A stretch of DNA of 64,000 bases from Planctomycetia bacterium (GTDB lineage: Bacteria > Planctomycetota > Planctomycetia > Pirellulales > UBA1268), in NCBI GenBank assembly GCA_014192425.1, contig BJHK01000008.1:1-64000 (forward strand), written 5' to 3'. The translations under genes were made by a program, and so were the position numbers. Positions 1-64,000 of this stretch are shown piece after piece. The number at the start of each line of letters is the position of its first letter. Positions within the stretch are counted from its first letter, which is position 1. Below the pieces are notes generated by a model. The model ran no database searches and was not told the origin of the DNA. It saw only the letters and a list, made by a program, of their open reading frames with translations.

Positions 1-2
1 CG

Positions 3-1217
3 GTCGGCCGCGAGATCTGGTCGCGGGACGGCGACGGGTTCTTGAGGTACACCGAGTACGACGCCCAGACCGGCGCCGTCGTGAAGAGCATCGTGGACGT
101 CGACACCTCGCGCACGGCCGACTTCCCAGCGCAAAGTCTCCCCACCGGCTGGCTCACGCCCACCGGCGGCGGCCTCCACCTCGTGACGACACACGAAGTG
201 GACCGCCTCGGCCGGATCACCAAGGCCACCGACCCGAATGGCAACGTCACGTTCACCGTCTACGACGACGTCAACCACGCGACGCGGACCTACGTCGGCT
301 GGAACGCCACGGCGGGAACTACCACCGGCCCGATCCAAGTCTCGCGCCGCGACCTCTCGGGCACCTACACCGAGAGTCTCACCTACTCGGCCGTGCCGGC
401 CGTAGACGCCCAGGGCCGCCCGACGGGCACCGAACTGATCACCAACATGCAATCGCTCACGCGGTCGCTTGTGAACGCGGCCGGCCAGGTGATCGCCGTG
501 GACCGCTACACGAATCTCGACGGCCTCACTTACTCCACGGCCACCGCCACCCTCGGCCTCGAAGGCGAAAACTACCTCCGCACGCTCTACGCCTACAACA
601 ACCAGGGCCAGGTAGACCGCCTCCAAAACCCCGCCGGCACGATCACGATCTCGGCCTACGACGGCCTCGCCCGGCTGACGGCGACGTACGTGGGTACGAA
701 CGACTCGACGACCAACGGCTTCAAGTGGACTCCCTCGAATGCCGCCCCAACCTCGAACATGGTCCAAGTCGCCGCCAACGAATACGACAACGGCGGCGTC
801 GGCAACGGCAACCTCACAAAATCCACGCTGTTCCCTGGGGGCAGCGCTTCCCCGCGCGTCGTCCAAAACGCCTATGATTGGCGAAACCGGCTTGTCGCGA
901 CGAAGTCTGGCGCTACAGGCAGCCTCGCCACGGAATCCCCGTCCGTGAACCGTCCGCTTTCGTTCACCGACTACGACAACCTCGGCCGCGTGACCGGCAC
1001 GAGCGTGTACGACGGCGACGGCAGCTGGGTGATCGACGCGAACACCGACGGCGTGCCCGACAAGCCCGTCGCAGGACTCCTGCGCAGTTCACAGGTCTCG
1101 CTCTACGACGCGCAGGATCGGGTCTTCCGCACGCAAGAAGTGTTCGTCGATCAGACCACGGGCGCCGTCGACACGCCCCGCCTGACGACCAAGGAAAAGG
1201 ACAGGCATAATCGTTGA
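3..1217 (+). pseudogene. RHS/YD-repeat protein, partial and truncated
   Basis: The reading frame is open from the first bases of the window, so the 5' end lies outside it. At least seven YD-type repeats are visible, for example TEYDAQTG, TDYDNLGRV, NAYDWRNRL and SLYDAQDRV, as in RHS/YD-repeat surface or polymorphic-toxin proteins. The frame ends abruptly at about 1190-1217, where YD-like sequence gives way to a short basic tail (KEKDRHNR) and a stop. There is no RHS core terminus and no toxin domain. The break coincides with the motif GGAAAAGGACAGGCAT, which also ends the second RHS fragment at 3182-3361. I read it as the remnant of a larger gene cut by a mobile-element end. It could be a silent cassette or simply dead sequence. 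Confidence 0.8.
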
Positions 1218-1282
1218 CGACCGGCCACGGGGGCAGTAGGATACGGCCGTTCAGTACCCCAAGTCCTGCAGGAGGCCCCGCG

Positions 1283-2341
1283 ATGACGATGCCCAGGCGG
1301 CAGTTGGTGGACGTCGCGGTCACTCGCTACTACCACTGCATTTCCCGCTGCGTCAGGCGGGCCTTCCTCTGTGGCGAAGGCGTGACGCACCGTAAGGCCT
1401 GGATCGAAGCCCGGCTCGAACTTCTCGCCAAGCATTTCGCCATCTCCGTCTGCGGCTTCGCAATCCTCGACAACCACCTGCACGTCCTCTGCCGCCTCGA
1501 CCCCGGCGTGGCGGACGGCTGGAGCGATGAAGACGTCGTCCGCCGCTGGATCGCCGTCTACCGCCCCTCCTGTCTCGACGTCGATAATCCGGCGACCGTT
1601 CAGGCCTGGATCGACCACCAGTGCCGAGACACCGCCCGCGTGGCCCGCTACCGCGCCAGGCTCCAAGACCTCGGCTGGTTCATGAAGGCCCTCAAAGAGC
1701 CGCTCGCGCGACTCGCCAACAAAGAAGACGACTGCAAGGGCACGTTCTGGGAAGCCCGTTACAAGTCGATCGCCATCCTCGACGAACAGGCCCTGCTCGC
1801 GACCTGCACCTACATCGACTTGAACCCCGTGGCCGCGGGCATCGCCAAAATCCCCGAAGACGCCCCGCACACTTCGATCAAGCAGCGGGTCGATCATGCC
1901 CGCAGGAACGGCGACCTCGACACACTCCAGGCCGCCGCAGCGGCCAAGTTCGTCGCCGCCGCCAGACTCGAAGCCGACCTCGAGCAATCCCACTGGCTCT
2001 GCCCGCTCCAGGATCGAAAGGCTCCCGGTACAGATTGCGCGGCCGCAACCCGCGAAGGGATGCTGCCCGGGTTTTCCCTGTCGAGCTACCTCGCGCTCGT
2101 GGACTGGACGGCCCGGCTCTGCCGCACGGGCAAGGCACGCATCACGCAGGAAGTCGCCGGCATCATGACCCGGCTCGGCACGAGCCCCGAATACTGGTAG
2201 TCACACCTCCAAAAGCTTCTCGGCAAGACCCGCTGGCTCGGCAGCTACTGTGCAACGAGCGCCGAGCGACTCAAGTCGATCGCTGTGAACCACGGCGTCC
2301 ATCACGTGGACAACGCCCTCGGCTGCCTGGCCACGGGATAG
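1283..2341 (+). pseudogene. REP-associated tyrosine transposase (RAYT/Y1) with in-frame TAG
   Basis: The HUH motif of the Y1/IS200-like family is present (NHLHVL, near residue 70) with the downstream tyrosine segment TYIDLNPVAAG. These enzymes nick and rejoin single-stranded REP-type hairpins. The start is ATG 1283, preceded by GGAGG at 1271-1275. The first stop is TAG at 2198-2200. The same frame continues for 46 more codons to TAG 2339-2341 and reads convincingly as the family C-terminus (GKTRWLGSYC, then VHHVDNALGC). A single CAG to TAG change after EYW would explain this. The gene is probably inactivated, or makes a protein lacking about 46 residues. Its left boundary adjoins the truncated RHS gene. 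Confidence 0.82.
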
Positions 2342-2569
2342 ATGCTGGCCAATCGGCCCCAGCGAACTGCATGAACGCGGGAGCAGTCGGCCACGCGCGT
2401 TCGTTTGCGGCACAATACACCAGGAGCTTCCGCAGCGTGAGAGATCACCGCGTGTCACGTTCTGCCCGACTCCAGCAACCACCCAAGCACTCGTGGTACA
2501 CTCTTCACCATTCGATTCGTCGCGAGTGAGCCGACAATCAGGGTCTCCCTTCCCTCAACGGCAAACCCA
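2342..2569. other. Intergenic stretch before antitoxin gene
   Basis: About 230 bases between the transposase remnant and the antitoxin gene, less G+C-rich than the flanks. It presumably carries the promoter of the antitoxin-toxin pair, but I could not pick convincing -35/-10 hexamers. No coding potential was recognised. Confidence 0.4.
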
Positions 2570-2770
2570 ATGAATGCACCCGACCAGGTCTTGTTTGACA
2601 AGATCAAACAACTTCTCCCGCAGCGGCTGGCCGAGGTGGAGGACTTCGTAGACTTTCTGCGCACTCGTGAGAATGAGCAGCGGCTAGCGCTCGCCGCGGC
2701 CAAAGCCAGCGAAGCCAGCTTTGCGCAAGTCTGGGACAATGACGATGATGCGGCCTACGACCGCATGTGA
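2570..2770 (+). CDS. Antitoxin of a MazF/PemK-type pair (DUF2281/VapB-like)
   Basis: A small acidic protein of 66 residues. Its N-terminal half (KIKQLLPQRLAEVEDFVDFL) is characteristic of short antitoxins of the DUF2281/VapB group, and the tail (DDDAAYDRM) is the acidic C-terminus commonly found next to MazF/PemK toxins. It would bind and neutralise the toxin encoded immediately downstream. Its TGA overlaps the GTG start of the toxin (ATGTGA), indicating translational coupling. No DNA-binding N-terminus of the AbrB type is apparent. The partner toxin is interrupted, so this antitoxin may be a relic. Confidence 0.7.
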   Translation: MNAPDQVLFDKIKQLLPQRLAEVEDFVDFLRTRENEQRLALAAAKASEASFAQVWDNDDDAAYDRM

Positions 2771-3123
2771 CAGAAATGACCATCGCTTCGAGGTTCGACT
2801 TCGGCGACGTGGTGCTCGTGCCATTTCCGTTCACTGATCAATCGGGCACAAAGAAGCGGCCGGCCGTCGTCGTCTCAATCGTCGACTTTAATTCCAGTCG
2901 AAGGGACATCGTGATCATGGCGATCACGAGCCAGATGCGAGCGACGCTTGGCTACGGCGAGGCCATGGTCGATGGCTGGTGAGCCGCTGGACTCATCAAG
3001 GCATCGGTGCTCAAGCCGGTCTTCAGCACCATCGAGCAGGGGCTTGTCATTCGCGTCATGGGCCACCTTTCTGCTGCCGACTTGCAGACGCTGCAAAAGC
3101 TGCTCCGAAATGTGATCGGGTGA
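2767..3123 (+). pseudogene. MazF/PemK-type endoribonuclease toxin with in-frame TGA
   Basis: The N-terminal part carries the MazF/PemK signature (GDVVLVPFPFTD, then KKRPAVVVS) typical of sequence-specific mRNA interferases. The frame is stopped by TGA at 2980-2982 after DGW, but the same frame continues without further stops for 46 codons to TGA 3121-3123. That extension reads as the remaining family sequence (AAGLIKASVLKPVFSTIEQG, ending LQKLLRNVIG). The total of about 118 codons matches full-length toxins. A single nonsense substitution, for example CGA to TGA, explains this. Start is GTG 2767, overlapping the antitoxin, or ATG 2776. Probably inactive, since the C-terminal strands and helix are needed for the fold and dimer. 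Confidence 0.78.
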
Positions 3124-3482
3124 GCCATCGCTTGGCGTTCTTGGCGGTGCTGTGCCACGAATAGAGGCGCATGCGCAGTGCGACGCCCAGGGCCGCCCGA
3201 CGGGCACCGAGCCGATCACGAACATGCAGTCGCTCACGCGATCGCTCATGAACGCAGCCGGCCAGGTGATCGCCGTGGACCGCTACACGAACCTCGACGG
3301 CCTTACCTACTCGACGGCCACCGGCACCCTCGGCCTCGAAGGCGAAAACTACCTCCGCACCAAAGGAAGGAAAGGAAGGAAAAGGACAGGCATTATCCGC
3401 AGCGAACGGCCGCGGGAGTCGGAGGGTGCGGGCGGTCGTTACCCCCGAATCCTCGAGGAGCCTCCGGCTGGCTGGCGGGCAT
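3124..3482. other. Non-coding stretch with RHS debris and GGAAA repeats
   Basis: This interval lies between the toxin remnant and the HEPN gene. It contains the RHS fragment at 3182-3361, then a short purine run of GGAAA-like units (3362-3385), then GGAAAAGGACAGGCAT as at the end of the first RHS fragment. Nothing else was recognised. Confidence 0.6.
3182..3361 (+). pseudogene. Second RHS/YD-repeat fragment, duplicate of 405-584
   Basis: These 180 bases repeat positions 405-584 at about 92% identity by hand count (14 differences). Both encode the segment from DAQGRPTGTE to GENYLRT. Only this piece is present, with no start or stop of its own. After GENYLRT the copy runs straight into GGAAA repeats and GGAAAAGGACAGGCATTATC. 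Several of the differences change the amino acid, so the copy is not under strong purifying selection. Confidence 0.8.
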
Positions 3483-3899
3483 TCATGCCCCGGTCGGCAC
3501 GAGCGGCTTCGCCACGGCGACGGTCTTGCGGGCGATGTCACGGGCCGTGATCGCGTCCTGCCGGGTGTAGAACCCGGACGGCGTCAGGTCCTCGGCGCCG
3601 TAAAACGCCAGTTCGCGGTCGCGGCGAAGCGTCCGCGAGCCCGTCGCCAAGGCTTCGACGTGCGGCTGAACAGACAGGGGAAGCCTCGATGTTTCCGCCA
3701 CGAGAACCTCCGACACGTCGTGGATCCGCGGCGGCTCGATCCCGGCGACCCGCAGCAGGCCCTTGAGCGCCAGCTCGACGACTTCCTGCGACTCGCGCAC
3801 GACATCCGCCCAGCTCTGGGCGCTGAAGAGTGCATCGAGCGCCGCCAGCCGCGCCGTCGCCCTGCGGATGTAATCGGCTCCCAATTCAGGGCTGCGCAT
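3483..3899 (-). CDS. HEPN-domain protein, putative toxin of HEPN-MNT pair
   Basis: A 138-residue all-alpha protein in the HEPN family (PF05168-like). Recognisable segments are RESQEVVELALKGLLRVAGI with PPRIHD following it, and a C-terminal region with ELAFYG. HEPN proteins paired with nucleotidyltransferases act as RNases that the nucleotidyltransferase AMPylates or otherwise silences. The canonical R-x4-6-H RNase motif is not obvious, so catalytic activity is uncertain. ATG 3899 was chosen because GAGG precedes it by six bases, and it overlaps the end of the upstream nucleotidyltransferase gene by 14 bases. An ATG at 3905 is the alternative. Confidence 0.72.
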   Translation of the reverse strand: MRSPELGADYIRRATARLAALDALFSAQSWADVVRESQEVVELALKGLLRVAGIEPPRIHDVSEVLVAETSRLPLSVQPHVEALATGSRTLRRDRELAFYGAEDLTPSGFYTRQDAITARDIARKTVAVAKPLVPTGA

Positions 3900-4509
3900 C
3901 GGCATCCTCGTCAATCCAGTAAGGCTGGCCCTGGGACATGCGGCGCACCAGCCTGCCGGCGGCGATGCGTTCGCGGATTGCAATCAGCCGTCGCGAGACC
4001 GCCAGGCTCCGGTCGTAGAGCACGATGCCGCAGACGGCGGCCTCCGCCCAGCTTCCCGACACGCGGGCGCCAGCCGTGGGGAGATGCACGACGTGGAGGT
4101 CGATCGCGCGGCCATTCCACGCCGCCGCCCGTCCCTCCCACTCCCGGTAGAGTCCGCGGGTGATCGGCCGCTCCGGCCCGACCACCGCGAGCAGGTCGAT
4201 GTCCGAACCGGTCGTGTGCTCGCCCCGGGCGAACGACCCGTACAGCAGCACGCCCTCCAGATCGTCCCCAAGCCATGCGCGGATCGCCAGGACGACGCCC
4301 GAGTCGTCAAGGCCGCCGGCGCCCGGGGCGGCAAGCGTGCGACCGCACCAGTCGTTGAGCGACACGCCGGCCGCGAGTGCATCCCGCCGCAGCACGTCAT
4401 GGAGCCGCGTGTCGAGACGGAGGACGAACCGACCGGAAGGCGGTGCCCCGGCGCGCCGCGCGGAACGCGTCGCCAAGCCGCTTCGTCGGGATGTGATACT
4501 GCGAGGCAT
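3886..4509 (-). CDS. MNT-type nucleotidyltransferase with N-terminal RHH-like segment
   Basis: A 207-residue protein. Residues about 91-107 carry the minimal nucleotidyltransferase motif, GS followed by DID at 103-105, preceded by VLLYG and followed by LLAVV. This is the antitoxin half of HEPN-MNT modules. Unusually, residues about 28-60 (FVLRLDTRLHDVLRRDALAA, then GVSLNDW) resemble the ribbon-helix-helix/HicB C-terminal DNA-binding unit. That suggests the antitoxin also represses its own promoter. The downstream HEPN gene overlaps its 3' end. No Shine-Dalgarno sequence precedes ATG 4509, and an inverted repeat lies 3 bases upstream. The RHH assignment is by pattern only. Confidence 0.72.
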   Translation of the reverse strand: MPRSITSRRSGLATRSARRAGAPPSGRFVLRLDTRLHDVLRRDALAAGVSLNDWCGRTLAAPGAGGLDDSGVVLAIRAWLGDDLEGVLLYGSFARGEHTTGSDIDLLAVVGPERPITRGLYREWEGRAAAWNGRAIDLHVVHLPTAGARVSGSWAEAAVCGIVLYDRSLAVSRRLIAIRERIAAGRLVRRMSQGQPYWIDEDADAQP

Positions 4510-4511
4510 GA

Positions 4512-4532
4512 GAAGATGATATCACCGTCTTC
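4512..4532. promoter_or_regulatory. Inverted repeat at start of RHH-MNT gene, candidate operator
   Basis: Arms GAAGA (4512-4516) and TCTTC (4528-4532) enclose the perfect 8-bp palindrome TGATATCA (4517-4524). The site begins three bases upstream of the ATG of the nucleotidyltransferase gene on the minus strand. An RHH protein binding here would block transcription of its own operon. Confidence 0.4.
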
Positions 4533-4622
4533 TGGGCCGTGCCATCATGGGTGCCGGCCTCGTTCCTGCGCGGCACCTACGGCGGGGTGCCGCGGCCCAG
4601 CAGCGTCGGTCGGGGCACGGCG

Positions 4623-5527
4623 TCAGCGGCCCGACTGCTCCAGCAACTGCACCGTCCAGGGCGTCGTGAAGTCGGCCCGCTCGAGGTCGATCCCGGCGGT
4701 GACGACCGCGGCCACGAGCGCAGCGAACGGGCCACGGGCCGGATCGTGACCGCAGACGACGGTGTCGGCGTCGATCGCACGCGGGTCGCTGGCGAGCGGT
4801 GCGAGGACGCGGGCCGCGTCCTCCGCACGCCCCGGACAGACGAGCGTTCGCGACCAGATGCGGCCGGCGGCGAAGGAGGCCGGCTCTGCGGTCCCCAGCG
4901 CCACGAGCTGCCCCTCGCGCAGGATCGCGATGTCGGTGAACAACGCCGGCACGACGGCATCGTCGATCGCCGCCACGACCGTGCGGCCCATCAAAACCGC
5001 GTCTTCCAGCAGCCGCTCCAGGTCGGCCCGCTCCAGCGGGTCGAGGCCGGCGAACGGATCGTCGAGCAGCAGCACCTGCGGATCGTGGAGCAGCGCGCTG
5101 GCGACGAGCAGCCGCTTGGCCGGACCCGACGGCAGGACGTCGAGCGGTTCGTCGGCCCGGCGGGAGAGATCGGCCATGGCGAGCGCCCTATCGACCGCTG
5201 AGCGCAGCGCGACGCCGCGCAGCCCGGCCGTCGTCGCGAGCAGTTCGAGAAACTCCCCCACGCGCAGGTCGGCCAGGTCGGGCATCCTATTGGGCACGTA
5301 GCCGATCAGCCGGCGGACGGCGGCGGCGGCGCGGCGGGCCGACTGGCCGGCGACGACGACGTCGCCGGAATGGATCGGGATCGCCGTCGCCGCAGCGGCG
5401 AGCAGCGAACTCTTGCCCGCGCCGCTCCTGCCGATCAGGGCCAGGCCGCGGCCCGCGGGCACGTCGAGCGACACGCCGTCCACGACCGCCACGCCGCCGC
5501 GGTCAACCCGCAGTCGGTCGCAGCGGA

Positions 5528-5531
<4 letters not shown>
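4623..5531 (-). CDS. ABC transporter ATP-binding protein, degenerate signature
   Basis: A 302-residue nucleotide-binding subunit. Walker A is GRSGAGKS (residues 34-41) and Walker B is VLLLDDP (153-159). The signature loop is LPSGPAKR rather than LSGGQ, and the usual catalytic glutamate after Walker B is aspartate (D158). The domain ends near residue 215, and the remaining 85 residues are of unknown role. No permease gene is adjacent. The ATG overlaps the trpE stop codon (ATGA), so the two are translationally coupled. The substrate cannot be inferred. Reduced or altered ATPase behaviour is possible given the motif changes. Confidence 0.85.
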
Positions 5532-7087
<1,556 letters not shown>

Positions 7088-7251
7088 CTGGACTGGAGGC
7101 TGACAGGCTCGGGCGGGCCGGCACCCGGGCCTGTGAGACTACCCGTGGCCGCGGCCGCCAACAACACGCCCGCCGCCCCCTGCCGGGAAATCCCCCGCGC
7201 CTGCGGGACGCCTGTCCGCTATGATTCCTCCGATCTCGGCGGGAGTTTTTC
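7088..7251. other. Divergent trpE/mcsA intergenic region
   Basis: 164 bases between divergent start codons, which must hold promoters for both genes. GGGAG lies about 8 bases before the mcsA ATG. No trp leader peptide or attenuator was recognised on the trpE side. Confidence 0.4.
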
Positions 7252-7803
7252 ATGAAGTGTCAGAAGTGCGACAAGCCGGCGGTGTTCCATATCACCGAAC
7301 TGGAGACGGGAGACGTCCGCGAAGTCCACCTCTGCGAGGATCATGCCCGCGTCTACCTCAACCAGTCGGAGGGGGGCGGCGACGAGGAGTCGGCCACGGA
7401 GACCGGCGCCGTCGAAGGGGGGCTCCCCGGACCGCTCGGCGTCGGTCAGACCGCCGGCGAACTGGCGATCCTCGACCAGAAATCCTGCCCGATGTGCGGG
7501 ATCACGTTCTTCGAGTTCCGCAACCAGGGCCGGCTCGGCTGCCCGCACGACTACGTCCACTTCGACAAGGAACTGGAGCCGCTGATCGCCAACATCCACG
7601 GCGCGACGACGCACACGGGCCGGCGGCCCTCGCGGCCGGCAGATGGCCCGTTGCCCGAGGGCACCGAGGAACTGACCGGCCTGATCGGGCTGCGGCGCGG
7701 CATGAAGGAGGCGATCGCCTGCGAGGACTACGAGAAGGCGAAGGAGGACCGCGACGCGATCCGTGGCATCGAAGACCGCTGGCTCGGTGCCCCTGCCTCC
7801 TGA
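7252..7803 (+). CDS. mcsA: McsA-like zinc-finger activator of arginine kinase
   Basis: A 183-residue protein with paired CxxC zinc-binding motifs (MKCQKC at the N-terminus, CPMC near residue 80) and further Cys/His pairs (LCEDH, GCPHD). The C-terminal UvrB/UvrC-like motif is MKEAIACEDYEKAKEDRDAI. In Bacillus, McsA activates the protein-arginine kinase McsB and acts in heat and oxidative stress. The next gene encodes McsB, as expected for a pair. A Shine-Dalgarno sequence (GGGAG) precedes ATG 7252. Confidence 0.88.
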   Translation: MKCQKCDKPAVFHITELETGDVREVHLCEDHARVYLNQSEGGGDEESATETGAVEGGLPGPLGVGQTAGELAILDQKSCPMCGITFFEFRNQGRLGCPHDYVHFDKELEPLIANIHGATTHTGRRPSRPADGPLPEGTEELTGLIGLRRGMKEAIACEDYEKAKEDRDAIRGIEDRWLGAPAS

Positions 7804-7825
7804 TCCTGCGCCCATCGCCCCGGCC

Positions 7826-8920
7826 ATGAAACACGCCATGAAGCACCCCATGAAACTCGAATCGCTGACCCAGGCCGTGGGCGAATGGCTGCGCGGCACC
7901 GGGCCGGAATCGGACATCGTCATGAGCAGCCGCGTCCGGCTGGCCCGCAACGTGGCCCACTACCCGTTCGTCAGCCGTGCCTCCGAGCAGGACCGGGCCG
8001 ACATCGAGCGGTTCCTGCACGAGCGGATTGCCGCCGCGCCGGTGGGCAGGCAGCTCGAGTACATCGACGTCGGCCGGCTGGAGGAGATCGACCGCCAGTT
8101 CCTCGTCGAGCGGCAGCTCATCAGCCGCGAGCTGGCGGAAGCCCAGGGCGCGCGGAGCGTGGCGATCGATGGCCGCGAGCAGGTCAGCCTGATGATCAAC
8201 GAGGAGGACCACCTGCGGATCCAGTGCATGCACAGCGGCCTCGACCTGGAGGGCGTCTGGAAGCAGATCAAGGGGGTGGACGAGCAGATCGAGAAGGTCG
8301 TTCCCTACGCCTTTCATCCGCAGTTCGGCTTCCTCACCGCCTGCCCGACGAACGTCGGCACCGGGATCCGGGTGAGCGTGATGCTCCACCTGCCGGCGCT
8401 CGTCATCACCCGGCAGATCGACAAGGTTTTCCGCAGCCTGCACAAGATCTCCCTGGCCGTCCGCGGCCTGTACGGGGAGGGCTCGCAGGCGACGGGCGAC
8501 TTCTACCAGATCTCCAATCAGACCACGCTCGGCCGCACCGAGGAGGAGCTCGTCGAGCAGGTCGGCGACGTGGTGCCCGTCCTCATCGACTACGAGCGCC
8601 GGGCCCGCGAGTTCCTCGTCCGCGAGACGCAGCAAAACGTCCACGACCAGGTGAGCCGGGCCTACGGCATCCTGCGGACGGCGCAGACGATCAGCGCCGA
8701 GGAGACGATGCAGCTCTTGTCCCGCGTCCGCATGGGCGTGCTCCTCGGCCTCATCGGCGACGTGAAGATCTCCGACATCAACGTGCTCCTCGTCCGCACG
8801 CAGCCGGCCCACCTGCAGAAGCTCCGCGGCCTCGAGCTCGACACGAAGGACCGCAACATCGAGCGCGCCCGCTACCTGCGGCAGCACTTCGAGGCCGGCG
8901 GTTCCGGCTCCACGAACTGA
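7826..8920 (+). CDS. mcsB: Protein arginine kinase McsB
   Basis: A 364-residue member of the phosphagen kinase family. It shows the substrate/ATP-site segments SSRVRLARN (residues 34-42), NEEDHLRIQ, CPTNVGTGIRVSV and a C-terminal NVLLVRTQPAHLQ. McsB phosphorylates arginine residues, marking proteins for ClpCP in Gram-positives. Start: several in-frame ATGs occur at 7826, 7838 and 7850 after the mcsA stop; 7826 was chosen, without a clear ribosome site. An upstream GTG at 7763 would overlap mcsA. Neither ctsR nor clpC is adjacent. Confidence 0.92.
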   Translation: MKHAMKHPMKLESLTQAVGEWLRGTGPESDIVMSSRVRLARNVAHYPFVSRASEQDRADIERFLHERIAAAPVGRQLEYIDVGRLEEIDRQFLVERQLISRELAEAQGARSVAIDGREQVSLMINEEDHLRIQCMHSGLDLEGVWKQIKGVDEQIEKVVPYAFHPQFGFLTACPTNVGTGIRVSVMLHLPALVITRQIDKVFRSLHKISLAVRGLYGEGSQATGDFYQISNQTTLGRTEEELVEQVGDVVPVLIDYERRAREFLVRETQQNVHDQVSRAYGILRTAQTISAEETMQLLSRVRMGVLLGLIGDVKISDINVLLVRTQPAHLQKLRGLELDTKDRNIERARYLRQHFEAGGSGSTN

Positions 8921-8967
8921 ATGTCGCGCCGTCGCAGCCGACACGGCGTCTGCTCCGGCTTACGGTC

Positions 8968-8984
8968 GCCGGGCGGAGCCCGGC
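8968..8984. terminator. Hairpin between convergent mcsB and coaD
   Basis: A stem of GCCGGGC (8968-8974) and GCCCGGC (8978-8984) closes a GGA loop in the 148-base gap between convergent genes. There is no T-tract, so it is only a candidate for 3'-end formation. Confidence 0.35.
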
Positions 8985-9068
8985 TCCGCGCATGCGATGC
9001 CTGCACCGTTGTAGGTGCTGCGGTGCCGGTGGATCGGCAGAAAGCTGACTGACCATCGCACGCCGGCC

Positions 9069-9572
9069 TCAGCCGGGGAGCTTGGCCCGCAGCGCCTCCA
9101 CGACGGGGGCGGGTACGAACCGCAGCAGCCGCTCGTCGTCCGCCAGCGGCGTGATCTGCTTGAGCAGCGACGACGAGATGTGGGAGTAGGCGGCGTCGGC
9201 CATGAGAAACACCGTCTCGACGTCCGGGTCGAGCTTGCGGTTGGCGAGCGTCATCGTGAACTCGGCCTCGATGTCGGTCAGCGACCGGACGCCGCGCAGC
9301 AGCACGGTGGCACCCTGCTCGCGGACGAACGTCACCGACAGGCCGCTGAACCGCTCGACGCGCACGTTCGGCAGCCCGGCCACCGCCGCGCGGACGAGCC
9401 GCACCCGCTCCTCCAGGGAGAACAGCGGCTGCTTGTCGGGGTTGATGCCGACGCCGACCACGATGGTGTCGAAGAGCCGGCTGGCCCGCCCGATCACGTC
9501 GAGGTGGCCGAGCGTGATCGGATCGAAGGAGCCGGTGTAGACGGCGATGCGGGCCGGGCTCGCGCTGGACAT
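9069..9572 (-). CDS. coaD: Phosphopantetheine adenylyltransferase
   Basis: A 167-residue nucleotidyltransferase of coenzyme A synthesis, transferring AMP from ATP to 4'-phosphopantetheine. The N-terminal motif TGSFDPITLGHLDVI contains the T/HxGH nucleotide-binding signature. RGVRSLTDIEAEFTMTLANR and the terminal SSSLLKQI (position of the ISST-x-R motif) are also family hallmarks. ATG 9572 gives the normal family length; an in-frame upstream ATG at 9638 would add 22 unlikely residues. It is the only gene in its unit. A GC-rich hairpin lies in its leader. Confidence 0.93.
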   Translation of the reverse strand: MSSASPARIAVYTGSFDPITLGHLDVIGRASRLFDTIVVGVGINPDKQPLFSLEERVRLVRAAVAGLPNVRVERFSGLSVTFVREQGATVLLRGVRSLTDIEAEFTMTLANRKLDPDVETVFLMADAAYSHISSSLLKQITPLADDERLLRFVPAPVVEALRAKLPG

Positions 9573-9596
9573 GGGCCGAATACTCCGGGGCTGGGC

Positions 9597-9619
9597 GGGC
9601 CGGGCCGCCGGCCCGGCCC
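9597..9619. promoter_or_regulatory. Strong GC hairpin upstream of coaD
   Basis: GGGCCGGGCC (9597-9606) and GGCCCGGCCC (9610-9619) form a perfect 10-bp stem with a GCC loop, 25 bases upstream of the coaD ATG. There is no T-run on the coding side, so it is not a classical terminator. Its role is unknown. Confidence 0.4.
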
Positions 9620-9722
9620 GAAAAGGCCGCTCCGGCAATCCGTCTCCCGACGGGGAACCGATTATGGTATGGATTCAGCGCTGGGGGCGAAATCCCCGCC
9701 CCGGACCGGAGGTTGGCCGCAC

Positions 9723-9908
9723 ATGTCGAAGGGTCTGGCGATGCTCGGAATGGTCGTGGCCGGACTGGTCGCCGTGCTGTTCGCGGCGGACCTGGCGGCC
9801 AAGGTGCCGTTCGGTCGGGCCAGCGTGTCGGCCGACGTGGGCTTCATCGTCAGCAGTGTGATCCTCGGCTATGCCAGTTGGCTGTTGCTGGACCGCCGGC
9901 CCGCCTGA
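9723..9908 (+). CDS. Small two-helix membrane protein
   Basis: A 61-residue protein. It has two hydrophobic segments, about residues 6-23 (MLGMVVAGLVAVLFAADL) and 40-56 (GFIVSSVILGYASWLLL), linked by a short polar loop, and a basic C-terminal RRPA. It is not from a family I can name, though such tiny membrane proteins are common in planctomycetes. It is divergent from coaD. ATG 9723 lies just after a purine-rich stretch. Function unknown. Confidence 0.6.
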   Translation: MSKGLAMLGMVVAGLVAVLFAADLAAKVPFGRASVSADVGFIVSSVILGYASWLLLDRRPA

Positions 9909-9932
9909 TGGCCGGCGGCGGGCAGGCCGATG

Positions 9933-10643
9933 TCAGGCGGCCTTGAGGATGGAGCCGGTGAGCGGAGGCTCGCCGCCGCCTGCCAGCGTGGTCGCCAGGT
10001 CCGAGAGACCCACGACCCGCGCCCGCTGCCCCGTCTGACGCCGCTCGGCCCAGGCAGCGTATCGGTCGAGTCTCGTGCTCACCGGCCCGCTCGGCCCCAT
10101 CGGCACCTTCCCGACCCGGAGAATGCGCAGCGATCCGGGCCGGAGCTGGGAGAGCGGCCCGTTCAGCCAGCCCCACAGTCCACGGCTCTCCCGGGGAGCA
10201 GCCCGCACCTCCCACAGACCCCACACCGGGAGGCGGCAGGCCCAGCCTGCGGGGGCCGGGCGGCGGCTGCCCCGCGGCTCCGGTCCGAATGCGTCCACCA
10301 CCACGATGCGGATGCCTTCAGCAGCGAGGAGGGCGTGATGGTCGAGTGGCCGGGGGCCGCGCAGGACGGCGGCCGCGAGTCCGGGCAACGCCTGGCGGGC
10401 GGTGGCGATCCGCTCCCGCAGCGTGCGCTTGGATTCGAGCCACTCCGGCGCGATCGCCAAGGCGAACTCGTCCTGCGCCGCGACGGCACCGGCGGCGGCG
10501 ATCGTCTCCGGATCGGCTGCCCAGGTCACTGGGCAGCGCCGGCCGGCGGCATGTCGCCCCCATGCCGCGCGGGCGGCGGCGGTCATGCCTGTCGGCAATT
10601 CGGCGCAAATCACCACACTCGCCGGATCGACCGCGGTTCGCAT
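9933..10643 (-). CDS. Hypothetical protein, alpha/beta, possibly NodB-like fold
   Basis: A 236-residue cytoplasmic-looking protein with alternating hydrophobic strands (VVICAELPTG, EFALAIAPEW, GIRIVVVDAF) and helices. Its organisation recalls polysaccharide-deacetylase-like barrels, but I cannot see the metal-binding triad and assign no enzyme activity. ATG 10643 is preceded by a very good ribosome site (GGGAGGGAGC), which rules out the longer frame. It lies downstream of cobA-hemD on the same strand, 172 bases away. Confidence 0.6.
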   Translation of the reverse strand: MRTAVDPASVVICAELPTGMTAAARAAWGRHAAGRRCPVTWAADPETIAAAGAVAAQDEFALAIAPEWLESKRTLRERIATARQALPGLAAAVLRGPRPLDHHALLAAEGIRIVVVDAFGPEPRGSRRPAPAGWACRLPVWGLWEVRAAPRESRGLWGWLNGPLSQLRPGSLRILRVGKVPMGPSGPVSTRLDRYAAWAERRQTGQRARVVGLSDLATTLAGGGEPPLTGSILKAA

Positions 10644-10815
10644 GCTCCCTCCCGGCCGCTCCCCGCGGCGCGCTTCCCAGAGGGTATCGGCGACGGCGGA
10701 CGCGCTCTCCAATCGGCATGGCGCGGTCCGGTCGGCTCGTACGACCCGCTGCGGCCCGGTACGATCGGAAACGGAGCCGCCGACCGTGCGGGTTGGGGGG
10801 TGTGTCCGGTCCGCG

Positions 10816-12333
10816 TCAGCGCGGCCCGTCCACCGTCGCCATGGCCGCGACGAGCCCGGAAACGGTCGCCACCTGGGCCTCGGCCGCCGGCTGGAGGCCG
10901 AACGACGTGAGGGCGGCGGTCGTCACCGGGCTGATGCTCGCGATCCGCCAGCGCCGCATGCGATCGCCGAACAGCCGGGCGGCGGCGGCGGCGATCGATG
11001 GGCTCGTCACGGTGATCCAGTCGATGCCGGCGGCATCGACCGCCTCGAGCGTGGCGGCATCGAGCGAGTCGAGCGAACGGTTCGTATAGGCGGCCACGTC
11101 GACGACGTGATGGCCGGCCGCGGCCAGCCGGGTGGGGAGCACGTCGCGACCGCGGTCGGCCCGCACCAAGAGGAACCGGCCGCCGGCGGGAAGATCGGCG
11201 AAGGCGGCCGCCAGCCCCTCGGAGCGGAACTCGTCGGGCACGAGGTCGCAGGCCAGCCCGACGGAGTCCAGTTCGCGCCGCGTGGCGCTGCCGATCGCGG
11301 CGATTCGCGCCGTCCCCAGCCAGCGGGCGTCGCGGCCCGCGGCTCGCAGCCGGGCGACGAAGCCGCGGACGCCGTTGACGCTCGAGAACACGATCCAGTC
11401 GTACGCCCCGGCCGCCCCGATGGCGTCGTCGAGGGGCTGCCAGGAGTCGGGGGCGTCGAGGCGGACCACCGGCACGCAGATCGCCTCGCCCCCGGAGCCC
11501 CGAATGGCGGTGGCCAGATCCTCCCCCTGCCCCGCCGGCCGCGTCACGAGCACGCGTCGGCCTGCCAGCGGCCCGGTCCGCTGCATCGATCCGGCGGCTG
11601 CGCCCACGATCGCGATCGCCGGCGGCCGCAGCCCGGCGGCGGCCGCATCGACCGCGCACCGCGCGAGCGTGCTGGTGATGATCCGCTGGTCGGGCCAGGA
11701 ACAGCGGCTCACGATCGTCACCGGCGTTTCTGCCGGCTTGCCGGCTTCGAGCAGGGCGGTCGACCAACGGTCCATCTGCTCGATGCCCATGTAGATCGCC
11801 AGCGTTCCCGGCAAGGAGGCGATGGTCCGAAAGTCGACGGCGTTGGGCTTGTCGCCCGCTTCATGTCCGGTCACGAGCGTGAGGCTCGATGCCGTCGCCC
11901 GGCTCGTCAGGGGAGCGGCCGCGGCGGCTGCCGCCGCCAGCGCGGCGGTCACGCCCGGCACGAGTTCGTAGGCGATGCCCGCGTCGCGCAGCGGCTGGAT
12001 CTCCTCGGCCAGCCTCGCGAACACGGCCGGGTCGCCCCCCTTGAGCCGCACGATCGTGCGGCCGCTGGCAGCCAGCTGGACGAGCAGGCGTCCGGTCGCC
12101 TCGCCGGGATCGCCGTCGGCGGTCTCGCGTTCCACCGGCACCAGTTCCGCGGTCGGCGCGATGGCATCCCGCAACCACGGCGGCACGAGTGCGTCGTGCA
12201 CGACGAGGTCGGCCGTCCGCAGGCACGCGGCGGCCCGGATGGTGAGCAGGTCCCAGGAGCCGGGGCCGGCACCGACGAACCAGACACGTCCCGGGCGACT
12301 GTCGGTGCGGGCGGTCATGGTGCGGGCGGACAT
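10816..12333 (-). CDS. cobA-hemD: Uroporphyrinogen-III C-methyltransferase / uroporphyrinogen-III synthase fusion
   Basis: A 505-residue two-domain protein. The N-terminal SUMT domain shows VWFVGAGPGSWDLLTIRA, DLVVHDALV, RLKGGDPAVFARL and the LVPGVTAA loop. It makes precorrin-2 from uroporphyrinogen III using S-adenosylmethionine. The C-terminal HemD domain begins near LAGRRVLVTRP and contains DWIVFSSVNGV, LLVRADRGRDVL and DWITVTSPS. It closes the tetrapyrrole ring of hydroxymethylbilane. The fusion supplies siroheme, cobalamin and heme precursors. ATG 12333 was chosen, with 12318 the alternative. It is divergent from a TPR gene. Confidence 0.93.
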   Translation of the reverse strand: MSARTMTARTDSRPGRVWFVGAGPGSWDLLTIRAAACLRTADLVVHDALVPPWLRDAIAPTAELVPVERETADGDPGEATGRLLVQLAASGRTIVRLKGGDPAVFARLAEEIQPLRDAGIAYELVPGVTAALAAAAAAAAPLTSRATASSLTLVTGHEAGDKPNAVDFRTIASLPGTLAIYMGIEQMDRWSTALLEAGKPAETPVTIVSRCSWPDQRIITSTLARCAVDAAAAGLRPPAIAIVGAAAGSMQRTGPLAGRRVLVTRPAGQGEDLATAIRGSGGEAICVPVVRLDAPDSWQPLDDAIGAAGAYDWIVFSSVNGVRGFVARLRAAGRDARWLGTARIAAIGSATRRELDSVGLACDLVPDEFRSEGLAAAFADLPAGGRFLLVRADRGRDVLPTRLAAAGHHVVDVAAYTNRSLDSLDAATLEAVDAAGIDWITVTSPSIAAAAARLFGDRMRRWRIASISPVTTAALTSFGLQPAAEAQVATVSGLVAAMATVDGPR

Positions 12334-12374
12334 GGGGACGGAACATGCCTCCGGGGCTGATTTGCGAAAGGTGT

Positions 12375-12421
12375 TTGTCGGTCGTCTGACAGGCACTACA
12401 CTGCGGAAATCGTTTCCGCAG
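12375..12421 (+). promoter_or_regulatory. Candidate promoter with perfect inverted repeat, upstream of TPR gene
   Basis: TTGTCG (12375-12380) and TACACT (12397-12402) are spaced by 16 bases. Immediately over and after the -10 lies a perfect inverted repeat, CTGCGGAAA (12401-12409) and TTTCCGCAG (12413-12421), separated by TCG. It is 25 bases before the ATG, where it could act as an operator or an mRNA hairpin. Confidence 0.45.
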
Positions 12422-12445
12422 CCGGCGCCGACATCGTCACACACC

Positions 12446-13885
12446 ATGCCCCCAGAGTCTACAGCAGGGGCCGGAAGCCCGGCTTCGTCGCCGCAGCGGG
12501 AGCCGCTGTCTCCCGTCGAGCGGGCCCGGCTCACGCAGTGCTTCAATCGCGGCACCCAAAACCTTCCCACCAATGCCGACTATGCGTTGGAGATGTTCAC
12601 TGCCTGCGTCCTCGGGGATCCGGGGAACGCGGTCTACGTGCAGGCATTCTTCGGGGCCCTGAAGCGAAAGTTCGGGGCCCGCAAGGGGGGAGGTCTGGCG
12701 GCGCTCTGGTCGGCCGGATCGCGCGTCGGGTTGAAGAAGTACGCGTCGGCGGCGCAGTGGAAGGAGCTCATCAAGCAGGGCGTCGGCATCATCAAGTCGA
12801 ACCCCGCCGATCACCAGTGTCTGCTGGCGGTCGCGGAGGCCTGCGGCAACCTGCAGATGGTCGAGTCGCAGGGGGTGTTTCTCAAGGCCGCGCTCGATGC
12901 CGCACCGAACGACGCCGAGGTCAATCGGCAGTGCGCCCGCTTCGCGGCCAGCCAGGGGCAGTTCGACCAGGCGGTCGCCTGCTGGGTGCGAATCTCCGGC
13001 CAGAAGGGCCTGGCCGAGGAATCGCAGCGCGAGATCGCCCGGCTGCAGGTGGAGAAGACGATCGTGGCCGGCCAGGGGATGAGCGGCCGCCCCTCGGCGG
13101 GCGGCGGGGCGCGGCCGGCCGCCGGGCAGCAGCCGGCCCCGGCCGATCGCGCGACCGAACTCCGCAACGAGATCGCAAAGAATCCGGCCGCGGTCGATGC
13201 GGCGCTGGAACTCGCCGACATCCTCGCTCGTGATGCCACCATCGACGAGGCCGAGGGGGTGCTGGCCCGGATTCTCGCCGCCTCGGGGGGCGAATTGAAG
13301 GTTCGCGAGCACGTCGAGGACCGGCAGATTCGTTGGGCAAAGCAACGCGTGGTGCTCGCGGAACGACGCGCCGAGGCCGAGCCGACCGCCGGGAATCGAA
13401 CCCTCGTCGAGAAGCTCAAGACGGCCCAGGTCAAGGCGGAGATCGACGTCTACTCCGCCCGCTGCGCCCGCTATCCCGAAAACCTCACCTGGAAGTACGA
13501 ACTGGCGCTGCGCATGAAGCAGATCGGCAACTACACCGAGGCGATCCGCTGCTTCCAGGAGGTGCTCCAGGACCTCCGCCGGCGCGGGCCGGTGTCGCTC
13601 GAGCTCGGGGAATGCTTCCAGAAGATCAAGCAGTACGATCTGGCCATGAAGAACTACCAGGTCGCCGTGGAACTGCTGACGGACCGGGAACTGGAGCTTC
13701 GCAAGCGGGCCCTGTACCGGGCGGGCGTGCTGGCGAGCGGCCTGCACGACCTCGACGCCGCCCACAAACACCTCGGAGTCCTGGCCGCCCTGGACTTCGG
13801 ATACCGCGACGTGGCGGAGCGTCTGGACAAGTTGGGTCCGGTGAAGGATAAAGGGGCGAAGCCGGAAGGCGATCGCAAGGGCTGA
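12446..13885 (+). CDS. TPR-repeat protein, cytoplasmic
   Basis: A 479-residue protein with no signal peptide. Helical tetratricopeptide-like repeats are visible from about residue 45 to 200 and again from about 330 to 460 (YELALRMKQIGNYTEAIRCF; LELGECFQKIKQYDLAMKNY). A disordered Gly/Ala/Pro linker around 215-232 separates the two blocks. TPR arrays are protein-protein scaffolds, and the partner is unknown. ATG 12446 follows the inverted repeat at 12401-12421. It lies upstream of rpsT on the same strand, 89 bases apart. Confidence 0.8.
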   Translation: MPPESTAGAGSPASSPQREPLSPVERARLTQCFNRGTQNLPTNADYALEMFTACVLGDPGNAVYVQAFFGALKRKFGARKGGGLAALWSAGSRVGLKKYASAAQWKELIKQGVGIIKSNPADHQCLLAVAEACGNLQMVESQGVFLKAALDAAPNDAEVNRQCARFAASQGQFDQAVACWVRISGQKGLAEESQREIARLQVEKTIVAGQGMSGRPSAGGGARPAAGQQPAPADRATELRNEIAKNPAAVDAALELADILARDATIDEAEGVLARILAASGGELKVREHVEDRQIRWAKQRVVLAERRAEAEPTAGNRTLVEKLKTAQVKAEIDVYSARCARYPENLTWKYELALRMKQIGNYTEAIRCFQEVLQDLRRRGPVSLELGECFQKIKQYDLAMKNYQVAVELLTDRELELRKRALYRAGVLASGLHDLDAAHKHLGVLAALDFGYRDVAERLDKLGPVKDKGAKPEGDRKG

Positions 13886-13974
13886 CCCCCCTGGCAACGG
13901 TCCCCGACCGGCTTTGCCCTGCCCCGGATTGCATCGTCCCCGCGTACAAACCCCAAACCCAGCAAGGATTCGGA

Positions 13975-14283
13975 ATGCCTCATTCGGCAAGTGCCAAGAA
14001 GCGCCATCGGCAAAACCTTCGCGATCGCGAAAGCAATCGCGCCGTCAAGTCGGACCTCAAGTCGCAGGTTCGCAAGGTCCTCGAAGCGATCACCACGGGC
14101 GACGTCCCCCAGGCCCGCGAGGCCCTCAAACTCGTCGCCAAGAAGGCCGATCGGGCCGCCGCCTCGAAGAAGATTCATCGCAACCGTGCCGCGCGGATCA
14201 AGTCGCGTCTCTCGGCCCGGGTCAAGGCTGCCGGCCACGGAGCCGTTGCCACGGCCTCGACGAAGTCGCGAAAGTCGTCGTAA
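13975..14283 (+). CDS. rpsT: 30S ribosomal protein S20
   Basis: A 102-residue basic protein with the S20 pattern: N-terminal MPHSASAKKRHRQNLRDRES, then AVKSDLKSQVRKVLEAI and the conserved KKIHRNRAARIKSRLS. S20 binds 16S rRNA directly and organises the 30S body. It is slightly longer than most S20 proteins through an Ala/Ser/Lys-rich tail. It is convergent with pyrK, 21 bases away. Confidence 0.95.
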   Translation: MPHSASAKKRHRQNLRDRESNRAVKSDLKSQVRKVLEAITTGDVPQAREALKLVAKKADRAAASKKIHRNRAARIKSRLSARVKAAGHGAVATASTKSRKSS

Positions 14284-14304
14284 CGGGGGATCGGCCGCGC
14301 CGGC

Positions 14305-15177
14305 TCACCATTCGATGGTGCGGGCGTCGAAGACCGGACCCTCGACGCACGTGCGCCGGTAGTCCCAGCCCCCGTGGCCATCGCGAACGCGGGCCACGCA
14401 GGTGAAGCAGATGCCGACGCCGCATGCCATGGGCGTCTCCAGCGACACATCGCAGCCGACGCCCCGCGGCTCCGCCCAGCGGGCGACCGCCGCCATCATC
14501 GGCTCGGGGCCGCAGCAGGCGATGCGGGTCGACGCGGCGAGGGGAACGGTGGGAGCGAACAGGTCGTCGAGCAGGTCGATGACCGTGCCCTGCACGCCGG
14601 CCGACCCATCGAGCGTCGCCAGGTGCACGTCGCAGCCGGCGGCGCGAAAGTCGTCGAGGTCGCCGAACAGTCCGGCGTGGCGGGCGCCCCAGCAGAAGGT
14701 GATGCGGCGCGCGGTCGTCCCCGGCCGATCGCCGCTGCCGTAGGTCGCCCGGCCGAGCCGCTCCCGGGCGAGGGCGAGAAGCGCCGTCTGGCCGATGCCG
14801 CCGGCGACGAGCAGGAGATGGTCGCTCGGTTGCCGTGGAAACCCGTTGCCGAGCGGTCCCCAGGCCAGCACTTCATCCCCGGCCCGCAGCCGGGAGAGGG
14901 CCGTCGTGAATTTGCCGTGCACCGCGTACACGAAGTCGGCGTACCGCAGGCCGGCGGCGTCGGCGAAGACGTCGTACACGGCCAGCGGACGGGCGAGGAG
15001 CGGATCGGACCGGTCGGGGATGCGGAGCATCGCGAACTGCCCGGGCAGCGCCTGCGCCGCGATCGGCTGGCAGTCGAGTCGGATCCGCCACGTTCCCGCC
15101 GCGATCTGCCGGTGCGACACGATCCCGGTTCGGAGGTGGCGGGCATGGTCGGCGAAACAGGTTTCCGCGGGCGTCAT
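14305..15177 (-). CDS. pyrK: Dihydroorotate dehydrogenase electron transfer subunit
   Basis: A 290-residue ferredoxin-reductase-like protein with an FAD-binding barrel (PGQFAMLRI, DPLLARPLAVYDV), an NAD-binding region (LLVAGGIGQTALLALA) and a C-terminal 2Fe-2S cluster. The cluster cysteines are in MACGVGICFTCVARV and YRRTCVEGP. PyrK passes electrons from the PyrD flavin to NAD in class 1B dihydroorotate dehydrogenase. No pyrD is adjacent. The gene starts 4 bases after the stop of the upstream pseudouridine synthase gene, so the two form an operon. Confidence 0.9.
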   Translation of the reverse strand: MTPAETCFADHARHLRTGIVSHRQIAAGTWRIRLDCQPIAAQALPGQFAMLRIPDRSDPLLARPLAVYDVFADAAGLRYADFVYAVHGKFTTALSRLRAGDEVLAWGPLGNGFPRQPSDHLLLVAGGIGQTALLALARERLGRATYGSGDRPGTTARRITFCWGARHAGLFGDLDDFRAAGCDVHLATLDGSAGVQGTVIDLLDDLFAPTVPLAASTRIACCGPEPMMAAVARWAEPRGVGCDVSLETPMACGVGICFTCVARVRDGHGGWDYRRTCVEGPVFDARTIEW

Positions 15178-15181
15178 ACCG

Positions 15182-16687
15182 TCATGCCCCCTGCTCCCCA
15201 GCCGGCCTCTGCTTGCGCCACGACGATGCCTTGCCTGGCCGCTTGCGCCGCACCGGCCCAGGGACCTTCAGCGGCCCCGACTTCGCTCCGCCGGGCTTCT
15301 TGGTGCCACCACCGGCCGGTTCCCGTTTCTGGGAAGCCGTCGGCAGTCCCTGTCCACCACGGTCGCCGGTGGAACCGGCAGGGTATTTCTTGCCCGGCTT
15401 GGCGGGGAACTTGCCGGGCCGGCCACGCGGCGGGCGCTCGTCGCTTCCTGAGCCTGGCCCACCTGAGCCTGGCCCACCCGAGCCTGGCCGACCCGAGCCT
15501 GGCCGACCCGAGCCTGGCCGACCCGAGCCTGGCCGACCCGAGCCTGGCCGACCCGAGCCTGGCCGACCCGAGCCTGGCCGACCTGAACCTGGCCGACCTG
15601 AACCTGGCCGACCTGAACCTGGCCGACCTGAACCTGGCCGACCTGAACCTGGCCGACCTGAGCCTGGCCGACCTGAGCCTGGCCGACCTGGCCGTTCCCC
15701 ACCGCGCGGGCTGAACGGTCGTCCCCGCCGCGGGCCACGGTCCGGTCGCGTCGGTTCCCGCTCCGCGTCGGGGCCGACCGCCGCGATGGCATCGCGGCGC
15801 AGGTCTTCGATCTCGCTCCAGGCGAGCTGCCGCCACTGGCCCGGCAGCAGGTTGCCGAGCGACAGCCGGCCGACGGCGACGCGCTTGAGTTGATGCACCT
15901 TGTGGCCGAGCCGGGCCAGCATCCGGCGAATCTCCCGATTCTTGCCCTCGTCGAGCACCATCTCCAGCACGGCGCTCAGCTTGTGCTGGGAGCGGATCGA
16001 CACCCGCTTGGCATGCACCTCGCCTTCCGCGAGCCGCACGCCGCGGCGCAGCGACTCGAGCAGCTCTTCCGAGGGCACGCCCGCCACCTGGACGAGGTAT
16101 TTCTTCTCGACGCCGTATCGCGGGTGGGCGAGCAGGTTGGCGAGCCCGCCATCGTTGGTGACGAGGATCAGCCCCTCGCTCATCCGGTCGAGCCGGCCGA
16201 TGGCGAAGAGCCGCTGGTCTCCCGGCACGAGATCGACGACCCGGGGCCGGCCGGTGGGGTCGAAGTTCGTGGTCACGACGCCGACCGGCTTGTTGAGCAG
16301 AAACACGACCCGCTTCGGGTTCGGGAGCCGCTCCCCGTCCACGCGGATCTCCTGGGCGCCGGGATCGACCCGCGAGCCGAGTTCCGTGACGACCTGCCGA
16401 TCCACCTCGACGCGGCCGGACGTGATCAGCTCCTCGCAGGCACGACGGCTGCCGAGGCCGGCCCCCGCCAGCACCTTCTGCAGCCGCTCGCGGCCGTCGT
16501 CGTCGGCGTCCGGCCGCGGCCGACCCGGGGCCGGGGCGTCGGCGTTCGTTTCGGCCGCGGCATGCGTCCGTCGCGAGGTGATCCGCACCGGCCGCCGCGC
16601 CGGCGTCGCCGGACGTTCGGGAGGCCGCCGGCGGTCGTCGCGGCGCCTGCGATCGCCGGCGTCGCCGCCGGCCTCGGACCGATTCAT
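15182..16687 (-). CDS. rluB: RsuA/RluB-family 23S rRNA pseudouridine synthase with GSGRP-repeat tail
   Basis: A 501-residue protein. A basic disordered N-terminus precedes an S4 RNA-binding domain (ERLQKVLAGAGLGSRRACEE). The catalytic domain has the active-site aspartate in AIGRLDRMSEGLILVTNDG. RluB isomerises a uridine in 23S rRNA helix 80. After the enzyme domain, residues about 330-420 consist of 16 GSGRP/GSGGP pentapeptides followed by a Lys/Pro/Gly-rich end. The tail is not part of the family and is encoded by a 15-bp tandem repeat. ATG 16687 removes an unlikely leader. The RluB rather than RluE/F assignment is tentative. Confidence 0.9.
   Translation of the reverse strand: MNRSEAGGDAGDRRRRDDRRRPPERPATPARRPVRITSRRTHAAAETNADAPAPGRPRPDADDDGRERLQKVLAGAGLGSRRACEELITSGRVEVDRQVVTELGSRVDPGAQEIRVDGERLPNPKRVVFLLNKPVGVVTTNFDPTGRPRVVDLVPGDQRLFAIGRLDRMSEGLILVTNDGGLANLLAHPRYGVEKKYLVQVAGVPSEELLESLRRGVRLAEGEVHAKRVSIRSQHKLSAVLEMVLDEGKNREIRRMLARLGHKVHQLKRVAVGRLSLGNLLPGQWRQLAWSEIEDLRRDAIAAVGPDAEREPTRPDRGPRRGRPFSPRGGERPGRPGSGRPGSGRPGSGRPGSGRPGSGRPGSGRPGSGRPGSGRPGSGRPGSGRPGSGRPGSGRPGSGRPGSGGPGSGGPGSGSDERPPRGRPGKFPAKPGKKYPAGSTGDRGGQGLPTASQKREPAGGGTKKPGGAKSGPLKVPGPVRRKRPGKASSWRKQRPAGEQGA
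15447..15686. repeat. 15-bp tandem repeat, 16 units
   Basis: Sixteen contiguous 15-bp units fit exactly into this interval. The subtypes are blocked: two CCTGAGCCTGGCCCA/CCA units, then seven CCCGAGCCTGGCCGA, five CCTGAACCTGGCCGA and two CCTGAGCCTGGCCGA. Blocks of identical variants show recent expansion. Because 15 is a multiple of three, copy-number changes keep the rluB frame and only lengthen or shorten the Gly/Ser/Arg/Pro tail. Confidence 0.95.
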
Positions 16688-16786
16688 GGGTTGCCTGCCT
16701 TCGGGGGATGCCGGGCGGCCGTTCCGTGCGACGGGCCAGTCCGCGGAACGAAGATCATACACGCCGCGGATCGAACGTGACGGCGG

Positions 16787-17092
16787 TCAGCGGTAGATGG
16801 GGCTGTCGGTCACCGGCGGCCCGCTCTTCGGCGTGAGCGGCTGTGCCCACCAGCGCGGTCGCTTCACCTCGATCACCGGTTCCGCGTAGTCCCGCGGCCG
16901 GGTCCCGTCCATGATCGAGAGATGGTCGTGCCGCACGTCCGTCTGCTGGAAGGGATCGAACCGCACCGCCCGCCGCTGCTGCGACCGGGCCGTGCCCGGC
17001 TCCAGCCAGACCGGCTTGCCGAGCGAGGAACAGCCCGCCAGACCGGTCACGAGGAGGGGGGCGATGATCGCGCTGATCGTCCGGAAGTCCAT
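16787..17092 (-). CDS. Small lipoprotein, hypothetical
   Basis: A 101-residue protein with a lipoprotein signal peptide. There is a hydrophobic stretch SAIIAPLLVTGLAG followed by cysteine in the lipobox LAGC at about residue 21. The mature part is polar with many Arg/Pro/Trp and ends TDSPIYR. The AAAGGA motif upstream of ATG 17092 supports this start. It lies between the pseudouridine synthase and manA on the same strand with gaps of about 80-100 bases. No family is recognised. Confidence 0.65.
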   Translation of the reverse strand: MDFRTISAIIAPLLVTGLAGCSSLGKPVWLEPGTARSQQRRAVRFDPFQQTDVRHDHLSIMDGTRPRDYAEPVIEVKRPRWWAQPLTPKSGPPVTDSPIYR

Positions 17093-17169
17093 GATCGATC
17101 CTTTCCCGGCCGGATGGTCGCGATCCGGCCCGGCAGGGGACGGATGGTAGGAGCCGGGGGCGGCCGGTC

Positions 17170-18174
17170 CTAGGCCGATTCCACCCGGCCCAGCCCCACC
17201 CTGAGGAGCGTGGGGGGCGTGCCGGTCGCGTCCGCGGTCACTGCGATGCGCTGGCGGCCGCATGCCGCCGGCAGGAGCACGCAGCCGCCCCGGCCGAGCG
17301 CGGGCAGCTGCCAGCGATCGTCGAAGCGGACCGTCCCGGCGATCACGGCGAGGAATGAGCATGTCCCGTCGCCGCCGGTCTCCCACGTGCCGTCGGGGCG
17401 GACCTCGTCGAAACTGAAATACGGGCAGTCCACGAGCCGGCGAACGGACGGGTCGGTCGTCGCCTCCGGCCGCACTGGCGCGACGGGGCCAAACCGTGTC
17501 ACCGACTCGAGGCCGGCCTCGATGTGCAGTGGCCGCGGCCTGCCGTCGGCGCCGACGCGGCCCCAGTCGTGAAGCCGGTAGGTGACGTCGCTCGATTGCT
17601 GGATCTCGGCCACGAGCAGGCCGGCGCCGATCGCGTGCACCGTGCCGGCGGGAATGAAGATGCAGTCACCCGGCCGGGGCTCGAAGGCGTGCAGCACGTC
17701 GCCGCAGCGGTCGGTTCGCAGGGCGACGGCGAACGCATCGCGATCGACGCCCGGCCGCAGGCCGGCGTAGATCCGGCTCCCCGGTGCCGCGTCGACGACG
17801 TACCAGGCCTCCGTCTTGCCGAAGTCCGGGGGGCTGAGCCGGGCGGCGCGGGAGTCGTCGGGGTGCACCTGCACGGAAAGATCGTGGCAGGCATCGAGAA
17901 ACTTGAAGAGCAGCGGAAAAGCGGGCCGCGGCGCGTGGCGGCCGAGCAGCTCCGTCCCACGTTCGCGGACGAGCGTTCCGAGAGCGGTGCCGGCGAGCGG
18001 GCCGGCAGAGACGACGCTCTGGTCCGCTCCCCGATCGACGAGTTCCCACGATTCGGCATAGTCGTCCCCCGGTGGCAGGTCGCGACCGAGGGCCGTCGTG
18101 AAGCGGCGGCCGCCCCAGATGTAGCGCCGGTAGATGGGGGCGAGAAACAGCGGGTGGATCGCGGGCGGGCTCAT
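17170..18174 (-). CDS. manA: Mannose-6-phosphate isomerase, class I-like
   Basis: A 334-residue cupin isomerase interconverting mannose-6-phosphate and fructose-6-phosphate. Zinc ligands are visible in SVQVHPDD, KTEAWYV and GTVHAIG. The N-terminal PIYRRYIWGGRRF and ESWELVDRG are also typical. The length is like the short bacterial class I (YvyI/ManA) enzymes. The ATG overlaps the stop of a 56-codon membrane-protein gene (ATGA), so the two are coupled. Confidence 0.9.
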   Translation of the reverse strand: MSPPAIHPLFLAPIYRRYIWGGRRFTTALGRDLPPGDDYAESWELVDRGADQSVVSAGPLAGTALGTLVRERGTELLGRHAPRPAFPLLFKFLDACHDLSVQVHPDDSRAARLSPPDFGKTEAWYVVDAAPGSRIYAGLRPGVDRDAFAVALRTDRCGDVLHAFEPRPGDCIFIPAGTVHAIGAGLLVAEIQQSSDVTYRLHDWGRVGADGRPRPLHIEAGLESVTRFGPVAPVRPEATTDPSVRRLVDCPYFSFDEVRPDGTWETGGDGTCSFLAVIAGTVRFDDRWQLPALGRGGCVLLPAACGRQRIAVTADATGTPPTLLRVGLGRVESA

Positions 18175-18341
18175 GGTTCCGCGTACCCTTCGATGAATCG
18201 TCCCAGCCAGAAGCAGGCGACCGAAAACAGGAGCATGACGAGCATCGGCCGCGCCGTGATGGCGCCGTTGAGTTCCAGCACCACGGCCAGGGCCGGCAGC
18301 GTCAGGCCGATCATCTGCGCCGTCCTGCCGATCGCTCGCAT
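18171..18341 (-). CDS. Small two-helix membrane protein coupled to manA
   Basis: A 56-residue protein. It has two hydrophobic segments at about 9-25 (AQMIGLTLPALAVVLEL) and 33-48 (MLVMLLFSVACFWLGR), with a polar C-terminus EGYAEP. The stop overlaps the manA start by four bases. No family is recognised. A longer frame exists upstream but is arginine-rich and unlikely. It is divergent from tpx. Confidence 0.6.
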   Translation of the reverse strand: MRAIGRTAQMIGLTLPALAVVLELNGAITARPMLVMLLFSVACFWLGRFIEGYAEP

Positions 18342-18464
18342 GGCTGACTCGCTTCGTCGGGGCCGGCGTCTCGGGGCGGCCCACTGGAACCCGAAAGAGA
18401 CTAGCAGATCGCCCGCCCTCGGGGTGGCGGTCGACCGCCGGCGCCGTCGATCGGCGGGGGGCGC

Positions 18465-18492
18465 TTGCCGATTCGCGAATCGCGACAATACT
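18465..18492 (+). promoter_or_regulatory. Candidate tpx promoter with palindromic spacer
   Basis: TTGCCG (18465-18470) and AATACT (18487-18492) are 16 bases apart. The perfect 12-bp palindrome GATTCGCGAATC (18470-18481) fills most of the spacer, the usual place for a repressor or redox regulator site. The tpx ATG is at 18545, with GGAGG about 8 bases before it. Confidence 0.45.
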
Positions 18493-18544
18493 GCCTGCAC
18501 GAGTCCGGGGTTTTTGTGGTCCACGAGATCGAGGAGGCAGTCGC

Positions 18545-19066
18545 ATGGGTCGGCACGGCGCGGTGACATTCAAGGGGAATCCGCTCACGCTCGTGGGAGA
18601 CGAGGTGCAGGTCGGCGCGGCGGCGCCCGATTTCTCGCTCGCCTGCTACGGTGCCGGCGGCATGCAGCAGATCCGCAAGGCGGACCTGCTCGGCAAGCCG
18701 ACGCTGATCAGCGTCGTCCCGTCCCTCGACACGCCCGTCTGCCAGGTGCAGACGAAGACCTTCAACGGCCGTCTTGCCGCCCTCGGCGAACGGGTCAACG
18801 CCGTCACGGTGAGCCTCGACCTGCCGTTCGCCATGAACCGGTTCTGCGGCGCCGAGGACATCAAGACGATGCGGACGGGCAGCGACTACATGGACCGCAG
18901 CTTCGGCACGCACTGGGGCGTCCTCATCGACGAACTCAAGATCCTCGCCCGGGCGGTGTTCGTCCTCGACGCCAAGGGCGTCGTGCAGTACGCCCAGGTG
19001 GTCAAGGAAGTGGCGAGCGAGCCCGACTACGACGCGGCGCTGGCCGTGCTGGAGAAACTGGCGTAA
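18545..19066 (+). CDS. tpx: Thiol peroxidase (Tpx-type peroxiredoxin)
   Basis: A 173-residue atypical 2-Cys peroxiredoxin. The peroxidatic cysteine is C66 in PSLDTPVCQVQTKTFN and the resolving cysteine is C101 in MNRFCGAEDI, the normal Tpx spacing. It reduces hydrogen peroxide and alkyl peroxides in the cytoplasm using thioredoxin. VTFKGNPLTLVG at the N-terminus is typical. It is monocistronic and convergent with alaS, with an inverted-repeat element in the gap. Confidence 0.95.
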   Translation: MGRHGAVTFKGNPLTLVGDEVQVGAAAPDFSLACYGAGGMQQIRKADLLGKPTLISVVPSLDTPVCQVQTKTFNGRLAALGERVNAVTVSLDLPFAMNRFCGAEDIKTMRTGSDYMDRSFGTHWGVLIDELKILARAVFVLDAKGVVQYAQVVKEVASEPDYDAALAVLEKLA

Positions 19067-19103
19067 TACGGGTCACACGTGCCCCTCGCGCGGTTCGCTG
19101 GTC

Positions 19104-19262
19104 GGGGTTACCCATGCCCCATCGCCGGCCGTTCGCGGATGCCATCGTGGCATCCGCTCACTCAGACCGGCCCGCGCTTCGGCATCCTGCCTTCGCCGAC
19201 CGATCCGCCTGCGGCGGATCGGTGCCCGCGCTCAAGCCGGCTCCTGGGCCATGGGCAACCCC
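19104..19262. repeat. MITE-like inverted-repeat element, copy C
   Basis: A 159-bp element bounded by GGGGTTACCCATGCCCC and, inverted, GGGCCATGGGCAACCCC. The interior shares GTTCGCGGATGCC, TGGCATCCGCTCACTC and CGCGCTTCG with copies at 23610-23742 and 23839-23971, but has an extra segment around GATCCGCCTGCGGCGGATC. It occupies most of the 272-base gap between convergent tpx and alaS. Confidence 0.75.
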
Positions 19263-19338
19263 GCCCGATCCGTTGGTTCAGCAGGATCGTTTGGGGCGCG
19301 AGGATCAAGTGGGCGCCGTATAAGGTCCTCCGCCACGG

Positions 19339-21951
19339 TCAGCCTCCGAGCAGGCTGGTGATCGACTTCCGCGCGGCGTCGAGCGCGGCGGGGAGTTTGT
19401 CCGCCTGCTTGCCGCCGGCTTGGGCCAGATCGGGCTTGCCCCCTCCCCTGCCGCCGACGATCGTGGCCGGCTCCTTGATCCACTCGCCCGCCGACAGACC
19501 GCGAGCCTCGAGCTCGCGGGAGATGCCCGCCACGAGCGTGACCTTGTCCCCTTCGGCGGACGCGAGGAGCACGGCGATCGGGCTCGCCTTGCGCCGCAGC
19601 AGGTCGATGCACTGTCGCATCGCGCCGGCGTCGCTCCCCTTCGCCTCCGCGACGACGACCCGCGTGCCGCCGACGTCGAGGGCGTGGGCGAGCAGTTCGT
19701 CGGGAGACGCGCCCGCCGCCGCCGCTGCCGGCTTCGCCTTCTTGAGGTCGCGGAGTTCCTTGACGACCGTCGCCAGCCGGTGGGGCAGCTCGGCGACGGG
19801 AACCTTGAGGACCGTGGCCGCCTCGGCGAGCGTCTGCTCCGCCTGCCGGAAGCGGTCGAGGGCCCGGCCGCCGGTCACGGCCGTGATCCGGCGCGTGCCC
19901 GCCGAGACGCTCTCCTCGCCGACGATCCGCACGAGACCGATCTGGCCCGTGCTGGAGACGTGTGTGCCGCCGCACAGTTCCCGGCTCACCCCCTCCATCG
20001 TCACCATGCGGACGACGTCGGGATACTTCTCGCCGAAGAGCATCATCGCCCCCGCATGCCGGGCCTCGGCCAGGGGGAGCAGCCGGGCGGACACCGGCAG
20101 GGCCGCAAGCACTCCCGCGTTGACCATCCCCTCGATCGCCCGCAGCGTGTCGTGGTCGATGGCGCTGGTGTGGGAGAAGTCGAACCGCAGCAGGTCGGCG
20201 TCCACCTTCGAGCCCTGCTGCACGGCATGCGATCCGAGGTGCTGCTGGAGCGCGGCGTGGAGCAGGTGGGTCGCCGAGTGGGCCCGGCGCACGGCGGCCC
20301 GCCGGTCGCCGTCGACCGTGGCCGTGACGTCCGCCCCGAGGGCCAGGCTGCCCCGTTCGAGATGGCCGACGTGGAGCATGAAGCCCCCTTCCCGCAGCGT
20401 GTCACTCACGCGAAACGCGCCCCCCGGCCATTCGATCCGGCCGACGTCCCCGACCTGCCCCCCCGACTCGCCGTAGAACGGCGTGCGGTCGAGGACGAGC
20501 GTCACGGGCTGGGCATGGCCGACCTCGCTGAGTCGGTCGCAGAGCGCGTCCTGGGCGATGATGCCGATGACCTTTCCCGTGGCCGCGGTAGCGTCGTAGC
20601 CGAGAAACTCCGAGCCGTGCATCGACTTCTTCAGGGCGTCGAGCGGGCCGGACGTGAACACCTCCACCCGCATGCCGGCCCCCGACTTGAGGCCGTGCTC
20701 CTCCATCGCCCGGCGAAAGCCTTCCCAGTCGAAGCCGCAGTTCCGCTCGGCGGCAAGCGTCTCCAGCAGTTCCGGGGGAAACCCGTAGGTGGTGTAGAGC
20801 TCGGCCGCATCCCCTCCCGCGACGGTCGTCGAGCCGCTGCGGCCGATCTGCGCGAACAGCTTCTCGATCCGCTCCAGGCCGCCGTCGATCGTCGCCAGAA
20901 ACGACTCCTCTTCGCGCTTGATCACGCCCGCCACGCGGTCGGCCGTCTCGGCCAGTTCGGGATAGGGCCTGCGCATCAGCGCCGCGACCGTCGACGGCAG
21001 CGCGTGGAGGAACGGATCCCGCATCCCCATCTGCCGGCCGTCGAGCACGGCCCGGCGCAGGAGCCGCTTGACGACGTACTTCTCCTCGTTGTTGCCCGGC
21101 AGGACATTTTCGTGGATCGCGAACGTGCAGGCGCGCACGTGGTCGGCGATCCGGCGCATGCGCCGGCCGTCGTCCGTGGCCGGCTCGTACCGCCGGCCGC
21201 AGATCTCGGCAACGGCCTCGACGAGCGGCCGCAGGATGTCGATGTGGAAGTTGCTGTCCACGCCCTGGAGCATGGCGCAGGTCCGCTCCAGGCCCATGCC
21301 GGTGTCGATGTTGCGGCTCGGCAGCGGGTGGAGGTTGTCGGGCGGCGGCCCGACGCGGTTGAACTGGGTGAACACGAGGTTCCAGATCTCCACGTCGCTG
21401 CCGTCGGGCATGCGGTAGAAGATCTCGCTGCACGGGCCGCAGACGCCGTCAGGGCCCTGCGTCGGCGCCCCGGCGGGCCAGAAGTTGTCGTCCTCCCCCA
21501 TGCGCGTGATCCTGGCTACCGGCACGCCGATCTCGTCGGCCCAGATCCGGAATGCCTCGTCGTCCTCCTGGTAGACGGTGATCGAGAGCTTCTCGGGGGC
21601 GATGGCGAGCCAGTTGCGGGCGGTGAGGAACTCCCACGCCCAGTTGATCGCCTCGCGCTTGAAGTAGTCGCCGAACGAGAAGTTGCCGAGCATCTCGAAG
21701 AACGTATGGTGCCGGGGCGTGCGGCCGACGTTGTCGATGTCGCCGGTGCGGAGGCACTTCTGGCAGGTGGTGGCCCGGGTGAAGTCGAGCTTGCACTTGC
21801 CGAGGAAGTGGTCCTTGAACTGGTTCATCCCGGCCGGCGTGAACAGGACCGACGGGTCCCAGCGCGGCACGAGGACGTCGCTGGGGCGGCGGACGCAGCC
21901 CTTGGACTCGAAGAAGGCGAGATAGGCTTCGCGAAGGTCGTCGGCCTTCAT
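19339..21951 (-). CDS. alaS: Alanine--tRNA ligase
   Basis: An 870-residue class II aminoacyl-tRNA synthetase. The N-terminal catalytic domain starts MKADDLREAYLAFFESKG and has the motif 1/2 region (LFTPAGMNQFKDHFLG, then RTPRHHTFFEMLGNFSFGDY). The editing domain carries the zinc-binding HSATHLLH and CGGTHV. The C-terminal DHHA1-like glycine-rich domain ends GGKPDLAQAGGK. Full length for the family. ATG 21951 matches the conserved N-terminus; the upstream extension is spurious. Confidence 0.96.
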   Translation of the reverse strand: MKADDLREAYLAFFESKGCVRRPSDVLVPRWDPSVLFTPAGMNQFKDHFLGKCKLDFTRATTCQKCLRTGDIDNVGRTPRHHTFFEMLGNFSFGDYFKREAINWAWEFLTARNWLAIAPEKLSITVYQEDDEAFRIWADEIGVPVARITRMGEDDNFWPAGAPTQGPDGVCGPCSEIFYRMPDGSDVEIWNLVFTQFNRVGPPPDNLHPLPSRNIDTGMGLERTCAMLQGVDSNFHIDILRPLVEAVAEICGRRYEPATDDGRRMRRIADHVRACTFAIHENVLPGNNEEKYVVKRLLRRAVLDGRQMGMRDPFLHALPSTVAALMRRPYPELAETADRVAGVIKREEESFLATIDGGLERIEKLFAQIGRSGSTTVAGGDAAELYTTYGFPPELLETLAAERNCGFDWEGFRRAMEEHGLKSGAGMRVEVFTSGPLDALKKSMHGSEFLGYDATAATGKVIGIIAQDALCDRLSEVGHAQPVTLVLDRTPFYGESGGQVGDVGRIEWPGGAFRVSDTLREGGFMLHVGHLERGSLALGADVTATVDGDRRAAVRRAHSATHLLHAALQQHLGSHAVQQGSKVDADLLRFDFSHTSAIDHDTLRAIEGMVNAGVLAALPVSARLLPLAEARHAGAMMLFGEKYPDVVRMVTMEGVSRELCGGTHVSSTGQIGLVRIVGEESVSAGTRRITAVTGGRALDRFRQAEQTLAEAATVLKVPVAELPHRLATVVKELRDLKKAKPAAAAAGASPDELLAHALDVGGTRVVVAEAKGSDAGAMRQCIDLLRRKASPIAVLLASAEGDKVTLVAGISRELEARGLSAGEWIKEPATIVGGRGGGKPDLAQAGGKQADKLPAALDAARKSITSLLGG

Positions 21952-22128
21952 GGATCGGGCAACTCCGGGGGATCGTCGGGGCGCTGGGTCGCCCACTATA
22001 CCCGGCGCTGCCGCCGCGCGGCGACGGCGGTCTGCCGCCGCGGGCCGCGCCGAAAACGACGCCGCCCACCGGCGGCCGCTTGGGTCGACCACCAGTGGGC
22101 GGGTGCGAAACCGTGACCGCTCGGGTGC

Positions 22129-23289
22129 TCAGTCGCCCCCGCCATCGCCAGCCGACGACGCGGCGATGACGATGTCCTTGCTGGCGAGGATCTTCTCGCG
22201 GAGTTCCTGGGCCACCTCGGGGTTCTCCTTGAGGAACAGGCGGGCCTTCTCCCGCCCCTGCCCGAGGTGCACCTCGCCGTATCGCAGCCAGGTGCCGGTC
22301 TTGTCCACGAGCTTGGCGGTGACGGCCAGGTCGAGGATGTCCCCCTCCACGCTGATGCCGTCGGCGTGCATCATGTCGAACTCGGCCACCCGGAACGGCG
22401 GCGCCACCTTGTTCTTGACCACCTTGACCTTCACCCGCTGTCCGACGACATCCTCGCCGTCTTTCAGCTGGCCGATCCGTCGGACGTCGACCCGGCAGGA
22501 CGAATAGAACTTGAGCGCCCGGCCGCCCGGCGTGGTCTCCGGGCTGCCGAACATGACGCCGATCTTCTCACGGATCTGGTTGATAAAGATCACCGTCGTC
22601 TTCGACTTGGCGATGGCCCCCGTCAGCTTCCGCATCGCCTGGCTCATGAGCCGGGCCTGGAGGCCGACGAACGAGTCACCGATCTCGCCGTCGAGTTCCT
22701 TCTGCGGCACGAGTGCCGCCACGGAGTCGACGACGATGATGTCGATGGCGTTGCTCTTGATCAGCATCTCGGCGATGTTCATCGCCTCCTCGCCACTCGT
22801 CGGCTGGCTGACGAGCAGCGACTCCAAGGAGATGCCCAGCTTCTTTGCCCAGCTCGGGTCGAGCGCGTGCTCGGCGTCAATGAAGGCCGCGATGCCGCCG
22901 GCGCGTTGCGACGCCGCCACGGCATGGAGTGCGAGCGTCGTTTTGCCGCTCGACTCCGGGCCGAAGACCTCGATAATCCGTCCGCGCGGGAAGCCCTTGC
23001 CGCCGAGGGCGAGGTCGACCGACAGGCTGCCGGAGGAGATGCCCTCGATCGGCGCCTGGGCGTCGAGCCCGAGTGGCATGATCGAACCTTCGCCGAACTC
23101 CTTCTCGATCTGGGCGAGCGTGTTCCGCAGCGTGGCGTTGTCCTCGAGGAACGAGGGGATGGGCTTGGCACCCTTTTTCCCTCCGCGTCCCTCGTCGAGT
23201 TTGGCTTCCTTGTCTTTCGCTGCGTCCTTCGCCGCTTTGTCATCCTTTTTGCCCATCCGACCGCTCGCTCCTGCTGGTGCCATGATCAT
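22129..23289 (-). CDS. recA: Recombinase RecA with lysine-rich N-terminal extension
   Basis: A 386-residue RecA. Walker A is GPESSGKT, followed by the conserved [27 protein letters not shown], and the DNA-binding loops around [11 protein letters not shown] and [20 protein letters not shown]. It forms nucleoprotein filaments for recombination and LexA cleavage. About 45 residues rich in Lys, Asp and Gly precede the usual start (near [13 protein letters not shown]). ATG 23289 has GGGAGG 8 bases upstream; ATGs at 23283 and 23256 are also possible. A promoter with a palindromic operator lies at 23373-23416. Confidence 0.96.
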
Positions 23290-23372
23290 GGCTGCTGCCT
23301 CCCACGGTTCCCGGCACGTCGTCGGGGTGGTTGCTTCGCCACCATGAATCGAGCGAGTTGCCGCGGAAACGA

Positions 23373-23416
23373 ATACTGAACCTAGGTATAGTATCGGAGC
23401 CGGCCGGGTTTGGCAA
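23373..23416 (-). promoter_or_regulatory. recA promoter with candidate LexA operator
   Basis: On the minus strand, TTGCCA (23411-23416) is followed after 15 bases by GATACT, or after 17 by TACTAT. A 22-bp imperfect palindrome (23373-23394), centred on ACCTAGGT with outer arms ATACT/AGTAT, overlaps the -10. The block matches the imuA promoter site in about 15 of 22 positions, and both have a TTG-N-CA element 15 bases before N-ATACT. The ATG is 84 bases downstream. Confidence 0.6.
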
Positions 23417-23500
23417 GAAGTTTTTTCGGGCCTGTGGTCCGCCCGGCCCGCGGGGGAGTTTTCGGGGTCTGCGTCCGCGTCCCGTCCGAAAGCCGCCCCA

Positions 23501-23572
23501 CAGGAAACGCAGGACATGGCAGGAAACGCAGGACAGGCATGGCAGACATGGGACAGGCAGACATGGGACAGG
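23501..23572. repeat. Cluster of short direct repeats with GGACAGGCA motif
   Basis: CAGGAAACGCAGGACA occurs at 23501 and 23520, then GGCAGACATGGGACA at 23541 and 23556, directly before the long duplication starting 23573. Similar units (GGCAGACATAGG, GGACAGGCATCGG) fill 23761-23800 between the two long copies. The core GGACAGGCAT also marks the ends of both RHS fragments at the start of the window. Confidence 0.7.
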
Positions 23573-23609
23573 CATAGTTCCCGCGTACGTAGCCCTTCGG
23601 TCACCAGAC

Positions 23610-23742
23610 GGGGCTGCCCATGCCCCGTTCGCCGGACGTTCGCGGATGCCTTCCTGGCATCCGCTCACTCGATGCCGACCGCGCTTCGCCATCCTGGCTG
23701 CGCTTGTCGTCACACGCCGGCTCTCAGGGCACGGGCAACCCC
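23610..23742. mobile_element. MITE-like inverted-repeat element, copy A
   Basis: A 133-bp element without coding capacity. The left end GGGGCTGCCCATGCCCC is the inverted counterpart of the right end GGGCACGGGCAACCCC. The interior has a smaller palindrome, GGATGCCTTCCTGGCATCC. It is almost identical to copy B (23839-23971) and related to copy C (19104-19262). Confidence 0.7.
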
Positions 23743-23838
23743 TCCACCACCACCCAGTCGGGCAGACATAGGGGCAGACATAGGACAGGCATCGGACAGG
23801 CATAGTTCCCGCGTACGTAGCCCCTTCGGTCACCAGAC

Positions 23839-23971
23839 GGGGCTGCCCATGCCCCGTTCGCCGGACGTTCGCGGATGCCTTCCTGGCATCCGCTCACTCG
23901 ATGCCGACCGCGCTTCGCCATCCTGGCTTCGCTTGTCGTCACACGCCGGCTCTCGGGGCACGGGCAACCCC
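23839..23971. mobile_element. MITE-like inverted-repeat element, copy B
   Basis: A 133-bp element with the same terminal inverted repeats as copy A (left GGGGCTGCCCATGCCCC, right GGGGCACGGGCAACCCC). It differs from copy A at two internal positions. The flanks are duplicated together with copy A, so these two arose by segmental duplication, not two insertions. Confidence 0.7.
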
Positions 23972-24083
23972 TCCACCACCACCCAGTCGAATCCCGCGGC
24001 TACTCGCCCAACATCCCGCGGTCTGGAGGACCGCGGTTCGCCCGTCCGGGCAACCCTTGGCGTTGCCCGCGACGGGCCAAGCG

Positions 24084-24144
24084 AAAACGGGCAGGATGCC
24101 CGTGTTTCGCGTGTACACGGAAAACGGGCAGGATGCCCGTGTTT
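24084..24144 (-). terminator. Two tandem hairpins downstream of PfkB kinase gene
   Basis: The 24-bp unit AAAACGGGCAGGATGCCCGT plus GTTT occurs at 24084-24107 and 24121-24144, a 37-base period. On the minus strand each forms a stem ACGGGC/GCCCGT with loop ATCCT followed by TTTC. They begin ten bases after the TAA of the PfkB gene, so they are likely tandem intrinsic terminators of repeat origin. Confidence 0.6.
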
Positions 24145-24153
24145 CGCGTGTAG

Positions 24154-25056
24154 TTAGAAGGTCAGCATCTGCCGATACTCGGCCACCCGCCGATCGAGGT
24201 CGTGGCGGTCGATCCCCGCCAGCCGGTCGAGGCTGAAGTCCTCCACCGTGAAACTCGCCGTGATCACGCCGTAGGCCAGCGCCTCCTTCAGAGCCTGCGG
24301 ATCGTAGCGGTCGAGGGCCGCCAGATGGCCCATCATGCCGCCGGCGAAACTGTCGCCGGCCCCCGTCGGATCGAGCACCTGCGGGGTCGGGTAGGCGGGC
24401 ATCACGTACATCTCGTGCTCGCTGAAGAACATCGCCCCGTGCTCCCCCTTCTTGATGACCACGAACTTTGGCCCCATCGCCCGCACCTTGTGGCCGGCGC
24501 GGACGAGATTCTCGTCCTCGGCGAGCAACTTGGCCTCCGAGTCGTTGAGCACCAGGCCGTCGATCCGCCGCAGCAGCGCCTCCAGTTCGTCCCGCTGGAT
24601 GTTGATCCACAGGTCCATCGTGTCGGCGACCGTGAGCTTCGCCTCCGGGATCTGATCGAGTACGGACAACTGCGTCGTCGGCGAGGAGTTGCCGAGAAAC
24701 AGGAACTTGCTCGTCCGGTGGTCGGCGTTGAGCTTCGGCTTGAAGTCGCCGAAGACGTTGAGATGCACCTCGAGCGTTTCCCGGTCGTTCATGTTGGGGA
24801 GGTAGCGGCCCCGCCAGCGGAACGTCTTCCCGCCGGGGATCGTCTCGATGCCCGACGTGTCGATGCCGCGGTCGCGCAAAAGCCGGGTGTGCTCAACCGG
24901 CCAGTCCTCGCCGACGGTGCCGATCATCTTCACCGGCGAGAAGAAGCTGGCGGCATAGGAGAAGAACACCGCCGATCCCCCGAGCACGTCGTCGCGCTTG
25001 TCAGTGGGGGTTTCGACACAGTCGAGGGCGACGCTTCCGACGACGAGTAGGGGCAT
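24154..25056 (-). CDS. PfkB-family carbohydrate/nucleoside kinase
   Basis: A 300-residue ribokinase-like enzyme. The N-terminal PLLVVGSVALDCVETP, the glycine motif LGGSAVFFSYAASFF and the second PfkB signature DPTGAGDSFAGGMMG (catalytic Asp in GAGD) are all present. It phosphorylates a sugar or nucleoside hydroxyl using ATP; the substrate cannot be told. ATG 25056 was chosen because it opens directly into the family N-terminus with GGAG about 11 bases upstream. It lies upstream of recA on the same strand but is separated from it by terminators and repeats, and is divergent from the sialate esterase. Confidence 0.88.
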   Translation of the reverse strand: MPLLVVGSVALDCVETPTDKRDDVLGGSAVFFSYAASFFSPVKMIGTVGEDWPVEHTRLLRDRGIDTSGIETIPGGKTFRWRGRYLPNMNDRETLEVHLNVFGDFKPKLNADHRTSKFLFLGNSSPTTQLSVLDQIPEAKLTVADTMDLWINIQRDELEALLRRIDGLVLNDSEAKLLAEDENLVRAGHKVRAMGPKFVVIKKGEHGAMFFSEHEMYVMPAYPTPQVLDPTGAGDSFAGGMMGHLAALDRYDPQALKEALAYGVITASFTVEDFSLDRLAGIDRHDLDRRVAEYRQMLTF

Positions 25057-25219
25057 GAAAAACTCCGCGAAAGAGATGGAAAACATCGAATTTAGCCCGC
25101 CGCGTCGCCGATCGTCCAGCGGCCGCGGCCGATACGGCGAGTTTGCGACCGGCCGGCCCGGGCGGTAGCCTCCACACGCCCTGCTCGTCTTTCCCGCACC
25201 CGTATCGCCAGGAGTTGCC

Positions 25220-26812
25220 ATGAACGGTAGCGCCGTCGGTTTCCGGCTCGTGTCGCTGGTCCTGTTCGCCTCCGCCCTCGGTCTGGGTGGCGCTGCCCGG
25301 GCCGAGGTGACGCTGGGGAAGCTCTTCTCCGACAACATGATGTTTCAGCGCAACCGGCCGATTCGCGTCTGGGGCACGGCGGCGCCCGGCGAGGCGGTGA
25401 CCGTGACACTGGCCGGCAAGACCGCGGAAACGAAGGCCGACGGCACGGGGGCGTGGATCGTCGAGCTGCCGCCGCTGGCCGAGGGGAACAATCTCGAACT
25501 GGCGGTCACGGCCGCGAACAAACTCCTGCTCAAGAACGTCATCATCGGCGATGTCTGGCTCTGCTCGGGCCAGTCGAACATGGAGTGGACGCTCGCCCAG
25601 TGCGACGGGGCCGAGGACGCCAAGGCGGCCGACTGCCCGACGATCCGGCGGGTCAAGTTCGCGCATCAGGTGGCCGCGGCCTCGGCGGACGAGCCGCCCG
25701 CCGGGCCGTGGCAGGTCTGCACCCCGCAGACCGCGGGCGAGTTCACCGCGGCCGGCTTCCATTTCGCCCGTGAACTACAGGCCAAAACCGGCGTGCCGAT
25801 CGGGCTCGTCGACGACAACTGGGGGGGCACGGCGATCGAGCCCTGGGTGGCGCCCGAGGCATTGGAGTCGTCGCACGCGCTCTGCAGGGAGGCCGACGCC
25901 CGGGCGAAAGCCATCGAGAACTGGCGGACGCAGGCGCTGCCGCGGTATCTCGACGAAGTGGATCGCTGGCTGGCCCGCTCCCGGGCCGAGTCGGCGGCCG
26001 GCGGGCTGGTGGCCGCGGGACCGCCGGCGATGCCGGCCAACCCCGCCGCCGGCGGCTGGTCGAGTATCTACAACGCGATGATCCATCCGATCGTGCGGTT
26101 TCCGATCAAGGGCGTGATCTGGTACCAGGGGGAATCGAACGGCGCCGAGGGCGAGTCCTATTTCCACAAGATGCGGGCCCTGGTGGAGGGCTGGCGAAAG
26201 GTCTGGGATCAGCCCGAGATGCCCTTCTACTTCGTACAACTGGCGAGCCACCAAAAACCGACCGACGCCCCGGCGGGTGGCGACGGCTGGGCGAAGCTTC
26301 GCGAGGCCCAGCGGAAGTCGCTGGAAATCCCCCGGACCGGCATGGTCGTGGCGATCGACACCGTGCCCCTCGCGGTCGCCGGCGACATCCATCCCAAGAA
26401 CAAGTACGACCTCGGGATGCGGCTCGCCCGCTGGGCACTGCACCGCGACTACGGGCAGGCCGGCCTCGTGCCGTCGGGCCCGCTCTTCAAGGGAATGAAG
26501 GTCGAGGGAGGCACGGTCCGCCTGGAGTTCGACCACGCGGGCTCTGGCCTGATGGTCGGCCTCAAGGACGGCACCCGCAAGCCCGTGGTCGAGGATCCGG
26601 CCGGCACGCTGAAACGGTTCGCGGTCGCCGGAGCGGACAAGAAGTGGGCCTGGGCAGACGCCGTGATCGACGGCAAGACGGTCGTCGTGTCGAGCGCCGA
26701 GGTCAAGGAGCCGGTGGCGGTGCGGTACGCCTTCTCGATGAACCCCGACGGTGCCAACCTTTACAACCGCGAGGGGCTGCCCGCCTCCCCGTTCCGCAGC
26801 GACGACTGGTGA
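25220..26812 (+). CDS. Secreted sialate O-acetylesterase-like SGNH esterase
   Basis: A 530-residue protein with a signal peptide (LVSLVLFASALGLGGAARA, cleavage near residue 28). An N-terminal beta domain is followed by the SGNH esterase domain, with the nucleophile serine in CSGQSNMEW. The later blocks are GLVDDNWGGTAIEPW, GVIWYQGESNG and the His-containing GDIHPKNKYDLG. The family removes O-acetyl groups from sialic acids or plant and algal polysaccharides. Such enzymes are numerous in planctomycetes feeding on marine glycans. It is convergent with gltX. Confidence 0.9.
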   Translation: MNGSAVGFRLVSLVLFASALGLGGAARAEVTLGKLFSDNMMFQRNRPIRVWGTAAPGEAVTVTLAGKTAETKADGTGAWIVELPPLAEGNNLELAVTAANKLLLKNVIIGDVWLCSGQSNMEWTLAQCDGAEDAKAADCPTIRRVKFAHQVAAASADEPPAGPWQVCTPQTAGEFTAAGFHFARELQAKTGVPIGLVDDNWGGTAIEPWVAPEALESSHALCREADARAKAIENWRTQALPRYLDEVDRWLARSRAESAAGGLVAAGPPAMPANPAAGGWSSIYNAMIHPIVRFPIKGVIWYQGESNGAEGESYFHKMRALVEGWRKVWDQPEMPFYFVQLASHQKPTDAPAGGDGWAKLREAQRKSLEIPRTGMVVAIDTVPLAVAGDIHPKNKYDLGMRLARWALHRDYGQAGLVPSGPLFKGMKVEGGTVRLEFDHAGSGLMVGLKDGTRKPVVEDPAGTLKRFAVAGADKKWAWADAVIDGKTVVVSSAEVKEPVAVRYAFSMNPDGANLYNREGLPASPFRSDDW

Positions 26813-26822
26813 GCCGCCCCGC

Positions 26823-28391
26823 TCAGCCGCAGCGCGGCAGCGCCCGGGCGATGCGTGTCAGGCTCACGTCGCGGCCGAGAATCGCCAGGCAGTCGTAGAG
26901 CCCCGGGCCCACGGTCTTTCCGGTCACCGCCACGCGGACGGCGTGGACGAGGTCGCCGACCTTCGCTCCGGCCGCCTCGACCGTGTGCTTGAGCGCCTCC
27001 TCGAGCGCGGGTGGCGTGAACGGCTCGACCGTCTCCAGCGCGGTGGCGTAGGCGGCGAGGAGCGCGCCCACGCCGGGCTTCGCCAGCCGCTGCTTCACCG
27101 CCGCCTCGTCGATCGCCGGCTCCGCGACGAGGAAGAAGTCGGCGTAGCCGAGGATGTCCCCGGCCACCTTGAGCCGGTCGCCCGATGCCTCGATCACCTG
27201 CCGGACCGTCTCCACCGCGGCGGCCGGCGGCGGGTCGGCGACGAGCCGCCCCCGGACGAGGAACGGCAGCATGAGCGGCAGCTTCTCGGCGGTCGTCAGG
27301 GACGTCATGTAGTGGTCCTGCACCGCCCACAGCTTCCGCGGGTCGAAGCTCGCGGGCGCCGAGTTGATCCGCTCCAGCGAGAAGTGGCGGACCAGTTCGT
27401 CGCGTGAGAAGAACTCGGTCTTGTCGTCGTACGACCAGCCGAGGAGCGCGAGATAGTTGTCGATCGCCCACGGCAGGTAGCCGACCTCCCGGTAGAAATC
27501 GACGATCACCGGGTTGAACGTGTCGGCCTCAGGTGCGAGGCCGATCCGCTCGGCGATCTTCGTGCCGTGCTCCGCCACCTGCTTGAAGTCGGCGTTCTTC
27601 AGATACTGGGCGAGCTTCCGCTTGGAGAGCTTCGTCCGGCTTCCCGGCTCGGCGACGAGCGGCAGATGCGCGTAGGCGGGCAGGTCGTAGCCGAGCGACA
27701 GGGCGATGAACGCCTGCCGCGGCGTGTTGGAGAGGTGCTCCTCGGCCCGGATCACGTGGGAGATCTCCAGGTCGTGGTCGTCCACGACGCTCGCCAGGTG
27801 GTACAGGCACGACCCGTCTGCACGCTGGATGACATGGTCCTGCTCCCGCTCCCAGGCGAACTCCACCCGGCCACGGACCGCGTCGTCGATGACGAGCGTC
27901 CCCTCCCGCGGCATCTTCAATCGCACCACGCTGGCCCGGCCCGCGGCGGCGAACCGCTCCGCCGCTGCGGCGTCGAAGGCGGCGAATCGCCGGCTGTAGA
28001 GAAACGGCCGACCCGCCGCCTGCGCCTCCTTCCGCTCCGCGTCGAGCTCTTCCGGCGTGGCGAAGTCGCGATAGGCGTGGCCGGATGCGAGGAGCCGGTC
28101 GACCGCTGCCCGGTGGCGGTGGGCCCGCTGCGACTGAAAGTACGGGGCGTGCGGCCCGCCGACGCCCGGCCCCTCGTCCCAGTCGATGCCCAGCCAGCGC
28201 AGCCCGGAGAGGATCGGCTCGAGGGCCTCGTCGACATTGCGGGCGACGTCGGTGTCGTCGATGCGCAGGATGAATGCGCCGCCGTGCTGCCGGGCGAAGA
28301 GCCAGTTGAACAGCGCCGTGCGGACGCCCCCGATGTGAAGGTAGCCGGTGGGGCTGGGGGCGAACCGGGTGCGGACGGGCTTGGTGGTCAT
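26823..28391 (-). CDS. gltX: Glutamate--tRNA ligase
   Basis: A 522-residue class I aminoacyl-tRNA synthetase. The HIGH-type motif is in FAPSPTGYLHIGGVRTALFN, ILRIDDTDVARN follows, and the KMSKS-type loop is KLSKRKLAQYL. The C-terminal anticodon-binding domain is complete. It charges tRNA-Glu, and may also charge tRNA-Gln where GatCAB is used. No partner genes are adjacent. Confidence 0.95.
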   Translation of the reverse strand: MTTKPVRTRFAPSPTGYLHIGGVRTALFNWLFARQHGGAFILRIDDTDVARNVDEALEPILSGLRWLGIDWDEGPGVGGPHAPYFQSQRAHRHRAAVDRLLASGHAYRDFATPEELDAERKEAQAAGRPFLYSRRFAAFDAAAAERFAAAGRASVVRLKMPREGTLVIDDAVRGRVEFAWEREQDHVIQRADGSCLYHLASVVDDHDLEISHVIRAEEHLSNTPRQAFIALSLGYDLPAYAHLPLVAEPGSRTKLSKRKLAQYLKNADFKQVAEHGTKIAERIGLAPEADTFNPVIVDFYREVGYLPWAIDNYLALLGWSYDDKTEFFSRDELVRHFSLERINSAPASFDPRKLWAVQDHYMTSLTTAEKLPLMLPFLVRGRLVADPPPAAAVETVRQVIEASGDRLKVAGDILGYADFFLVAEPAIDEAAVKQRLAKPGVGALLAAYATALETVEPFTPPALEEALKHTVEAAGAKVGDLVHAVRVAVTGKTVGPGLYDCLAILGRDVSLTRIARALPRCG

Positions 28392-28492
28392 GAACGCGGG
28401 ACTCCTGCCGAACTGGATCGACGTCGGCGACTGTATCGACGACGTCCGCCGGCCGCGTCAATGGGCCGGCCGAACTGCCGCCCCGGGGAACA

Positions 28493-29572
28493 TCAGGCCG
28501 CCCGGTTCATGCGGGCCAGTTTCTTGAGCCGCTTCCGTTCCGCCTTCGACAGGTGCCGGTGCTCCTGCCCCGTGTCGGTGGAGAAGTCCGAGCCCTGGGA
28601 GTCCCCGTCCGCCGGCTCCCAGGCGTCCACCTCGGCCGGCGTCTCGGCAGCCTCGGCCTCCGCTTCCTCGTCCTGGTCGGCCGGCTCCGGGGCCTTGTCC
28701 TTGACCGGGAGCACGGCTGGCGTGCGGCACAGGCCGCGCACTTCGCGGATCACCGACCGGGCCGCCGCGAGCATGGCGATTGCCGCCAGCGCCGCGCCCA
28801 TCGTCCAGGCTGCCTGGGCGGCGATCACAAGCCGGTCGCGGCCCGCCGCCAGCCACGTGAACGCAGCGGAGCCCCCCCAGGCCGACAGCGCGAGCACGAG
28901 CCAGAAGGTCGTGGCGCCGCGTTCGTGGAGCGGGAGCACGGCCCACAGCGACACGACGCCATAGGCGACGGCCGCCACGGCGACCCACCAGCCGAGCCCA
29001 GCGGGCCCGAACGGCACGCTGGAAGCGTCGACGATCGCCGCGCCGACGACGCGGCCGATCGGCACGACCGTGGCGAACGAGGTCACGATGAACAGGCCCG
29101 CCAGCCAGCCCCATGCCCGGAACCGGCCCTTGTAGTCGTCGCGCCGGTAGCGGCGCATGAGCCGCACCACGAGGGCCACGGCGGCCGCGAGCACGAGCAT
29201 CGACTGCGTCAGCCAGCCGGCCAGCGACTGCATCGACCGCGGATCGAGGCAGCCCTTGACGGCCCGCAGCGTGGCGGCGAACCGGCCGCCGTCGGCGAAC
29301 AGCGGCCGGCCGAGCACCGGCTCCCAGGCCGCGACCGTCACCGCCCCGCTGACGGCGATGAGGATCGCCGCGATCGCCAGCGTCATGCCGCCGAGACCGG
29401 TCGGCAAGAGCACGGCCGGGCTGCTCTGATGCTCGGGGTGCGCCTCCCGCGAATACTCGGCCATGGAACGCGGCTCGGAGGCCGGCGCCTGCCCGGCGCC
29501 GGTCGCGGAACGGTTCCAGGAGACGACGAGACGGCGGCGCTGGTCGCGCCGTTGGCTTCCCTTCGACGACAT
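28493..29572 (-). CDS. Polytopic membrane protein, hypothetical
   Basis: A 359-residue protein. The first ~65 residues are basic and polar. Six or seven hydrophobic segments follow between about residue 65 and 285 (for example [20 protein letters not shown] and [19 protein letters not shown]). An acidic Glu/Ala-rich stretch (about 300-335) and a basic end [20 protein letters not shown] complete it. ATG 29572 has AAGGG about 10 bases upstream. No family is recognised. It is divergent from superoxide dismutase. Confidence 0.65.
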
Positions 29573-29980
29573 CGATCTCGAATCCCTTCGCTGGCGCGGA
29601 CGCTGCCGGCGGGACGCTCCGCCCGTGGCGACAGCCGCGTTCCCTCCGCGTGGATCACGGACGGCATCCTGCCGGTCCTCCGAACCGATCCACGCAGTCT
29701 TGCTTCGGCGCGGGCGCGCCGTGGGATTCAGGGCGGCCGGCGCCGATGGGGCAGGACGCACGCCGGGCAGGTTCGGCAGGGTCGTCGTCGCGGGAGCGTA
29801 CGGTGCAATCCGGACGATCCGCAGGGTCGTGGGGGGGGGTGGCCGATCCCGCCGTCGGGCGCCGGGATCGGCCACGGCCGAGTTGCCGCTCCACGACCGG
29901 TGGGCTACGATCCCGCGATACCGCCTGGCCGACGCGGCCCGGGTGACGAACGCACGACGCCGCCTCGAGGAGATGACTTC
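29573..29980. other. Divergent intergenic region with G9 tract
   Basis: About 400 bases between a membrane-protein gene (minus) and superoxide dismutase (plus). No coding potential was recognised. It contains a run of nine G at 29831-29839, followed by GC-rich direct motifs CCGATCCC/GGGATCGG that could pair. Promoters for both genes must lie here, but I could not identify hexamers confidently. Confidence 0.4.
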
Positions 29981-30586
29981 ATGGCCTTTTCGCTCCCCCC
30001 CCTCCCCTACGCCTTCGATGCGCTGGAGCCCTCCATCGACGCGCGGACGATGGAGATCCATCATGACAAGCACCACGCCACGTACGTCACCAACCTGAAC
30101 AAGGCGTTGGAGACGCATGCCGATCTGGCGGCCCTGCCCATCGACACGCTGATCGCCGATCTGGAGAAGGTGCCGGAGGGGGTGCGGACCGCGGTGCGGA
30201 ACAACGGCGGCGGCCACGCCAATCACACGCTGTTTTGGGAATCCCTCGGCAAGGGCAAAGGGGGCGAGCCCTCCGGTCACCTCGCCGAGGCCATTCGCAG
30301 CGTGTTCGGCGGCTTCGATCGGTTCAAGGAGGAGCTCACCAAGGCGGCGTTGGGCCGGTTCGGCAGCGGCTGGGCCTGGCTGTCGGTCGATCCCAAGGGC
30401 AAACTGCTCATCGAGAGCACTGCCAACCAGGACAGCCCGATCATGCACGGCAACAAGCCGCTGTTCGGCATCGACGTCTGGGAGCACGCCTATTACCTGC
30501 TTTACCAGAACCGCCGCGTCGACTATGTCAACGCCGTCTACAACGTCATCGACTGGAATGCGGTCGGCAAGCGGTTCGTGCCGTAG
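29981..30586 (+). CDS. sodA: Superoxide dismutase (Fe/Mn family)
   Basis: A 201-residue enzyme that dismutates superoxide. The N-terminal [20 protein letters not shown] and the metal-ligand histidines in HHDKHH and [11 protein letters not shown] are present, as are the C-terminal ligands in [15 protein letters not shown]. The pattern favours manganese. GAGGAG precedes ATG 29981. No signal peptide, so cytoplasmic. A strong terminator follows. Confidence 0.94.
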
Positions 30587-30612
30587 GCCGATCCGCCAGC
30601 AGCGTGCAGAGA

Positions 30613-30642
30613 GAAAGGGGACGGCGGCCGCCGTCCCCTTTC
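30613..30642 (+). terminator. Terminator after superoxide dismutase gene
   Basis: A perfect 30-bp palindrome, GAAAGGGGACGGCGG and its complement, followed by TTGCTTGAGTTTCTTGCTT. It lies 27 bases after the stop codon. Confidence 0.75.
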
Positions 30643-30765
30643 TTGCTTGAGTTTCTTGCTTGACTGGCGTTGACGCGTGGCGGGAACGGAGCCTATCTCC
30701 CCGGCTCGCGCCCGCCCGGCAGTCCGTGGAGCGGTCGCTCAACCGCGTTCCGGAGGCCCCCCGCA

Positions 30766-31764
30766 ATGTCCGTTCTTTGCACGCAGACGATTCGTCCGGC
30801 CGCGCCGCTGCGACCACTGGCGGCCGCCCTGCTCGTCCTGCTCGCGACGTCCGGGTGCAAGACCGGAACGGCCACATCGAAGCCGTCGTGGTGGGCGTTC
30901 GGTGGCACCGACGCGGCAAAGCTCGCGTCCGCTCCGGCTTACGACAAGGGGGCGATCGAGAAGCCCTCGGCGACGTCCAAGCCCTATCCGGTGACGTCCA
31001 CGCCCCAGTCCTACTCGCTCGCCGCCGGCCAGGCTGCTCCGGCCGTGGACGTGGCGGCGACTCCCCCGGCGGTGACCTACGGCACGACGCCGGCGCCGGC
31101 ACGTTCGCAGCCGGCTCCCGCCGCCGTGCCCGAACCAGCACAGACCGCGGATGCGCGCCAGCCGGCACCGCTGGCTTCGATCACGCCGCAGGTCGGTCCG
31201 TACACGACCCTGCCCGGTGAACCGCCGGCCGGCGGCGGCGCGACCGAGGCGGGCGGCGACCGGTTTCGGGCCGCGCCCCCCGATCGCTATGCCGACGCAC
31301 GTCCCTCCGATTCCTGGTCGGCGCCCGCCGCCCCACCGCAGCAGGCGGCCGGCTCGCGGTATGGCGACGCGGCGGGCAGCCGCTTCGCAGGCGGTCAACA
31401 GCCGGCCGAGGTTCCGCTCCAGGGCGTGCCGCCCGCGGCGACCACCATGCCCGCCGTTCCGGCGCGGCCGGCTGGGTTCTCCGCGACCGAGCCGCCTGCC
31501 GCCGTCTCGGGACCGCCGCCCGGCGGTTCCGGCTTCGGCGGCGTCGCCATCGATCCGGCCGTCGTGCCCGCCGCTCCTGCGACCTTGCCGGCGCTGTCGC
31601 CATCCCCCTCGACACCCGTGCCGCCGCGGCGGAACGATCCGCTCTACAGGCCCGCCGGCACGTCCAGTTATCGCCCCGGCCGGGAGATTCTCGTGAGCGG
31701 CGGAGCCGAGGCCGATGCCGCGGTCAGGCAGGTGAACTTCGAGACGCCGCCGCCGGCGAATTGA
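30766..31764 (+). CDS. Proline/alanine-rich lipoprotein, hypothetical
   Basis: A 332-residue protein with a lipoprotein signal (LAAALLVLLATSGC, acylated Cys about residue 27). The rest is low-complexity Pro/Ala/Gly/Ser sequence without recognisable domains, ending in VRQVNFETPPPAN. CGGAGG lies about 9 bases before ATG 30766, which favours it over an upstream GTG. It probably spans or coats the envelope; function unknown. Convergent with the next small gene. Confidence 0.65.
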   Translation: MSVLCTQTIRPAAPLRPLAAALLVLLATSGCKTGTATSKPSWWAFGGTDAAKLASAPAYDKGAIEKPSATSKPYPVTSTPQSYSLAAGQAAPAVDVAATPPAVTYGTTPAPARSQPAPAAVPEPAQTADARQPAPLASITPQVGPYTTLPGEPPAGGGATEAGGDRFRAAPPDRYADARPSDSWSAPAAPPQQAAGSRYGDAAGSRFAGGQQPAEVPLQGVPPAATTMPAVPARPAGFSATEPPAAVSGPPPGGSGFGGVAIDPAVVPAAPATLPALSPSPSTPVPPRRNDPLYRPAGTSSYRPGREILVSGGAEADAAVRQVNFETPPPAN

Positions 31765-31782
31765 CGCGGCCCGGCCCGGGCG

Positions 31783-32109
31783 TCACCAGCCCATCACCAT
31801 GTTCGACTCGATCACTCGCCTGGCGCGGTCGAGATCGTCGCCGGTCTCGTGCATGTAGAGGCGGATCGCATGCAGTTTGTCACCGGCCGCACGGGCCAGA
31901 CACTCGCGTGCCGTGTTGCACGGGTCGACCCGTGAACTGTTCAGCCCGAGGGCGGACTTGGAGATGACCCACGAGTCGCGGGGCCGGCGGGTGAGCCGGA
32001 GGATCTTTTCTCCCGGATAGGCATCGTCGACAACGGCGGCCGCGGCCTGCTCGTCGGCGGCCCACGAGATGATGATGTGGGCGCTCGTCTCGATTTCGAA
32101 CAGCGGCAT
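31783..32109 (-). CDS. Conserved hypothetical protein, 108 residues
   Basis: A small soluble protein with mixed alpha/beta pattern: FEIETSAHIIISWA at the N-terminus, YPGEKILRLTRRPRDSWVI in the middle and a C-terminal helix DDLDRARRVIESNM. It has no signal peptide and no motif I can assign. The gene is monocistronic and divergent from the TPR membrane protein. The codon pattern is like its neighbours. Confidence 0.6.
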   Translation of the reverse strand: MPLFEIETSAHIIISWAADEQAAAAVVDDAYPGEKILRLTRRPRDSWVISKSALGLNSSRVDPCNTARECLARAAGDKLHAIRLYMHETGDDLDRARRVIESNMVMGW

Positions 32110-32282
32110 CGCGCGACACTCCCGGTTCTCTTTCCGCCGAGGCGAGCGTATGCCGGATCGGCCGGGGCGTCAAATTCACGGACCTTGCCGCGCAGTTCGT
32201 CCGCCCCGTGGCGGTGCCTGATGGTGTTCGCTGGTATGATGATGTCGGTGTGGCGGCCGAGTCAGGGTGCGGGTGCGTCGAC

Positions 32283-33245
32283 ATGCAATACGACAGGCTC
32301 GGGTTCCCGATCCCGAAAGAGTTCGAGCCGGCGGCCGAACGGGCGCGGACCGCCGGCAACGCCGGCCGGCTGCCTCCGGGGTTCGACGTCGAGCCTCGTG
32401 ATCCATCGGCGCCGGGCCCGTTTCGCCGTTTCTTTCTCCTCGGCGTCCTGCTCCTCGGCGTCCTGCCGGTCCTGTTGCTCCCCAAGATCCTTCCCGTGGT
32501 GCGTCGCGAGATCGTCGACGGCGCGATCCGGCAGGCGATGGTCGACGAGGGGCGGGCGGACGTGGCCGGCGCCGCCCGGCAGGTCGGCCGCGCGCTCGCC
32601 TGGGTCGACGGCGATGCCGACCAGCAGCACGCGCTGCTCTGCTGGCGGTCGGCGCTGCGGCTGCAGGACGGCGACGCCCGCGGTGCGATCACCGACGCCA
32701 CGGCGGCGGCCGTCGTCGCCCCGACATCGGCCCGGCCGCTGCGGACGCGGGCCATCGCCCGCGTGGTCGCCGGCGACGTCGACGCGGCGCTGGCCGACGC
32801 GGAGGCCGCGCTGGCCCTCGACGGGGACGCCAGTCCCGAAGCCCTCAACCACCGCGCCTACATCCGGGCCCTCGTCGGCCGCGAACTGCCCGCCGCGCTC
32901 GCCGACATCGAGCGGGCCATGGAGGGTGGCGACGCGGAGTCGCCGGAGTTCCTCGACACGCGTGGTTTCATACTCCACCTGCTCGGCCGCCAGCACGAGG
33001 CGATCGACGATCTCAACCGGGCCATCGCCGGCACGCAGCAGACCCGGCGCCGAGTGCTGGCGGAGGTGGGCGGGGCGGATCCGGCGTTCGGCGCCTGGCG
33101 ACTACGGCCGGTCGAGCACGCGTTGGCCGTGATGCACCAGCACCGGGCGCTCGCCTGCCGTGCCGCGGGCCTGGCGGCCCAGGCGGATCAGGATTTCGCG
33201 ATCGCCGCCCGCAAGGGGTTCGCGCCCGACCGCGGCGTGCTGTAG
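32283..33245 (+). CDS. Membrane-anchored TPR-like protein
   Basis: A 320-residue protein. About 45 N-terminal residues are followed by one transmembrane segment (FFLLGVLLLGVLPVLLLP, about 49-66). A helical array of TPR-like units then follows (ARQVGRALAWVDGDADQQHA; DVDAALADAEAALALDGDA; PAALADIERAMEGG; HEAIDDLNRAI). It is probably a scaffold facing one side of the membrane. ATG 32283 was chosen; the upstream frame lacks a better start. A hairpin and structured spacer follow before tRNA-Asp. Confidence 0.7.
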   Translation: MQYDRLGFPIPKEFEPAAERARTAGNAGRLPPGFDVEPRDPSAPGPFRRFFLLGVLLLGVLPVLLLPKILPVVRREIVDGAIRQAMVDEGRADVAGAARQVGRALAWVDGDADQQHALLCWRSALRLQDGDARGAITDATAAAVVAPTSARPLRTRAIARVVAGDVDAALADAEAALALDGDASPEALNHRAYIRALVGRELPAALADIERAMEGGDAESPEFLDTRGFILHLLGRQHEAIDDLNRAIAGTQQTRRRVLAEVGGADPAFGAWRLRPVEHALAVMHQHRALACRAAGLAAQADQDFAIAARKGFAPDRGVL

Positions 33246-33308
33246 CGGGCAGAGGAAGCGGTCCGTGGCATGAAGCCGGCCCGCCCCGGGAGCGTTTCTG
33301 GCTGTCCG

Positions 33309-33337
33309 TGGAAAAAGCCATCGATGGCCTTTTTCCA
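33309..33337. terminator. Bidirectional hairpin after TPR gene
   Basis: TGGAAAAAGCCAT and ATGGCCTTTTTCCA pair around a CG loop with one bulged base. The T-tract on either strand follows the GC stem, so it fits an intrinsic terminator in both directions. It is about 64 bases after the TPR stop codon. Confidence 0.6.
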
Positions 33338-33341
33338 CTTG

Positions 33342-33379
33342 GTCGACCACAGGAAACGCCGAGGGTTTCCTCGGTCGAC
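33342..33379. other. Nested inverted repeats upstream of tRNA-Asp
   Basis: The outer arms GTCGACC/GGTCGAC (33342-33348, 33373-33379) enclose inner arms AGGAAAC/GTTTCCT (33351-33357, 33365-33371). Together they form a long imperfect hairpin just after the terminator. The remaining bases to 33550 hold no gene and presumably include the tRNA promoter. Confidence 0.5.
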
Positions 33380-33550
33380 GGTCGCCGTATCGTGCGGCGG
33401 CAGACGTGTTCCGCAGTCTGGTGGGGTAGCGAATTCGAACGCAAATCGAGCGTTCCGCCCGCGCCGTGCCGCGCTCTGGTGTCCCGCCGCGGCCGGGGCT
33501 ATGCTTTGCCGTCTCGCGAGGAAGCACCCGGCTCCGTGCGAACGGTTCAC

Positions 33551-33624
33551 GGGGGTGTAGCTCAGTTGGTTAGAGCGCCAGCCTGTCACGTTGGAGGCCG
33601 CGGGTTCGAGTCCCGTCACCCTCG
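33551..33624 (+). tRNA. tRNA-Asp (GTC)
   Basis: A 74-base cloverleaf. Acceptor GGGGGTG pairs with CACCCTC (one G-U), the D arm starts TAGCTCAGTTGGTTAGAGC, and the anticodon loop CTGTCAC gives anticodon GTC. The variable region is short, the T arm is GCGGG/TTCGAGT/CCCGT and the discriminator is G73, as for tRNA-Asp. CCA is not encoded. An SDR gene begins 11 bases downstream, so the two may share a transcript. Confidence 0.95.
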
Positions 33625-33635
33625 CTTTTCCGCCT

Positions 33636-34460
33636 GTGCTTCCCTTTCGCCGTCTTGAACCCGGCTCGGCGATCGTCACGGGGGCTGCTTCCGGCCTCGG
33701 TCATGAGATTGCCCTCGGGCTGATCCGCTCCGGCTGGCAGGTGGCCTGCGTCGACCTGCCGCACACGGTGGCCGGTCTCGAGTCGCGTCTGCCGCGGGGC
33801 GATGCATCGCGGCCGCCCCGCGCCCTCGGCCTCGACGTGCGGGACGCGGCCGGCTGGCGCGGGCTCCACGATCGGCTCCGTGCCGAGTGGCCCCGACTCG
33901 AGCTCCTCGTCAACGCGGCCGGCGTGGGGGCCACCGGTGAGGTGGGGCGGCTGCCTGGCGACCAGTGGCGCCGGGTGCTCGACACCAACCTCCTCGGCAC
34001 GGCGCTCGGCTGCGAGACGTTCCTCCCCTGGCTGCGCGAGCATCCGCGCCGTTCGCACCTCGTCAACGTCGCCTCGATCGCGGCGATCCTCGCGCCGCCT
34101 TCCATGGCCGCCTACGCCGCGAGCAAGGCGGGCGTGGTGGCGCTGTCGGAGGCGATCGCCGCGGAGTGCCCGCGCCGCCGACCGGGGGTGACCATCGTCT
34201 GCCCGGGATTCTTCCGGTCCGGGCTCCTCGACACCTGGCACTTCACCTCGGCCCGCGAGGAACGTGAGGCCCGGCGCCGGATGGATGCCGCCCGCTGGGA
34301 CTCGCGCCGCGTGGCCGGCCGCGTGCTCCGCGCCGTGCAGGTGAATCGCAGGTACGTCGTGGTCGGCGTCACGGCGCGGTGGCTGTGGCGGCTCAAGCGG
34401 CTCGCACCGCGGGCCACGACGGCGCTCGTGCAGGGCATCTATAGACGCCTCGGTCGCTGA
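33636..34460 (+). CDS. Short-chain dehydrogenase/reductase
   Basis: A 274-residue SDR. The cofactor motif is TGAASGLG, LVNAAG follows, and the catalytic pair is YAASK with the preceding serine in NVASIAA. The loop VDLP after the second strand suggests NAD rather than NADP. It is similar to SDRs using lipid or steroid-like substrates and has a hydrophobic, basic C-terminus (WLWRLKRLAPRATTALVQGI). GTG 33636 is chosen because upstream starts lie inside the tRNA. The exact substrate is unknown. Confidence 0.85.
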   Translation: MLPFRRLEPGSAIVTGAASGLGHEIALGLIRSGWQVACVDLPHTVAGLESRLPRGDASRPPRALGLDVRDAAGWRGLHDRLRAEWPRLELLVNAAGVGATGEVGRLPGDQWRRVLDTNLLGTALGCETFLPWLREHPRRSHLVNVASIAAILAPPSMAAYAASKAGVVALSEAIAAECPRRRPGVTIVCPGFFRSGLLDTWHFTSAREEREARRRMDAARWDSRRVAGRVLRAVQVNRRYVVVGVTARWLWRLKRLAPRATTALVQGIYRRLGR

Positions 34461-34574
34461 GCCGGGCCCGACGTCTGCCGGCTGGTTGCGACCGCGTGCC
34501 CGGCTCGGGTAGCCTTTCCCGGGGTGGGCCCCCGCCGGCGTTTTCCGGACGGCACCGCAGAGGAGACGAGAGAC

Positions 34575-35843
34575 ATGCCATTTCCTGCGTTTTCGCGACG
34601 ACGATTCGTCGCCGCCGGGTCGGCCGCGGCCATCGCCCCCGTCGTCATTCCCGGCTCCGCCCTCGGCCTCGACGGCGTCGCGCCGCCGAGCGAGCGAATC
34701 GTCGTCGGCGGCATCGGCCTCGGCCGGCGCGGGGAATACGACCTCGGCTGCTTCCTCCAGCAGCCCGACGTGGAGTTCGCGGCCGTCTGCGACGTCAAGG
34801 AGGCGCGGCGCACGACGATCAAGAAGATGGTCGACGACCGCGCCAGGAACGACCGCTGCACCATGCACCGCGACTTCCGCGAGCTGCTCGACCTGTCGGC
34901 CATCGATGCCGTGCTCATCGCCACCGGCCCCAACTGGCACGGCACCATGGCCGCCGCCGCGGCCCGGGCCGGCAAGGACATGTATTGCGAGAAGCCCTGC
35001 ACGAAGAACATCGCCCAGAGCCTTGCCCTCCGGGACATCGTCCAACGCACGGGGCGGGTGTTCCAGGCGGGCACGCAGCGGCGCAACCTTCCCCACTTCG
35101 CCTTCGCCTGCGAGCTGGCCCGCACGGGCCGGCTCGGCAAGCTGAAGCGGGTCTATGCGCACCCGGCCGGCATGAAGGCGGCGATGAGCGGCTGGCTCCC
35201 GGCCGAACCCGCGCCCGATCCGGAGAAGACCGATTGGGACATGTATCTCGGCCCCGCCGCCTGGCGGCCGTTCAACGCCAAGTTTCTCGACGGCTTCAAC
35301 TTCGAGAAGGGGGGCGGGCTGGTGGGCGGCGGCGTGCTTGAGTGGGGCTCGCACTGCGTCGATCTCTGCCAGTGGGCGGTCAACGACCGGCCGCCGCCGG
35401 TCGAATACTCCCCGCCGCGCGACGGCGAACTCGTGGCCCGCTACGACGACGGCTGCGAACTCGTGTTCCGCGAGAAGGGCTGGATCCCGCTCGGCTCCTG
35501 CCCGGTCCGCTTCGAGGGGGAGACCGGCTGGGTGGAGGCGGGCGACAGCGGCAAGCTCGTCCTCTCCTCCCCCGCCCTGCTCGCCGGCCGCACCGTGGCC
35601 GAGATTGGCGGCTATCCGGCGACGTTCCACGTCCGCGACTTCCTCGACTGCGTGAAGACCCGCGGCAAGCCCAAGGGGAACGAGGACGCGGCCTGCAACG
35701 CTCACATCGCCTGCCATGCGGCCAACGTGGCGATCGCCCTCGATCGGCCCGTCAAGTACGACACCGTGGCCAACCGTTTCGTCGGCGACGACGCGGCCAA
35801 CCGGCTGCTCTCGGAGGCCTTCCGTGAACCTTGGAGGATCTGA
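34575..35843 (+). CDS. Tat-exported Gfo/Idh/MocA-family oxidoreductase
   Basis: A 422-residue protein with a twin-arginine signal (FSRRRFVAAGSAAAIAPVV). The Rossmann domain follows with GGIGLGRRGEYD, AVCDVKEA, VLIATGPNWHG and the EKPCTKN motif of the family. Members oxidise or isomerise sugars and cyclitols with bound NAD(P). Export of a cofactor-bound enzyme explains the Tat signal. GAGGAGACGAG precedes ATG 34575. The next gene starts one base after its stop. Confidence 0.9.
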   Translation: MPFPAFSRRRFVAAGSAAAIAPVVIPGSALGLDGVAPPSERIVVGGIGLGRRGEYDLGCFLQQPDVEFAAVCDVKEARRTTIKKMVDDRARNDRCTMHRDFRELLDLSAIDAVLIATGPNWHGTMAAAAARAGKDMYCEKPCTKNIAQSLALRDIVQRTGRVFQAGTQRRNLPHFAFACELARTGRLGKLKRVYAHPAGMKAAMSGWLPAEPAPDPEKTDWDMYLGPAAWRPFNAKFLDGFNFEKGGGLVGGGVLEWGSHCVDLCQWAVNDRPPPVEYSPPRDGELVARYDDGCELVFREKGWIPLGSCPVRFEGETGWVEAGDSGKLVLSSPALLAGRTVAEIGGYPATFHVRDFLDCVKTRGKPKGNEDAACNAHIACHAANVAIALDRPVKYDTVANRFVGDDAANRLLSEAFREPWRI

Positions 35844-35844
35844 C

Positions 35845-37614
35845 ATGCACCTGGTCTCCGTGCGCCCGACGCTCGTCGTGGCGGTCCTCCTGGCCGCCTG
35901 GTGCGGCGCCGCGTGTGCCGGCGACGGCCGCACCGACAAGGAGCGGCAACTGATCACCCAGCTGCGGTCGGCCGCCGAGGGGGAGCGGGCGATTGCCTGC
36001 AAGGAACTGGCGATCCACGGCTCCGCCGACGCGGTCCCCGACGTCGCCAAACTGCTCGGTGACGAGCGGCTCAGTTCGTGGGCCCGGATCACGCTCGAGG
36101 CGATCCCCGACCCGGCCTGCGATGCGGCCCTGCGGGAGGCCGCGGGTCGGCTGCAGGGGCGGCTGCTCGTGGGGGTCATCAATTCGCTGGGCGTGCGGCG
36201 CGACGTCGGCGCCGTGGGCATGCTCGCCGGCCGGCTGGCCGACCCCGATCCGGCCGTGGCCTCCGCGGCGGCCATCGCCCTCGGGCAGGTGGGCGACGCG
36301 GCGGCGCTGGCGGCCCTGCGGCCGACGCTGGCGTCGACGCAGCCGGCCGTCCGCGACGCCGTGGCCGAGGCGTGCGTCGTGGCGGCGGAGCGGATGCGGT
36401 CCGCCGGCCGCGGTTCCGATGCAGCCGCCCTCTGCGACCTGGTCTGCAAGGCCGAGGTGTCGGCGCAGCGAATCGGCGAGGCGACCCGCGGGGCGATCCT
36501 CGCTCGTGGCGCCGCAGACGTGCCCAGGCTGATCGAGCTGCTGCGGTCGCCAGACCGGCGGATGTTCGGGTTCGGCCTGTCGGTGGCCCGCGAGCTGCAG
36601 GCACCCGAGGTCGACGCCGCGCTGATCGCGGAGATCGGTGCCGCGCCCGCCCGGTCAACGCTGTTCGTCGAGGCGCTCGCCGATCGTGGTGGTGCGACGG
36701 CGCGGAAGGCTCTGGCCGAGGTGGCGGCCCGTGCCGACGCCGAGCGCACGGCCCGGCTGGCGGCGGTGCGTGCGCTGGGCCGCGTCGGCGACGACTCGAG
36801 CCTGCCCCCGCTCCTCGCCCTGGCGTCCGACGCCGATCGCGACCTGGCTGCGGCCGCGCGGACGGCGATCGCCGACCTGCCGGCGTCTGCGGGAGTGGAC
36901 GACGCGGTCCGCGGTCGGCTCGCGGCCGCCACTCCGGCGACGCTTCCCGTGCTCCTCGAGATCGTGACCCAGCGCCGAATTTCGGCCGCTCTGCCCGAGG
37001 TGCTCGGCGCGGTGAAGAATGCCGACAAGGGGGGGCAGGCGGCGGCCGTCGCCGCGCTCGGCGAGATCGTCGATCTCGATCGGCTCGGCATCCTCGTCGA
37101 TCGCAGCGTCGGCGGCGACGACGCTGCCGGCGGCCTCGCGGCCCTGCGCACGGCCTGCGTCCGCATGCCCGACCGCGACGCCTGCGTGCAAAAGCTGGAG
37201 GGGGCGCTCGGCAGCGCGGCTCCGGCCACGCGGCTTGCCCTGCTCGACATCGTCGGCGAGGTGGGGGGCAAGCGGGCCCTCGCCGCCGTGGCTGCGGCTG
37301 CACGAACCGCCGCCCAGGAGCCGATTCAGGACGCCGGCACGCGGCTGCTCGGCAAATGGCAGACGGCCGATGCGGCGCCCGTGCTGCTCGACCTCGTGAA
37401 GACGCTCCCCGAAGGCAAATATCGGGACCGGTCCCTGAAGGGTTACCTGCGGGTGGCCCGGCAGCTTGCCGCCGACGAAGCCCAGCGGATTGAGATGTGC
37501 CGCACGGCGCTCGCGGCGGCCCGCAATGACGCCGACCGGGGCATCATCGCCGAGGCGATCAAGGGGATGCCGAACGCGGCCGCGGTGCAGAAGGCGGTCG
37601 AGTCCAAGCCCTGA
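35845..37614 (+). CDS. Secreted HEAT-repeat protein
   Basis: A 589-residue protein with a signal peptide (LVVAVLLAAWCGAACAG) and many helical HEAT/PBS-lyase-like repeats through its length, for example LADPDPAVASAAAIALGQVG, ALAALRPTLASTQPAVRDAV and AERTARLAAVRALGRVG. Such solenoids are binding scaffolds. The start codon is one base after the stop of the Gfo/Idh/MocA gene, so they are co-expressed. This pairing is common in planctomycetes. The partner ligand is unknown. A long palindrome follows. Confidence 0.85.
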   Translation: MHLVSVRPTLVVAVLLAAWCGAACAGDGRTDKERQLITQLRSAAEGERAIACKELAIHGSADAVPDVAKLLGDERLSSWARITLEAIPDPACDAALREAAGRLQGRLLVGVINSLGVRRDVGAVGMLAGRLADPDPAVASAAAIALGQVGDAAALAALRPTLASTQPAVRDAVAEACVVAAERMRSAGRGSDAAALCDLVCKAEVSAQRIGEATRGAILARGAADVPRLIELLRSPDRRMFGFGLSVARELQAPEVDAALIAEIGAAPARSTLFVEALADRGGATARKALAEVAARADAERTARLAAVRALGRVGDDSSLPPLLALASDADRDLAAAARTAIADLPASAGVDDAVRGRLAAATPATLPVLLEIVTQRRISAALPEVLGAVKNADKGGQAAAVAALGEIVDLDRLGILVDRSVGGDDAAGGLAALRTACVRMPDRDACVQKLEGALGSAAPATRLALLDIVGEVGGKRALAAVAAAARTAAQEPIQDAGTRLLGKWQTADAAPVLLDLVKTLPEGKYRDRSLKGYLRVARQLAADEAQRIEMCRTALAAARNDADRGIIAEAIKGMPNAAAVQKAVESKP

Positions 37615-37630
37615 GCGGGAGCCATTGAGC

Positions 37631-37697
37631 AAAAGGTGCCAGCCACCAAATCTGGGCAAGCCGCCAGCTTACCCAGATTTGGTGGCTGGCACCTTTT
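37631..37697. repeat. 67-bp near-perfect palindrome between convergent genes
   Basis: The left arm (37631-37661) and right arm (37667-37697) are 31 bases each, with one mismatch and a 5-base loop CGCCA. The outer ends are AAAAGGTGCCAGCC and its complement GGCTGGCACCTTTT. It ends at the first base of the kinase stop codon. It could terminate both genes, but its length and AAAAGGTGCCAG ends suggest a REP/REPIN-type mobile hairpin. Confidence 0.8.
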
Positions 37698-38806
37698 CAC
37701 TCCAGGGCGATCTCCTCCAGCCACGCCCGGATCTCGTTGTCGTACTCGCTCGCCAGACCGCCCACGATCAGCTGCCGATGAAAGCTCGCCGCGCCCCCCT
37801 TGCGGTGGTCGGCGTCCTCGGCGCTGGGAAACCGCAGGTCGGGGTCGTAGGCCACGAGGCCACGGCAGAAGTTCATCAGCAGCTCGTTGCACGTCACCTC
37901 GCTGGGGAGCAGTTGCGGCAGCCGATGGACGAGCGACCGCTTCGCCTCCAGCAGGTCGGCGAACGACTTGAGGCCGGTGAACGGCGACTGCCCGGCGAGC
38001 ATCTCCACGAGCACGTAGCCGAGGCTCGCAAGGTCGGAGCGGGGCGTGTTCTCCCGGCCCTCGAGAACCTCCGGAGCGGCGTAGGCGGGGGTGCACGTCC
38101 GGGTCGGCGGCGGCTCGTCGGCCGCATGGGCCGAGCCGATGTCGATGATCTTCGCGTTGCCCGTCCGCTTCACCATGATGTTGGCGGTCTTGACGTCACC
38201 ATGGACGATTCCCTCGCGGTGCAGGGCGGCCAGCGCCGCCAGGCACTCGCGGACGATGGCGATCGCCACCCCCGGCTTGAGCCGCGACTGACGCGGGCCC
38301 GCCGTGACGATCACGTTGTTGAGGTGCCCCCAGCGGTCGTCGTCGACGCGGGCCCGCGTCTCTGTGAGCAGTTCGGGGGCGAGGAGCCGCGACAGGTCGT
38401 AGCCGTCGATCCACTCCATCTCCATGATCCGGATCCGGCGCTGCTCGACGAAGTTGTGGACGTCGAGAAGGTTGTCCTGCTGGATCTGGGCGACGCGGGC
38501 GGCCACGGCCGCGATCTTGTTCATCGCCGCGACGTACAGTTCCTCGGAGTCGTACCGCTCCGGCGAGAAGATTTTCAACGCCACCGGGAGCGTGAAGTTG
38601 TCGCTGCCGCGCCGCGTGGTCAGGTACACGACCCCCTGCCCTCCCGCTCCGAGCCGGCGCGAGAGGGAGTGGTACTCGGTCCAGTTGAGCCGGCCGGCGC
38701 CGAGGATCTCGGCGTACCGCGAGAGCAGCTCGTCCGGGCAGCGGCTGCCTACGTCGCCTGCAACCGAGACCGTCGGCCGCTCCTCGCGCAGGATCGTGGT
38801 GTTCAT
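37697..38806 (-). CDS. Hanks-type Ser/Thr protein kinase, non-RD
   Basis: A 369-residue soluble kinase. The glycine loop is GAGGQGVV (53-60), the ATP lysine is K78 in VALKIF, the catalytic loop is HGDVKTAN (HGD at 202-204, Asn 209), DFG is replaced by DIG (222-224) and APE is in YAAPEVLEG. The usual Arg before the catalytic Asp is Gly, so it is a non-RD kinase. About 40 residues precede the domain; there is no transmembrane segment or sensor domain. ATG 38806 overlaps the stop of the dehydrogenase gene (ATGA). Confidence 0.9.
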   Translation of the reverse strand: MNTTILREERPTVSVAGDVGSRCPDELLSRYAEILGAGRLNWTEYHSLSRRLGAGGQGVVYLTTRRGSDNFTLPVALKIFSPERYDSEELYVAAMNKIAAVAARVAQIQQDNLLDVHNFVEQRRIRIMEMEWIDGYDLSRLLAPELLTETRARVDDDRWGHLNNVIVTAGPRQSRLKPGVAIAIVRECLAALAALHREGIVHGDVKTANIMVKRTGNAKIIDIGSAHAADEPPPTRTCTPAYAAPEVLEGRENTPRSDLASLGYVLVEMLAGQSPFTGLKSFADLLEAKRSLVHRLPQLLPSEVTCNELLMNFCRGLVAYDPDLRFPSAEDADHRKGGAASFHRQLIVGGLASEYDNEIRAWLEEIALE

Positions 38807-39792
38807 CGGAGCGGGCCGCCTTTCTGGCACCAGGCGCTCGGCGCGGGGAAACCGAGCCGCTTGTCCACGACGTTTCGCAACGGCGCGTCCGCCAGGTACC
38901 GGCGAAGATTATCGCAGAAAAAGTCGGTCATTGCATCGATGCGCCGGGCCGCCTGGCCGCCGACGTGCGGTGTGACCACGAGATTGGGGGCCGTCCAGAG
39001 CCGGCTCTCCGGCCGGGGCGGCTCGTCGGGCGTCACGTCGAGCCCCGCCGAGTCGAGCTGCCCGCTCTCCAGGGCGTCGACGAGGGCGTCCTCGACCACG
39101 CACTGGCCGCGGGCGACGTTGACGAGGATCGCGCCGCGGTTCATCCGGGCCAGCGCCGCGGCATCGATCATGTCGCGCGTGTGAGCCGTGAGCGGCGGGC
39201 AGAGGAAGAGAATGTCGGACTCCTCGAGCAGCCGCGGCAGCGCCTCCGGCGGACCGAGAAACTCGACGCCGGCCGGCTTGTCGATCGGGAACCAGTCGGT
39301 GGCGAGGATCCGCACGCGAAACGGGGCGAGCACCTCGACGAGCCGCCGGCCGTTGCCCCCGAGGCCGACGATGCCGACCGTGGCGTCGGTCAGGTCGCGA
39401 GTCGGCCGGCGGACGAATTCCCGCCGCGCCTGCTGCTCGAGAAACAGCCGCGTCCGGCGCGTGCAGGCGAGGGCGAGGCCCAGGGCATGCTCGGCCACCT
39501 GGTCGGCGAGCACTCCCGAGGCGCTCGTGACGACGATCGCAGAGCCGATGACCGCCGGCACGAGGCAGTGGTCGAGCCCGGCCGCCGACGACTGAATCCA
39601 GCGCAGCCGGCCGCGGGCCACGACCTCGTCCCAGGGGACGGGCACCTTGGGATGGCCGCAGAACAGGTCGGCCTCCGGCAGCTCCGCCGCCACCCGCTCC
39701 TGGCCGGCGTCGACGATCTCCGCGGCCGGGGCGACGGCCTGGATCTGGGCGACGTGCCGGGGCTCGACGGGGTAGCAGAGGACGATGCGCAT
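38803..39792 (-). CDS. D-isomer-specific 2-hydroxyacid dehydrogenase
   Basis: A 329-residue NAD-dependent dehydrogenase. The nucleotide motif is VGIVGLGGNG, the catalytic Arg is in NVARGQCVVEDALV, the Glu in DVTPDEPP and the His in VTPHVGG. The family reduces 2-oxoacids (phosphoglycerate, glyoxylate, hydroxypyruvate and similar); which one is unclear. It is the first gene of a two-gene unit with the kinase. A terminator-like hairpin lies in its leader at 39832-39858. Confidence 0.9.
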   Translation of the reverse strand: MRIVLCYPVEPRHVAQIQAVAPAAEIVDAGQERVAAELPEADLFCGHPKVPVPWDEVVARGRLRWIQSSAAGLDHCLVPAVIGSAIVVTSASGVLADQVAEHALGLALACTRRTRLFLEQQARREFVRRPTRDLTDATVGIVGLGGNGRRLVEVLAPFRVRILATDWFPIDKPAGVEFLGPPEALPRLLEESDILFLCPPLTAHTRDMIDAAALARMNRGAILVNVARGQCVVEDALVDALESGQLDSAGLDVTPDEPPRPESRLWTAPNLVVTPHVGGQAARRIDAMTDFFCDNLRRYLADAPLRNVVDKRLGFPAPSAWCQKGGPLR

Positions 39793-39831
39793 GCCGGGTT
39801 TTCGCAGCCGGTCGGCCCGCGCGGCAAGCGG

Positions 39832-39858
39832 AAAAAAGGGGATCTTTCCCCGATCCCC
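39832..39858 (-). terminator. Terminator-like hairpin in leader of dehydrogenase-kinase operon
   Basis: Reading the minus strand: GGGGATC, loop GGGGAAA, GATCCCC, then six T. This is a textbook intrinsic terminator, located 40 bases before the ATG at 39792. The neighbouring gene on the other side is divergent, so no other minus-strand transcript is available to terminate except the leader of this operon. Confidence 0.65.
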
Positions 39859-39988
39859 TGACGAGCGGCGGAAAAATGGCTTGCCAAGTCGGCCGTTCCG
39901 AGTTGAATAAGGAGAGTGAGTATGCCGATACGACGGCGACGTGGAGCCGTTGTCCGCCCCCCGTGGTCACCCCCTGCGGTGCTTTTCG

Positions 39989-40930
39989 ATGCGTTCGTCG
40001 AGCCTCACCGTCGCGGCGCTCGCCCTCTTGCGGATCGTGGTCGGCCTCCACTTTTTTCTGGAGGGACTTTCGCATCTCCGCGATGCCGACTGGTCGAGCG
40101 CCGGGTTCCGCAAGGTCGCCGTCGGCCCGCTGGCCGACTGGTACCGGTCGGCCCTGCCCCAGACGGGTGACTGGCGCGGTACGCTCGGGGCGAACGACGG
40201 TCGCCCTGTCGCCGACGCCTCCAAGGCCTGGCAGGCGAGCGTCGTCGGCTCGTGGCGAACGGTGCTCGCCGAGAGGATGAAGCGTCTCCCACTCGAGGCA
40301 GATGCCACGGCGGCGGCACAGAAAAGTCTGGCAGCCGCCGAGGCCGATCTGGCCGCGTACGTCGAATCGATCGAGCCCGACCTGGCCGACTACCGGCTGC
40401 AACTGACGCGGCTGGCGGCGATGGAGGCCCGCCCGGGGGCGACCGCGATCCCGTTCGAGCGCGAGCGGCTCGCCAAGAAGCGGGCCGAACTCGCCGGCCA
40501 GGCCGCCGGGTGGATGAAGGATGTCGAGGGCATTGGCGCGAAGCTCGTCTCAGACTGGGACGCCCAGCTCGGCTCCGCTCCCGACCGGCGCCGGGCAGCC
40601 GCCGCAGAGCCCACGCCGCTCTGGAAGGCGGACCGGTTCGTGAGCTGGTCGCTGGTCACGATCGGCGCCTGCCTCGTGCTCGGCGTGGCGGTGAAGTTCA
40701 ACGCGATCGGCGCCGCCTTGTTCCTCGCCAGCGTGCTCGCGTCCCAGCCCTTCTGGGTGGCCGGTGCCCAGCCGACCTACAATCAGTGGGTGGAGCTCGC
40801 CGCATTGCTCGTGATCGCCGCCCTGCCCTCCGGGGGCTGGAGCGGACTGGACTACTTCCTCAAACAGTGGTGCCCGCTGTCCCGCTTGTGCGCGGGATGC
40901 TGTGGCACCTCGACCGGGGTGAAGCGATGA
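39989..40930 (+). CDS. DoxX-like membrane protein with large helical insertion
   Basis: A 313-residue protein. An N-terminal hydrophobic segment LLRIVVGLHFFLEGLSHL (DoxX-like) is followed by a charged helical insertion of about 190 residues. Several more hydrophobic segments (SLVTIGACLVLGVAVKF, GAALFLASVLASQPF, LAALLVIAALPSG) lie near the C-terminus. DoxX proteins are usually about 150 residues, so the insertion is unusual. ATG 39989 is chosen; GTG 39941 would add 16 residues. Its stop overlaps the start of the next oxidoreductase gene (ATGA). Confidence 0.72.
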   Translation: MRSSSLTVAALALLRIVVGLHFFLEGLSHLRDADWSSAGFRKVAVGPLADWYRSALPQTGDWRGTLGANDGRPVADASKAWQASVVGSWRTVLAERMKRLPLEADATAAAQKSLAAAEADLAAYVESIEPDLADYRLQLTRLAAMEARPGATAIPFERERLAKKRAELAGQAAGWMKDVEGIGAKLVSDWDAQLGSAPDRRRAAAAEPTPLWKADRFVSWSLVTIGACLVLGVAVKFNAIGAALFLASVLASQPFWVAGAQPTYNQWVELAALLVIAALPSGGWSGLDYFLKQWCPLSRLCAGCCGTSTGVKR

Positions 40931-42624
40931 ATCTGACGGAGCAGCAGAAGCAGATCGGCAAGGAGAACTTCTCCGACGCCGTGACCATCAGCCGGCGCGA
41001 CTTCCTCGGCGGCGCCGTGGCCGCCGGACTCGCCTCCGGCGCCGGGCTGGGCTCGATCTACTTCGGCTACGGCAGGAGCGTGGGCGACCCGCTCCGCGTG
41101 GGCGTGCTCGGCACCGGCGACGAGGGGAGCGTGCTCATCGGGGCCCACAATCCCGAGTATCTCAACGTCGTCGCCATCGCCGACGTCCGCCCCTACAACG
41201 TCTTCCGCGCCTTCCACGGCGACGTCTCCAGCCCCAGCGCCACCACGGCCCGTCCGGGCCTGATGAAGAAGTACAAGTGGTCCACCGAGGACGCGGCCCG
41301 CGGCCACGTCAAGGTGTACGGCGGCTACGAGGACCTGCTCGCCGACAAGGACGTCGAGGCGGTGATCATCGCCCTGCCGCTCCACCTCCATGCCGAGGCG
41401 TCGATCAAGGCGATGCGGGCCGGGAAGCACGTGCTCACCGAAAAGCTCATGGGGCACAGCATCCACGAGTGCAAGGAGATGGGCCGCGTCTCGCGCGAGA
41501 CGGGCAAGATCCTCGCCACCGGGCACCAGCGGCACTACAGCGTGCTCTACGACAACGCGGTGCACACGATCGGCACGGCCCGGCTGCTCGGCGACCTGCA
41601 CTCGATCCGTGCCCAGTGGCACCGGGGCAACCTGCCCGGCAAGGACTCCTGGCAGCCGCCGCTGCCGGGAGATGCGGCGCTCGCCAAGCGGCTGGCCGGC
41701 TGGAAGAAGGACCTCGAGGCGGCGAAGCCGGGCGACATCGACAAGCTCGTGAAGCAGATCGCCCAGCTCGAGGCTCAGATCGCCGACCAGGCGGTCGATG
41801 CCGCCGCGCATGGCTACACGTCGCTGACGCTTCCCACGGGTGCCACGCGGACGCCGCTGGAGGAACTGATCCGCTGGCGGCTCTGGAACCGCACCGGCGG
41901 CGGGCTGATGGCCGAGCTCGGCAGCCACCAGCTCGACGCCGCCGGGATCTTCGTCTCGGCGATGCACGGGCCGGGGAAGAAGATCAAGCCGCTGACGGTG
42001 ACCGCGGTCGGCAACCGCAGCATCTTCCCCGCCGACCGGGAGATCGACGACCACGTCTACTGCACCTATGAGTATCCCGCCCCGGGCTACTTCGACGAGG
42101 CGGGCAAGGTGGCCGATCCGAACAAGAAGATCGTCGTCACCTACTCGTCGATCAACGGCAACGGCTTCGGCGAGTACGGCGAGGTGGTGATGGGCACGAA
42201 GGGAACGCTCGTCCTGGAGCGGGAGCAGGACGTGATGCTCTACAAGGACTCCGCCAAGGACACGCGGGTGACCGTGGCCAAGGCGAAGGACGGCACGCCC
42301 ACCCTCGACACCACCGAGAGCGGCGGCGGCGGCTACGCCGCCGGCGGCAAGGGGGGCGATGCCAAGCCTCCGTCACGTGGGTACCAGGAGGAGATGGAGC
42401 ACTGGGCGTGGTGCATCCGCAACCCCGCTCCGGAGAATCAGCCGCGGTGCAAGCCCGAGGTGGCGATCGCCGACGCGGTGATCGCGCTGGTCAGCAACAT
42501 CGCCCTGGCCAACCCGGCGACGCAGGCCCGGATCGAGTTCAAGCCGGAGTGGTTCGACATCGCCAGCGACGAGACGCCCGAGGGGGTCAAGCCCGACATC
42601 GTCCGGGACCGCTACCAGGTGTAG
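40927..42624 (+). CDS. Tat-exported Gfo/Idh/MocA-family oxidoreductase, long form
   Basis: A 565-residue protein with a twin-arginine signal (ISRRDFLGGAVAAGLASGAG). The Rossmann domain has GVLGTGDEGSVLIG, VVAIADVRPYN, ALPLHLHAEAS, and LTEKLMGHS at the position of the EKP motif. It is longer than its 422-residue relative upstream because of an insertion (about residues 235-300). It is coupled to the DoxX-like gene, suggesting a membrane-linked redox pair. The substrate is unknown. Convergent with a lipoprotein gene. Confidence 0.88.
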   Translation: MNLTEQQKQIGKENFSDAVTISRRDFLGGAVAAGLASGAGLGSIYFGYGRSVGDPLRVGVLGTGDEGSVLIGAHNPEYLNVVAIADVRPYNVFRAFHGDVSSPSATTARPGLMKKYKWSTEDAARGHVKVYGGYEDLLADKDVEAVIIALPLHLHAEASIKAMRAGKHVLTEKLMGHSIHECKEMGRVSRETGKILATGHQRHYSVLYDNAVHTIGTARLLGDLHSIRAQWHRGNLPGKDSWQPPLPGDAALAKRLAGWKKDLEAAKPGDIDKLVKQIAQLEAQIADQAVDAAAHGYTSLTLPTGATRTPLEELIRWRLWNRTGGGLMAELGSHQLDAAGIFVSAMHGPGKKIKPLTVTAVGNRSIFPADREIDDHVYCTYEYPAPGYFDEAGKVADPNKKIVVTYSSINGNGFGEYGEVVMGTKGTLVLEREQDVMLYKDSAKDTRVTVAKAKDGTPTLDTTESGGGGYAAGGKGGDAKPPSRGYQEEMEHWAWCIRNPAPENQPRCKPEVAIADAVIALVSNIALANPATQARIEFKPEWFDIASDETPEGVKPDIVRDRYQV

Positions 42625-42646
42625 CGGGGGGCGGGCGACCGCTGCT

Positions 42647-43297
42647 TCAGTTGGCGCTCTGCGCTCCCCGCAGCCACGCGGAGCCGGTGGCGGGCAGGGT
42701 GTGGCGAACCTCGTCGCACACCCCGGTCCGGGCATCGATGAGGGTCAGCGTCAGCACGCGCCGTCCGCCCGCTGCGGCCGGCTCGATCGCGGCCAGTAGC
42801 AGGGAGTCGACATCCTGGCCCTGCTGCTCCATGAAGCGGGTGAAGGCGGTGCGCTGTTCCGGCACGCGCAGGTCGGCGGGCCGCAGGCGTGCGGCTTCGA
42901 GGCCGGAGGCGACGAACCGGGGGGCGATCGCCTCGAATGAGTCCGACTCGTCGATCCGCTGCTGGATGATGGCGCCGAGCCGTGGTGCGACCTGGTCGCC
43001 GTCCGGGCCGGGCGCGGCGAGCGGCACGATGCAGATCCGCTTCGCCGCCGGGCCGCCGGTGTCGGAGGAGGCGTAGGACGTCTGGATCACGGCCGGGGGC
43101 ACGTGCCGGGCGAGCAGCGCCGCGACTGCGTCGCGAACGGGAACGCGTAGCGACTCCGCCGTGTCGCTGCCGGCGGGACTGGCGCCGCCGCTCATGGCTC
43201 CGCGGCCCACGTCCGCGAGCCGGCAGCCGCCGGTGAGGATGCCGATCGCCAGCGCGATGCAGCCGAGGCGGGGATGGCGAACGGTGTGCGCGGGCAT
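42647..43297 (-). CDS. Lipoprotein, hypothetical (LpoB/CsgG-like pattern possible)
   Basis: A 216-residue protein with a lipoprotein signal (LGCIALAIGILTGGC). The mature part has RICIVPLAAPGPDGDQVAPR, then RLGAIIQQRIDESDSFEAIA, and TLTLIDARTGV near the end. The strand-helix order recalls LpoB/CsgG-type envelope lipoproteins, but this is only a resemblance. ATG 43297 removes an unlikely leader. It is downstream of the caspase-like gene on the same strand, about 100 bases apart. Confidence 0.6.
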   Translation of the reverse strand: MPAHTVRHPRLGCIALAIGILTGGCRLADVGRGAMSGGASPAGSDTAESLRVPVRDAVAALLARHVPPAVIQTSYASSDTGGPAAKRICIVPLAAPGPDGDQVAPRLGAIIQQRIDESDSFEAIAPRFVASGLEAARLRPADLRVPEQRTAFTRFMEQQGQDVDSLLLAAIEPAAAGGRRVLTLTLIDARTGVCDEVRHTLPATGSAWLRGAQSAN

Positions 43298-43397
43298 CGA
43301 CGCATCCGGGACGAACGGGGGGCCGGGGGCCGGTGAAGAAATAGCAGATCCCGCCCCCGGCTCCGAGAGCATTCCGCGGCGTTCCCGGGCACCGTCG

Positions 43398-44519
43398 TCA
43401 GCCGATGTCGAGCCAGCCGGGGAGCACGGTGCCGGCCGGCAGGGTGAGGATGTCGCGGAGTTCGTCGCGGGCCGCGGCGTCGAGCGGCACGAACGTCACC
43501 GGATCCTGCACGGCCGCGGGATCGACCAGTCGCCAGCCCGTGACTTTCGTCCCCGCGAAGATCGGCGTTCTACCGTAGCCGTACATCATGTGGTCGACGT
43601 TCTCGAAGATCGTGCGCAGCACCACCTCGGCGGGCCGCGGCCGGCGGATGAAACAGAGTTCCACCACGTCCTTCCAGAAGTGGGGCACGAACTTCCCGCG
43701 CACATCCGCGAAGCCCACCCGGCCGCGGTTCGTGCCGGCGATGCAGACGGGCAGCGCGGCGAGCGGTCGGCCGCGGTCGCGGCAGCGGCGCTCGATGGCG
43801 TCCTGCAAGTTGATGAGGAAGTCGGCGCTGAAGCAGTCGTCGCAGACGAGCACGATCCGGCCGAGGTCGAGTGGCGTTGCTGGAGGCGGGGCAACGGCGG
43901 CTGGCGAAGCACCGCGCGCGGCGTCTGGGGGGTCGCCGACGAGGGCGGCGGCGAGCCGCTCGAAGCGGATGCCGTAGCTCTGGATCTCGGTCGGCAGGCC
44001 GTGACCGAGGACCACGATCGTCGTCGGCCGGCCGGCGGTCACTGCTGCGCGGATCGCGGCGAGGAAGTCGTCGGCCACGCCGGCGATCGTTTCGTCGGCC
44101 GCGTCGCGCTTGAAGATGGTGGCGGCGCAGCCGTAGGCGGCGGCGATGGCCCCGATCTCCTTCGGGTCGAGCCCGCGGTCGGGATCGAGCAGGCCGATCA
44201 CGTCGCGTCCCGGGGCGAAGACCGGCCGCGGACCGGCCGCCGCCCGCTGCCGGTCGATGAACCGGGCGAGGGCCGCGAGCGTGCGGGCGGTGTCTGGCGC
44301 GGGCAGGGAGGCCAAATGCGCGGCATGCTGCAGGGCGAGATGGTGCAGGGCCGGCTCGATCTGCACGAAGGTTTTTGCGGGCAGGTCGAGCTGCGGCGTC
44401 ACGAGCGGGGATATGTCCCGCTGAAAGGTCGTGAAATCCTCCGGCATGGCCAGCCGGTCCGCGGCTCCGGCGGTCGGGCAGGCGGCGGCGATCGCGGCGG
44501 CGACGAGACACGCACGCAT
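43398..44519 (-). CDS. Secreted protein with caspase-like His/Cys motifs, hypothetical
   Basis: A 373-residue protein with a signal peptide (LVAAAIAAACPTAGAA). The central region has TTIVVLGHGLPTEIQ (His 173) and, after a Pro/Ala-rich insertion, RIVLVCDDCFSADFL (Cys 229). The order (strand-His-Gly, then strand-Asp-x-Cys-x-Ser) matches the catalytic dyad layout of caspase-fold peptidases. The C-terminal third (FVPHFWKDVVELCF) is unfamiliar. Peptidase activity is inferred from pattern only. It is divergent from imuA across 181 bases. Confidence 0.6.
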   Translation of the reverse strand: MRACLVAAAIAAACPTAGAADRLAMPEDFTTFQRDISPLVTPQLDLPAKTFVQIEPALHHLALQHAAHLASLPAPDTARTLAALARFIDRQRAAAGPRPVFAPGRDVIGLLDPDRGLDPKEIGAIAAAYGCAATIFKRDAADETIAGVADDFLAAIRAAVTAGRPTTIVVLGHGLPTEIQSYGIRFERLAAALVGDPPDAARGASPAAVAPPPATPLDLGRIVLVCDDCFSADFLINLQDAIERRCRDRGRPLAALPVCIAGTNRGRVGFADVRGKFVPHFWKDVVELCFIRRPRPAEVVLRTIFENVDHMMYGYGRTPIFAGTKVTGWRLVDPAAVQDPVTFVPLDAAARDELRDILTLPAGTVLPGWLDIG

Positions 44520-44638
44520 CGGGGGTCGAGCTCCAGGGGCGGATGGTCGTCCGGCGGCCCGGATGCGGCCACCGTCGCCGACAGGATACCGCGTCTGGCG
44601 GGCTTTTTCGTGTTGCCTGAGCCGCGCTGTCAGGACGG

Positions 44639-44682
44639 TTGACAGCCGGGGAACGATTGTATACTGTACATGAGTACATAAA
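44639..44682 (+). promoter_or_regulatory. imuA promoter with candidate LexA operator
   Basis: TTGACA (44639-44644) and TATACT (44660-44665) are 15 bases apart. The palindrome TGTAC-ATGA-GTACA (44665-44678) overlaps the end of the -10. The 22-base block from 44661 matches the recA promoter block in about 15 positions. Both promoters have the same 15-base spacing. The ATG of imuA is at 44701, with GCGGAGG before it. Confidence 0.65.
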
Positions 44683-44700
44683 TGGAGCGGAGGTGCTGAG

Positions 44701-45594
44701 ATGGTGACGTTTGGGCTCGGCCCGTCGGGGCTGGTCGATGCCGGGAGCCTTCAGGTTCGGGAGGCGGCCCGTGAGGTGGTGTCGAGCGGCTTTCGACCAC
44801 TCGATTCCCTGCTGCCGGCCGGCGGCATCCGCCGGGGCAGCCTGATCGAATGGCTGGCCGGTGGCGCGATCGCGGGGGGGGCGGCGACGCTCGCCGCCGC
44901 GGTTGCCTGTCGTCTGGCCCGGGCCGCCCAGCGGTCGCGGACGATTCTCGTCGTCGATCGCTCGGGCTGGTTTCATCCGCCCGCCATCCTTCCCTGGCTG
45001 GGCCGGGAGGGGAGCGGGCTGCAGCTCGTCGTGGCCCGTCCTTCGCGAGACGAGGATGAGATCTGGGCAATCGACCAGGGGCTGCGCTGCGCCGGCGTGG
45101 CGGCCGTGCTGGCATGGCCGCGGATGCAGGCCGCCGGCAGTGGCCTGTGGCCAGCCGCGCAGCGGCGGTCGCCGCCGCACGCCCGACAGCAGTGGTCGAT
45201 CGCGATGCGTCGCTGGCAGTTGGCGGCCAAGTCGAGCGGTGCCATCGGGTTCTTCGTCCGGCCGGCAGCCGCGCAACGGGAGCCCTCCTGGGCCGAGGCG
45301 AGGATCGCCGTCACGCCACTTCCGGGTGGCACGCTGCTGGAACGCCGGCTGCGGCTCGAGCGGGCCGGCGGCTACTGGCCGCTTCCGGCCAGTAGCAACT
45401 GCCCGGAAGTGGCCGGCAATCAGTCTGTCGAGATCGTGCTCGATCTGGAGAGCGGAGCAGCAGCCATCGGGCGCGCCGCCGGCGTGGCGCCGCGCGCCGC
45501 GGAAGGTGTCCGCAGCGGTGCCGTGCGGTCGGACGAGGCGATCGGACCGGCGGCAAGCATTTCCGAGCGGGGTGTGTCATGCCGCGCATCATGA
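44701..45594 (+). CDS. imuA: ImuA-like RecA-fold protein of the SOS mutasome
   Basis: A 297-residue protein upstream of imuB and dnaE2. Like ImuA/SulA-type proteins it starts with a RecA-like region (FRPLDSLLPAGGIRRGSLIE). The P-loop position reads GGAIAGGAATLAA and lacks the Gly-Lys-Thr/Ser of Walker A, so ATP binding is doubtful. ILVVDRSGWFHPPAI and GLRCAGVAAVLAWPR follow. In other bacteria ImuA interacts with RecA and links ImuB to stalled forks. Its 3' end overlaps imuB by 16 bases. Confidence 0.85.
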   Translation: MVTFGLGPSGLVDAGSLQVREAAREVVSSGFRPLDSLLPAGGIRRGSLIEWLAGGAIAGGAATLAAAVACRLARAAQRSRTILVVDRSGWFHPPAILPWLGREGSGLQLVVARPSRDEDEIWAIDQGLRCAGVAAVLAWPRMQAAGSGLWPAAQRRSPPHARQQWSIAMRRWQLAAKSSGAIGFFVRPAAAQREPSWAEARIAVTPLPGGTLLERRLRLERAGGYWPLPASSNCPEVAGNQSVEIVLDLESGAAAIGRAAGVAPRAAEGVRSGAVRSDEAIGPAASISERGVSCRAS

Positions 45595-47432
45595 CGATCT
45601 GGCTGCCGCGCTGGCCGGTGCAGCGGCGGCTCCTGGAGCGGCCCGAGTGGCGTGCGCTGCCGGTGTTCGTCTGCCGCCGCGAGCGCCGTGGCGTGATGAC
45701 GGTGGTCTCGTGGGCCTGGGCGGAGCCGCCCCGGTCGGCGGCCCGACGTGCGGGGGGACGTCGGCCGAGGATTCCCGAGGGCATGTCGCTCGCCGAGGCG
45801 ATGGCGGTGCTGTCGCTGGCTCACGGTTCCCCTGCCTGCCATGTCGCCGAGGTCGTGCCTGACGACCCGGCCGCGGACCGGGCCGCACTCGATCAGTTGG
45901 GCCGCTGGTGCCGCCGGTTCTCGCCGACGGTGGGCATCATGGATGACGCCGCCTGGACACCTGCCGAATGCATCCACCTCGACGTGACCGGCACGGCGAA
46001 CTTCTTCGGCGGCGAGGCGGCCCTGGCCCGCACGGCCGTCTGGACGCTCGCGGCCCGTGGGGTGCATGGGCGGGTCGCCATTGCCGACACCTGCGCCGCC
46101 TCCTGGGCGGCCGCACGGCACACCGACCTGCTGCGCGATCCGCGGGAAGCGGTCGGTTCCCGCTCCACGCTCGTGTCACGGCGGCGGCGGCGCTGGGGCG
46201 TCGTGCCCGCCGGTGCCCAGCGGCAGTGGAGAGGTGCAGACGCCGCGCTGGCCGGCCTGCCGCTGACGGCGTTGCGTCTCGACCAGGCCACGATCGGAAT
46301 GCTCGGCGAACTGGGCATCGACACGATCGGTGGCGCGCTGCGGTTGCCGGCGGCGGCGCTCGCATCCCGCTTTCCCCCCCTGCTCTCCCTGCGGCTCGCC
46401 CAGTTCACGGGCGCCGTCGCCGAGCCGCTGGCGGCGCCGCGCGGCGAGGAATTGCCGCAGGCGACGCAGGCATTCGAGGTGCCGCTGGCGGGCCGGGAGG
46501 AAATCAGGCAGACGCTGGAGCACGTGATCGACCGGCTGGTGGCGGCATGCGTCGCACCGCTGGCCGCACGGGGCAAGGGCGTGCTCGCGCTGCAGGTGCG
46601 TCTGGAGCAGGCTGCAGCCGCGTCGGCCGCGACCGCGGCGCCGATCGTCGTCGATGTCGGGCTCTTCCGGCCGAGCGTCTCGGTCCGGCATCTCGTCGAT
46701 CTCGTGCGGCTCCGGCTGGAGCGGGTCCGGCTGGCCGGCGACGTCGAGGGAGTGGCCGTGGAGGTACTGGCAGCGGGCACCGTGGCCTGCCGGCAGCGGT
46801 CGCTCTTCGAGACGCACGACGCCGACGACGCGGCCGGCATCGAGCCGCTGCTCGATCGGCTCTCCAGCCGGCTCGGGCGCGGGGCCGTGTTCGAGCCGAA
46901 GGGGGTGGCCGATGCCCAGCCGGAGCAGGCCTGGATCGCGGCGCCACCCGGCACGGGAGTGGTTCGCACGGACGGACGCGATGCCGGTGGCGGTACGGCG
47001 AGCGAACCGCGCACGGAGGGCCGCGCCGGTTCCCGGTCGCAGCATGGGCCCCCCCGGGAACGGACGCCCCGGGAACGGTCGGTCTGGGAGCAGGTGCGCT
47101 GGGGGGATCGGGTGCCACTGGCCGGTCTGACGCTGCAGCGGGCGGCCGGTCGGCGGCCTCTCTGGATGCTGCCCCGCCCCCTGCCGCTCGAGCCGCTGCT
47201 GGCGGGCCCGGTGGCGATCGCGCCGGACGGCCCGCCGCTGCGGTTTCGGCTCGGTGACGAGGTGCATGCGATCGTGCAAGCGTACGGGCCCGAGCGGATC
47301 GAGACGGCGTGGTGGCGCGGGCCGACCGTGCGGCGCGACTACTACGTTGTCGAGACGGAGTCGGGGGGCCGGTTCTGGGTCTTCCGCCGCCTGCGGGACG
47401 GGGGCTGGTTTCTGCATGGGACGTTTGCCTGA
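45579..47432 (+). CDS. imuB: ImuB-like Y-family polymerase, probably non-catalytic
   Basis: A 617-residue Y-family-like protein. It has the N-terminal MPRIMTIWLPRWPVQRRL, palm-region IHLDVTGTANFFGGE and the C-terminal segments around FEPKGVADAQPEQAW, then PLPLEPLL and YYVVETESGGRFWVFRRLRD. The conserved acidic residues of active Y polymerases (D in the first motif, S-x-D-E in the second) are not present, as in other ImuB proteins. It probably serves as the beta-clamp adaptor between ImuA and DnaE2. It overlaps imuA and is followed by dnaE2 after 34 bases. Confidence 0.88.
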   Translation: MPRIMTIWLPRWPVQRRLLERPEWRALPVFVCRRERRGVMTVVSWAWAEPPRSAARRAGGRRPRIPEGMSLAEAMAVLSLAHGSPACHVAEVVPDDPAADRAALDQLGRWCRRFSPTVGIMDDAAWTPAECIHLDVTGTANFFGGEAALARTAVWTLAARGVHGRVAIADTCAASWAAARHTDLLRDPREAVGSRSTLVSRRRRRWGVVPAGAQRQWRGADAALAGLPLTALRLDQATIGMLGELGIDTIGGALRLPAAALASRFPPLLSLRLAQFTGAVAEPLAAPRGEELPQATQAFEVPLAGREEIRQTLEHVIDRLVAACVAPLAARGKGVLALQVRLEQAAAASAATAAPIVVDVGLFRPSVSVRHLVDLVRLRLERVRLAGDVEGVAVEVLAAGTVACRQRSLFETHDADDAAGIEPLLDRLSSRLGRGAVFEPKGVADAQPEQAWIAAPPGTGVVRTDGRDAGGGTASEPRTEGRAGSRSQHGPPRERTPRERSVWEQVRWGDRVPLAGLTLQRAAGRRPLWMLPRPLPLEPLLAGPVAIAPDGPPLRFRLGDEVHAIVQAYGPERIETAWWRGPTVRRDYYVVETESGGRFWVFRRLRDGGWFLHGTFA

Positions 47433-47466
47433 GTATGGAGCGCGTGCGCGAAGGAGCGGGATTGCC

Positions 47467-50400
47467 ATGAATGCGACTCGATCGGCTGGACCGCGGTATG
47501 CGGAATTGCACTGCATGAGCAACTTCTCCTTTCTCGAGGGGGCCTCGCATCCCGAGGAGCTCGTGCAACGGGCCGGGGAACTTGGCTACGAGGCCCTGGC
47601 GATCACCGACCGGGCCTCGCTCGCCGGCATCGTGCGTGCCCACGGAGCCGCCCGGGACACCGGGATCAAGCTGATCGTCGGCACGCACCTGGAGCCGTGC
47701 GATGCTGCACCGCTGGTCGTCTGGGCGGCCGATCGCACGGGGTACGCGAACCTCTGCCGGCTGCTCACCCGCGGCTACGGTCGCGGTCGGGAGAACGGGG
47801 CGTGCGTGCTCACCTACGACGACGTGGTTCGGCATTCCGCCGGCCTGCTGGCGGGCGTGCCGCTGGCGGCGCTGCCCGGAAGCGACGGCCGCGACGAGCG
47901 GCTGCGTGCCGAGGCGATCGAGGCCCTGCAGCACTGGCGCAGCGCGTTCGACGGCCGGATCTGGGCGCTGGCCGAGGTGGCGCTCGAGGGGGACGATGCG
48001 GACCGCCTCCGGTCGTTCGGCCACGTGGCCCGGCTGGCGGGCGTGCCGGTCGCCGCGGCTGGCGACGTGCGCTACCACGAGCGGTCGCGGCTCCCGCTCC
48101 ACGACGTGCTCGCGGCCGTGCGGCACGGCGGCACGGTCGACGCGATTCGCGGCCGGCTGCTCGCCAACGGCGAGCGCCATCTCCACGAGCGCTGGCGGAT
48201 CGCTGCGCGGTTCGCCGCGCTGCCCGGCAGCCTCGAGCAGGCGGTCGAGATCGCCGGCCGCTGCACGTTCACGCTCGACGAGCTGCGGTACGACTACCCC
48301 GCGGCGAGCGTGCCGCCGGGCCGCACGCCCCGCGAGCACCTTGCCGAACTGGCCTGGAACGGCGCCCGGCGCCGGTATGTGGAAGGCATTCCCGACAAGG
48401 TGTGCGAGCTCCTCATCCACGAACTGGCGCTGATCGCAGAACTCGGCTACGAGGCCTACTTCCTCACCGTGCACGACATCGTCCGGTTCGCCCGCAGCCG
48501 CGGCATCCTCTGCCAGGGCCGCGGCTCGGCCGCCAATTCGGCCGTCTGTTACTGCCTCGGGATCACGGCGGTCGATCCGGCGCGGATGAACGTGCTCTTC
48601 GAGCGGTTCGTGAGCCGGGAGCGGCGCGAGGCTCCCGATATCGACATCGATTTCGAGCATCAGCGCCGCGAGGAGGTGCTGCAGTACATCTACGACACCT
48701 ACGGCCGCGATCGGGCGGCGATGACGGCCGAGGTGATCCGCTACCGGCTCCGGTCGGCCGTGCGCGACGTCGGCAAGGCGGTCGGACTGACGCTCGATCG
48801 CGTCGCTGCGATCGCGCAGGTCCTCGACCCCGGCGACGGCGTCGAGGACCTGCCGCGGCGGCTCGTCGAGGCCGGCCTCGATCCTGCCGCGGCCACCTGC
48901 GCGCGGCTCGAGGCGCTCGTCGGCCAGCTCGTCGGCTTTCCCCGGCACCTCGGCCAGCACGTCGGCGGCATGATCATGACACGGGGGGATCTCTGCGATC
49001 TCGTGCCGATCCAGCCGGCGGCGATGGACGGCCGGACGATCGTGCAGTGGAACAAGGACGACCTCGACGAACTCGGCATCCTCAAGGTCGACTGCCTGGC
49101 GCTCGGCATGCTGACGGCGATCCACCGGGCCTTCGACCTGGTGGTGGCGGCGGGGGGGCCGCGGCTCATGCTCGACACGGTGCCCGCCGAGGATCCGGCC
49201 GTCTACGAGATGATCTCCCGGGCAGACACCGTGGGCGTGTTCCAGATCGAGAGCCGGGCCCAGATGAGCATGCTGCCCCGGCTCCGGCCGCAGTGCTTCT
49301 ACGACCTCGTCATCGAGGTGGCGATCGTCCGCCCCGGGCCGATCCAGGGGGACATGGTCCATCCCTACCTGCGCCGGCGTTGCGGTGAGGAGCAGCCGAC
49401 GTATCCCAACGACGCGATCCGCGCGGTGCTGGAGAAGACGCTCGGTGTGCCCCTCTTCCAGGAGCAGGCGATGCGACTGGCCGTGGTGGCGGCCGGCTTC
49501 ACGCCCGGCGAGGCGGACCAGTTGCGGCGGGCGATGGGGGCCTGGCGCCGGCCCGGCGTCATCGACGAGTTCCACCGCCGGCTGGTCGACGGCATGCTCG
49601 CCAACGGCCTGTCCCGCGAGTTCGCCGAGCAGGTCTTCAACCAGATCCGCGGCTTCGGCGAGTACGGCTTTCCCGAGTCGCATGCCGCGAGTTTCGCCCT
49701 CCTGGTCTATGTCTCTGCGTGGCTCAAGTGCCACCATCCGGCGGCGTTCACGGCGGCGTTGCTCGGCAGCCAGCCGATGGGTTTTTACGCGCCGGCGCAG
49801 CTCGTTCGCGACGCCCGGGCACACGGCGTGACGGTGCTGCCGGTGGACGTGAACGCCAGCTGCTGGCAGGCGACGCTGGAGGTCGGCTCCTCCCCGGCCG
49901 GCGAACGTCGCGAGCCGGCGATCCGCCTCGGTCTGGAGCAGGTGCATGGGCTGGGGCCGGGGCCGGCGCTGCGGATCGAGGAGGCCCGGCGACAGGGGCC
50001 GTTTCGCCTGCCGCGCGACCTGGCACTTCGGGCCGGACTCGACCGCGAGACGCTCCTGCACATCGCCCGCGCCGGGGCCCTCGGCTCGCTGGGGTTGAAC
50101 CGGCGCCGGGCGGTCTGGGAGGCACTACAGTGCCTCGATCGGCCCGACCGCCGGCCGCTCCTCGATGGTCTCGCCGACCCGGACATCGATGTCGAGGACG
50201 ATGAGAATGACGGCGCGGAGGATGATTTCCTGCCGGCGACGACCGCGCGCGAGGAGGTGATCGACGACTATCGCACGGGCGGGCTGTCGCTGGCGGCCCA
50301 TCCGCTCCAGTTCGACCGCGACTGGCTCGCCGTCCGCGGCGCGATCACGACCGCCGCTGTGGCCGTGGCCCCGGAGGGGCGGCGGGTGCAGGTGGCGGGG

Positions 50401-50703
50401 ATCGTGCTGACGCGGCAGCGGCCGGCGACGGCGAAGGGGCTGATGTTCATGACGATCGAGGACGAGACGGGGGCGGCCAACGTCCTCGTCCGGCCCGATG
50501 TCTGGGAGCGGACGGCCCCCGCGGCGCGGCGGGCCGCGGTGCTCGTCGTGCATGGCAGGGTGCAGCGGCGCGGCGCCGTGATCCACGTCGTGGCGACCAG
50601 GCTCGAACCCTGTGTGCCTCTCCCTGCGGAGCGTCGCTCGAGCGTGGCTGATTCCCGGTCGCTGCCCGCCGAGCTGCCGCGGATGAGTCGCGATTTTCAC
50701 TGA
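47467..50703 (+). CDS. dnaE2: Error-prone DNA polymerase DnaE2
   Basis: A 1078-residue C-family polymerase. The PHP domain is N-terminal (YAELHCMSNFSFLEGASHPE), the catalytic aspartates are in APDIDIDFEHQRREEV (about residue 390), and GFPRHLGQHVGGMIM and FQIESRAQMSMLPRL are typical of DnaE2. Near the C-terminus is an OB-fold (VAGIVLTRQRPATAKGLMFM). It is the polymerase of the damage-induced ImuA/ImuB/DnaE2 mutasome. ATG 47467 was chosen from the conserved N-terminus. Confidence 0.95.
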   Translation: MNATRSAGPRYAELHCMSNFSFLEGASHPEELVQRAGELGYEALAITDRASLAGIVRAHGAARDTGIKLIVGTHLEPCDAAPLVVWAADRTGYANLCRLLTRGYGRGRENGACVLTYDDVVRHSAGLLAGVPLAALPGSDGRDERLRAEAIEALQHWRSAFDGRIWALAEVALEGDDADRLRSFGHVARLAGVPVAAAGDVRYHERSRLPLHDVLAAVRHGGTVDAIRGRLLANGERHLHERWRIAARFAALPGSLEQAVEIAGRCTFTLDELRYDYPAASVPPGRTPREHLAELAWNGARRRYVEGIPDKVCELLIHELALIAELGYEAYFLTVHDIVRFARSRGILCQGRGSAANSAVCYCLGITAVDPARMNVLFERFVSRERREAPDIDIDFEHQRREEVLQYIYDTYGRDRAAMTAEVIRYRLRSAVRDVGKAVGLTLDRVAAIAQVLDPGDGVEDLPRRLVEAGLDPAAATCARLEALVGQLVGFPRHLGQHVGGMIMTRGDLCDLVPIQPAAMDGRTIVQWNKDDLDELGILKVDCLALGMLTAIHRAFDLVVAAGGPRLMLDTVPAEDPAVYEMISRADTVGVFQIESRAQMSMLPRLRPQCFYDLVIEVAIVRPGPIQGDMVHPYLRRRCGEEQPTYPNDAIRAVLEKTLGVPLFQEQAMRLAVVAAGFTPGEADQLRRAMGAWRRPGVIDEFHRRLVDGMLANGLSREFAEQVFNQIRGFGEYGFPESHAASFALLVYVSAWLKCHHPAAFTAALLGSQPMGFYAPAQLVRDARAHGVTVLPVDVNASCWQATLEVGSSPAGERREPAIRLGLEQVHGLGPGPALRIEEARRQGPFRLPRDLALRAGLDRETLLHIARAGALGSLGLNRRRAVWEALQCLDRPDRRPLLDGLADPDIDVEDDENDGAEDDFLPATTAREEVIDDYRTGGLSLAAHPLQFDRDWLAVRGAITTAAVAVAPEGRRVQVAGIVLTRQRPATAKGLMFMTIEDETGAANVLVRPDVWERTAPAARRAAVLVVHGRVQRRGAVIHVVATRLEPCVPLPAERRSSVADSRSLPAELPRMSRDFH

Positions 50704-50777
50704 CCGCCGCCCACACGCTATCATCCGGCCGCACGTCCCGTCTCCGTTCCCCGCGGCGCTGCCGCCACGATCGCGTC

Positions 50778-51764
50778 ATGAGCCAGTCTTCGACCGCACC
50801 TTTGATCACGACCGACCTGCCTCTCGGTACGCCGATGCGGGGCAAGGTCCGCGACTGCTACCGGTTCGCGAGTGAGCGGTTCGGCGACGCGCTGTTGATC
50901 GTGAGCACCGACCGGGTGAGCGCCTTCGATTGGATCCTGCCGACGCCGATCCCCGACAAGGGCCGCGTCCTGACGACGATTTCCGTCGCCTGGTTCGACC
51001 TCCTTGCCCGCGGGCCGCGGCCGGTCGCGCATCACCTGCTCACGGCCGACGTGGATGAGATGGGCCTGCCCTCGGAGGTGAACCGCGAGCCGCTGCGCGG
51101 CCGGACGATGCTCGTCCGGCGGGCCGAGGTGATCCCCTTCGAGTGCGTGGTCCGCGGCTGGCTGGCCGGCTCGGGGCTTGCCGAGTACCGCGCCGGCGGC
51201 ACCGTCTGCGGCGTGCCGCTGCCTGCCGGCCTCGGTCCCGGCGACCGGCTGCCGGAACCGATCTTCACGCCCGCCACCAAGGCCGCCACCGGGCACGACG
51301 AGAACGTGTCCTTCGAGACGATGACCGCGCGGATCGGCCTCGACCTGGCGACGGAACTGCGGGCGCAGAGCCTCGACGTCTATGCCCGCGGTGCCGCCCA
51401 CGCCGCCCCCCGCGGCATCGTCGTCGCTGACACGAAGTTCGAGTGGGGCCGGGCCGCGGACGGCAGCCTGCTGCTCGTTGACGAGGTGCTCACGCCCGAC
51501 AGTTCCCGGTTTTGGCCGGCGGCGGCGGCCGGTCATGGCAGCGTGCCCGAGTCGTTCGACAAGCAGTTCATCCGCGACTGGCTGGAGACGTCCGGCTGGG
51601 ACAAGGCGAGCCCGCCGCCGGCCTTGCCGGCCGACGTCGTGGCCCGAACCCGCGACAAGTACCTCGAGGCCTGCCGCCTGCTCACGGGCCGCCTGCCGGA
51701 CGGTGTCGCCGCGGCAAAAGCGGGCTCCAAAAGCGGGCTAGGGGCCGGTCGGACGGCGAACTAG
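50778..51764 (+). CDS. purC: SAICAR synthetase
   Basis: A 328-residue phosphoribosylaminoimidazole-succinocarboxamide synthase. The substrate and ATP sites are visible in GKVRDCYRF, LIVSTDRVSAFDWILPTPIP, ECVVRGWLAGSG and KFEWGRAADGSLLLVDEVLT. It adds aspartate to CAIR in purine synthesis. The length matches the longer (yeast-like) bacterial form. It is preceded by 74 bases after dnaE2 and followed by aroC after 47. Confidence 0.95.
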   Translation: MSQSSTAPLITTDLPLGTPMRGKVRDCYRFASERFGDALLIVSTDRVSAFDWILPTPIPDKGRVLTTISVAWFDLLARGPRPVAHHLLTADVDEMGLPSEVNREPLRGRTMLVRRAEVIPFECVVRGWLAGSGLAEYRAGGTVCGVPLPAGLGPGDRLPEPIFTPATKAATGHDENVSFETMTARIGLDLATELRAQSLDVYARGAAHAAPRGIVVADTKFEWGRAADGSLLLVDEVLTPDSSRFWPAAAAGHGSVPESFDKQFIRDWLETSGWDKASPPPALPADVVARTRDKYLEACRLLTGRLPDGVAAAKAGSKSGLGAGRTAN

Positions 51765-51811
51765 AATCGCCCGGACCGGCCGACGACCGCCTTCCTCCGG
51801 GTTTTCTTCCG

Positions 51812-52951
51812 ATGCTCCGCTACTGGACCGCAGGCGAATCGCATGGCCCGGCACTCGTCGCCCTCGTGGACGGGTTTCCCGCCGGCCTGGCCGTCGACAC
51901 GGCGGCCATCGACGCCGAACTCCACCGCCGGCAGGGAGGCTACGGCCGCGGTGGCCGGCAGCGGATCGAGACCGATTCGGTGACGTTCCTCTCCGGCCTC
52001 TGGAAGGGCGTGACCCTGGGCAGCCCGCTGGCCCTCGAGGTCGTCAACCGGGACGCCAAGCTCGAGCGGCTCGAGGACGTCGACCGGCCGCGGCCCGGGC
52101 ATGCCGACCTCGCCGGCGCCATCAAGCACATGGGCGGGGTTCGCGCGGTGCTGGAGCGGGCCAGCGCCCGCGAGACGGCCGCCCGCGTCGCCGCCGGGGC
52201 ACTGGCCAGACAACTCCTCGCGGCCTTCGGCATCGAGGTGGTCGGCTGGGTCGCGGAGCTCGGCGGCATCCCGCTCGGCAGCCGCGCGGCGCCGGCGGCG
52301 GAGCTCCGCGCGATCCGCGACACGAGCGCCGTGTATTCGCTGCACCCCGACCGTGACGCGGAAGTCACCGAGTTGATCGACCGCGTCGGCAAGGAAGGGG
52401 ACACGCTCGGCGGCGTCGTCGAGGTCCGCGTCGACGGCCTGCCGATCGGTCTCGGCACCCACGCCCAGTGGGATCGCAAGCTCGACGGCCGGCTGGCCCA
52501 GGCCGTGATGGCCGTGCAGGCGATCAAGGGCGTCGAGATCGGCCTCGGCTTCGAGGCCGCCCGGCGCCGCGGATCGGAGGTTCACGACCCGATCCACTTC
52601 GACCCGGCGACACGGCAGGGGCCGCAGCTCGGCTTCGCGCGTCCGACGAACAATGCCGGCGGCCTCGAGGCGGGCATGACCAACGGTCAGCCGCTGGTCA
52701 TCCGCGCGGCGATGAAGCCGATCAGCACGCTGCGGAAGCCGCTCGCCTCGGTCAACCTCCGGACCAAGGAGGCCGAGGAGGCCGCCTACGAACGCAGCGA
52801 CGTCTGCGCCGTCAGCGCCGCGAGCGTCATCGTCGAAAACGTGGTCGCCTTCGAGGTCGCGGCCGCGGTCGTCGACAAGTTCGGCGCGGACAGCGTCGAG
52901 GAAATGCTGGCCCGCTGGAACCTGTATCACGACATGGCGCGACGCCGCTGA
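51812..52951 (+). CDS. aroC: Chorismate synthase
   Basis: A 379-residue enzyme with family motifs TAGESHGPALVALVDGFPAG, RPGHADLAGAIKHMGGVRAV and ERASARETAARVAAGALA, and the C-terminal FARPTNNAGGLEAGMTNGQ. It converts EPSP to chorismate with reduced FMN, the last common step of aromatic amino acid synthesis. ATG 51812 starts MLRYWTAGESHG, as normal. Together with aroDE, aroK and trpE it places much of the pathway in this window. Confidence 0.96.
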   Translation: MLRYWTAGESHGPALVALVDGFPAGLAVDTAAIDAELHRRQGGYGRGGRQRIETDSVTFLSGLWKGVTLGSPLALEVVNRDAKLERLEDVDRPRPGHADLAGAIKHMGGVRAVLERASARETAARVAAGALARQLLAAFGIEVVGWVAELGGIPLGSRAAPAAELRAIRDTSAVYSLHPDRDAEVTELIDRVGKEGDTLGGVVEVRVDGLPIGLGTHAQWDRKLDGRLAQAVMAVQAIKGVEIGLGFEAARRRGSEVHDPIHFDPATRQGPQLGFARPTNNAGGLEAGMTNGQPLVIRAAMKPISTLRKPLASVNLRTKEAEEAAYERSDVCAVSAASVIVENVVAFEVAAAVVDKFGADSVEEMLARWNLYHDMARRR

Positions 52952-53015
52952 GCGCCCCGACGGCCAGGGACGGCCGCCCGACGATCGACACCCTCCCCGC
53001 AAGGATGCTGCCCGG

Positions 53016-54290
53016 ATGTTCATAGCCCGCTCCGCCCGGCGCGTGCGGTTCGCGAGGACGGTGTTCGTCATCGCCGGGGTGCTGCCTTGCGCCGCCCTCG
53101 TGGCCGGGGCGGTCTACCTGCGGTCGGACGGGCATCGCGAGTCGCTGCGCATGCGCTGGCAGCAGGCGGTCGGCCTGCCGCTGCAGGTCGCGGCGGTCGA
53201 GCATCTCCGGCCGGGTGTCGTGCGCGGCCGGGGCTGCGTGCTGACGGCGGAGCATGGCGGTTCTGCGCTCGCCGTTCCGTCCGTCGAGATCGAGTGGACG
53301 CCGGGCGAGCTGCGGCTGCGGATCGAGCGGCTCGACCTCGACGCCGACGCGGCCGGGTTGCTCGCCGGCCTCGCTGCCGAATGGCTCGCCCGTGAGGCCC
53401 GGTTTCCGCGCGACTGCGTCATCGACGTCGGCGCAGTGCACTGGAATCTCGCCGCCTGGTCGGGACTCGAGCGGAGTGCCGTGGCGGGACGCCTGCGGCT
53501 CGAATGCGTGGCCCGGGAGGGCTCGCGGGCCATCCGCTGCGTGCTCGGCGTCGCCGATGGCGGCGTCAGGCCGGCCGAGCTCCGCATCGTGCGCTCGGCC
53601 GGCGCTGCTGATCGGCGCGACGGCGACCGCTACCAGGTGACCGCGGACTGTCCGTCCCCCCTGCCGCTGGCGATCGTCGCTCGGCTGCTCGAGCCGGCGT
53701 CTCTGGGCACGTTGCCGGCCGCAGGCGCGGCCGCGATCAGCGGAACACTCGAGACCCACGGCGGCGCGGGCCGCTGGAGCGGTGGGCTGGCGTCAAAGAT
53801 CGAGCGGCTCGACCTCGCGGCCTGGGCTGCGCGTGCTGGCTGGCGGGGGAAGGGCTCGGCGGACGTCGTCGTGCGCCGGTGCGAGTGGGCCGAGGGGCGC
53901 CTGTCCTTCGCCGAGGCGGAGGTCCTCGCCGGCCCGGGCGCGGTGGGCCGCGGACTGTTCGACTCCCTCGTCCGGGGCCTTGGCTGCCGGCCCCGCGAAG
54001 GGCTCTTTACGCAGCCGCCCGGCGCGGACCCGAGATTCGACGCGGCCGGGGTTTTTGTGCGGATCGACGAGCGGGGGACCGAGGTCCTGCCGCCGGCTCG
54101 GTTGGGCGGTGCGCTCGCCGTGGCGGACGGAAAACCTGTCCTTGATCCACCGGCCACGCTCGTGCCGTTCTCCCGGCTCGCCGACTGGCTGGCCGGGCCG
54201 GGGGGCGAGCCGGGCCTTCCGACGCGGATCCGCCAATTGCTGCCCGACGAGTCCCAGGCGGTCCGGCCGTCCGGTCGGCAGGATTTTTGA
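53016..54290 (+). CDS. Membrane-anchored hypothetical protein (AsmA-like pattern)
   Basis: A 424-residue protein with an N-terminal signal-anchor (RTVFVIAGVLPCAALVAGAVY) and a long beta-rich exported part. Stretches such as VEIEWTPGELRLRIERLDLD and GRLRLECVAREG recall AsmA/DUF748-type proteins, although the similarity is only of texture. The C-terminal part ends QAVRPSGRQDF. No enzyme motif is seen. It is followed by the AT-richer desaturase promoter region. Confidence 0.6.
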   Translation: MFIARSARRVRFARTVFVIAGVLPCAALVAGAVYLRSDGHRESLRMRWQQAVGLPLQVAAVEHLRPGVVRGRGCVLTAEHGGSALAVPSVEIEWTPGELRLRIERLDLDADAAGLLAGLAAEWLAREARFPRDCVIDVGAVHWNLAAWSGLERSAVAGRLRLECVAREGSRAIRCVLGVADGGVRPAELRIVRSAGAADRRDGDRYQVTADCPSPLPLAIVARLLEPASLGTLPAAGAAAISGTLETHGGAGRWSGGLASKIERLDLAAWAARAGWRGKGSADVVVRRCEWAEGRLSFAEAEVLAGPGAVGRGLFDSLVRGLGCRPREGLFTQPPGADPRFDAAGVFVRIDERGTEVLPPARLGGALAVADGKPVLDPPATLVPFSRLADWLAGPGGEPGLPTRIRQLLPDESQAVRPSGRQDF

Positions 54291-54446
54291 CGCTATTTTG
54301 ACCATCTTTCGACTGAAAACCAACCGCTTGTCGGTGGCGAAAGCGTCGAAATAGGTCACAGTGTGGCAGTTCGGCGGCCTGACTTCCGCTGTCAGACCGA
54401 CGCCCAGGTCCCGACTCCCACATCCGTTCGCGAGGAACCGCACCGC
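54291..54446. promoter_or_regulatory. A+T-richer upstream region of desaturase gene
   Basis: 156 bases, clearly richer in A+T than the surroundings (TTTTGACGCTATTTTGACC, GTCGAAATAGGTCAC). Tandem TTTTGAC motifs occur at 54286-54314, a likely promoter area. GAGGAA lies about 10 bases before ATG 54447. Confidence 0.45.
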
Positions 54447-55553
54447 ATGACGCCCCCCAAAGACCTTCCGGTCGCCGATATCCCGTCCGACGTTCCCGGT
54501 GCCGAGGCGTGGCAGGGGACGGCTGCGGCCGTCATCGACGGGGAGGAGAACGAGTTCGGCAAGTCCGCCCTGCACGATCCCACCGTCGCCCACGCCCATC
54601 CCGTGGCGGGGGAACGCCTCGAGCCGCGACGCGAGGGGGCCCGCGAGCGCTGGAGCGACCTCGACTGGCCGGTCGTGATCTGGATCGGGGGCATCCATCT
54701 GGCGGCGCTCGCCGCGCCCTTCTACTTCACCTGGTCGGGATTCGCGATCTGCATGGCCCTGTACTGGGTGACGGGAGGGCTCGGTGTCTGCCTCGGGTAT
54801 CACCGGCTGCTCACGCACGGCAGTTTCCTGACCTATCCGCCGGTGCGATTTCTGTTCGCATTTCTCGGCGGCATCTCCGGCGAGGGATCGGCGCTCGACT
54901 GGGTGGCCAACCACCGCAAGCACCATGCCTTCAGCGATCAGGAGGGGGATCCGCACTCGCCCCGGGACGGCGGACTGTGGTCCCACGTGCTCTGGCTGTT
55001 TCCCCGTCATTCCGCGCAGGAACTCGCGGCCCACCTGCGCCGCTGGGCTCCCGACCTGGAACGCGATCCCGGCATCCTCTTCCTGCATCGCACGTTCCTC
55101 CTCTGGCACTTCCTCATCGGCGCTGCGCTCCTCGCCGGCGGCTGGGCGCTGTATGGACGGGATGTGGGGATCTCGTGGCTCCTCTGGGGGCTCGCCGTGC
55201 GGATGGTGATCGTGTTCCACGTCACCTGGTTCGTGAATTCGGCGACCCACATCTGGGGCTATCGCAACTACGAGACCACCGACGACTCGCGGAACCTGTG
55301 GTGGGTGGGGCTGCTCGCCTTCGGCGAGGGCTGGCACAACAACCACCATGCCTACCAGCGGATGGCCCGGCATGGTCATCGCTGGTGGGAGATCGACGTC
55401 ACCTACTGGGCGATCCTGGCGCTGGAGCGGGTCGGGCTGGCCTGGAACGTTGTCCACACTCCGGCGGGTCCCGCCCGGGGCCGAAAACAGCCGACGCGGC
55501 TCGCCGTTGGTGGAAACGACGGGCAGTCTTGCAATTCTGGGCCAGGCCGTTAA
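54447..55553 (+). CDS. Fatty-acid desaturase (acyl-CoA delta-9 type)
   Basis: A 368-residue membrane di-iron enzyme. The three histidine boxes are HRLLTHG, ANHRKHHAF and WHNNHHAYQR. Transmembrane helices lie around them (VIWIGGIHLAALAAPFYF, FAICMALYWVTGG, FLIGAALLAGGWALYG). It introduces a cis double bond into saturated acyl chains, adjusting membrane fluidity. About 70 N-terminal residues are polar and not part of the family. ATG 54447 is chosen over an upstream in-frame GTG. Confidence 0.92.
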   Translation: MTPPKDLPVADIPSDVPGAEAWQGTAAAVIDGEENEFGKSALHDPTVAHAHPVAGERLEPRREGARERWSDLDWPVVIWIGGIHLAALAAPFYFTWSGFAICMALYWVTGGLGVCLGYHRLLTHGSFLTYPPVRFLFAFLGGISGEGSALDWVANHRKHHAFSDQEGDPHSPRDGGLWSHVLWLFPRHSAQELAAHLRRWAPDLERDPGILFLHRTFLLWHFLIGAALLAGGWALYGRDVGISWLLWGLAVRMVIVFHVTWFVNSATHIWGYRNYETTDDSRNLWWVGLLAFGEGWHNNHHAYQRMARHGHRWWEIDVTYWAILALERVGLAWNVVHTPAGPARGRKQPTRLAVGGNDGQSCNSGPGR

Positions 55554-55616
55554 ACTGCCGTCCGAAACCTTTTTTCAAACAATCAAAGCCGCCCGTGGAT
55601 GGGTGGAGTTCGGCTG

Positions 55617-55886
55617 ATGACGCTTACAAAAGAACGCAAGCAGGAATTGATCGGTGCCCATCGGCGAGGGACCGCCGACACCGGTTCGGCGGAGATCCAG
55701 ATCGCCCTTCTGACGGGCCGGATCACCGACCTGACGGATCACTTCAAGAAGCACTCGAAGGACTTCGCCAGCCGGCGGGGCCTGCTCATGATGGTGAGCC
55801 GACGTCGCAGGCTTCTCGATTATCTGAAGCGCGTCGCGCCGCAGCGGTATCTCGACATCATCAAGCGGCTCGACATCCGCAAGTAA
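55617..55886 (+). CDS. rpsO: 30S ribosomal protein S15
   Basis: An 89-residue S15 of normal length: MTLTKERKQELIGAHRRG, SAEIQIALLTGRI, HFKKHSKDFASRRGLLMMVS and RRRLLDYLKR. It binds the 16S rRNA central domain first in assembly. ATG 55617 gives the family N-terminus; an upstream ATG at 55599 would add six residues. It is followed by pnp, the conserved rpsO-pnp order. Confidence 0.96.
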   Translation: MTLTKERKQELIGAHRRGTADTGSAEIQIALLTGRITDLTDHFKKHSKDFASRRGLLMMVSRRRRLLDYLKRVAPQRYLDIIKRLDIRK

Positions 55887-55891
55887 CGCCT

Positions 55892-55961
55892 CCGCCCGCA
55901 TGACGGGCGGCGGCCGAACGGAGTCGATCGCGGCTTTGATTGGTGCGGCCTGTTCGGCCGC
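55892..55961 (+). promoter_or_regulatory. Two hairpins in rpsO-pnp intercistronic leader
   Basis: Hairpin 1: CCGCCCG (55892-55898), loop CATGA, CGGGCGG. Hairpin 2: GCGGCC (55945-55950), loop TGTTC, GGCCGC. Hairpin 1 sits 5 bases after the rpsO stop, where it may protect or terminate. Hairpin 2 lies in the pnp leader at the position where enteric pnp mRNA is autoregulated by RNase III cleavage. Similar control here is only a suggestion. Confidence 0.45.
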
Positions 55962-56087
55962 ATGAAGGAGGCGGGCCGGGGGTTCGTGCCCCTGGCCGAA
56001 TGTCGTCAGGCCCGTCGCGTGACGGTGTCGTCGTCGGCTGCAAGCCGCGCGCCGTCCCGGGCTCGAGTGGAAGGAAGGAAAGCAGAA

Positions 56088-58220
<2,133 letters not shown>

Positions 58221-58248
58221 GGCCCGGACCGGGGGGCGAGGATTGTCC

Positions 58249-58995
58249 ATGTCGTCCGCCGATGACGCGGCCCGGCGTGCCGAAACGTATGCGGAATTCG
58301 CGGCTCTCGTGGGCGGCCTCGCCCACGAGATCCGCAATCCGCTGTCCACGATCCGGCTCAACATGGAGCTCCTCGCGGAGGATTTCGAGAGCACAGACCC
58401 GGCGTCGCCGACGAAGCACCGTGATCGCCGGGCCAGAGCCAAGATCGACCTCGTGCGGCAGGAGTGCGACCGGCTCCAGAAACTGCTCGGCGACTTCCTC
58501 GACTTCGCCCGACAGGAGTCGCTGGCGCTCGAGCCGGGCAGCCTGAACGTCGAGATCGAGCAGCTGCTCGACTTCTTCGCGCCTCAGGCCCGCGACGCCG
58601 GCGTCGAGGTCGTCCGCTACCTCGATCCGGAACTGGCCACCGTGCGGCTCGACCGGGAGACGTTCCGTTCGGCCGTCCTCAACCTGCTCCTCAACGCTGT
58701 CCAGGCGATGGAGGCGGGCGGCCAGCTCGTGGTGCGGACGAGGCCGGCGGGGCTCGGCGTCGTCCTCGAACTGATCGACACCGGCCCGGGCATGGATGCC
58801 GAGACCCTGGCCAAGGTCTTCCAGGCCTTCTACACGACGAAGCAGGGGGGCTCGGGCCTCGGGCTGCCCACGGCCCGGAAGATCATCGAGGCCCACCGGG
58901 GGACGATCGACGTCGAGAGTGCCCCCGGCCGGGGCACGAAGGTGGCGATTTGGCTCCCCGCCCCGCCGCGGTTGCCGACGACCGGCAGCGCCTGA
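58249..58995 (+). CDS. Sensor histidine kinase, NtrB-like, soluble
   Basis: A 248-residue kinase. The phosphoacceptor is His 26 in [20 protein letters not shown], the N box is [15 protein letters not shown], and the G boxes are DTGPGMDAE and [13 protein letters not shown]. There is no transmembrane or recognisable sensor domain, so the signal probably arrives through a partner protein. The neighbouring response regulator is NtrC-like, so the two form a sigma-54 two-component pair. It starts 28 bases after pnp. Confidence 0.92.
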
Positions 58996-59047
58996 TCGTG
59001 GCCGGCAACTGGACGGGCTCCCGCATCCGCTCATACCATTCGGCAGC

Positions 59048-60466
59048 ATGAATGCTCAAGCATCAGCAACGGCACCCGAGGCGGCGGCGGTCCCGTTGCG
59101 CATCCTCGTGGTCGACAACGACGTCGTGCATGCCCGCACCATGGCCGAGGCGCTGGGCAAGCTCGCCGCCGACGTCGCGGTGGCCGGCAGCGGTGCCGAG
59201 GGGGCCCGGCGGATCGAGCAGGCCGTCTACGACGTCGTCGTCACCGACCTGATGATGAACGACATCGGCGGTCTGGAGATTCTCTCCCGGGCCAAGAAAG
59301 CCTCGGCCGAGACCGAGGTGATCGTCGTCACCGGCCATGGCACGATTCCATCGGCCGTGCTCGCCATGCAGCAGGGAGCCTTCACCTACCTGCAGAAGCC
59401 GCTCGATCTCGGGCACCTGCGGGCCGCGGTCGAGAAGGCCTCGGAAGGGGTGCGGCTGCGCCGGCAGAACCTCGAACTCCAGCGCCGGCTCGACGAGAAG
59501 TTCGGCTTCGAGGGGGTGATCGGCTCCAGCCCGCAGATGCTCGCGCTCGTCGAGCGGTTGAAGCGGATCGCCCCCACCGACGCCACGGTCCTCATCCAGG
59601 GGGAGACCGGCACGGGCAAGGAGCTCGTCGCCCAGGCGATCCACCAGAACAGCCCGCGCAAGAACAAGCCCTTCGTGGCCCTCAACTGCGCCGCCCTGAG
59701 CGAGAATATCCTCGAGAGCGAGCTCTTCGGCCATGTCCGCGGTGCATTCACCGACGCCTCCAGCGACCGCATCGGGAAGTTCGAGTTCGCCAACGGCGGC
59801 ACGCTGTTCCTCGACGAGGTCGGCGACATGCCGCTGGCCACGCAGATCAAGCTCCTGCGGGTCCTCGAGTCGGGCGAGATCACCCGGGTCGGCTCGAACA
59901 CCCCGCTGCGGGTCAACGTCCGGATTGTGTCCGCCACCAACCGCAACCTCGAGGAGGCGATCACGGCGGGGTCGTTTCGCAGCGACCTGTACCACCGCCT
60001 CAAGGTCGTGACGATCGCGATTCCAACGCTGCGGGCGCGGACCGGCGACATTCCGTTGCTGATCGAGCACTTCGTGAAACAGTTCGCCCGGCGGCATGGC
60101 AAGACGATCAAGGGGATGTCGCTGGCGGCCCGCGTCCGGCTCGGGGCGTTTCCCTGGCCGGGCAACGTGCGCCAATTGCGGAATGTCGTCGAAAGCATGG
60201 TCGTGGTGGACATCGACGAGACGCTCGACGTCGATGACCTGCCGCTGGAGCTCGGCCCGGACCAGGCGGGGGGCGGGGCCGGCGAGGCCGTCGACGCGGC
60301 CGCCGCCATGGCCGGGTTTGTGGGGCGGCCGCTGAATGACATCGAGCGGCACTTCATCGCCGAGACCCTGAAGTTCACCGGCGGCAACCGCGAGCAGGCC
60401 GCCGAGTTTCTCGGCATCGGCGAGCGGACGCTGTACCGGAAGATCAAGGAATACGGGCTCTCCTGA
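59048..60466 (+). CDS. NtrC-family sigma-54-dependent response regulator
   Basis: A 472-residue regulator. The receiver domain has the phosphoacceptor D67 in VTDLMM and K117. The AAA+ domain has Walker A GETGTGKE (185-192), the sigma-54 loop GAFTDA (232-237, usual form GAFTGA) and Walker B LFLDEVGD. The Fis-type helix-turn-helix is at the C-terminus ([20 protein letters not shown]). It would activate sigma-54 promoters when phosphorylated by the adjacent kinase. Targets are unknown. Confidence 0.94.
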
Positions 60467-60479
60467 ACACCGGCGACGC

Positions 60480-62297
60480 ATGGGACGGATCCAAAAACTA
60501 CCGATGTCGGTCGTCAACCGGATCGCTGCCGGCGAGGTGGTGGAGCGGCCGGCGAGCATCGTCAAGGAACTGCTGGAGAACGCGCTCGATGCCGCCCCGA
60601 CACGGATCGGCGTCGAACTGGAGCAGGGCGGAGTGGCCCTCGTGCGCGTCGTGGACGACGGTGTCGGCATCGAGCCGGCCGATCTGCCGCTGGCGGTCGC
60701 GGCCCACGCCACCAGCAAGCTGCGGTCGGCCGACGACCTGGAGCGGATCGAGACCCTCGGGTTTCGCGGCGAGGCCCTGGCGAGCATCGGCGCGGTGGCC
60801 CGGCTTGTGATCCGCTCGCGAACGGCCGGCGCCGACGGGGCCATGCTCGAGGTCGATGGGGGACGGGTGGGCGACGTCGTGCCCCATGGGGGCGCCGTGG
60901 GAACCACGGTCGAGGTCCATCAGTTGTTCGGGAACGTTCCCGCCCGCCGCGCCTTCCTCCGTGCCGCGGCGACCGAGTGGGCCCATGCGGCGGAGGCGTT
61001 CGTCCGCACGGCGCTGGCGCATCCCGGCGTCGCGCTGACGCTCGCGCACAACGGCCGCCGCGTCCATGACCTGCCGGCCTCGGACTCCTGGCTCGGCCGG
61101 ATCTCCGCCCTCCATGGCGCCGGGCTCGCCGAGCGGCTGATCCCGGTCGAGGCCGACGACGGCGAGATCGCGGTGCACGGCTTCGTGGGCCGGCCCGAGG
61201 ACGACATGGCGAGCACGCGTCTGCAGCATTTGTTCGTGGCCGGGCGGCCGTTTCGCGACCGCTCGATCCTCCACGCCGTGCAGGAGGGCTACCGGGGGCT
61301 GCTTCTCTCCGGTCGCCAGCCGATCGTGTTCCTGCGGTTCGACCTGCCCGCCGACATGGTCGACGTCAACGTCCACCCGGCGAAGATGGAGGTCCGGTTC
61401 CGGGAGCCGTCACGGCTCTATCGGCTCGTGCTGTCGGCGCTGCGCACGAAGTTTCTCGCCACCGACATGACCGCCCGGATGACGCCCCCGGCAGCCGCCG
61501 GCCCGGACGCGGCCGGGCCCGGCATGCAGCAGGTTGCGAATTCGGCCGGCTGGGCGCCCGCGTTCGCCCCGCCCCGCCCTGTGGGAGCACCGGCCGTCGC
61601 GGACGGCCTGCCGCTGTGGGAGGCCGATGCGGACCGGGAGCAGCCTGGCGGGCCCGCGCCATGGCCGGCCAACGCGTCGTCCGCTGGATCCGCCGCCCGT
61701 TCGCCCGCCACGCCGGCGGCCGTCGGCGAGCGGGCCGTGCAGATGCACGACCGCTACATCGTGGTCGAGAGTCGCGACGGCATCGAGGTCATCGATCAGC
61801 ACGCCCTGCACGAGCGGCTGCTCTACGAGCGGCTCAAGGCCTCGGTCGCCGCCGGCGGCCTCGAGGTGCAGTCCCTGCTCGTGCCGGAACGGGTCGACCT
61901 CGGTCCGGGCGAGGTCGCGATGCTCACCGAGCATGCGCCGACGCTGGCCCGTGCCGGCATGCGGGTCGAGCCGTTCGGTGGCTCGACCGTGATCGTCACC
62001 AGCAAGCCGGCGCTGAGCGGGCGCACGGCGGCGGCCGCGATCATTCGCGAGGTTCTCGACCGCCTCTCAGCCGCCGCCGAGACGGCATCGGCCGGGGGCA
62101 TGCTCGTCGACGAGGTGCTCCACGGCATCGCCTGCAAGGCGGCGATCAAGGCCGGCGACCCGCTCTCCCAGGCAGAGGTGGACGCCCTCGTCCGCGACCG
62201 ACGCATCGTGCCGGATTCCCACCACTGCCCCCACGGGCGGCCGACCTCGCTGACGTTCTCCAGGCAGGAACTCGATCGCCAGTTCCGCCGCACCTGA
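60480..62297 (+). CDS. mutL: DNA mismatch repair endonuclease MutL
   Basis: A 605-residue MutL. The N-terminal GHKL ATPase has ASIVKELLENALDA, VVDDGVGI, THATSKL-like AAHATSKLRSADDLE and LGFRGEALASIGAVA. The C-terminal domain carries the endonuclease motif DQHALHERLLYE (about residue 438), ACKAAIKAGD and the zinc-binding CPHGRP. MutL therefore nicks the daughter strand itself, as in bacteria without MutH. It lies 13 bases after the response regulator. Confidence 0.95.
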   Translation: MGRIQKLPMSVVNRIAAGEVVERPASIVKELLENALDAAPTRIGVELEQGGVALVRVVDDGVGIEPADLPLAVAAHATSKLRSADDLERIETLGFRGEALASIGAVARLVIRSRTAGADGAMLEVDGGRVGDVVPHGGAVGTTVEVHQLFGNVPARRAFLRAAATEWAHAAEAFVRTALAHPGVALTLAHNGRRVHDLPASDSWLGRISALHGAGLAERLIPVEADDGEIAVHGFVGRPEDDMASTRLQHLFVAGRPFRDRSILHAVQEGYRGLLLSGRQPIVFLRFDLPADMVDVNVHPAKMEVRFREPSRLYRLVLSALRTKFLATDMTARMTPPAAAGPDAAGPGMQQVANSAGWAPAFAPPRPVGAPAVADGLPLWEADADREQPGGPAPWPANASSAGSAARSPATPAAVGERAVQMHDRYIVVESRDGIEVIDQHALHERLLYERLKASVAAGGLEVQSLLVPERVDLGPGEVAMLTEHAPTLARAGMRVEPFGGSTVIVTSKPALSGRTAAAAIIREVLDRLSAAAETASAGGMLVDEVLHGIACKAAIKAGDPLSQAEVDALVRDRRIVPDSHHCPHGRPTSLTFSRQELDRQFRRT

Positions 62298-62327
62298 CCT
62301 CGCGCCCCGATCACGGAATAGCATCGC

Positions 62328-63827
62328 ATGATCTGCGTCAGCATCGGCCGCGGCCGTCATCGGCACATGATCGCCGAGCATCGGTTTCTCGCCGAGGCCG
62401 GCATCCGCCTCGTCGAACTGCGGGTGGACTACATCCAGGGGCCCGTGCAGATGAAGCGGCTGCTTCGCGACCGCCCCTGTCCGGTGATCGTCACCTGCCG
62501 GCGGAGCAGCGATGGCGGGCGTTGGGAGGGGACCGAGGAGGCCCGGCAGCTTCTCCTCCGGACGGCGATCGTCGAGGGCGCCGACTACGTCGATCTCGAG
62601 GACGACGTGGCGGGATCGATCCCGCGGTACGGAAGCACGAGGCGGATCGTCAGCCACCACGACTTCACGCGGACGCCCGCCGACCTGACCGTGCTGCACA
62701 AGCGGCTCGCCGGACTCGACGCCGACATCGTCAAGGTCGCGGCCATGGCGAACCACCCGCTCGACAACCTGCGGATGCTGGAGATGGTGCATGCCAGCCG
62801 TTGTCCGACGATCGGGATCTGCATGGGTGAGATCGGTGTTCCCACGCGAGTCCTGTCCGGCCGGGCCGGCTCGCCCTTCACCTTCGCCCCGTTCCACGAG
62901 GACCGGCTGCTGGCGCCGGGGCAGATCGGCTGGCGGCAGATGCGGGACGTCTTCCGCTACGACACGATCACTCCCGCGACGCGCATCTACGGGGTCGTCG
63001 CCGACCCGGTGGCGCACAGCCTCAGTCCGGTCGTCCACAACGCGGCCCTCGCCGCGGCCGGCATCGACGCCGTCTACATCCCGTTCCGCGTGCCGGCCGA
63101 GCAGATCGACGATTTTCTCTCCAATGCCCGCCGCTGGCCGCTGGCCGGGCTGAGCGTGACGATTCCCCACAAGGAGACCGTGCTCCGGCACTGCAGCGTC
63201 GAAGATGAACTCGTGCGCTCGATCCGGGCCGCCAACACCCTGTCCTTCTCCCCCGCAGGCATCGCCGCCGACAACACCGACGCCACGGCCGCCGTGGAGA
63301 GTCTGGAGGGGGTGCTGCGGGATCATGATTCCGCGTTCGACGGCGGGGGGCAGCGGGTCAAGACGGCCCTCGTGCTCGGTGCGGGGGGGGCGGCACGGGC
63401 GGTGGCGTTCGGTCTCCGGCAGCGCAACGTCGACGTGACGGTCGCGGCCCGCACGCTGGAGCGGGCCCGGAAGATCGCCGCCGACGTGGGCTGCAAGGTC
63501 GTCGACTGGGGCCAGCGGTATCGGCTCGAGTACGACTGCCTGGTCAATGCCACGCCGCTGGGCATGCACCCGAACGTCAACGACACGCCGTACGCGGCCG
63601 AGCAACTCCGTCCCTACATGGTCGTCTTCGACACCGTCTACAATCCGGAATCGACGCTGCTCGTGAAGCAGGCCCGCGAGATCGGCTGCCGGACGGTGAC
63701 GGGCGTCGACATGTTCGTTCGGCAGGCGGCCATCCAGTTCCGGATCTGGCATGGCCGCGACCCCGACACGCAGGTGATGCGCGACGCGCTGAAGCGATCC
63801 ACCGCATCCGCAAAACAGCCCGACTGA
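62328..63827 (+). CDS. aroDE: Bifunctional 3-dehydroquinate dehydratase / shikimate dehydrogenase
   Basis: A 499-residue fusion. The N-terminal type I dehydratase has the catalytic His in VSHHDFTRTP and the Schiff-base Lys in IVKVAAMAN. The C-terminal shikimate dehydrogenase begins near YGVVADPVAHSLSPVVHNAA, has SVTIPHKE (catalytic Lys), AANTL and the cofactor loop LGAGGAARAVAF. It performs two successive shikimate-pathway steps, dehydroquinate to shikimate. It is followed by aroK after nine bases. Confidence 0.95.
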   Translation: MICVSIGRGRHRHMIAEHRFLAEAGIRLVELRVDYIQGPVQMKRLLRDRPCPVIVTCRRSSDGGRWEGTEEARQLLLRTAIVEGADYVDLEDDVAGSIPRYGSTRRIVSHHDFTRTPADLTVLHKRLAGLDADIVKVAAMANHPLDNLRMLEMVHASRCPTIGICMGEIGVPTRVLSGRAGSPFTFAPFHEDRLLAPGQIGWRQMRDVFRYDTITPATRIYGVVADPVAHSLSPVVHNAALAAAGIDAVYIPFRVPAEQIDDFLSNARRWPLAGLSVTIPHKETVLRHCSVEDELVRSIRAANTLSFSPAGIAADNTDATAAVESLEGVLRDHDSAFDGGGQRVKTALVLGAGGAARAVAFGLRQRNVDVTVAARTLERARKIAADVGCKVVDWGQRYRLEYDCLVNATPLGMHPNVNDTPYAAEQLRPYMVVFDTVYNPESTLLVKQAREIGCRTVTGVDMFVRQAAIQFRIWHGRDPDTQVMRDALKRSTASAKQPD

Positions 63828-63836
63828 GGCCGTCCC

Positions 63837-64000
63837 ATGCCGTGCATCTCCCTGATCGGTTATCGCGGCAGCGGCAAGTCGACCGTGGCCGCGCTGATCG
63901 CCGAGCGGCTCGCCTGCGGCTGGATCGATGCCGACCTCGAACTGGAGGCGGACGCGGGCATGTCGATCGCCGACTTCATGGCCGGGCGCGGGGAGGAGGC
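63837..64000 (+). CDS. aroK: Shikimate kinase, 5' part, runs off window
   Basis: The first 54 codons are visible: MPCISLIGYRGSGKSTVAAL contains the Walker A GYRGSGKST, and the following WIDADLELEADAGMSIADF contains the shikimate-binding DxD(x)E region. The gene continues beyond base 64000. It phosphorylates shikimate, the step after AroDE. Confidence 0.9.
   Translation, partial: MPCISLIGYRGSGKSTVAALIAERLACGWIDADLELEADAGMSIADFMAGRGEE

Follow-up and report, generated by a model that had tools for sequence, protein, structure and literature searches.

A putative LexA operator in the recA promoter of a planctomycete of the order Pirellulales

The recA promoter and its palindrome

The recA gene of a planctomycete, placed in the order Pirellulales by its recA relatives, is preceded by a palindrome, which raises the question of whether this is a repressor operator and, if so, which of its letters matter and which repressor would read them. 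We analysed a window of 64,000 nucleotides, the whole stretch of DNA presented here, in which a first-pass annotation had described a 22-bp imperfect palindrome upstream of recA. The palindrome was found exactly as described (ATACTATACCTAGGTTCAGTAT, 23394-23373 on the minus strand), with its centre, ACCTAGGT in minus-strand reading, at 23380-23387, and the recA ATG at 23289 lies, as had been stated, 84 bases beyond the palindrome end, behind a ribosome-binding site. The promoter proposed for it, TTGCCA-N15-GATACT, was half right: TTGCCA is in place (23416-23411), but N15-GATACT is 2 bp off and TTGCCA-N17-TACTAT is the better reading, being the one site that a consensus promoter scan found in the region and one that occurred in 0 of 50 shuffles. 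The features of the locus are as follows.

22129..23289, minus strand: recA coding sequence (Pfam PF00154, NCBIfam TIGR02012)
23290..23372, minus strand: recA 5' leader, TCGCTCGATTYATGGTGGC...CCACCCCG, strongly conserved in most of the family
23298..23303, minus strand: recA ribosome-binding site GGGAGG (23303-23298), from the sequence
23373..23394, minus strand: 22-bp imperfect palindrome, 9 of 11 pairs complementary, outer arms not conserved as a dyad
23377..23390, minus strand: predicted LexA box TATAC-CTAG-GTTCA, the palindrome core; TRWAC-N4-GTWYA fills this position in almost every recA promoter of the family and recurs in lexA and imuA promoters
23388..23393, minus strand: recA -10 hexamer TACTAT, 17-bp spacer, 3 bp in common with the box; TAnnAT in relatives
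23411..23416, minus strand: recA -35 hexamer TTGCCA; TTGCC kept in most relatives
23427..23440, minus strand: place of a second box, degenerate here (GGACCACAGGCCCG); 36 of 56 family members have a box there

By itself, the palindrome is not beyond chance, but its inner 14 bp are. The window holds 62 22-mers in which 9 or more of the 11 pairs are complementary, and about one ATACT-N12-AGTAT with up to 2 mismatches is expected by chance per window, so that the bare palindrome is unremarkable. The abundance of such dyads is what speaks for a chance palindrome without function, a reading that we regard as next to impossible, since the position and sequence of the site are conserved in 12 genera and the site is common to lexA and imuA.

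The conserved leader downstream of the site occurs as one strong copy per genome, before recA. It was rejected as a known riboswitch, as it has no Rfam match at E values up to 5, and as a more general RNA element, as the strong matches of its model all lie before recA. Folding energy of the leader in the window was no better than that of shuffles (z -0.32) and covariation was slight (2 of 18 pairs). The leader may form a hairpin GGYGG/CCRCC, for which one compensatory pair was seen; equally possible is a short upstream ORF, MVAxQPPR, whose frame is broken in one genus. Separately, a 168-bp direct repeat (99% identical, 23593-23760 and 23822-23989) lies between recA and a pfkB-type gene; with a related 80-bp copy at 19117-19196, the set looks like a dispersed intergenic repeat.

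Conserved letters at recA, imuA and lexA

The palindrome had also been said to pair with a site before imuA, and this site, TGTACATGAGTACA at 44665-44678, is present directly after TTGACA...TATACT. Comparison of the recA site with the imuA site first suggested TRWAC-N4-GTWYA as the shared, functional unit, which in the recA palindrome occupies the inner 14 bp (23377-23390). The imuA locus is organised as follows.

44639..44644, plus strand: imuA promoter -35 TTGACA, from the sequence
44660..44665, plus strand: imuA promoter -10 TATACT, 15-bp spacer; alternative TACTGT at 17 bp
44665..44678, plus strand: predicted imuA LexA box TGTAC-ATGA-GTACA, by sequence comparison
44701..45594, plus strand: imuA-like gene (NCBIfam NF033429, E 1.5e-19, below the curated cut-off)
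45579..47432, plus strand: imuB-like ORF, assigned by position only, with no Pfam or NCBIfam model matched; homologues follow the box in relatives
47254..50703, plus strand: dnaE2-type error-prone polymerase (NCBIfam NF004225, 1375 bits)

A box stands upstream of imuA in 19 of 29 loci, some of which are shortened by contig ends. When the window was scanned with a LexA-box matrix, the imuA site ranked first (19.6 bits) and the recA site second (14.7 bits), the next best reaching 9.0; both sites belong to promoters on which the matrix itself was trained, so the ranking is illustrative and conservation is the evidence. The asymmetric recA site, with its TATAC and TGAAC halves, is among the lowest-scoring training members (range 14.5-21.3 bits).

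Conservation across related recA promoters separates the inner box from the outer arms. Over 12 genera of the family, the recA box keeps its place relative to a TTG-type -35 and the -10; the exceptions are four loci of one genus with CATAC for TATAC and two loci of another genus with one changed letter in the right half. The first-pass signature ATACT-N12-AGTAT, by comparison, is exact in the window but in only 6 of 56 family recA promoters, and is absent from the imuA and lexA promoters. That these outer arms are the operator of another repressor is very improbable. The left arm ATACT is common on its own (38 of 56), but it is explained as the -10 region, and the right arm falls within early transcribed sequence. 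Moreover, the right arm reads AGTGT in 32 of 56 promoters and the left arm ATAGT in 11 of 56 with no matching substitution on the right. Nowhere else in the genome does ATACT-N12-AGTAT occur exactly, and with neither recurrence nor conservation, it was rejected as an operator.

Of the 56 family promoters, 36 have another box 49-51 bp upstream of the one at recA. In the window, its counterpart is degenerate, so recA may be less tightly repressed here than in relatives. Outside the family, most recA promoters of the order have degenerate boxes, often in tandem, instead of the strict box. In the order's other families, the stretch CGATAC is part of a further degenerate box, an overlapping one 15 bp upstream, from which the CGATAC at recA in the window may have been inherited. 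Tandem degenerate boxes 15 bp apart, such as TGTACGCCGATACAGTATCCAAGCGTACA, were seen in most of the recA upstream regions from other families of the order (L133-L143).

As the motif was chosen from the recA and imuA sites of the window, there is some circularity in the conservation counts for these two genes in near relatives; the lexA promoters and the spacing and -35 controls described below are independent of that choice. The genome encodes a full-length LexA with both PF01726 (wHTH) and PF00717 (S24), which matches the TIGR00498 equivalog at 192 bits, and alignment to solved LexA chains showed that Ala-Gly, Ser and Lys are kept (WVAAGTL, GDSMID and ATLKYW). Its own lexA promoter carries the box TGAACGGCCGTATA. 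A box was found before lexA in 28 of 30 loci taken from the order; the two exceptions are a locus truncated by a contig end 127 bases upstream and one with a near match. Elsewhere in the phylum, the strict box is mostly absent before lexA, and the motif is thus not phylum-wide. The same genome also encodes a protein of about 100 amino acids with the LexA DNA-binding domain only (L197 942-1247, minus strand; G000 contig 8: 102498-102677), maybe within a mobile element, which could compete for the same boxes.

The earlier view of a repressor operator that overlaps the recA promoter and is common to imuA was borne out, the box reaching into the -10. What changes is the signature, for which TRWAC-N4-GTWYA takes the place of the outer arms, and the repressor, which can be named as a probable LexA because lexA's own promoter has the same site.

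Spacing and promoter context across the genome

The strict motif is specific to a 4-bp spacer. The lexA, recA and imuB loci, 320 kb in all, held 68 N4 sites, and most other spacings gave 0-3; the exceptions were 13 N2 sites, in recA loci, and 10 N9 sites, 7 of them in imuB loci. Eighty recA loci mostly from other phyla yielded one N4 site in 312 kb, outside promoters. The planctomycete's own genome has 22 strict N4 sites versus 43 over ten other spacings within 0-10, or about 4 each (Poisson 1e-9); two of the 22, on contigs C21 and C46, lie in matching sequence and may represent a single site that the assembly duplicated. Promoter context points the same way: a TTG-type -35, defined as a match of at least 5 of 6 to TTGACA, lies within 30 bp of 15 of the 21 N4 sites examined versus 1 of 29 sites with other spacings (Fisher 3e-7). 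Genome-wide support rests on these spacing and -35 controls, in place of matrix statistics.

Target genes were assigned by the nearest plausible ORF. The genes adjoining N4 sites include lexA, recA, imuA, ssb, nrdJ (class II ribonucleotide reductase) and a C5 DNA methylase, and, further, genes for antitoxin, PIN, HEPN and DUF4258 proteins, two Y1 (REP-type) transposases and an integron integrase. The core SOS genes with a box in the promoter are recA, imuA-dnaE2 and ssb; several of the 22 sites adjoin no recognisable DNA-repair gene. Boxes beside toxin-antitoxin-like genes (Unstab_antitox, DUF4258, PIN, HEPN) and Y1 REP-type transposases (L176, L178, L179, L191, L175 and L181) suggest SOS-linked mobile or addiction genes.

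The conserved sequence might instead be a promoter element, formed by the -10 and the initial transcribed sequence, with no operator at all. The box does overlap the recA -10 and abut the imuA -10, and a TATAC half-site can double as TATACT. However, the box occupies different positions relative to the -35 and -10: between the two, within the spacer, in lexA, nrdJ and dcm, across the last letters of the -10 and the presumed start in recA, and directly after the -10 in imuA. This argues that it is not simply a promoter element, as do its two-fold symmetry with a fixed N4 and the second copies at recA, which lie 50 bp further upstream and clear of the -10. We consider this explanation most unlikely.

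We conclude that the inner 14-bp recA site is very probably a LexA (SOS) operator. Its identity is based on sequence, genome-wide distribution, spacing specificity, promoter overlap, conservation and a LexA with its catalytic residues. A LexA dimer would bind TRWAC-N4-GTWYA and, at recA, cover about -9 to +5 of the promoter relative to the presumed start, so that RNA polymerase would be blocked. When DNA is damaged, RecA filaments would cause LexA to cleave itself at Ala-Gly, which would free recA, lexA, imuA-(imuB)-dnaE2, ssb, nrdJ and other targets for induction.

Known LexA boxes and integron integrases

The Gram-positive LexA box has the consensus CGAAC-N4-GTTCG. Like it and the cyanobacterial box, the planctomycete box is an N4 palindrome with obligatory A-C and G-T beside the spacer, several of its half-sites read TGAAC, and its targets include lexA, recA and ssb. 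It differs in having T/A for the outer C/G, in its frequent TGTAC and TATAC half-sites and in that the TATAC half often serves as the -10. The full form GAAC-N4-GTTC is rare in the core SOS promoters, where half-sites mix TGTAC, TATAC and TGAAC; an intermediate form, TGAAC-N4-GTTCA, precedes lexA in one family of the phylum (f50). The Gram-positive and cyanobacterial boxes are themselves related, according to the title of Mazon et al. 2004 (cited in PMC13416735).

With the E. coli box CTGT-N8-ACAG, the planctomycete box shares TGTA...TACA at the same distance in imuA-type sites, the repressor family and the regulon logic; unlike in the E. coli box, the C and G beside the spacer are invariant and an outer C/G is not required. 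CTGT-N8-ACAG was not found in the genome's own lexA and recA promoters, where the sites read ATGAACGGCCGTATAG and CTATACCTAGGTTCAG, respectively, and planctomycete LexA has been reported not to recognise the E. coli motif (PMC3108266). Judged by its letters, the planctomycete box appears to be a variant close to the Gram-positive/cyanobacterial box and a strict member of neither the Gram-positive nor the E. coli type, and we propose that it would work in the manner of the Gram-positive and cyanobacterial boxes. By 2021, 17 LexA motifs had been described, one bacterial group at a time (PMC8565304). The literature that we searched, which included few subscription papers, contained no planctomycete LexA motif, and an earlier description is possible.

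The box also occurs before integron integrase genes. Of 196 genomes of the order, 48 have a TIGR02249 integron integrase that scores above the cut-off, and a strict box precedes intI in 5 of 30 loci fetched versus about 0.06 expected from the genome site density. A matrix score of at least 10 was reached in 9 of 28 analysable intI promoters versus 0.36 expected from shuffles; real flanks have a higher background than shuffles (17 sites in 84 kb, true ones included), which raises the expectation to at most about 2. A weaker site was seen at one further locus, and 20 additional lower-ranked intI upstream regions gave one doubtful site, so about one in five of all intI loci is boxed. Three changes suffice to explain the box on the IntI tree, a count lower than in each of 500 label shuffles, and the box is thus clustered in two IntI groups. 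One of the two integrases of the planctomycete's own genome is boxed (L204 307-320, G000 contig 22), the other boxed promoters being L207, L208, L212, L217, L218, L220, L221 and L224.

A LexA box in the intI promoter is a feature of the SOS-controlled V. cholerae intIA and mobile intI1 (PMC3108266), from which the planctomycete intI box differs in being of the planctomycete type. The same study reported that the intI promoters it analysed were completely free of non-E. coli LexA motifs and explained Rhodopirellula baltica by its divergent LexA. The predicted boxes in planctomycete intI promoters run contrary to that statement of E. coli-type sites only. It is likely that the order has its own LexA operator type and that many of its chromosomal integrons kept or regained SOS control through it.

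For a large order in which laboratory tools are scarce, these results provide a testable 14-bp operator and a predicted SOS regulon. They reopen the published inference that SOS control of integrons was lost in bacteria whose LexA motifs are divergent and, if true, would tie integron recombination to DNA damage well beyond the bacteria with E. coli-type LexA boxes.

Follow-up and report, generated by a model that had tools for sequence, protein, structure and literature searches.

The analyzed window, a stretch of 64,000 nucleotides with a GC fraction of 0.705, is the start of contig C8 in a genome of 3.98 Mb and 70 contigs. It contains imuA, an imuB-like open reading frame (ORF) and dnaE2 as consecutive genes on one strand, with imuA as the first gene of the mutasome operon. 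The imuA gene (44701..45594, + strand, ATG at 44701) matches NF033429 at 70.6 bits (E 1.5e-19), short of the curated cut-off of 150, and dnaE2 (47254..50703, + strand), coding for an error-prone DNA polymerase, matches NF004225 over the cut-off with 1375 bits. The ORF between them (45579..47432, + strand) matches the IMS family PF00817 below the cut-off (E 0.093, residues 13–179), and its identification as imuB comes mainly from its position between imuA and dnaE2. The window also carries recA on the minus strand (22129..23289; TIGR02012, 505.5 bits, over the cut-off).

Upstream of imuA, we predict a −35 element, TTGACA (44639..44644, + strand), of which TTGAC is found at equal distance in 15/15 genus loci shown, and, after a 17-base spacer, a −10 element read as TACTGT (44662..44667, + strand) from column conservation in 15 genus loci. 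This hexamer begins the putative operator, or LexA box, TACTGTAC-ATGA-GTACA (44662..44678, + strand), the palindromic core of which spans 44665–44678. A first-pass annotation of the same DNA had described TTGACA, TATACT 15 bases past it (44660–44665), and TGTAC-ATGA-GTACA following the latter; all of these elements had been located correctly, but the palindrome shares one T with TATACT and does not strictly follow it. TGTACNNNNGTACA has one exact match in the window, and one in the genome as a whole. Since a hand estimate from base composition gives about one or fewer occurrences of the palindrome alone per genome, the palindrome is by itself unremarkable and it is its location that is notable. 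TGTACN4GTACA alone was rejected as a regulon query: with at most one mismatch it is found at 20 places, versus 18 for the control.

The predicted recA promoter, on the minus strand, consists of a −35 element TTGCCA (23411..23416) and a −10 element read as TACTAT (23388..23393), likewise with a 17-base spacer. The putative recA operator, TACTATAC-CTAG-GTTCA (23377..23393, − strand), is part of a 22-base dyad (23373–23394), and the block reads ATACTATACCTAGGTTCAGTAT on the minus strand (23394–23373). Its resemblance to the imuA block, given earlier as about 15 positions, is real, with 14 of 22 positions agreeing by our count. The recA block is the top match to the imuA block on both strands of the 64-kb window, the next other place reaching 13. 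Of the longer box TASTRTACNNNNGTWCA, the window contains just two exact copies, one at recA and one at imuA. Among genus and family recA loci, 13/27 have a further box, with two mismatches, roughly 50 bases upstream. The sole further site in the window with at most one mismatch to the box is TAGGATACGGCCGTTCA at 1237–1253.

The lexA gene, on another contig (C4) and not used in framing the first-pass annotation, bears out the LexA box predicted there, with TTACTATACGGCCGTTCA in its upstream region. The box itself, TTACTATAC-GGCC-GTTCA (C4:63467–63483), lies on the strand opposite the gene, 131 bases ahead of the ATG, and matches exactly the search pattern TASTRTAC-N4-GTWCA, in which S (C or G) was taken from relatives. 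As judged by eye, the lexA promoter is built of TTGAAA (often TTGACT in other families) and a TANNNT hexamer 16 bases on, with the reversed box within the spacer and its outer TA supplying the first two bases of the TANNNT hexamer. In 8/30 lexA loci, a second box, with two mismatches, follows at 15 bases. The LexA protein matches TIGR00498 over the cut-off (192 bits) as well as PF01726 and PF00717, and its alignment has GDSM, ATLK and VAAG, that is, the Ala-Gly site plus the Ser and Lys of an S24 peptidase. An intact LexA of the self-cleaving type, its cleavage being predicted, is encoded in the same genome. The genome also encodes a 101-residue protein (C8:102498–102677; L006:1444-1749, − strand) that has the LexA DNA-binding domain alone (PF01726, 36.6 bits) without a peptidase match.

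Genome-wide, the pattern has five exact matches, at lexA, recA, imuA, C1:149899 and C2:114336, and 19 and 67 matches when up to one and up to two mismatches are allowed. Ten simulated genomes of 4.0 Mb, five each of first-order and third-order composition, contained 0 exact matches. Allowing up to one mismatch gave averages of 0.6 and 0.8 (first- and third-order, respectively), and allowing up to two gave 14.2 and 24.4. The pattern read backwards, used as a control, is found 52 times in the genome with up to two mismatches, versus 67 for the real pattern. Two-mismatch matches are thus mostly noise at the scale of the genome, and were taken as regulon members only if kept in relatives or imuA-like in layout; in addition, a single repeated module accounts for some of the sites with one or two mismatches. 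The pattern was partly shaped on the lexA, recA and imuA sites themselves, so that conservation, together with the absence of matches elsewhere, provides a fairer test.

Conservation was evaluated in 60 genomes (this genome and 59 others), of which 22 belong to the genus, 15 are other members of the family and 23 belong to other families of the order; lexA was found in 59/60, this genome included. The scan of own and related genomes proposed in the first-pass annotation places the box upstream of lexA, recA and imuA; uvrA and ruvAB, named there as well, are absent from the part of the matches that was annotated. With up to one mismatch, it precedes lexA in 21/21 genus, 14/14 family and 17/23 other-family loci, recA in 14/14, 12/12 and 17/23, and imuA in 16/16, 8/9 and 8/15, which for genus and family combined amounts to 35/35, 26/26 and 24/25, respectively. 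These counts are not independent events, because the genomes are related. Under the same threshold, 195.3 kb of coding and downstream DNA from the same loci gave 0 matches. Exact matches, compared with the backwards control, number 58 versus 0 in the genus, 35 versus 4 in the rest of the family and 30 versus 8 in other families. By position, 49 of the 58 exact genus matches are at lexA, recA or imuA; three of the remaining nine were inspected, namely C1:149899, C2:114336 and a site at a metallophosphatase gene in G003. The latter gene is sbcD-like.

The lexA loci counted come from 58 of the 59 genomes with a match, G029 (contig edge) being left out, and the G038 locus, with only 225 bases at a contig edge, was scored as a miss. 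For recA, 50/55 loci were used (G001, G011, G017, G029 and G030 left out as part matches or at a contig edge), and for imuA 41/43 (G030 and G036 left out as part matches); the counts further leave out one recA and one imuA locus lacking upstream DNA. Among lexA loci in named records, retrieved via the LexA recognition-helix peptide, the box is present in 63/79 usable loci, with 67 matches in 38.8 kb of upstream DNA versus a single match in the other 291 kb of these loci; the genomes overlap largely with those above, and the sample is not independent of them. The LexA relatives in these records are from planctomycete metagenome genomes with labels that include Planctomycetaceae, Pirellulales and Thermoguttaceae. 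The order is probably Pirellulales.

In the other families of the order, 6/23 lexA, 6/23 recA and 7/15 imuA loci lack a site within one mismatch, and recA often carries a different double arrangement. Three such recA promoters, L131 (G056), L134 (G054) and L143 (G037), have two overlapping imperfect boxes in place of one, and in L131 and L143 the arrangement is approximately TASTGAAC-N4-ATACAGTATTC-N4-GTAYAST.

Aligned columns also bear on how the promoters are read. In the 15 genus imuA promoters, the box arms carry 2.06 bits per column, the four middle bases 0.53 and the 17-base spacer 0.42, with TTGAC kept; the imuA spacer has drifted whereas the box arms have not, and the four middle bases drift too. 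The middle consensus MTRR offered earlier was over-fitted, as the four centre bases vary among relatives, and the left arm has either C or G at its third base. The earlier reading also gave both promoters a 15-base −35/−10 spacing. The letters are there, in imuA as above and in recA with TTGCCA (23416–23411) 15 bases ahead of GATACT, but the register is probably wrong, since the conserved −10-like hexamer TASTRT sits 17 bases after TTGAC(A/G) or TTGCC(A) in imuA and recA. By eye, the hexamer chosen earlier starts with G in 24/26 box-bearing recA loci of the genus and family, and with T in no more than 7/15 imuA loci. We therefore read the promoter as TTGAC-N17-TASTRT, with the −10 element inside the operator. 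Since the lexA box lies in the opposite orientation within a 16-base spacer, the promoter layout suggested earlier does not hold for every member of the set. The box would overlie the predicted −10-like hexamer in recA and imuA, and the predicted spacer in lexA. In each case its outermost TA falls in the −10-like hexamer, so that this TA may be conserved for the sake of RNA polymerase, with a LexA box proper of about ASTRTAC-N4-GTWCA.

Because the same sequence precedes recA and lexA and has been conserved in dozens of relatives, the imuA palindrome is very probably an operator of the SOS repressor LexA. From these sequence comparisons we infer the promoter elements, the binding of LexA to the box, repression through this binding, and induction by damage. 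In the undamaged cell, a LexA dimer would sit on TASTRTAC-N4-GTWCA, covering the −10 hexamer and the transcription start at imuA and recA, and the −35/−10 spacer at lexA, and would in this way exclude RNA polymerase from the imuA-imuB-dnaE2 mutasome operon, from recA and from lexA itself. Upon damage, RecA would form filaments on DNA and promote self-cleavage of LexA, and the genes would be switched on. With a working consensus of this kind, sequence alone would allow prediction of the SOS regulon in a large group that is poorly tractable, and the box sites are ready probes for binding tests.

Part of this pattern could arise if the shared block were a conserved promoter only, made up of the −10 element and its surroundings, with no operator. 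The left arm TASTRT of recA and imuA is indeed a −10-like hexamer 17 bases from TTGAC/TTGCC, and the needs of RNA polymerase may well account for the retention of its outermost TA. A promoter element would, however, leave unexplained that the right arm GTWCA, beyond the four free bases, is conserved as well, that lexA has the same sequence reversed between its −35 and −10 elements, and that exact matches in the genus are found almost solely at SOS genes; we consider this explanation highly improbable. The resemblance between the imuA and recA blocks might, on the other hand, have been a chance similarity picked by eye, given that only two sites were compared in the first-pass annotation and that, by the hand estimate, a genome should contain the palindrome alone about once. 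The box at lexA, a gene that played no part in that comparison, its retention in relatives against an empty 195.3-kb control, and the lack of any exact match in ten simulated genomes leave chance with a negligible probability.

The box could also belong to another damage-responsive regulator acting on lexA, recA and imuA, for instance a Cro/C1-type repressor. In relatives, two exact boxes precede genes for Cro/C1-type helix-turn-helix (HTH) proteins (L209 and L215), and the protein with only a LexA DNA-binding domain (C8:102498) is encoded in the genome itself. Against such a regulator, lexA is present in 59/60 genomes, a box stands in its own promoter, as autoregulation would have it, and known LexA boxes share the arm-N4-arm design in the portions of the literature available; we judge it very unlikely. 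LexA itself is the regulator that we favor.

LexA boxes differ from phylum to phylum. The cyanobacterial box is RGTACNNNDGTWCB, with AGTACWNWTGTACT as a further form, and is listed upstream of lexA, recA and ssb in the accessible part of PMC3091678. It has in common with the planctomycete box a 14-base pseudo-palindrome with two 4-base arms of the GTAC/GTTC kind and four middle bases, but its outer bases are A/T (AGTAC...GTACT) where the planctomycete box has T/A (TGTAC...GTACA) (PMC3091678, same part). Unlike the cyanobacterial form as described there, the planctomycete box commonly has ATAC arms, and its left arm extends into TAST, which in recA and imuA also reads as a −10-like element. The Gram-positive box, GAAC-N4-GTTC in the available text of PMC3323433, has the same spacing and arm length, and its GTTC right arm is usual in genus recA and lexA, whereas the left arm at most planctomycete sites is RTAC and not GAAC. 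With palindromic 4-base arms (RTAC or GAAC / GTWC) separated by four bases, the box, as read from its sequence, belongs to the Gram-positive/cyanobacterial LexA class.

Other motifs also serve the SOS response but differ in arms, spacing or symmetry, as far as the accessible sections of the sources describe them: TTAC-N3-GTAA in Bdellovibrio, GGTT-N10-AACC in Geobacter and the direct repeat GTTC-N7-GTTC in Alphaproteobacteria (PMC8565304), a direct repeat in Balneolaeota (PMC7739468), and CTG(TA)5CAG in E. coli (PMC3091678). An E. coli-type CTG-N10-CAG is absent by eye from the three sites in this genome, imuA having CTG without CAG ten bases on, recA CAG without CTG ten bases before, and lexA neither. 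The available part of PMC3108266 states that LexA of Planctomycetes does not recognize the conventional E. coli motif, and gives no planctomycete motif. The accessible portions of the open-access literature on LexA motifs, SOS and Planctomycetes yielded no planctomycete LexA motif among the papers listed. The box is thus ordinary in kind and, as far as our searches of open-access literature reach, apparently undescribed for this order.

Across the order, the box is weaker yet recognizable, and the remainder of the phylum sample essentially lacks it. The lexA form TGWAC-N4-GTATATTA is common in the other families of the order (17/23 within one mismatch of the pattern). Outside the order, a core-like site with inverted arms is found at lexA in 1/12 loci of the same class and, scattered, in 4/67 of other classes; the search expression also allowed direct arms, and two more same-class and four more other-class regions with non-inverted arms were not counted. 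The sample comprised 135 genomes with a match, and upstream DNA was read for 82 of these (29 + 53 loci), among the matches listed, leaving out part matches, rows with stops and second copies. A dyad search revealed no clear common inverted repeat in the 12 same-class or the 67 other-class lexA upstream regions. Several same-class lexA promoters may hold a weaker form by eye, CTGTAGAC-GACA-GTATACTA, which we do not count as evidence. The recognition helix reads SPNGVVCHLKALE in 28/30 family loci (those in which the helix was located), SPNGVVCH, SPNGVMCH and SPNGVRGH in three further loci of the order, and SPNGVMCHLKALE in 11/12 same-class loci (those read in frame), and it differs in the 14 other-class loci shown. 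It is a puzzle that the LexA of the sister order has nearly the same recognition helix and an own promoter without the plain form of the box.

Judged by their boxes, nrdJ, ssb, comM and the genes for a Schlafen-type helicase and IS200-like transposases are possible further LexA targets. The gene nrdJ, for a class II ribonucleotide reductase (L195:2-2134, − strand, contig C10; NF005122, over the cut-off), has a promoter of the form TTGNNN-N16-TATNNT carrying a LexA-like box, which in 57 genomes is exact in 3, has one mismatch in 17 and two in 34, and is missing in 3 (54/57 within two mismatches). In most of the family the site reads ACTATAC-GNAA-GTATACT, and as its middle bases are more constant than at other sites, another regulator is possible at nrdJ. 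Seen in this genome only are one-mismatch boxes at ssb (C5:73373) and at a gene of the Mg-chelatase family by Pfam (C13:45654), which we take to be comM, and an exact box at a Schlafen-group-3 helicase gene (C2:114336). An IS200-like transposase ORF (L190:847-1896, − strand; PF01797, E 4.8e-5) has the exact box at C1:149899, and a transposase-like ORF (L191:1747-2790, + strand) has a two-mismatch box at C18:34199; the first residues of the latter resemble L190 by eye only, and Pfam gives nothing for it. Both promoters have TTGAC with the box 17 bases on, an imuA-like layout. A Pfam search of the genome for Y1 transposases listed one.

The region C2:93792–115043 (L188 and L189) contains defence-like genes, among them two Schlafen-group-3 helicases (PADLOC PDC-S41) and a DruM2-like cytosine methylase, and a repeated promoter module, with nine aligned copies that have a box-like palindrome, GKCAA and GGACCARGGTTGTCC. 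The last is present in 11 copies in L188 and L189 and in none in the window. Being part of a repeated module, the C2 sites are not independent matches. A tentative and rather doubtful extension of these observations is that SOS control reaches beyond repair, the LexA box driving class II ribonucleotide reductase across the order and being carried by the module to IS200-like transposases and into a phage-defence island with genes for Schlafen-group helicases and a Druantia-like cytosine methylase. If so, damage to DNA would lead to a joint rise in dNTP supply, defence and transposition.

Two candidates were discarded during gene assignment: L199:2258-5074, for which uvrA had been suggested by its length, is a peptidase S46, and ORF 1289-2281 of L193, first taken as a transposase, matches PglD and hexapeptide families. 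At C19:23356 (L192), a one-mismatch box, TAATATACATTCGTACA, is flanked by a DrmMI/type IIG methylase-like ORF on one side and a small divergent ORF on the other.
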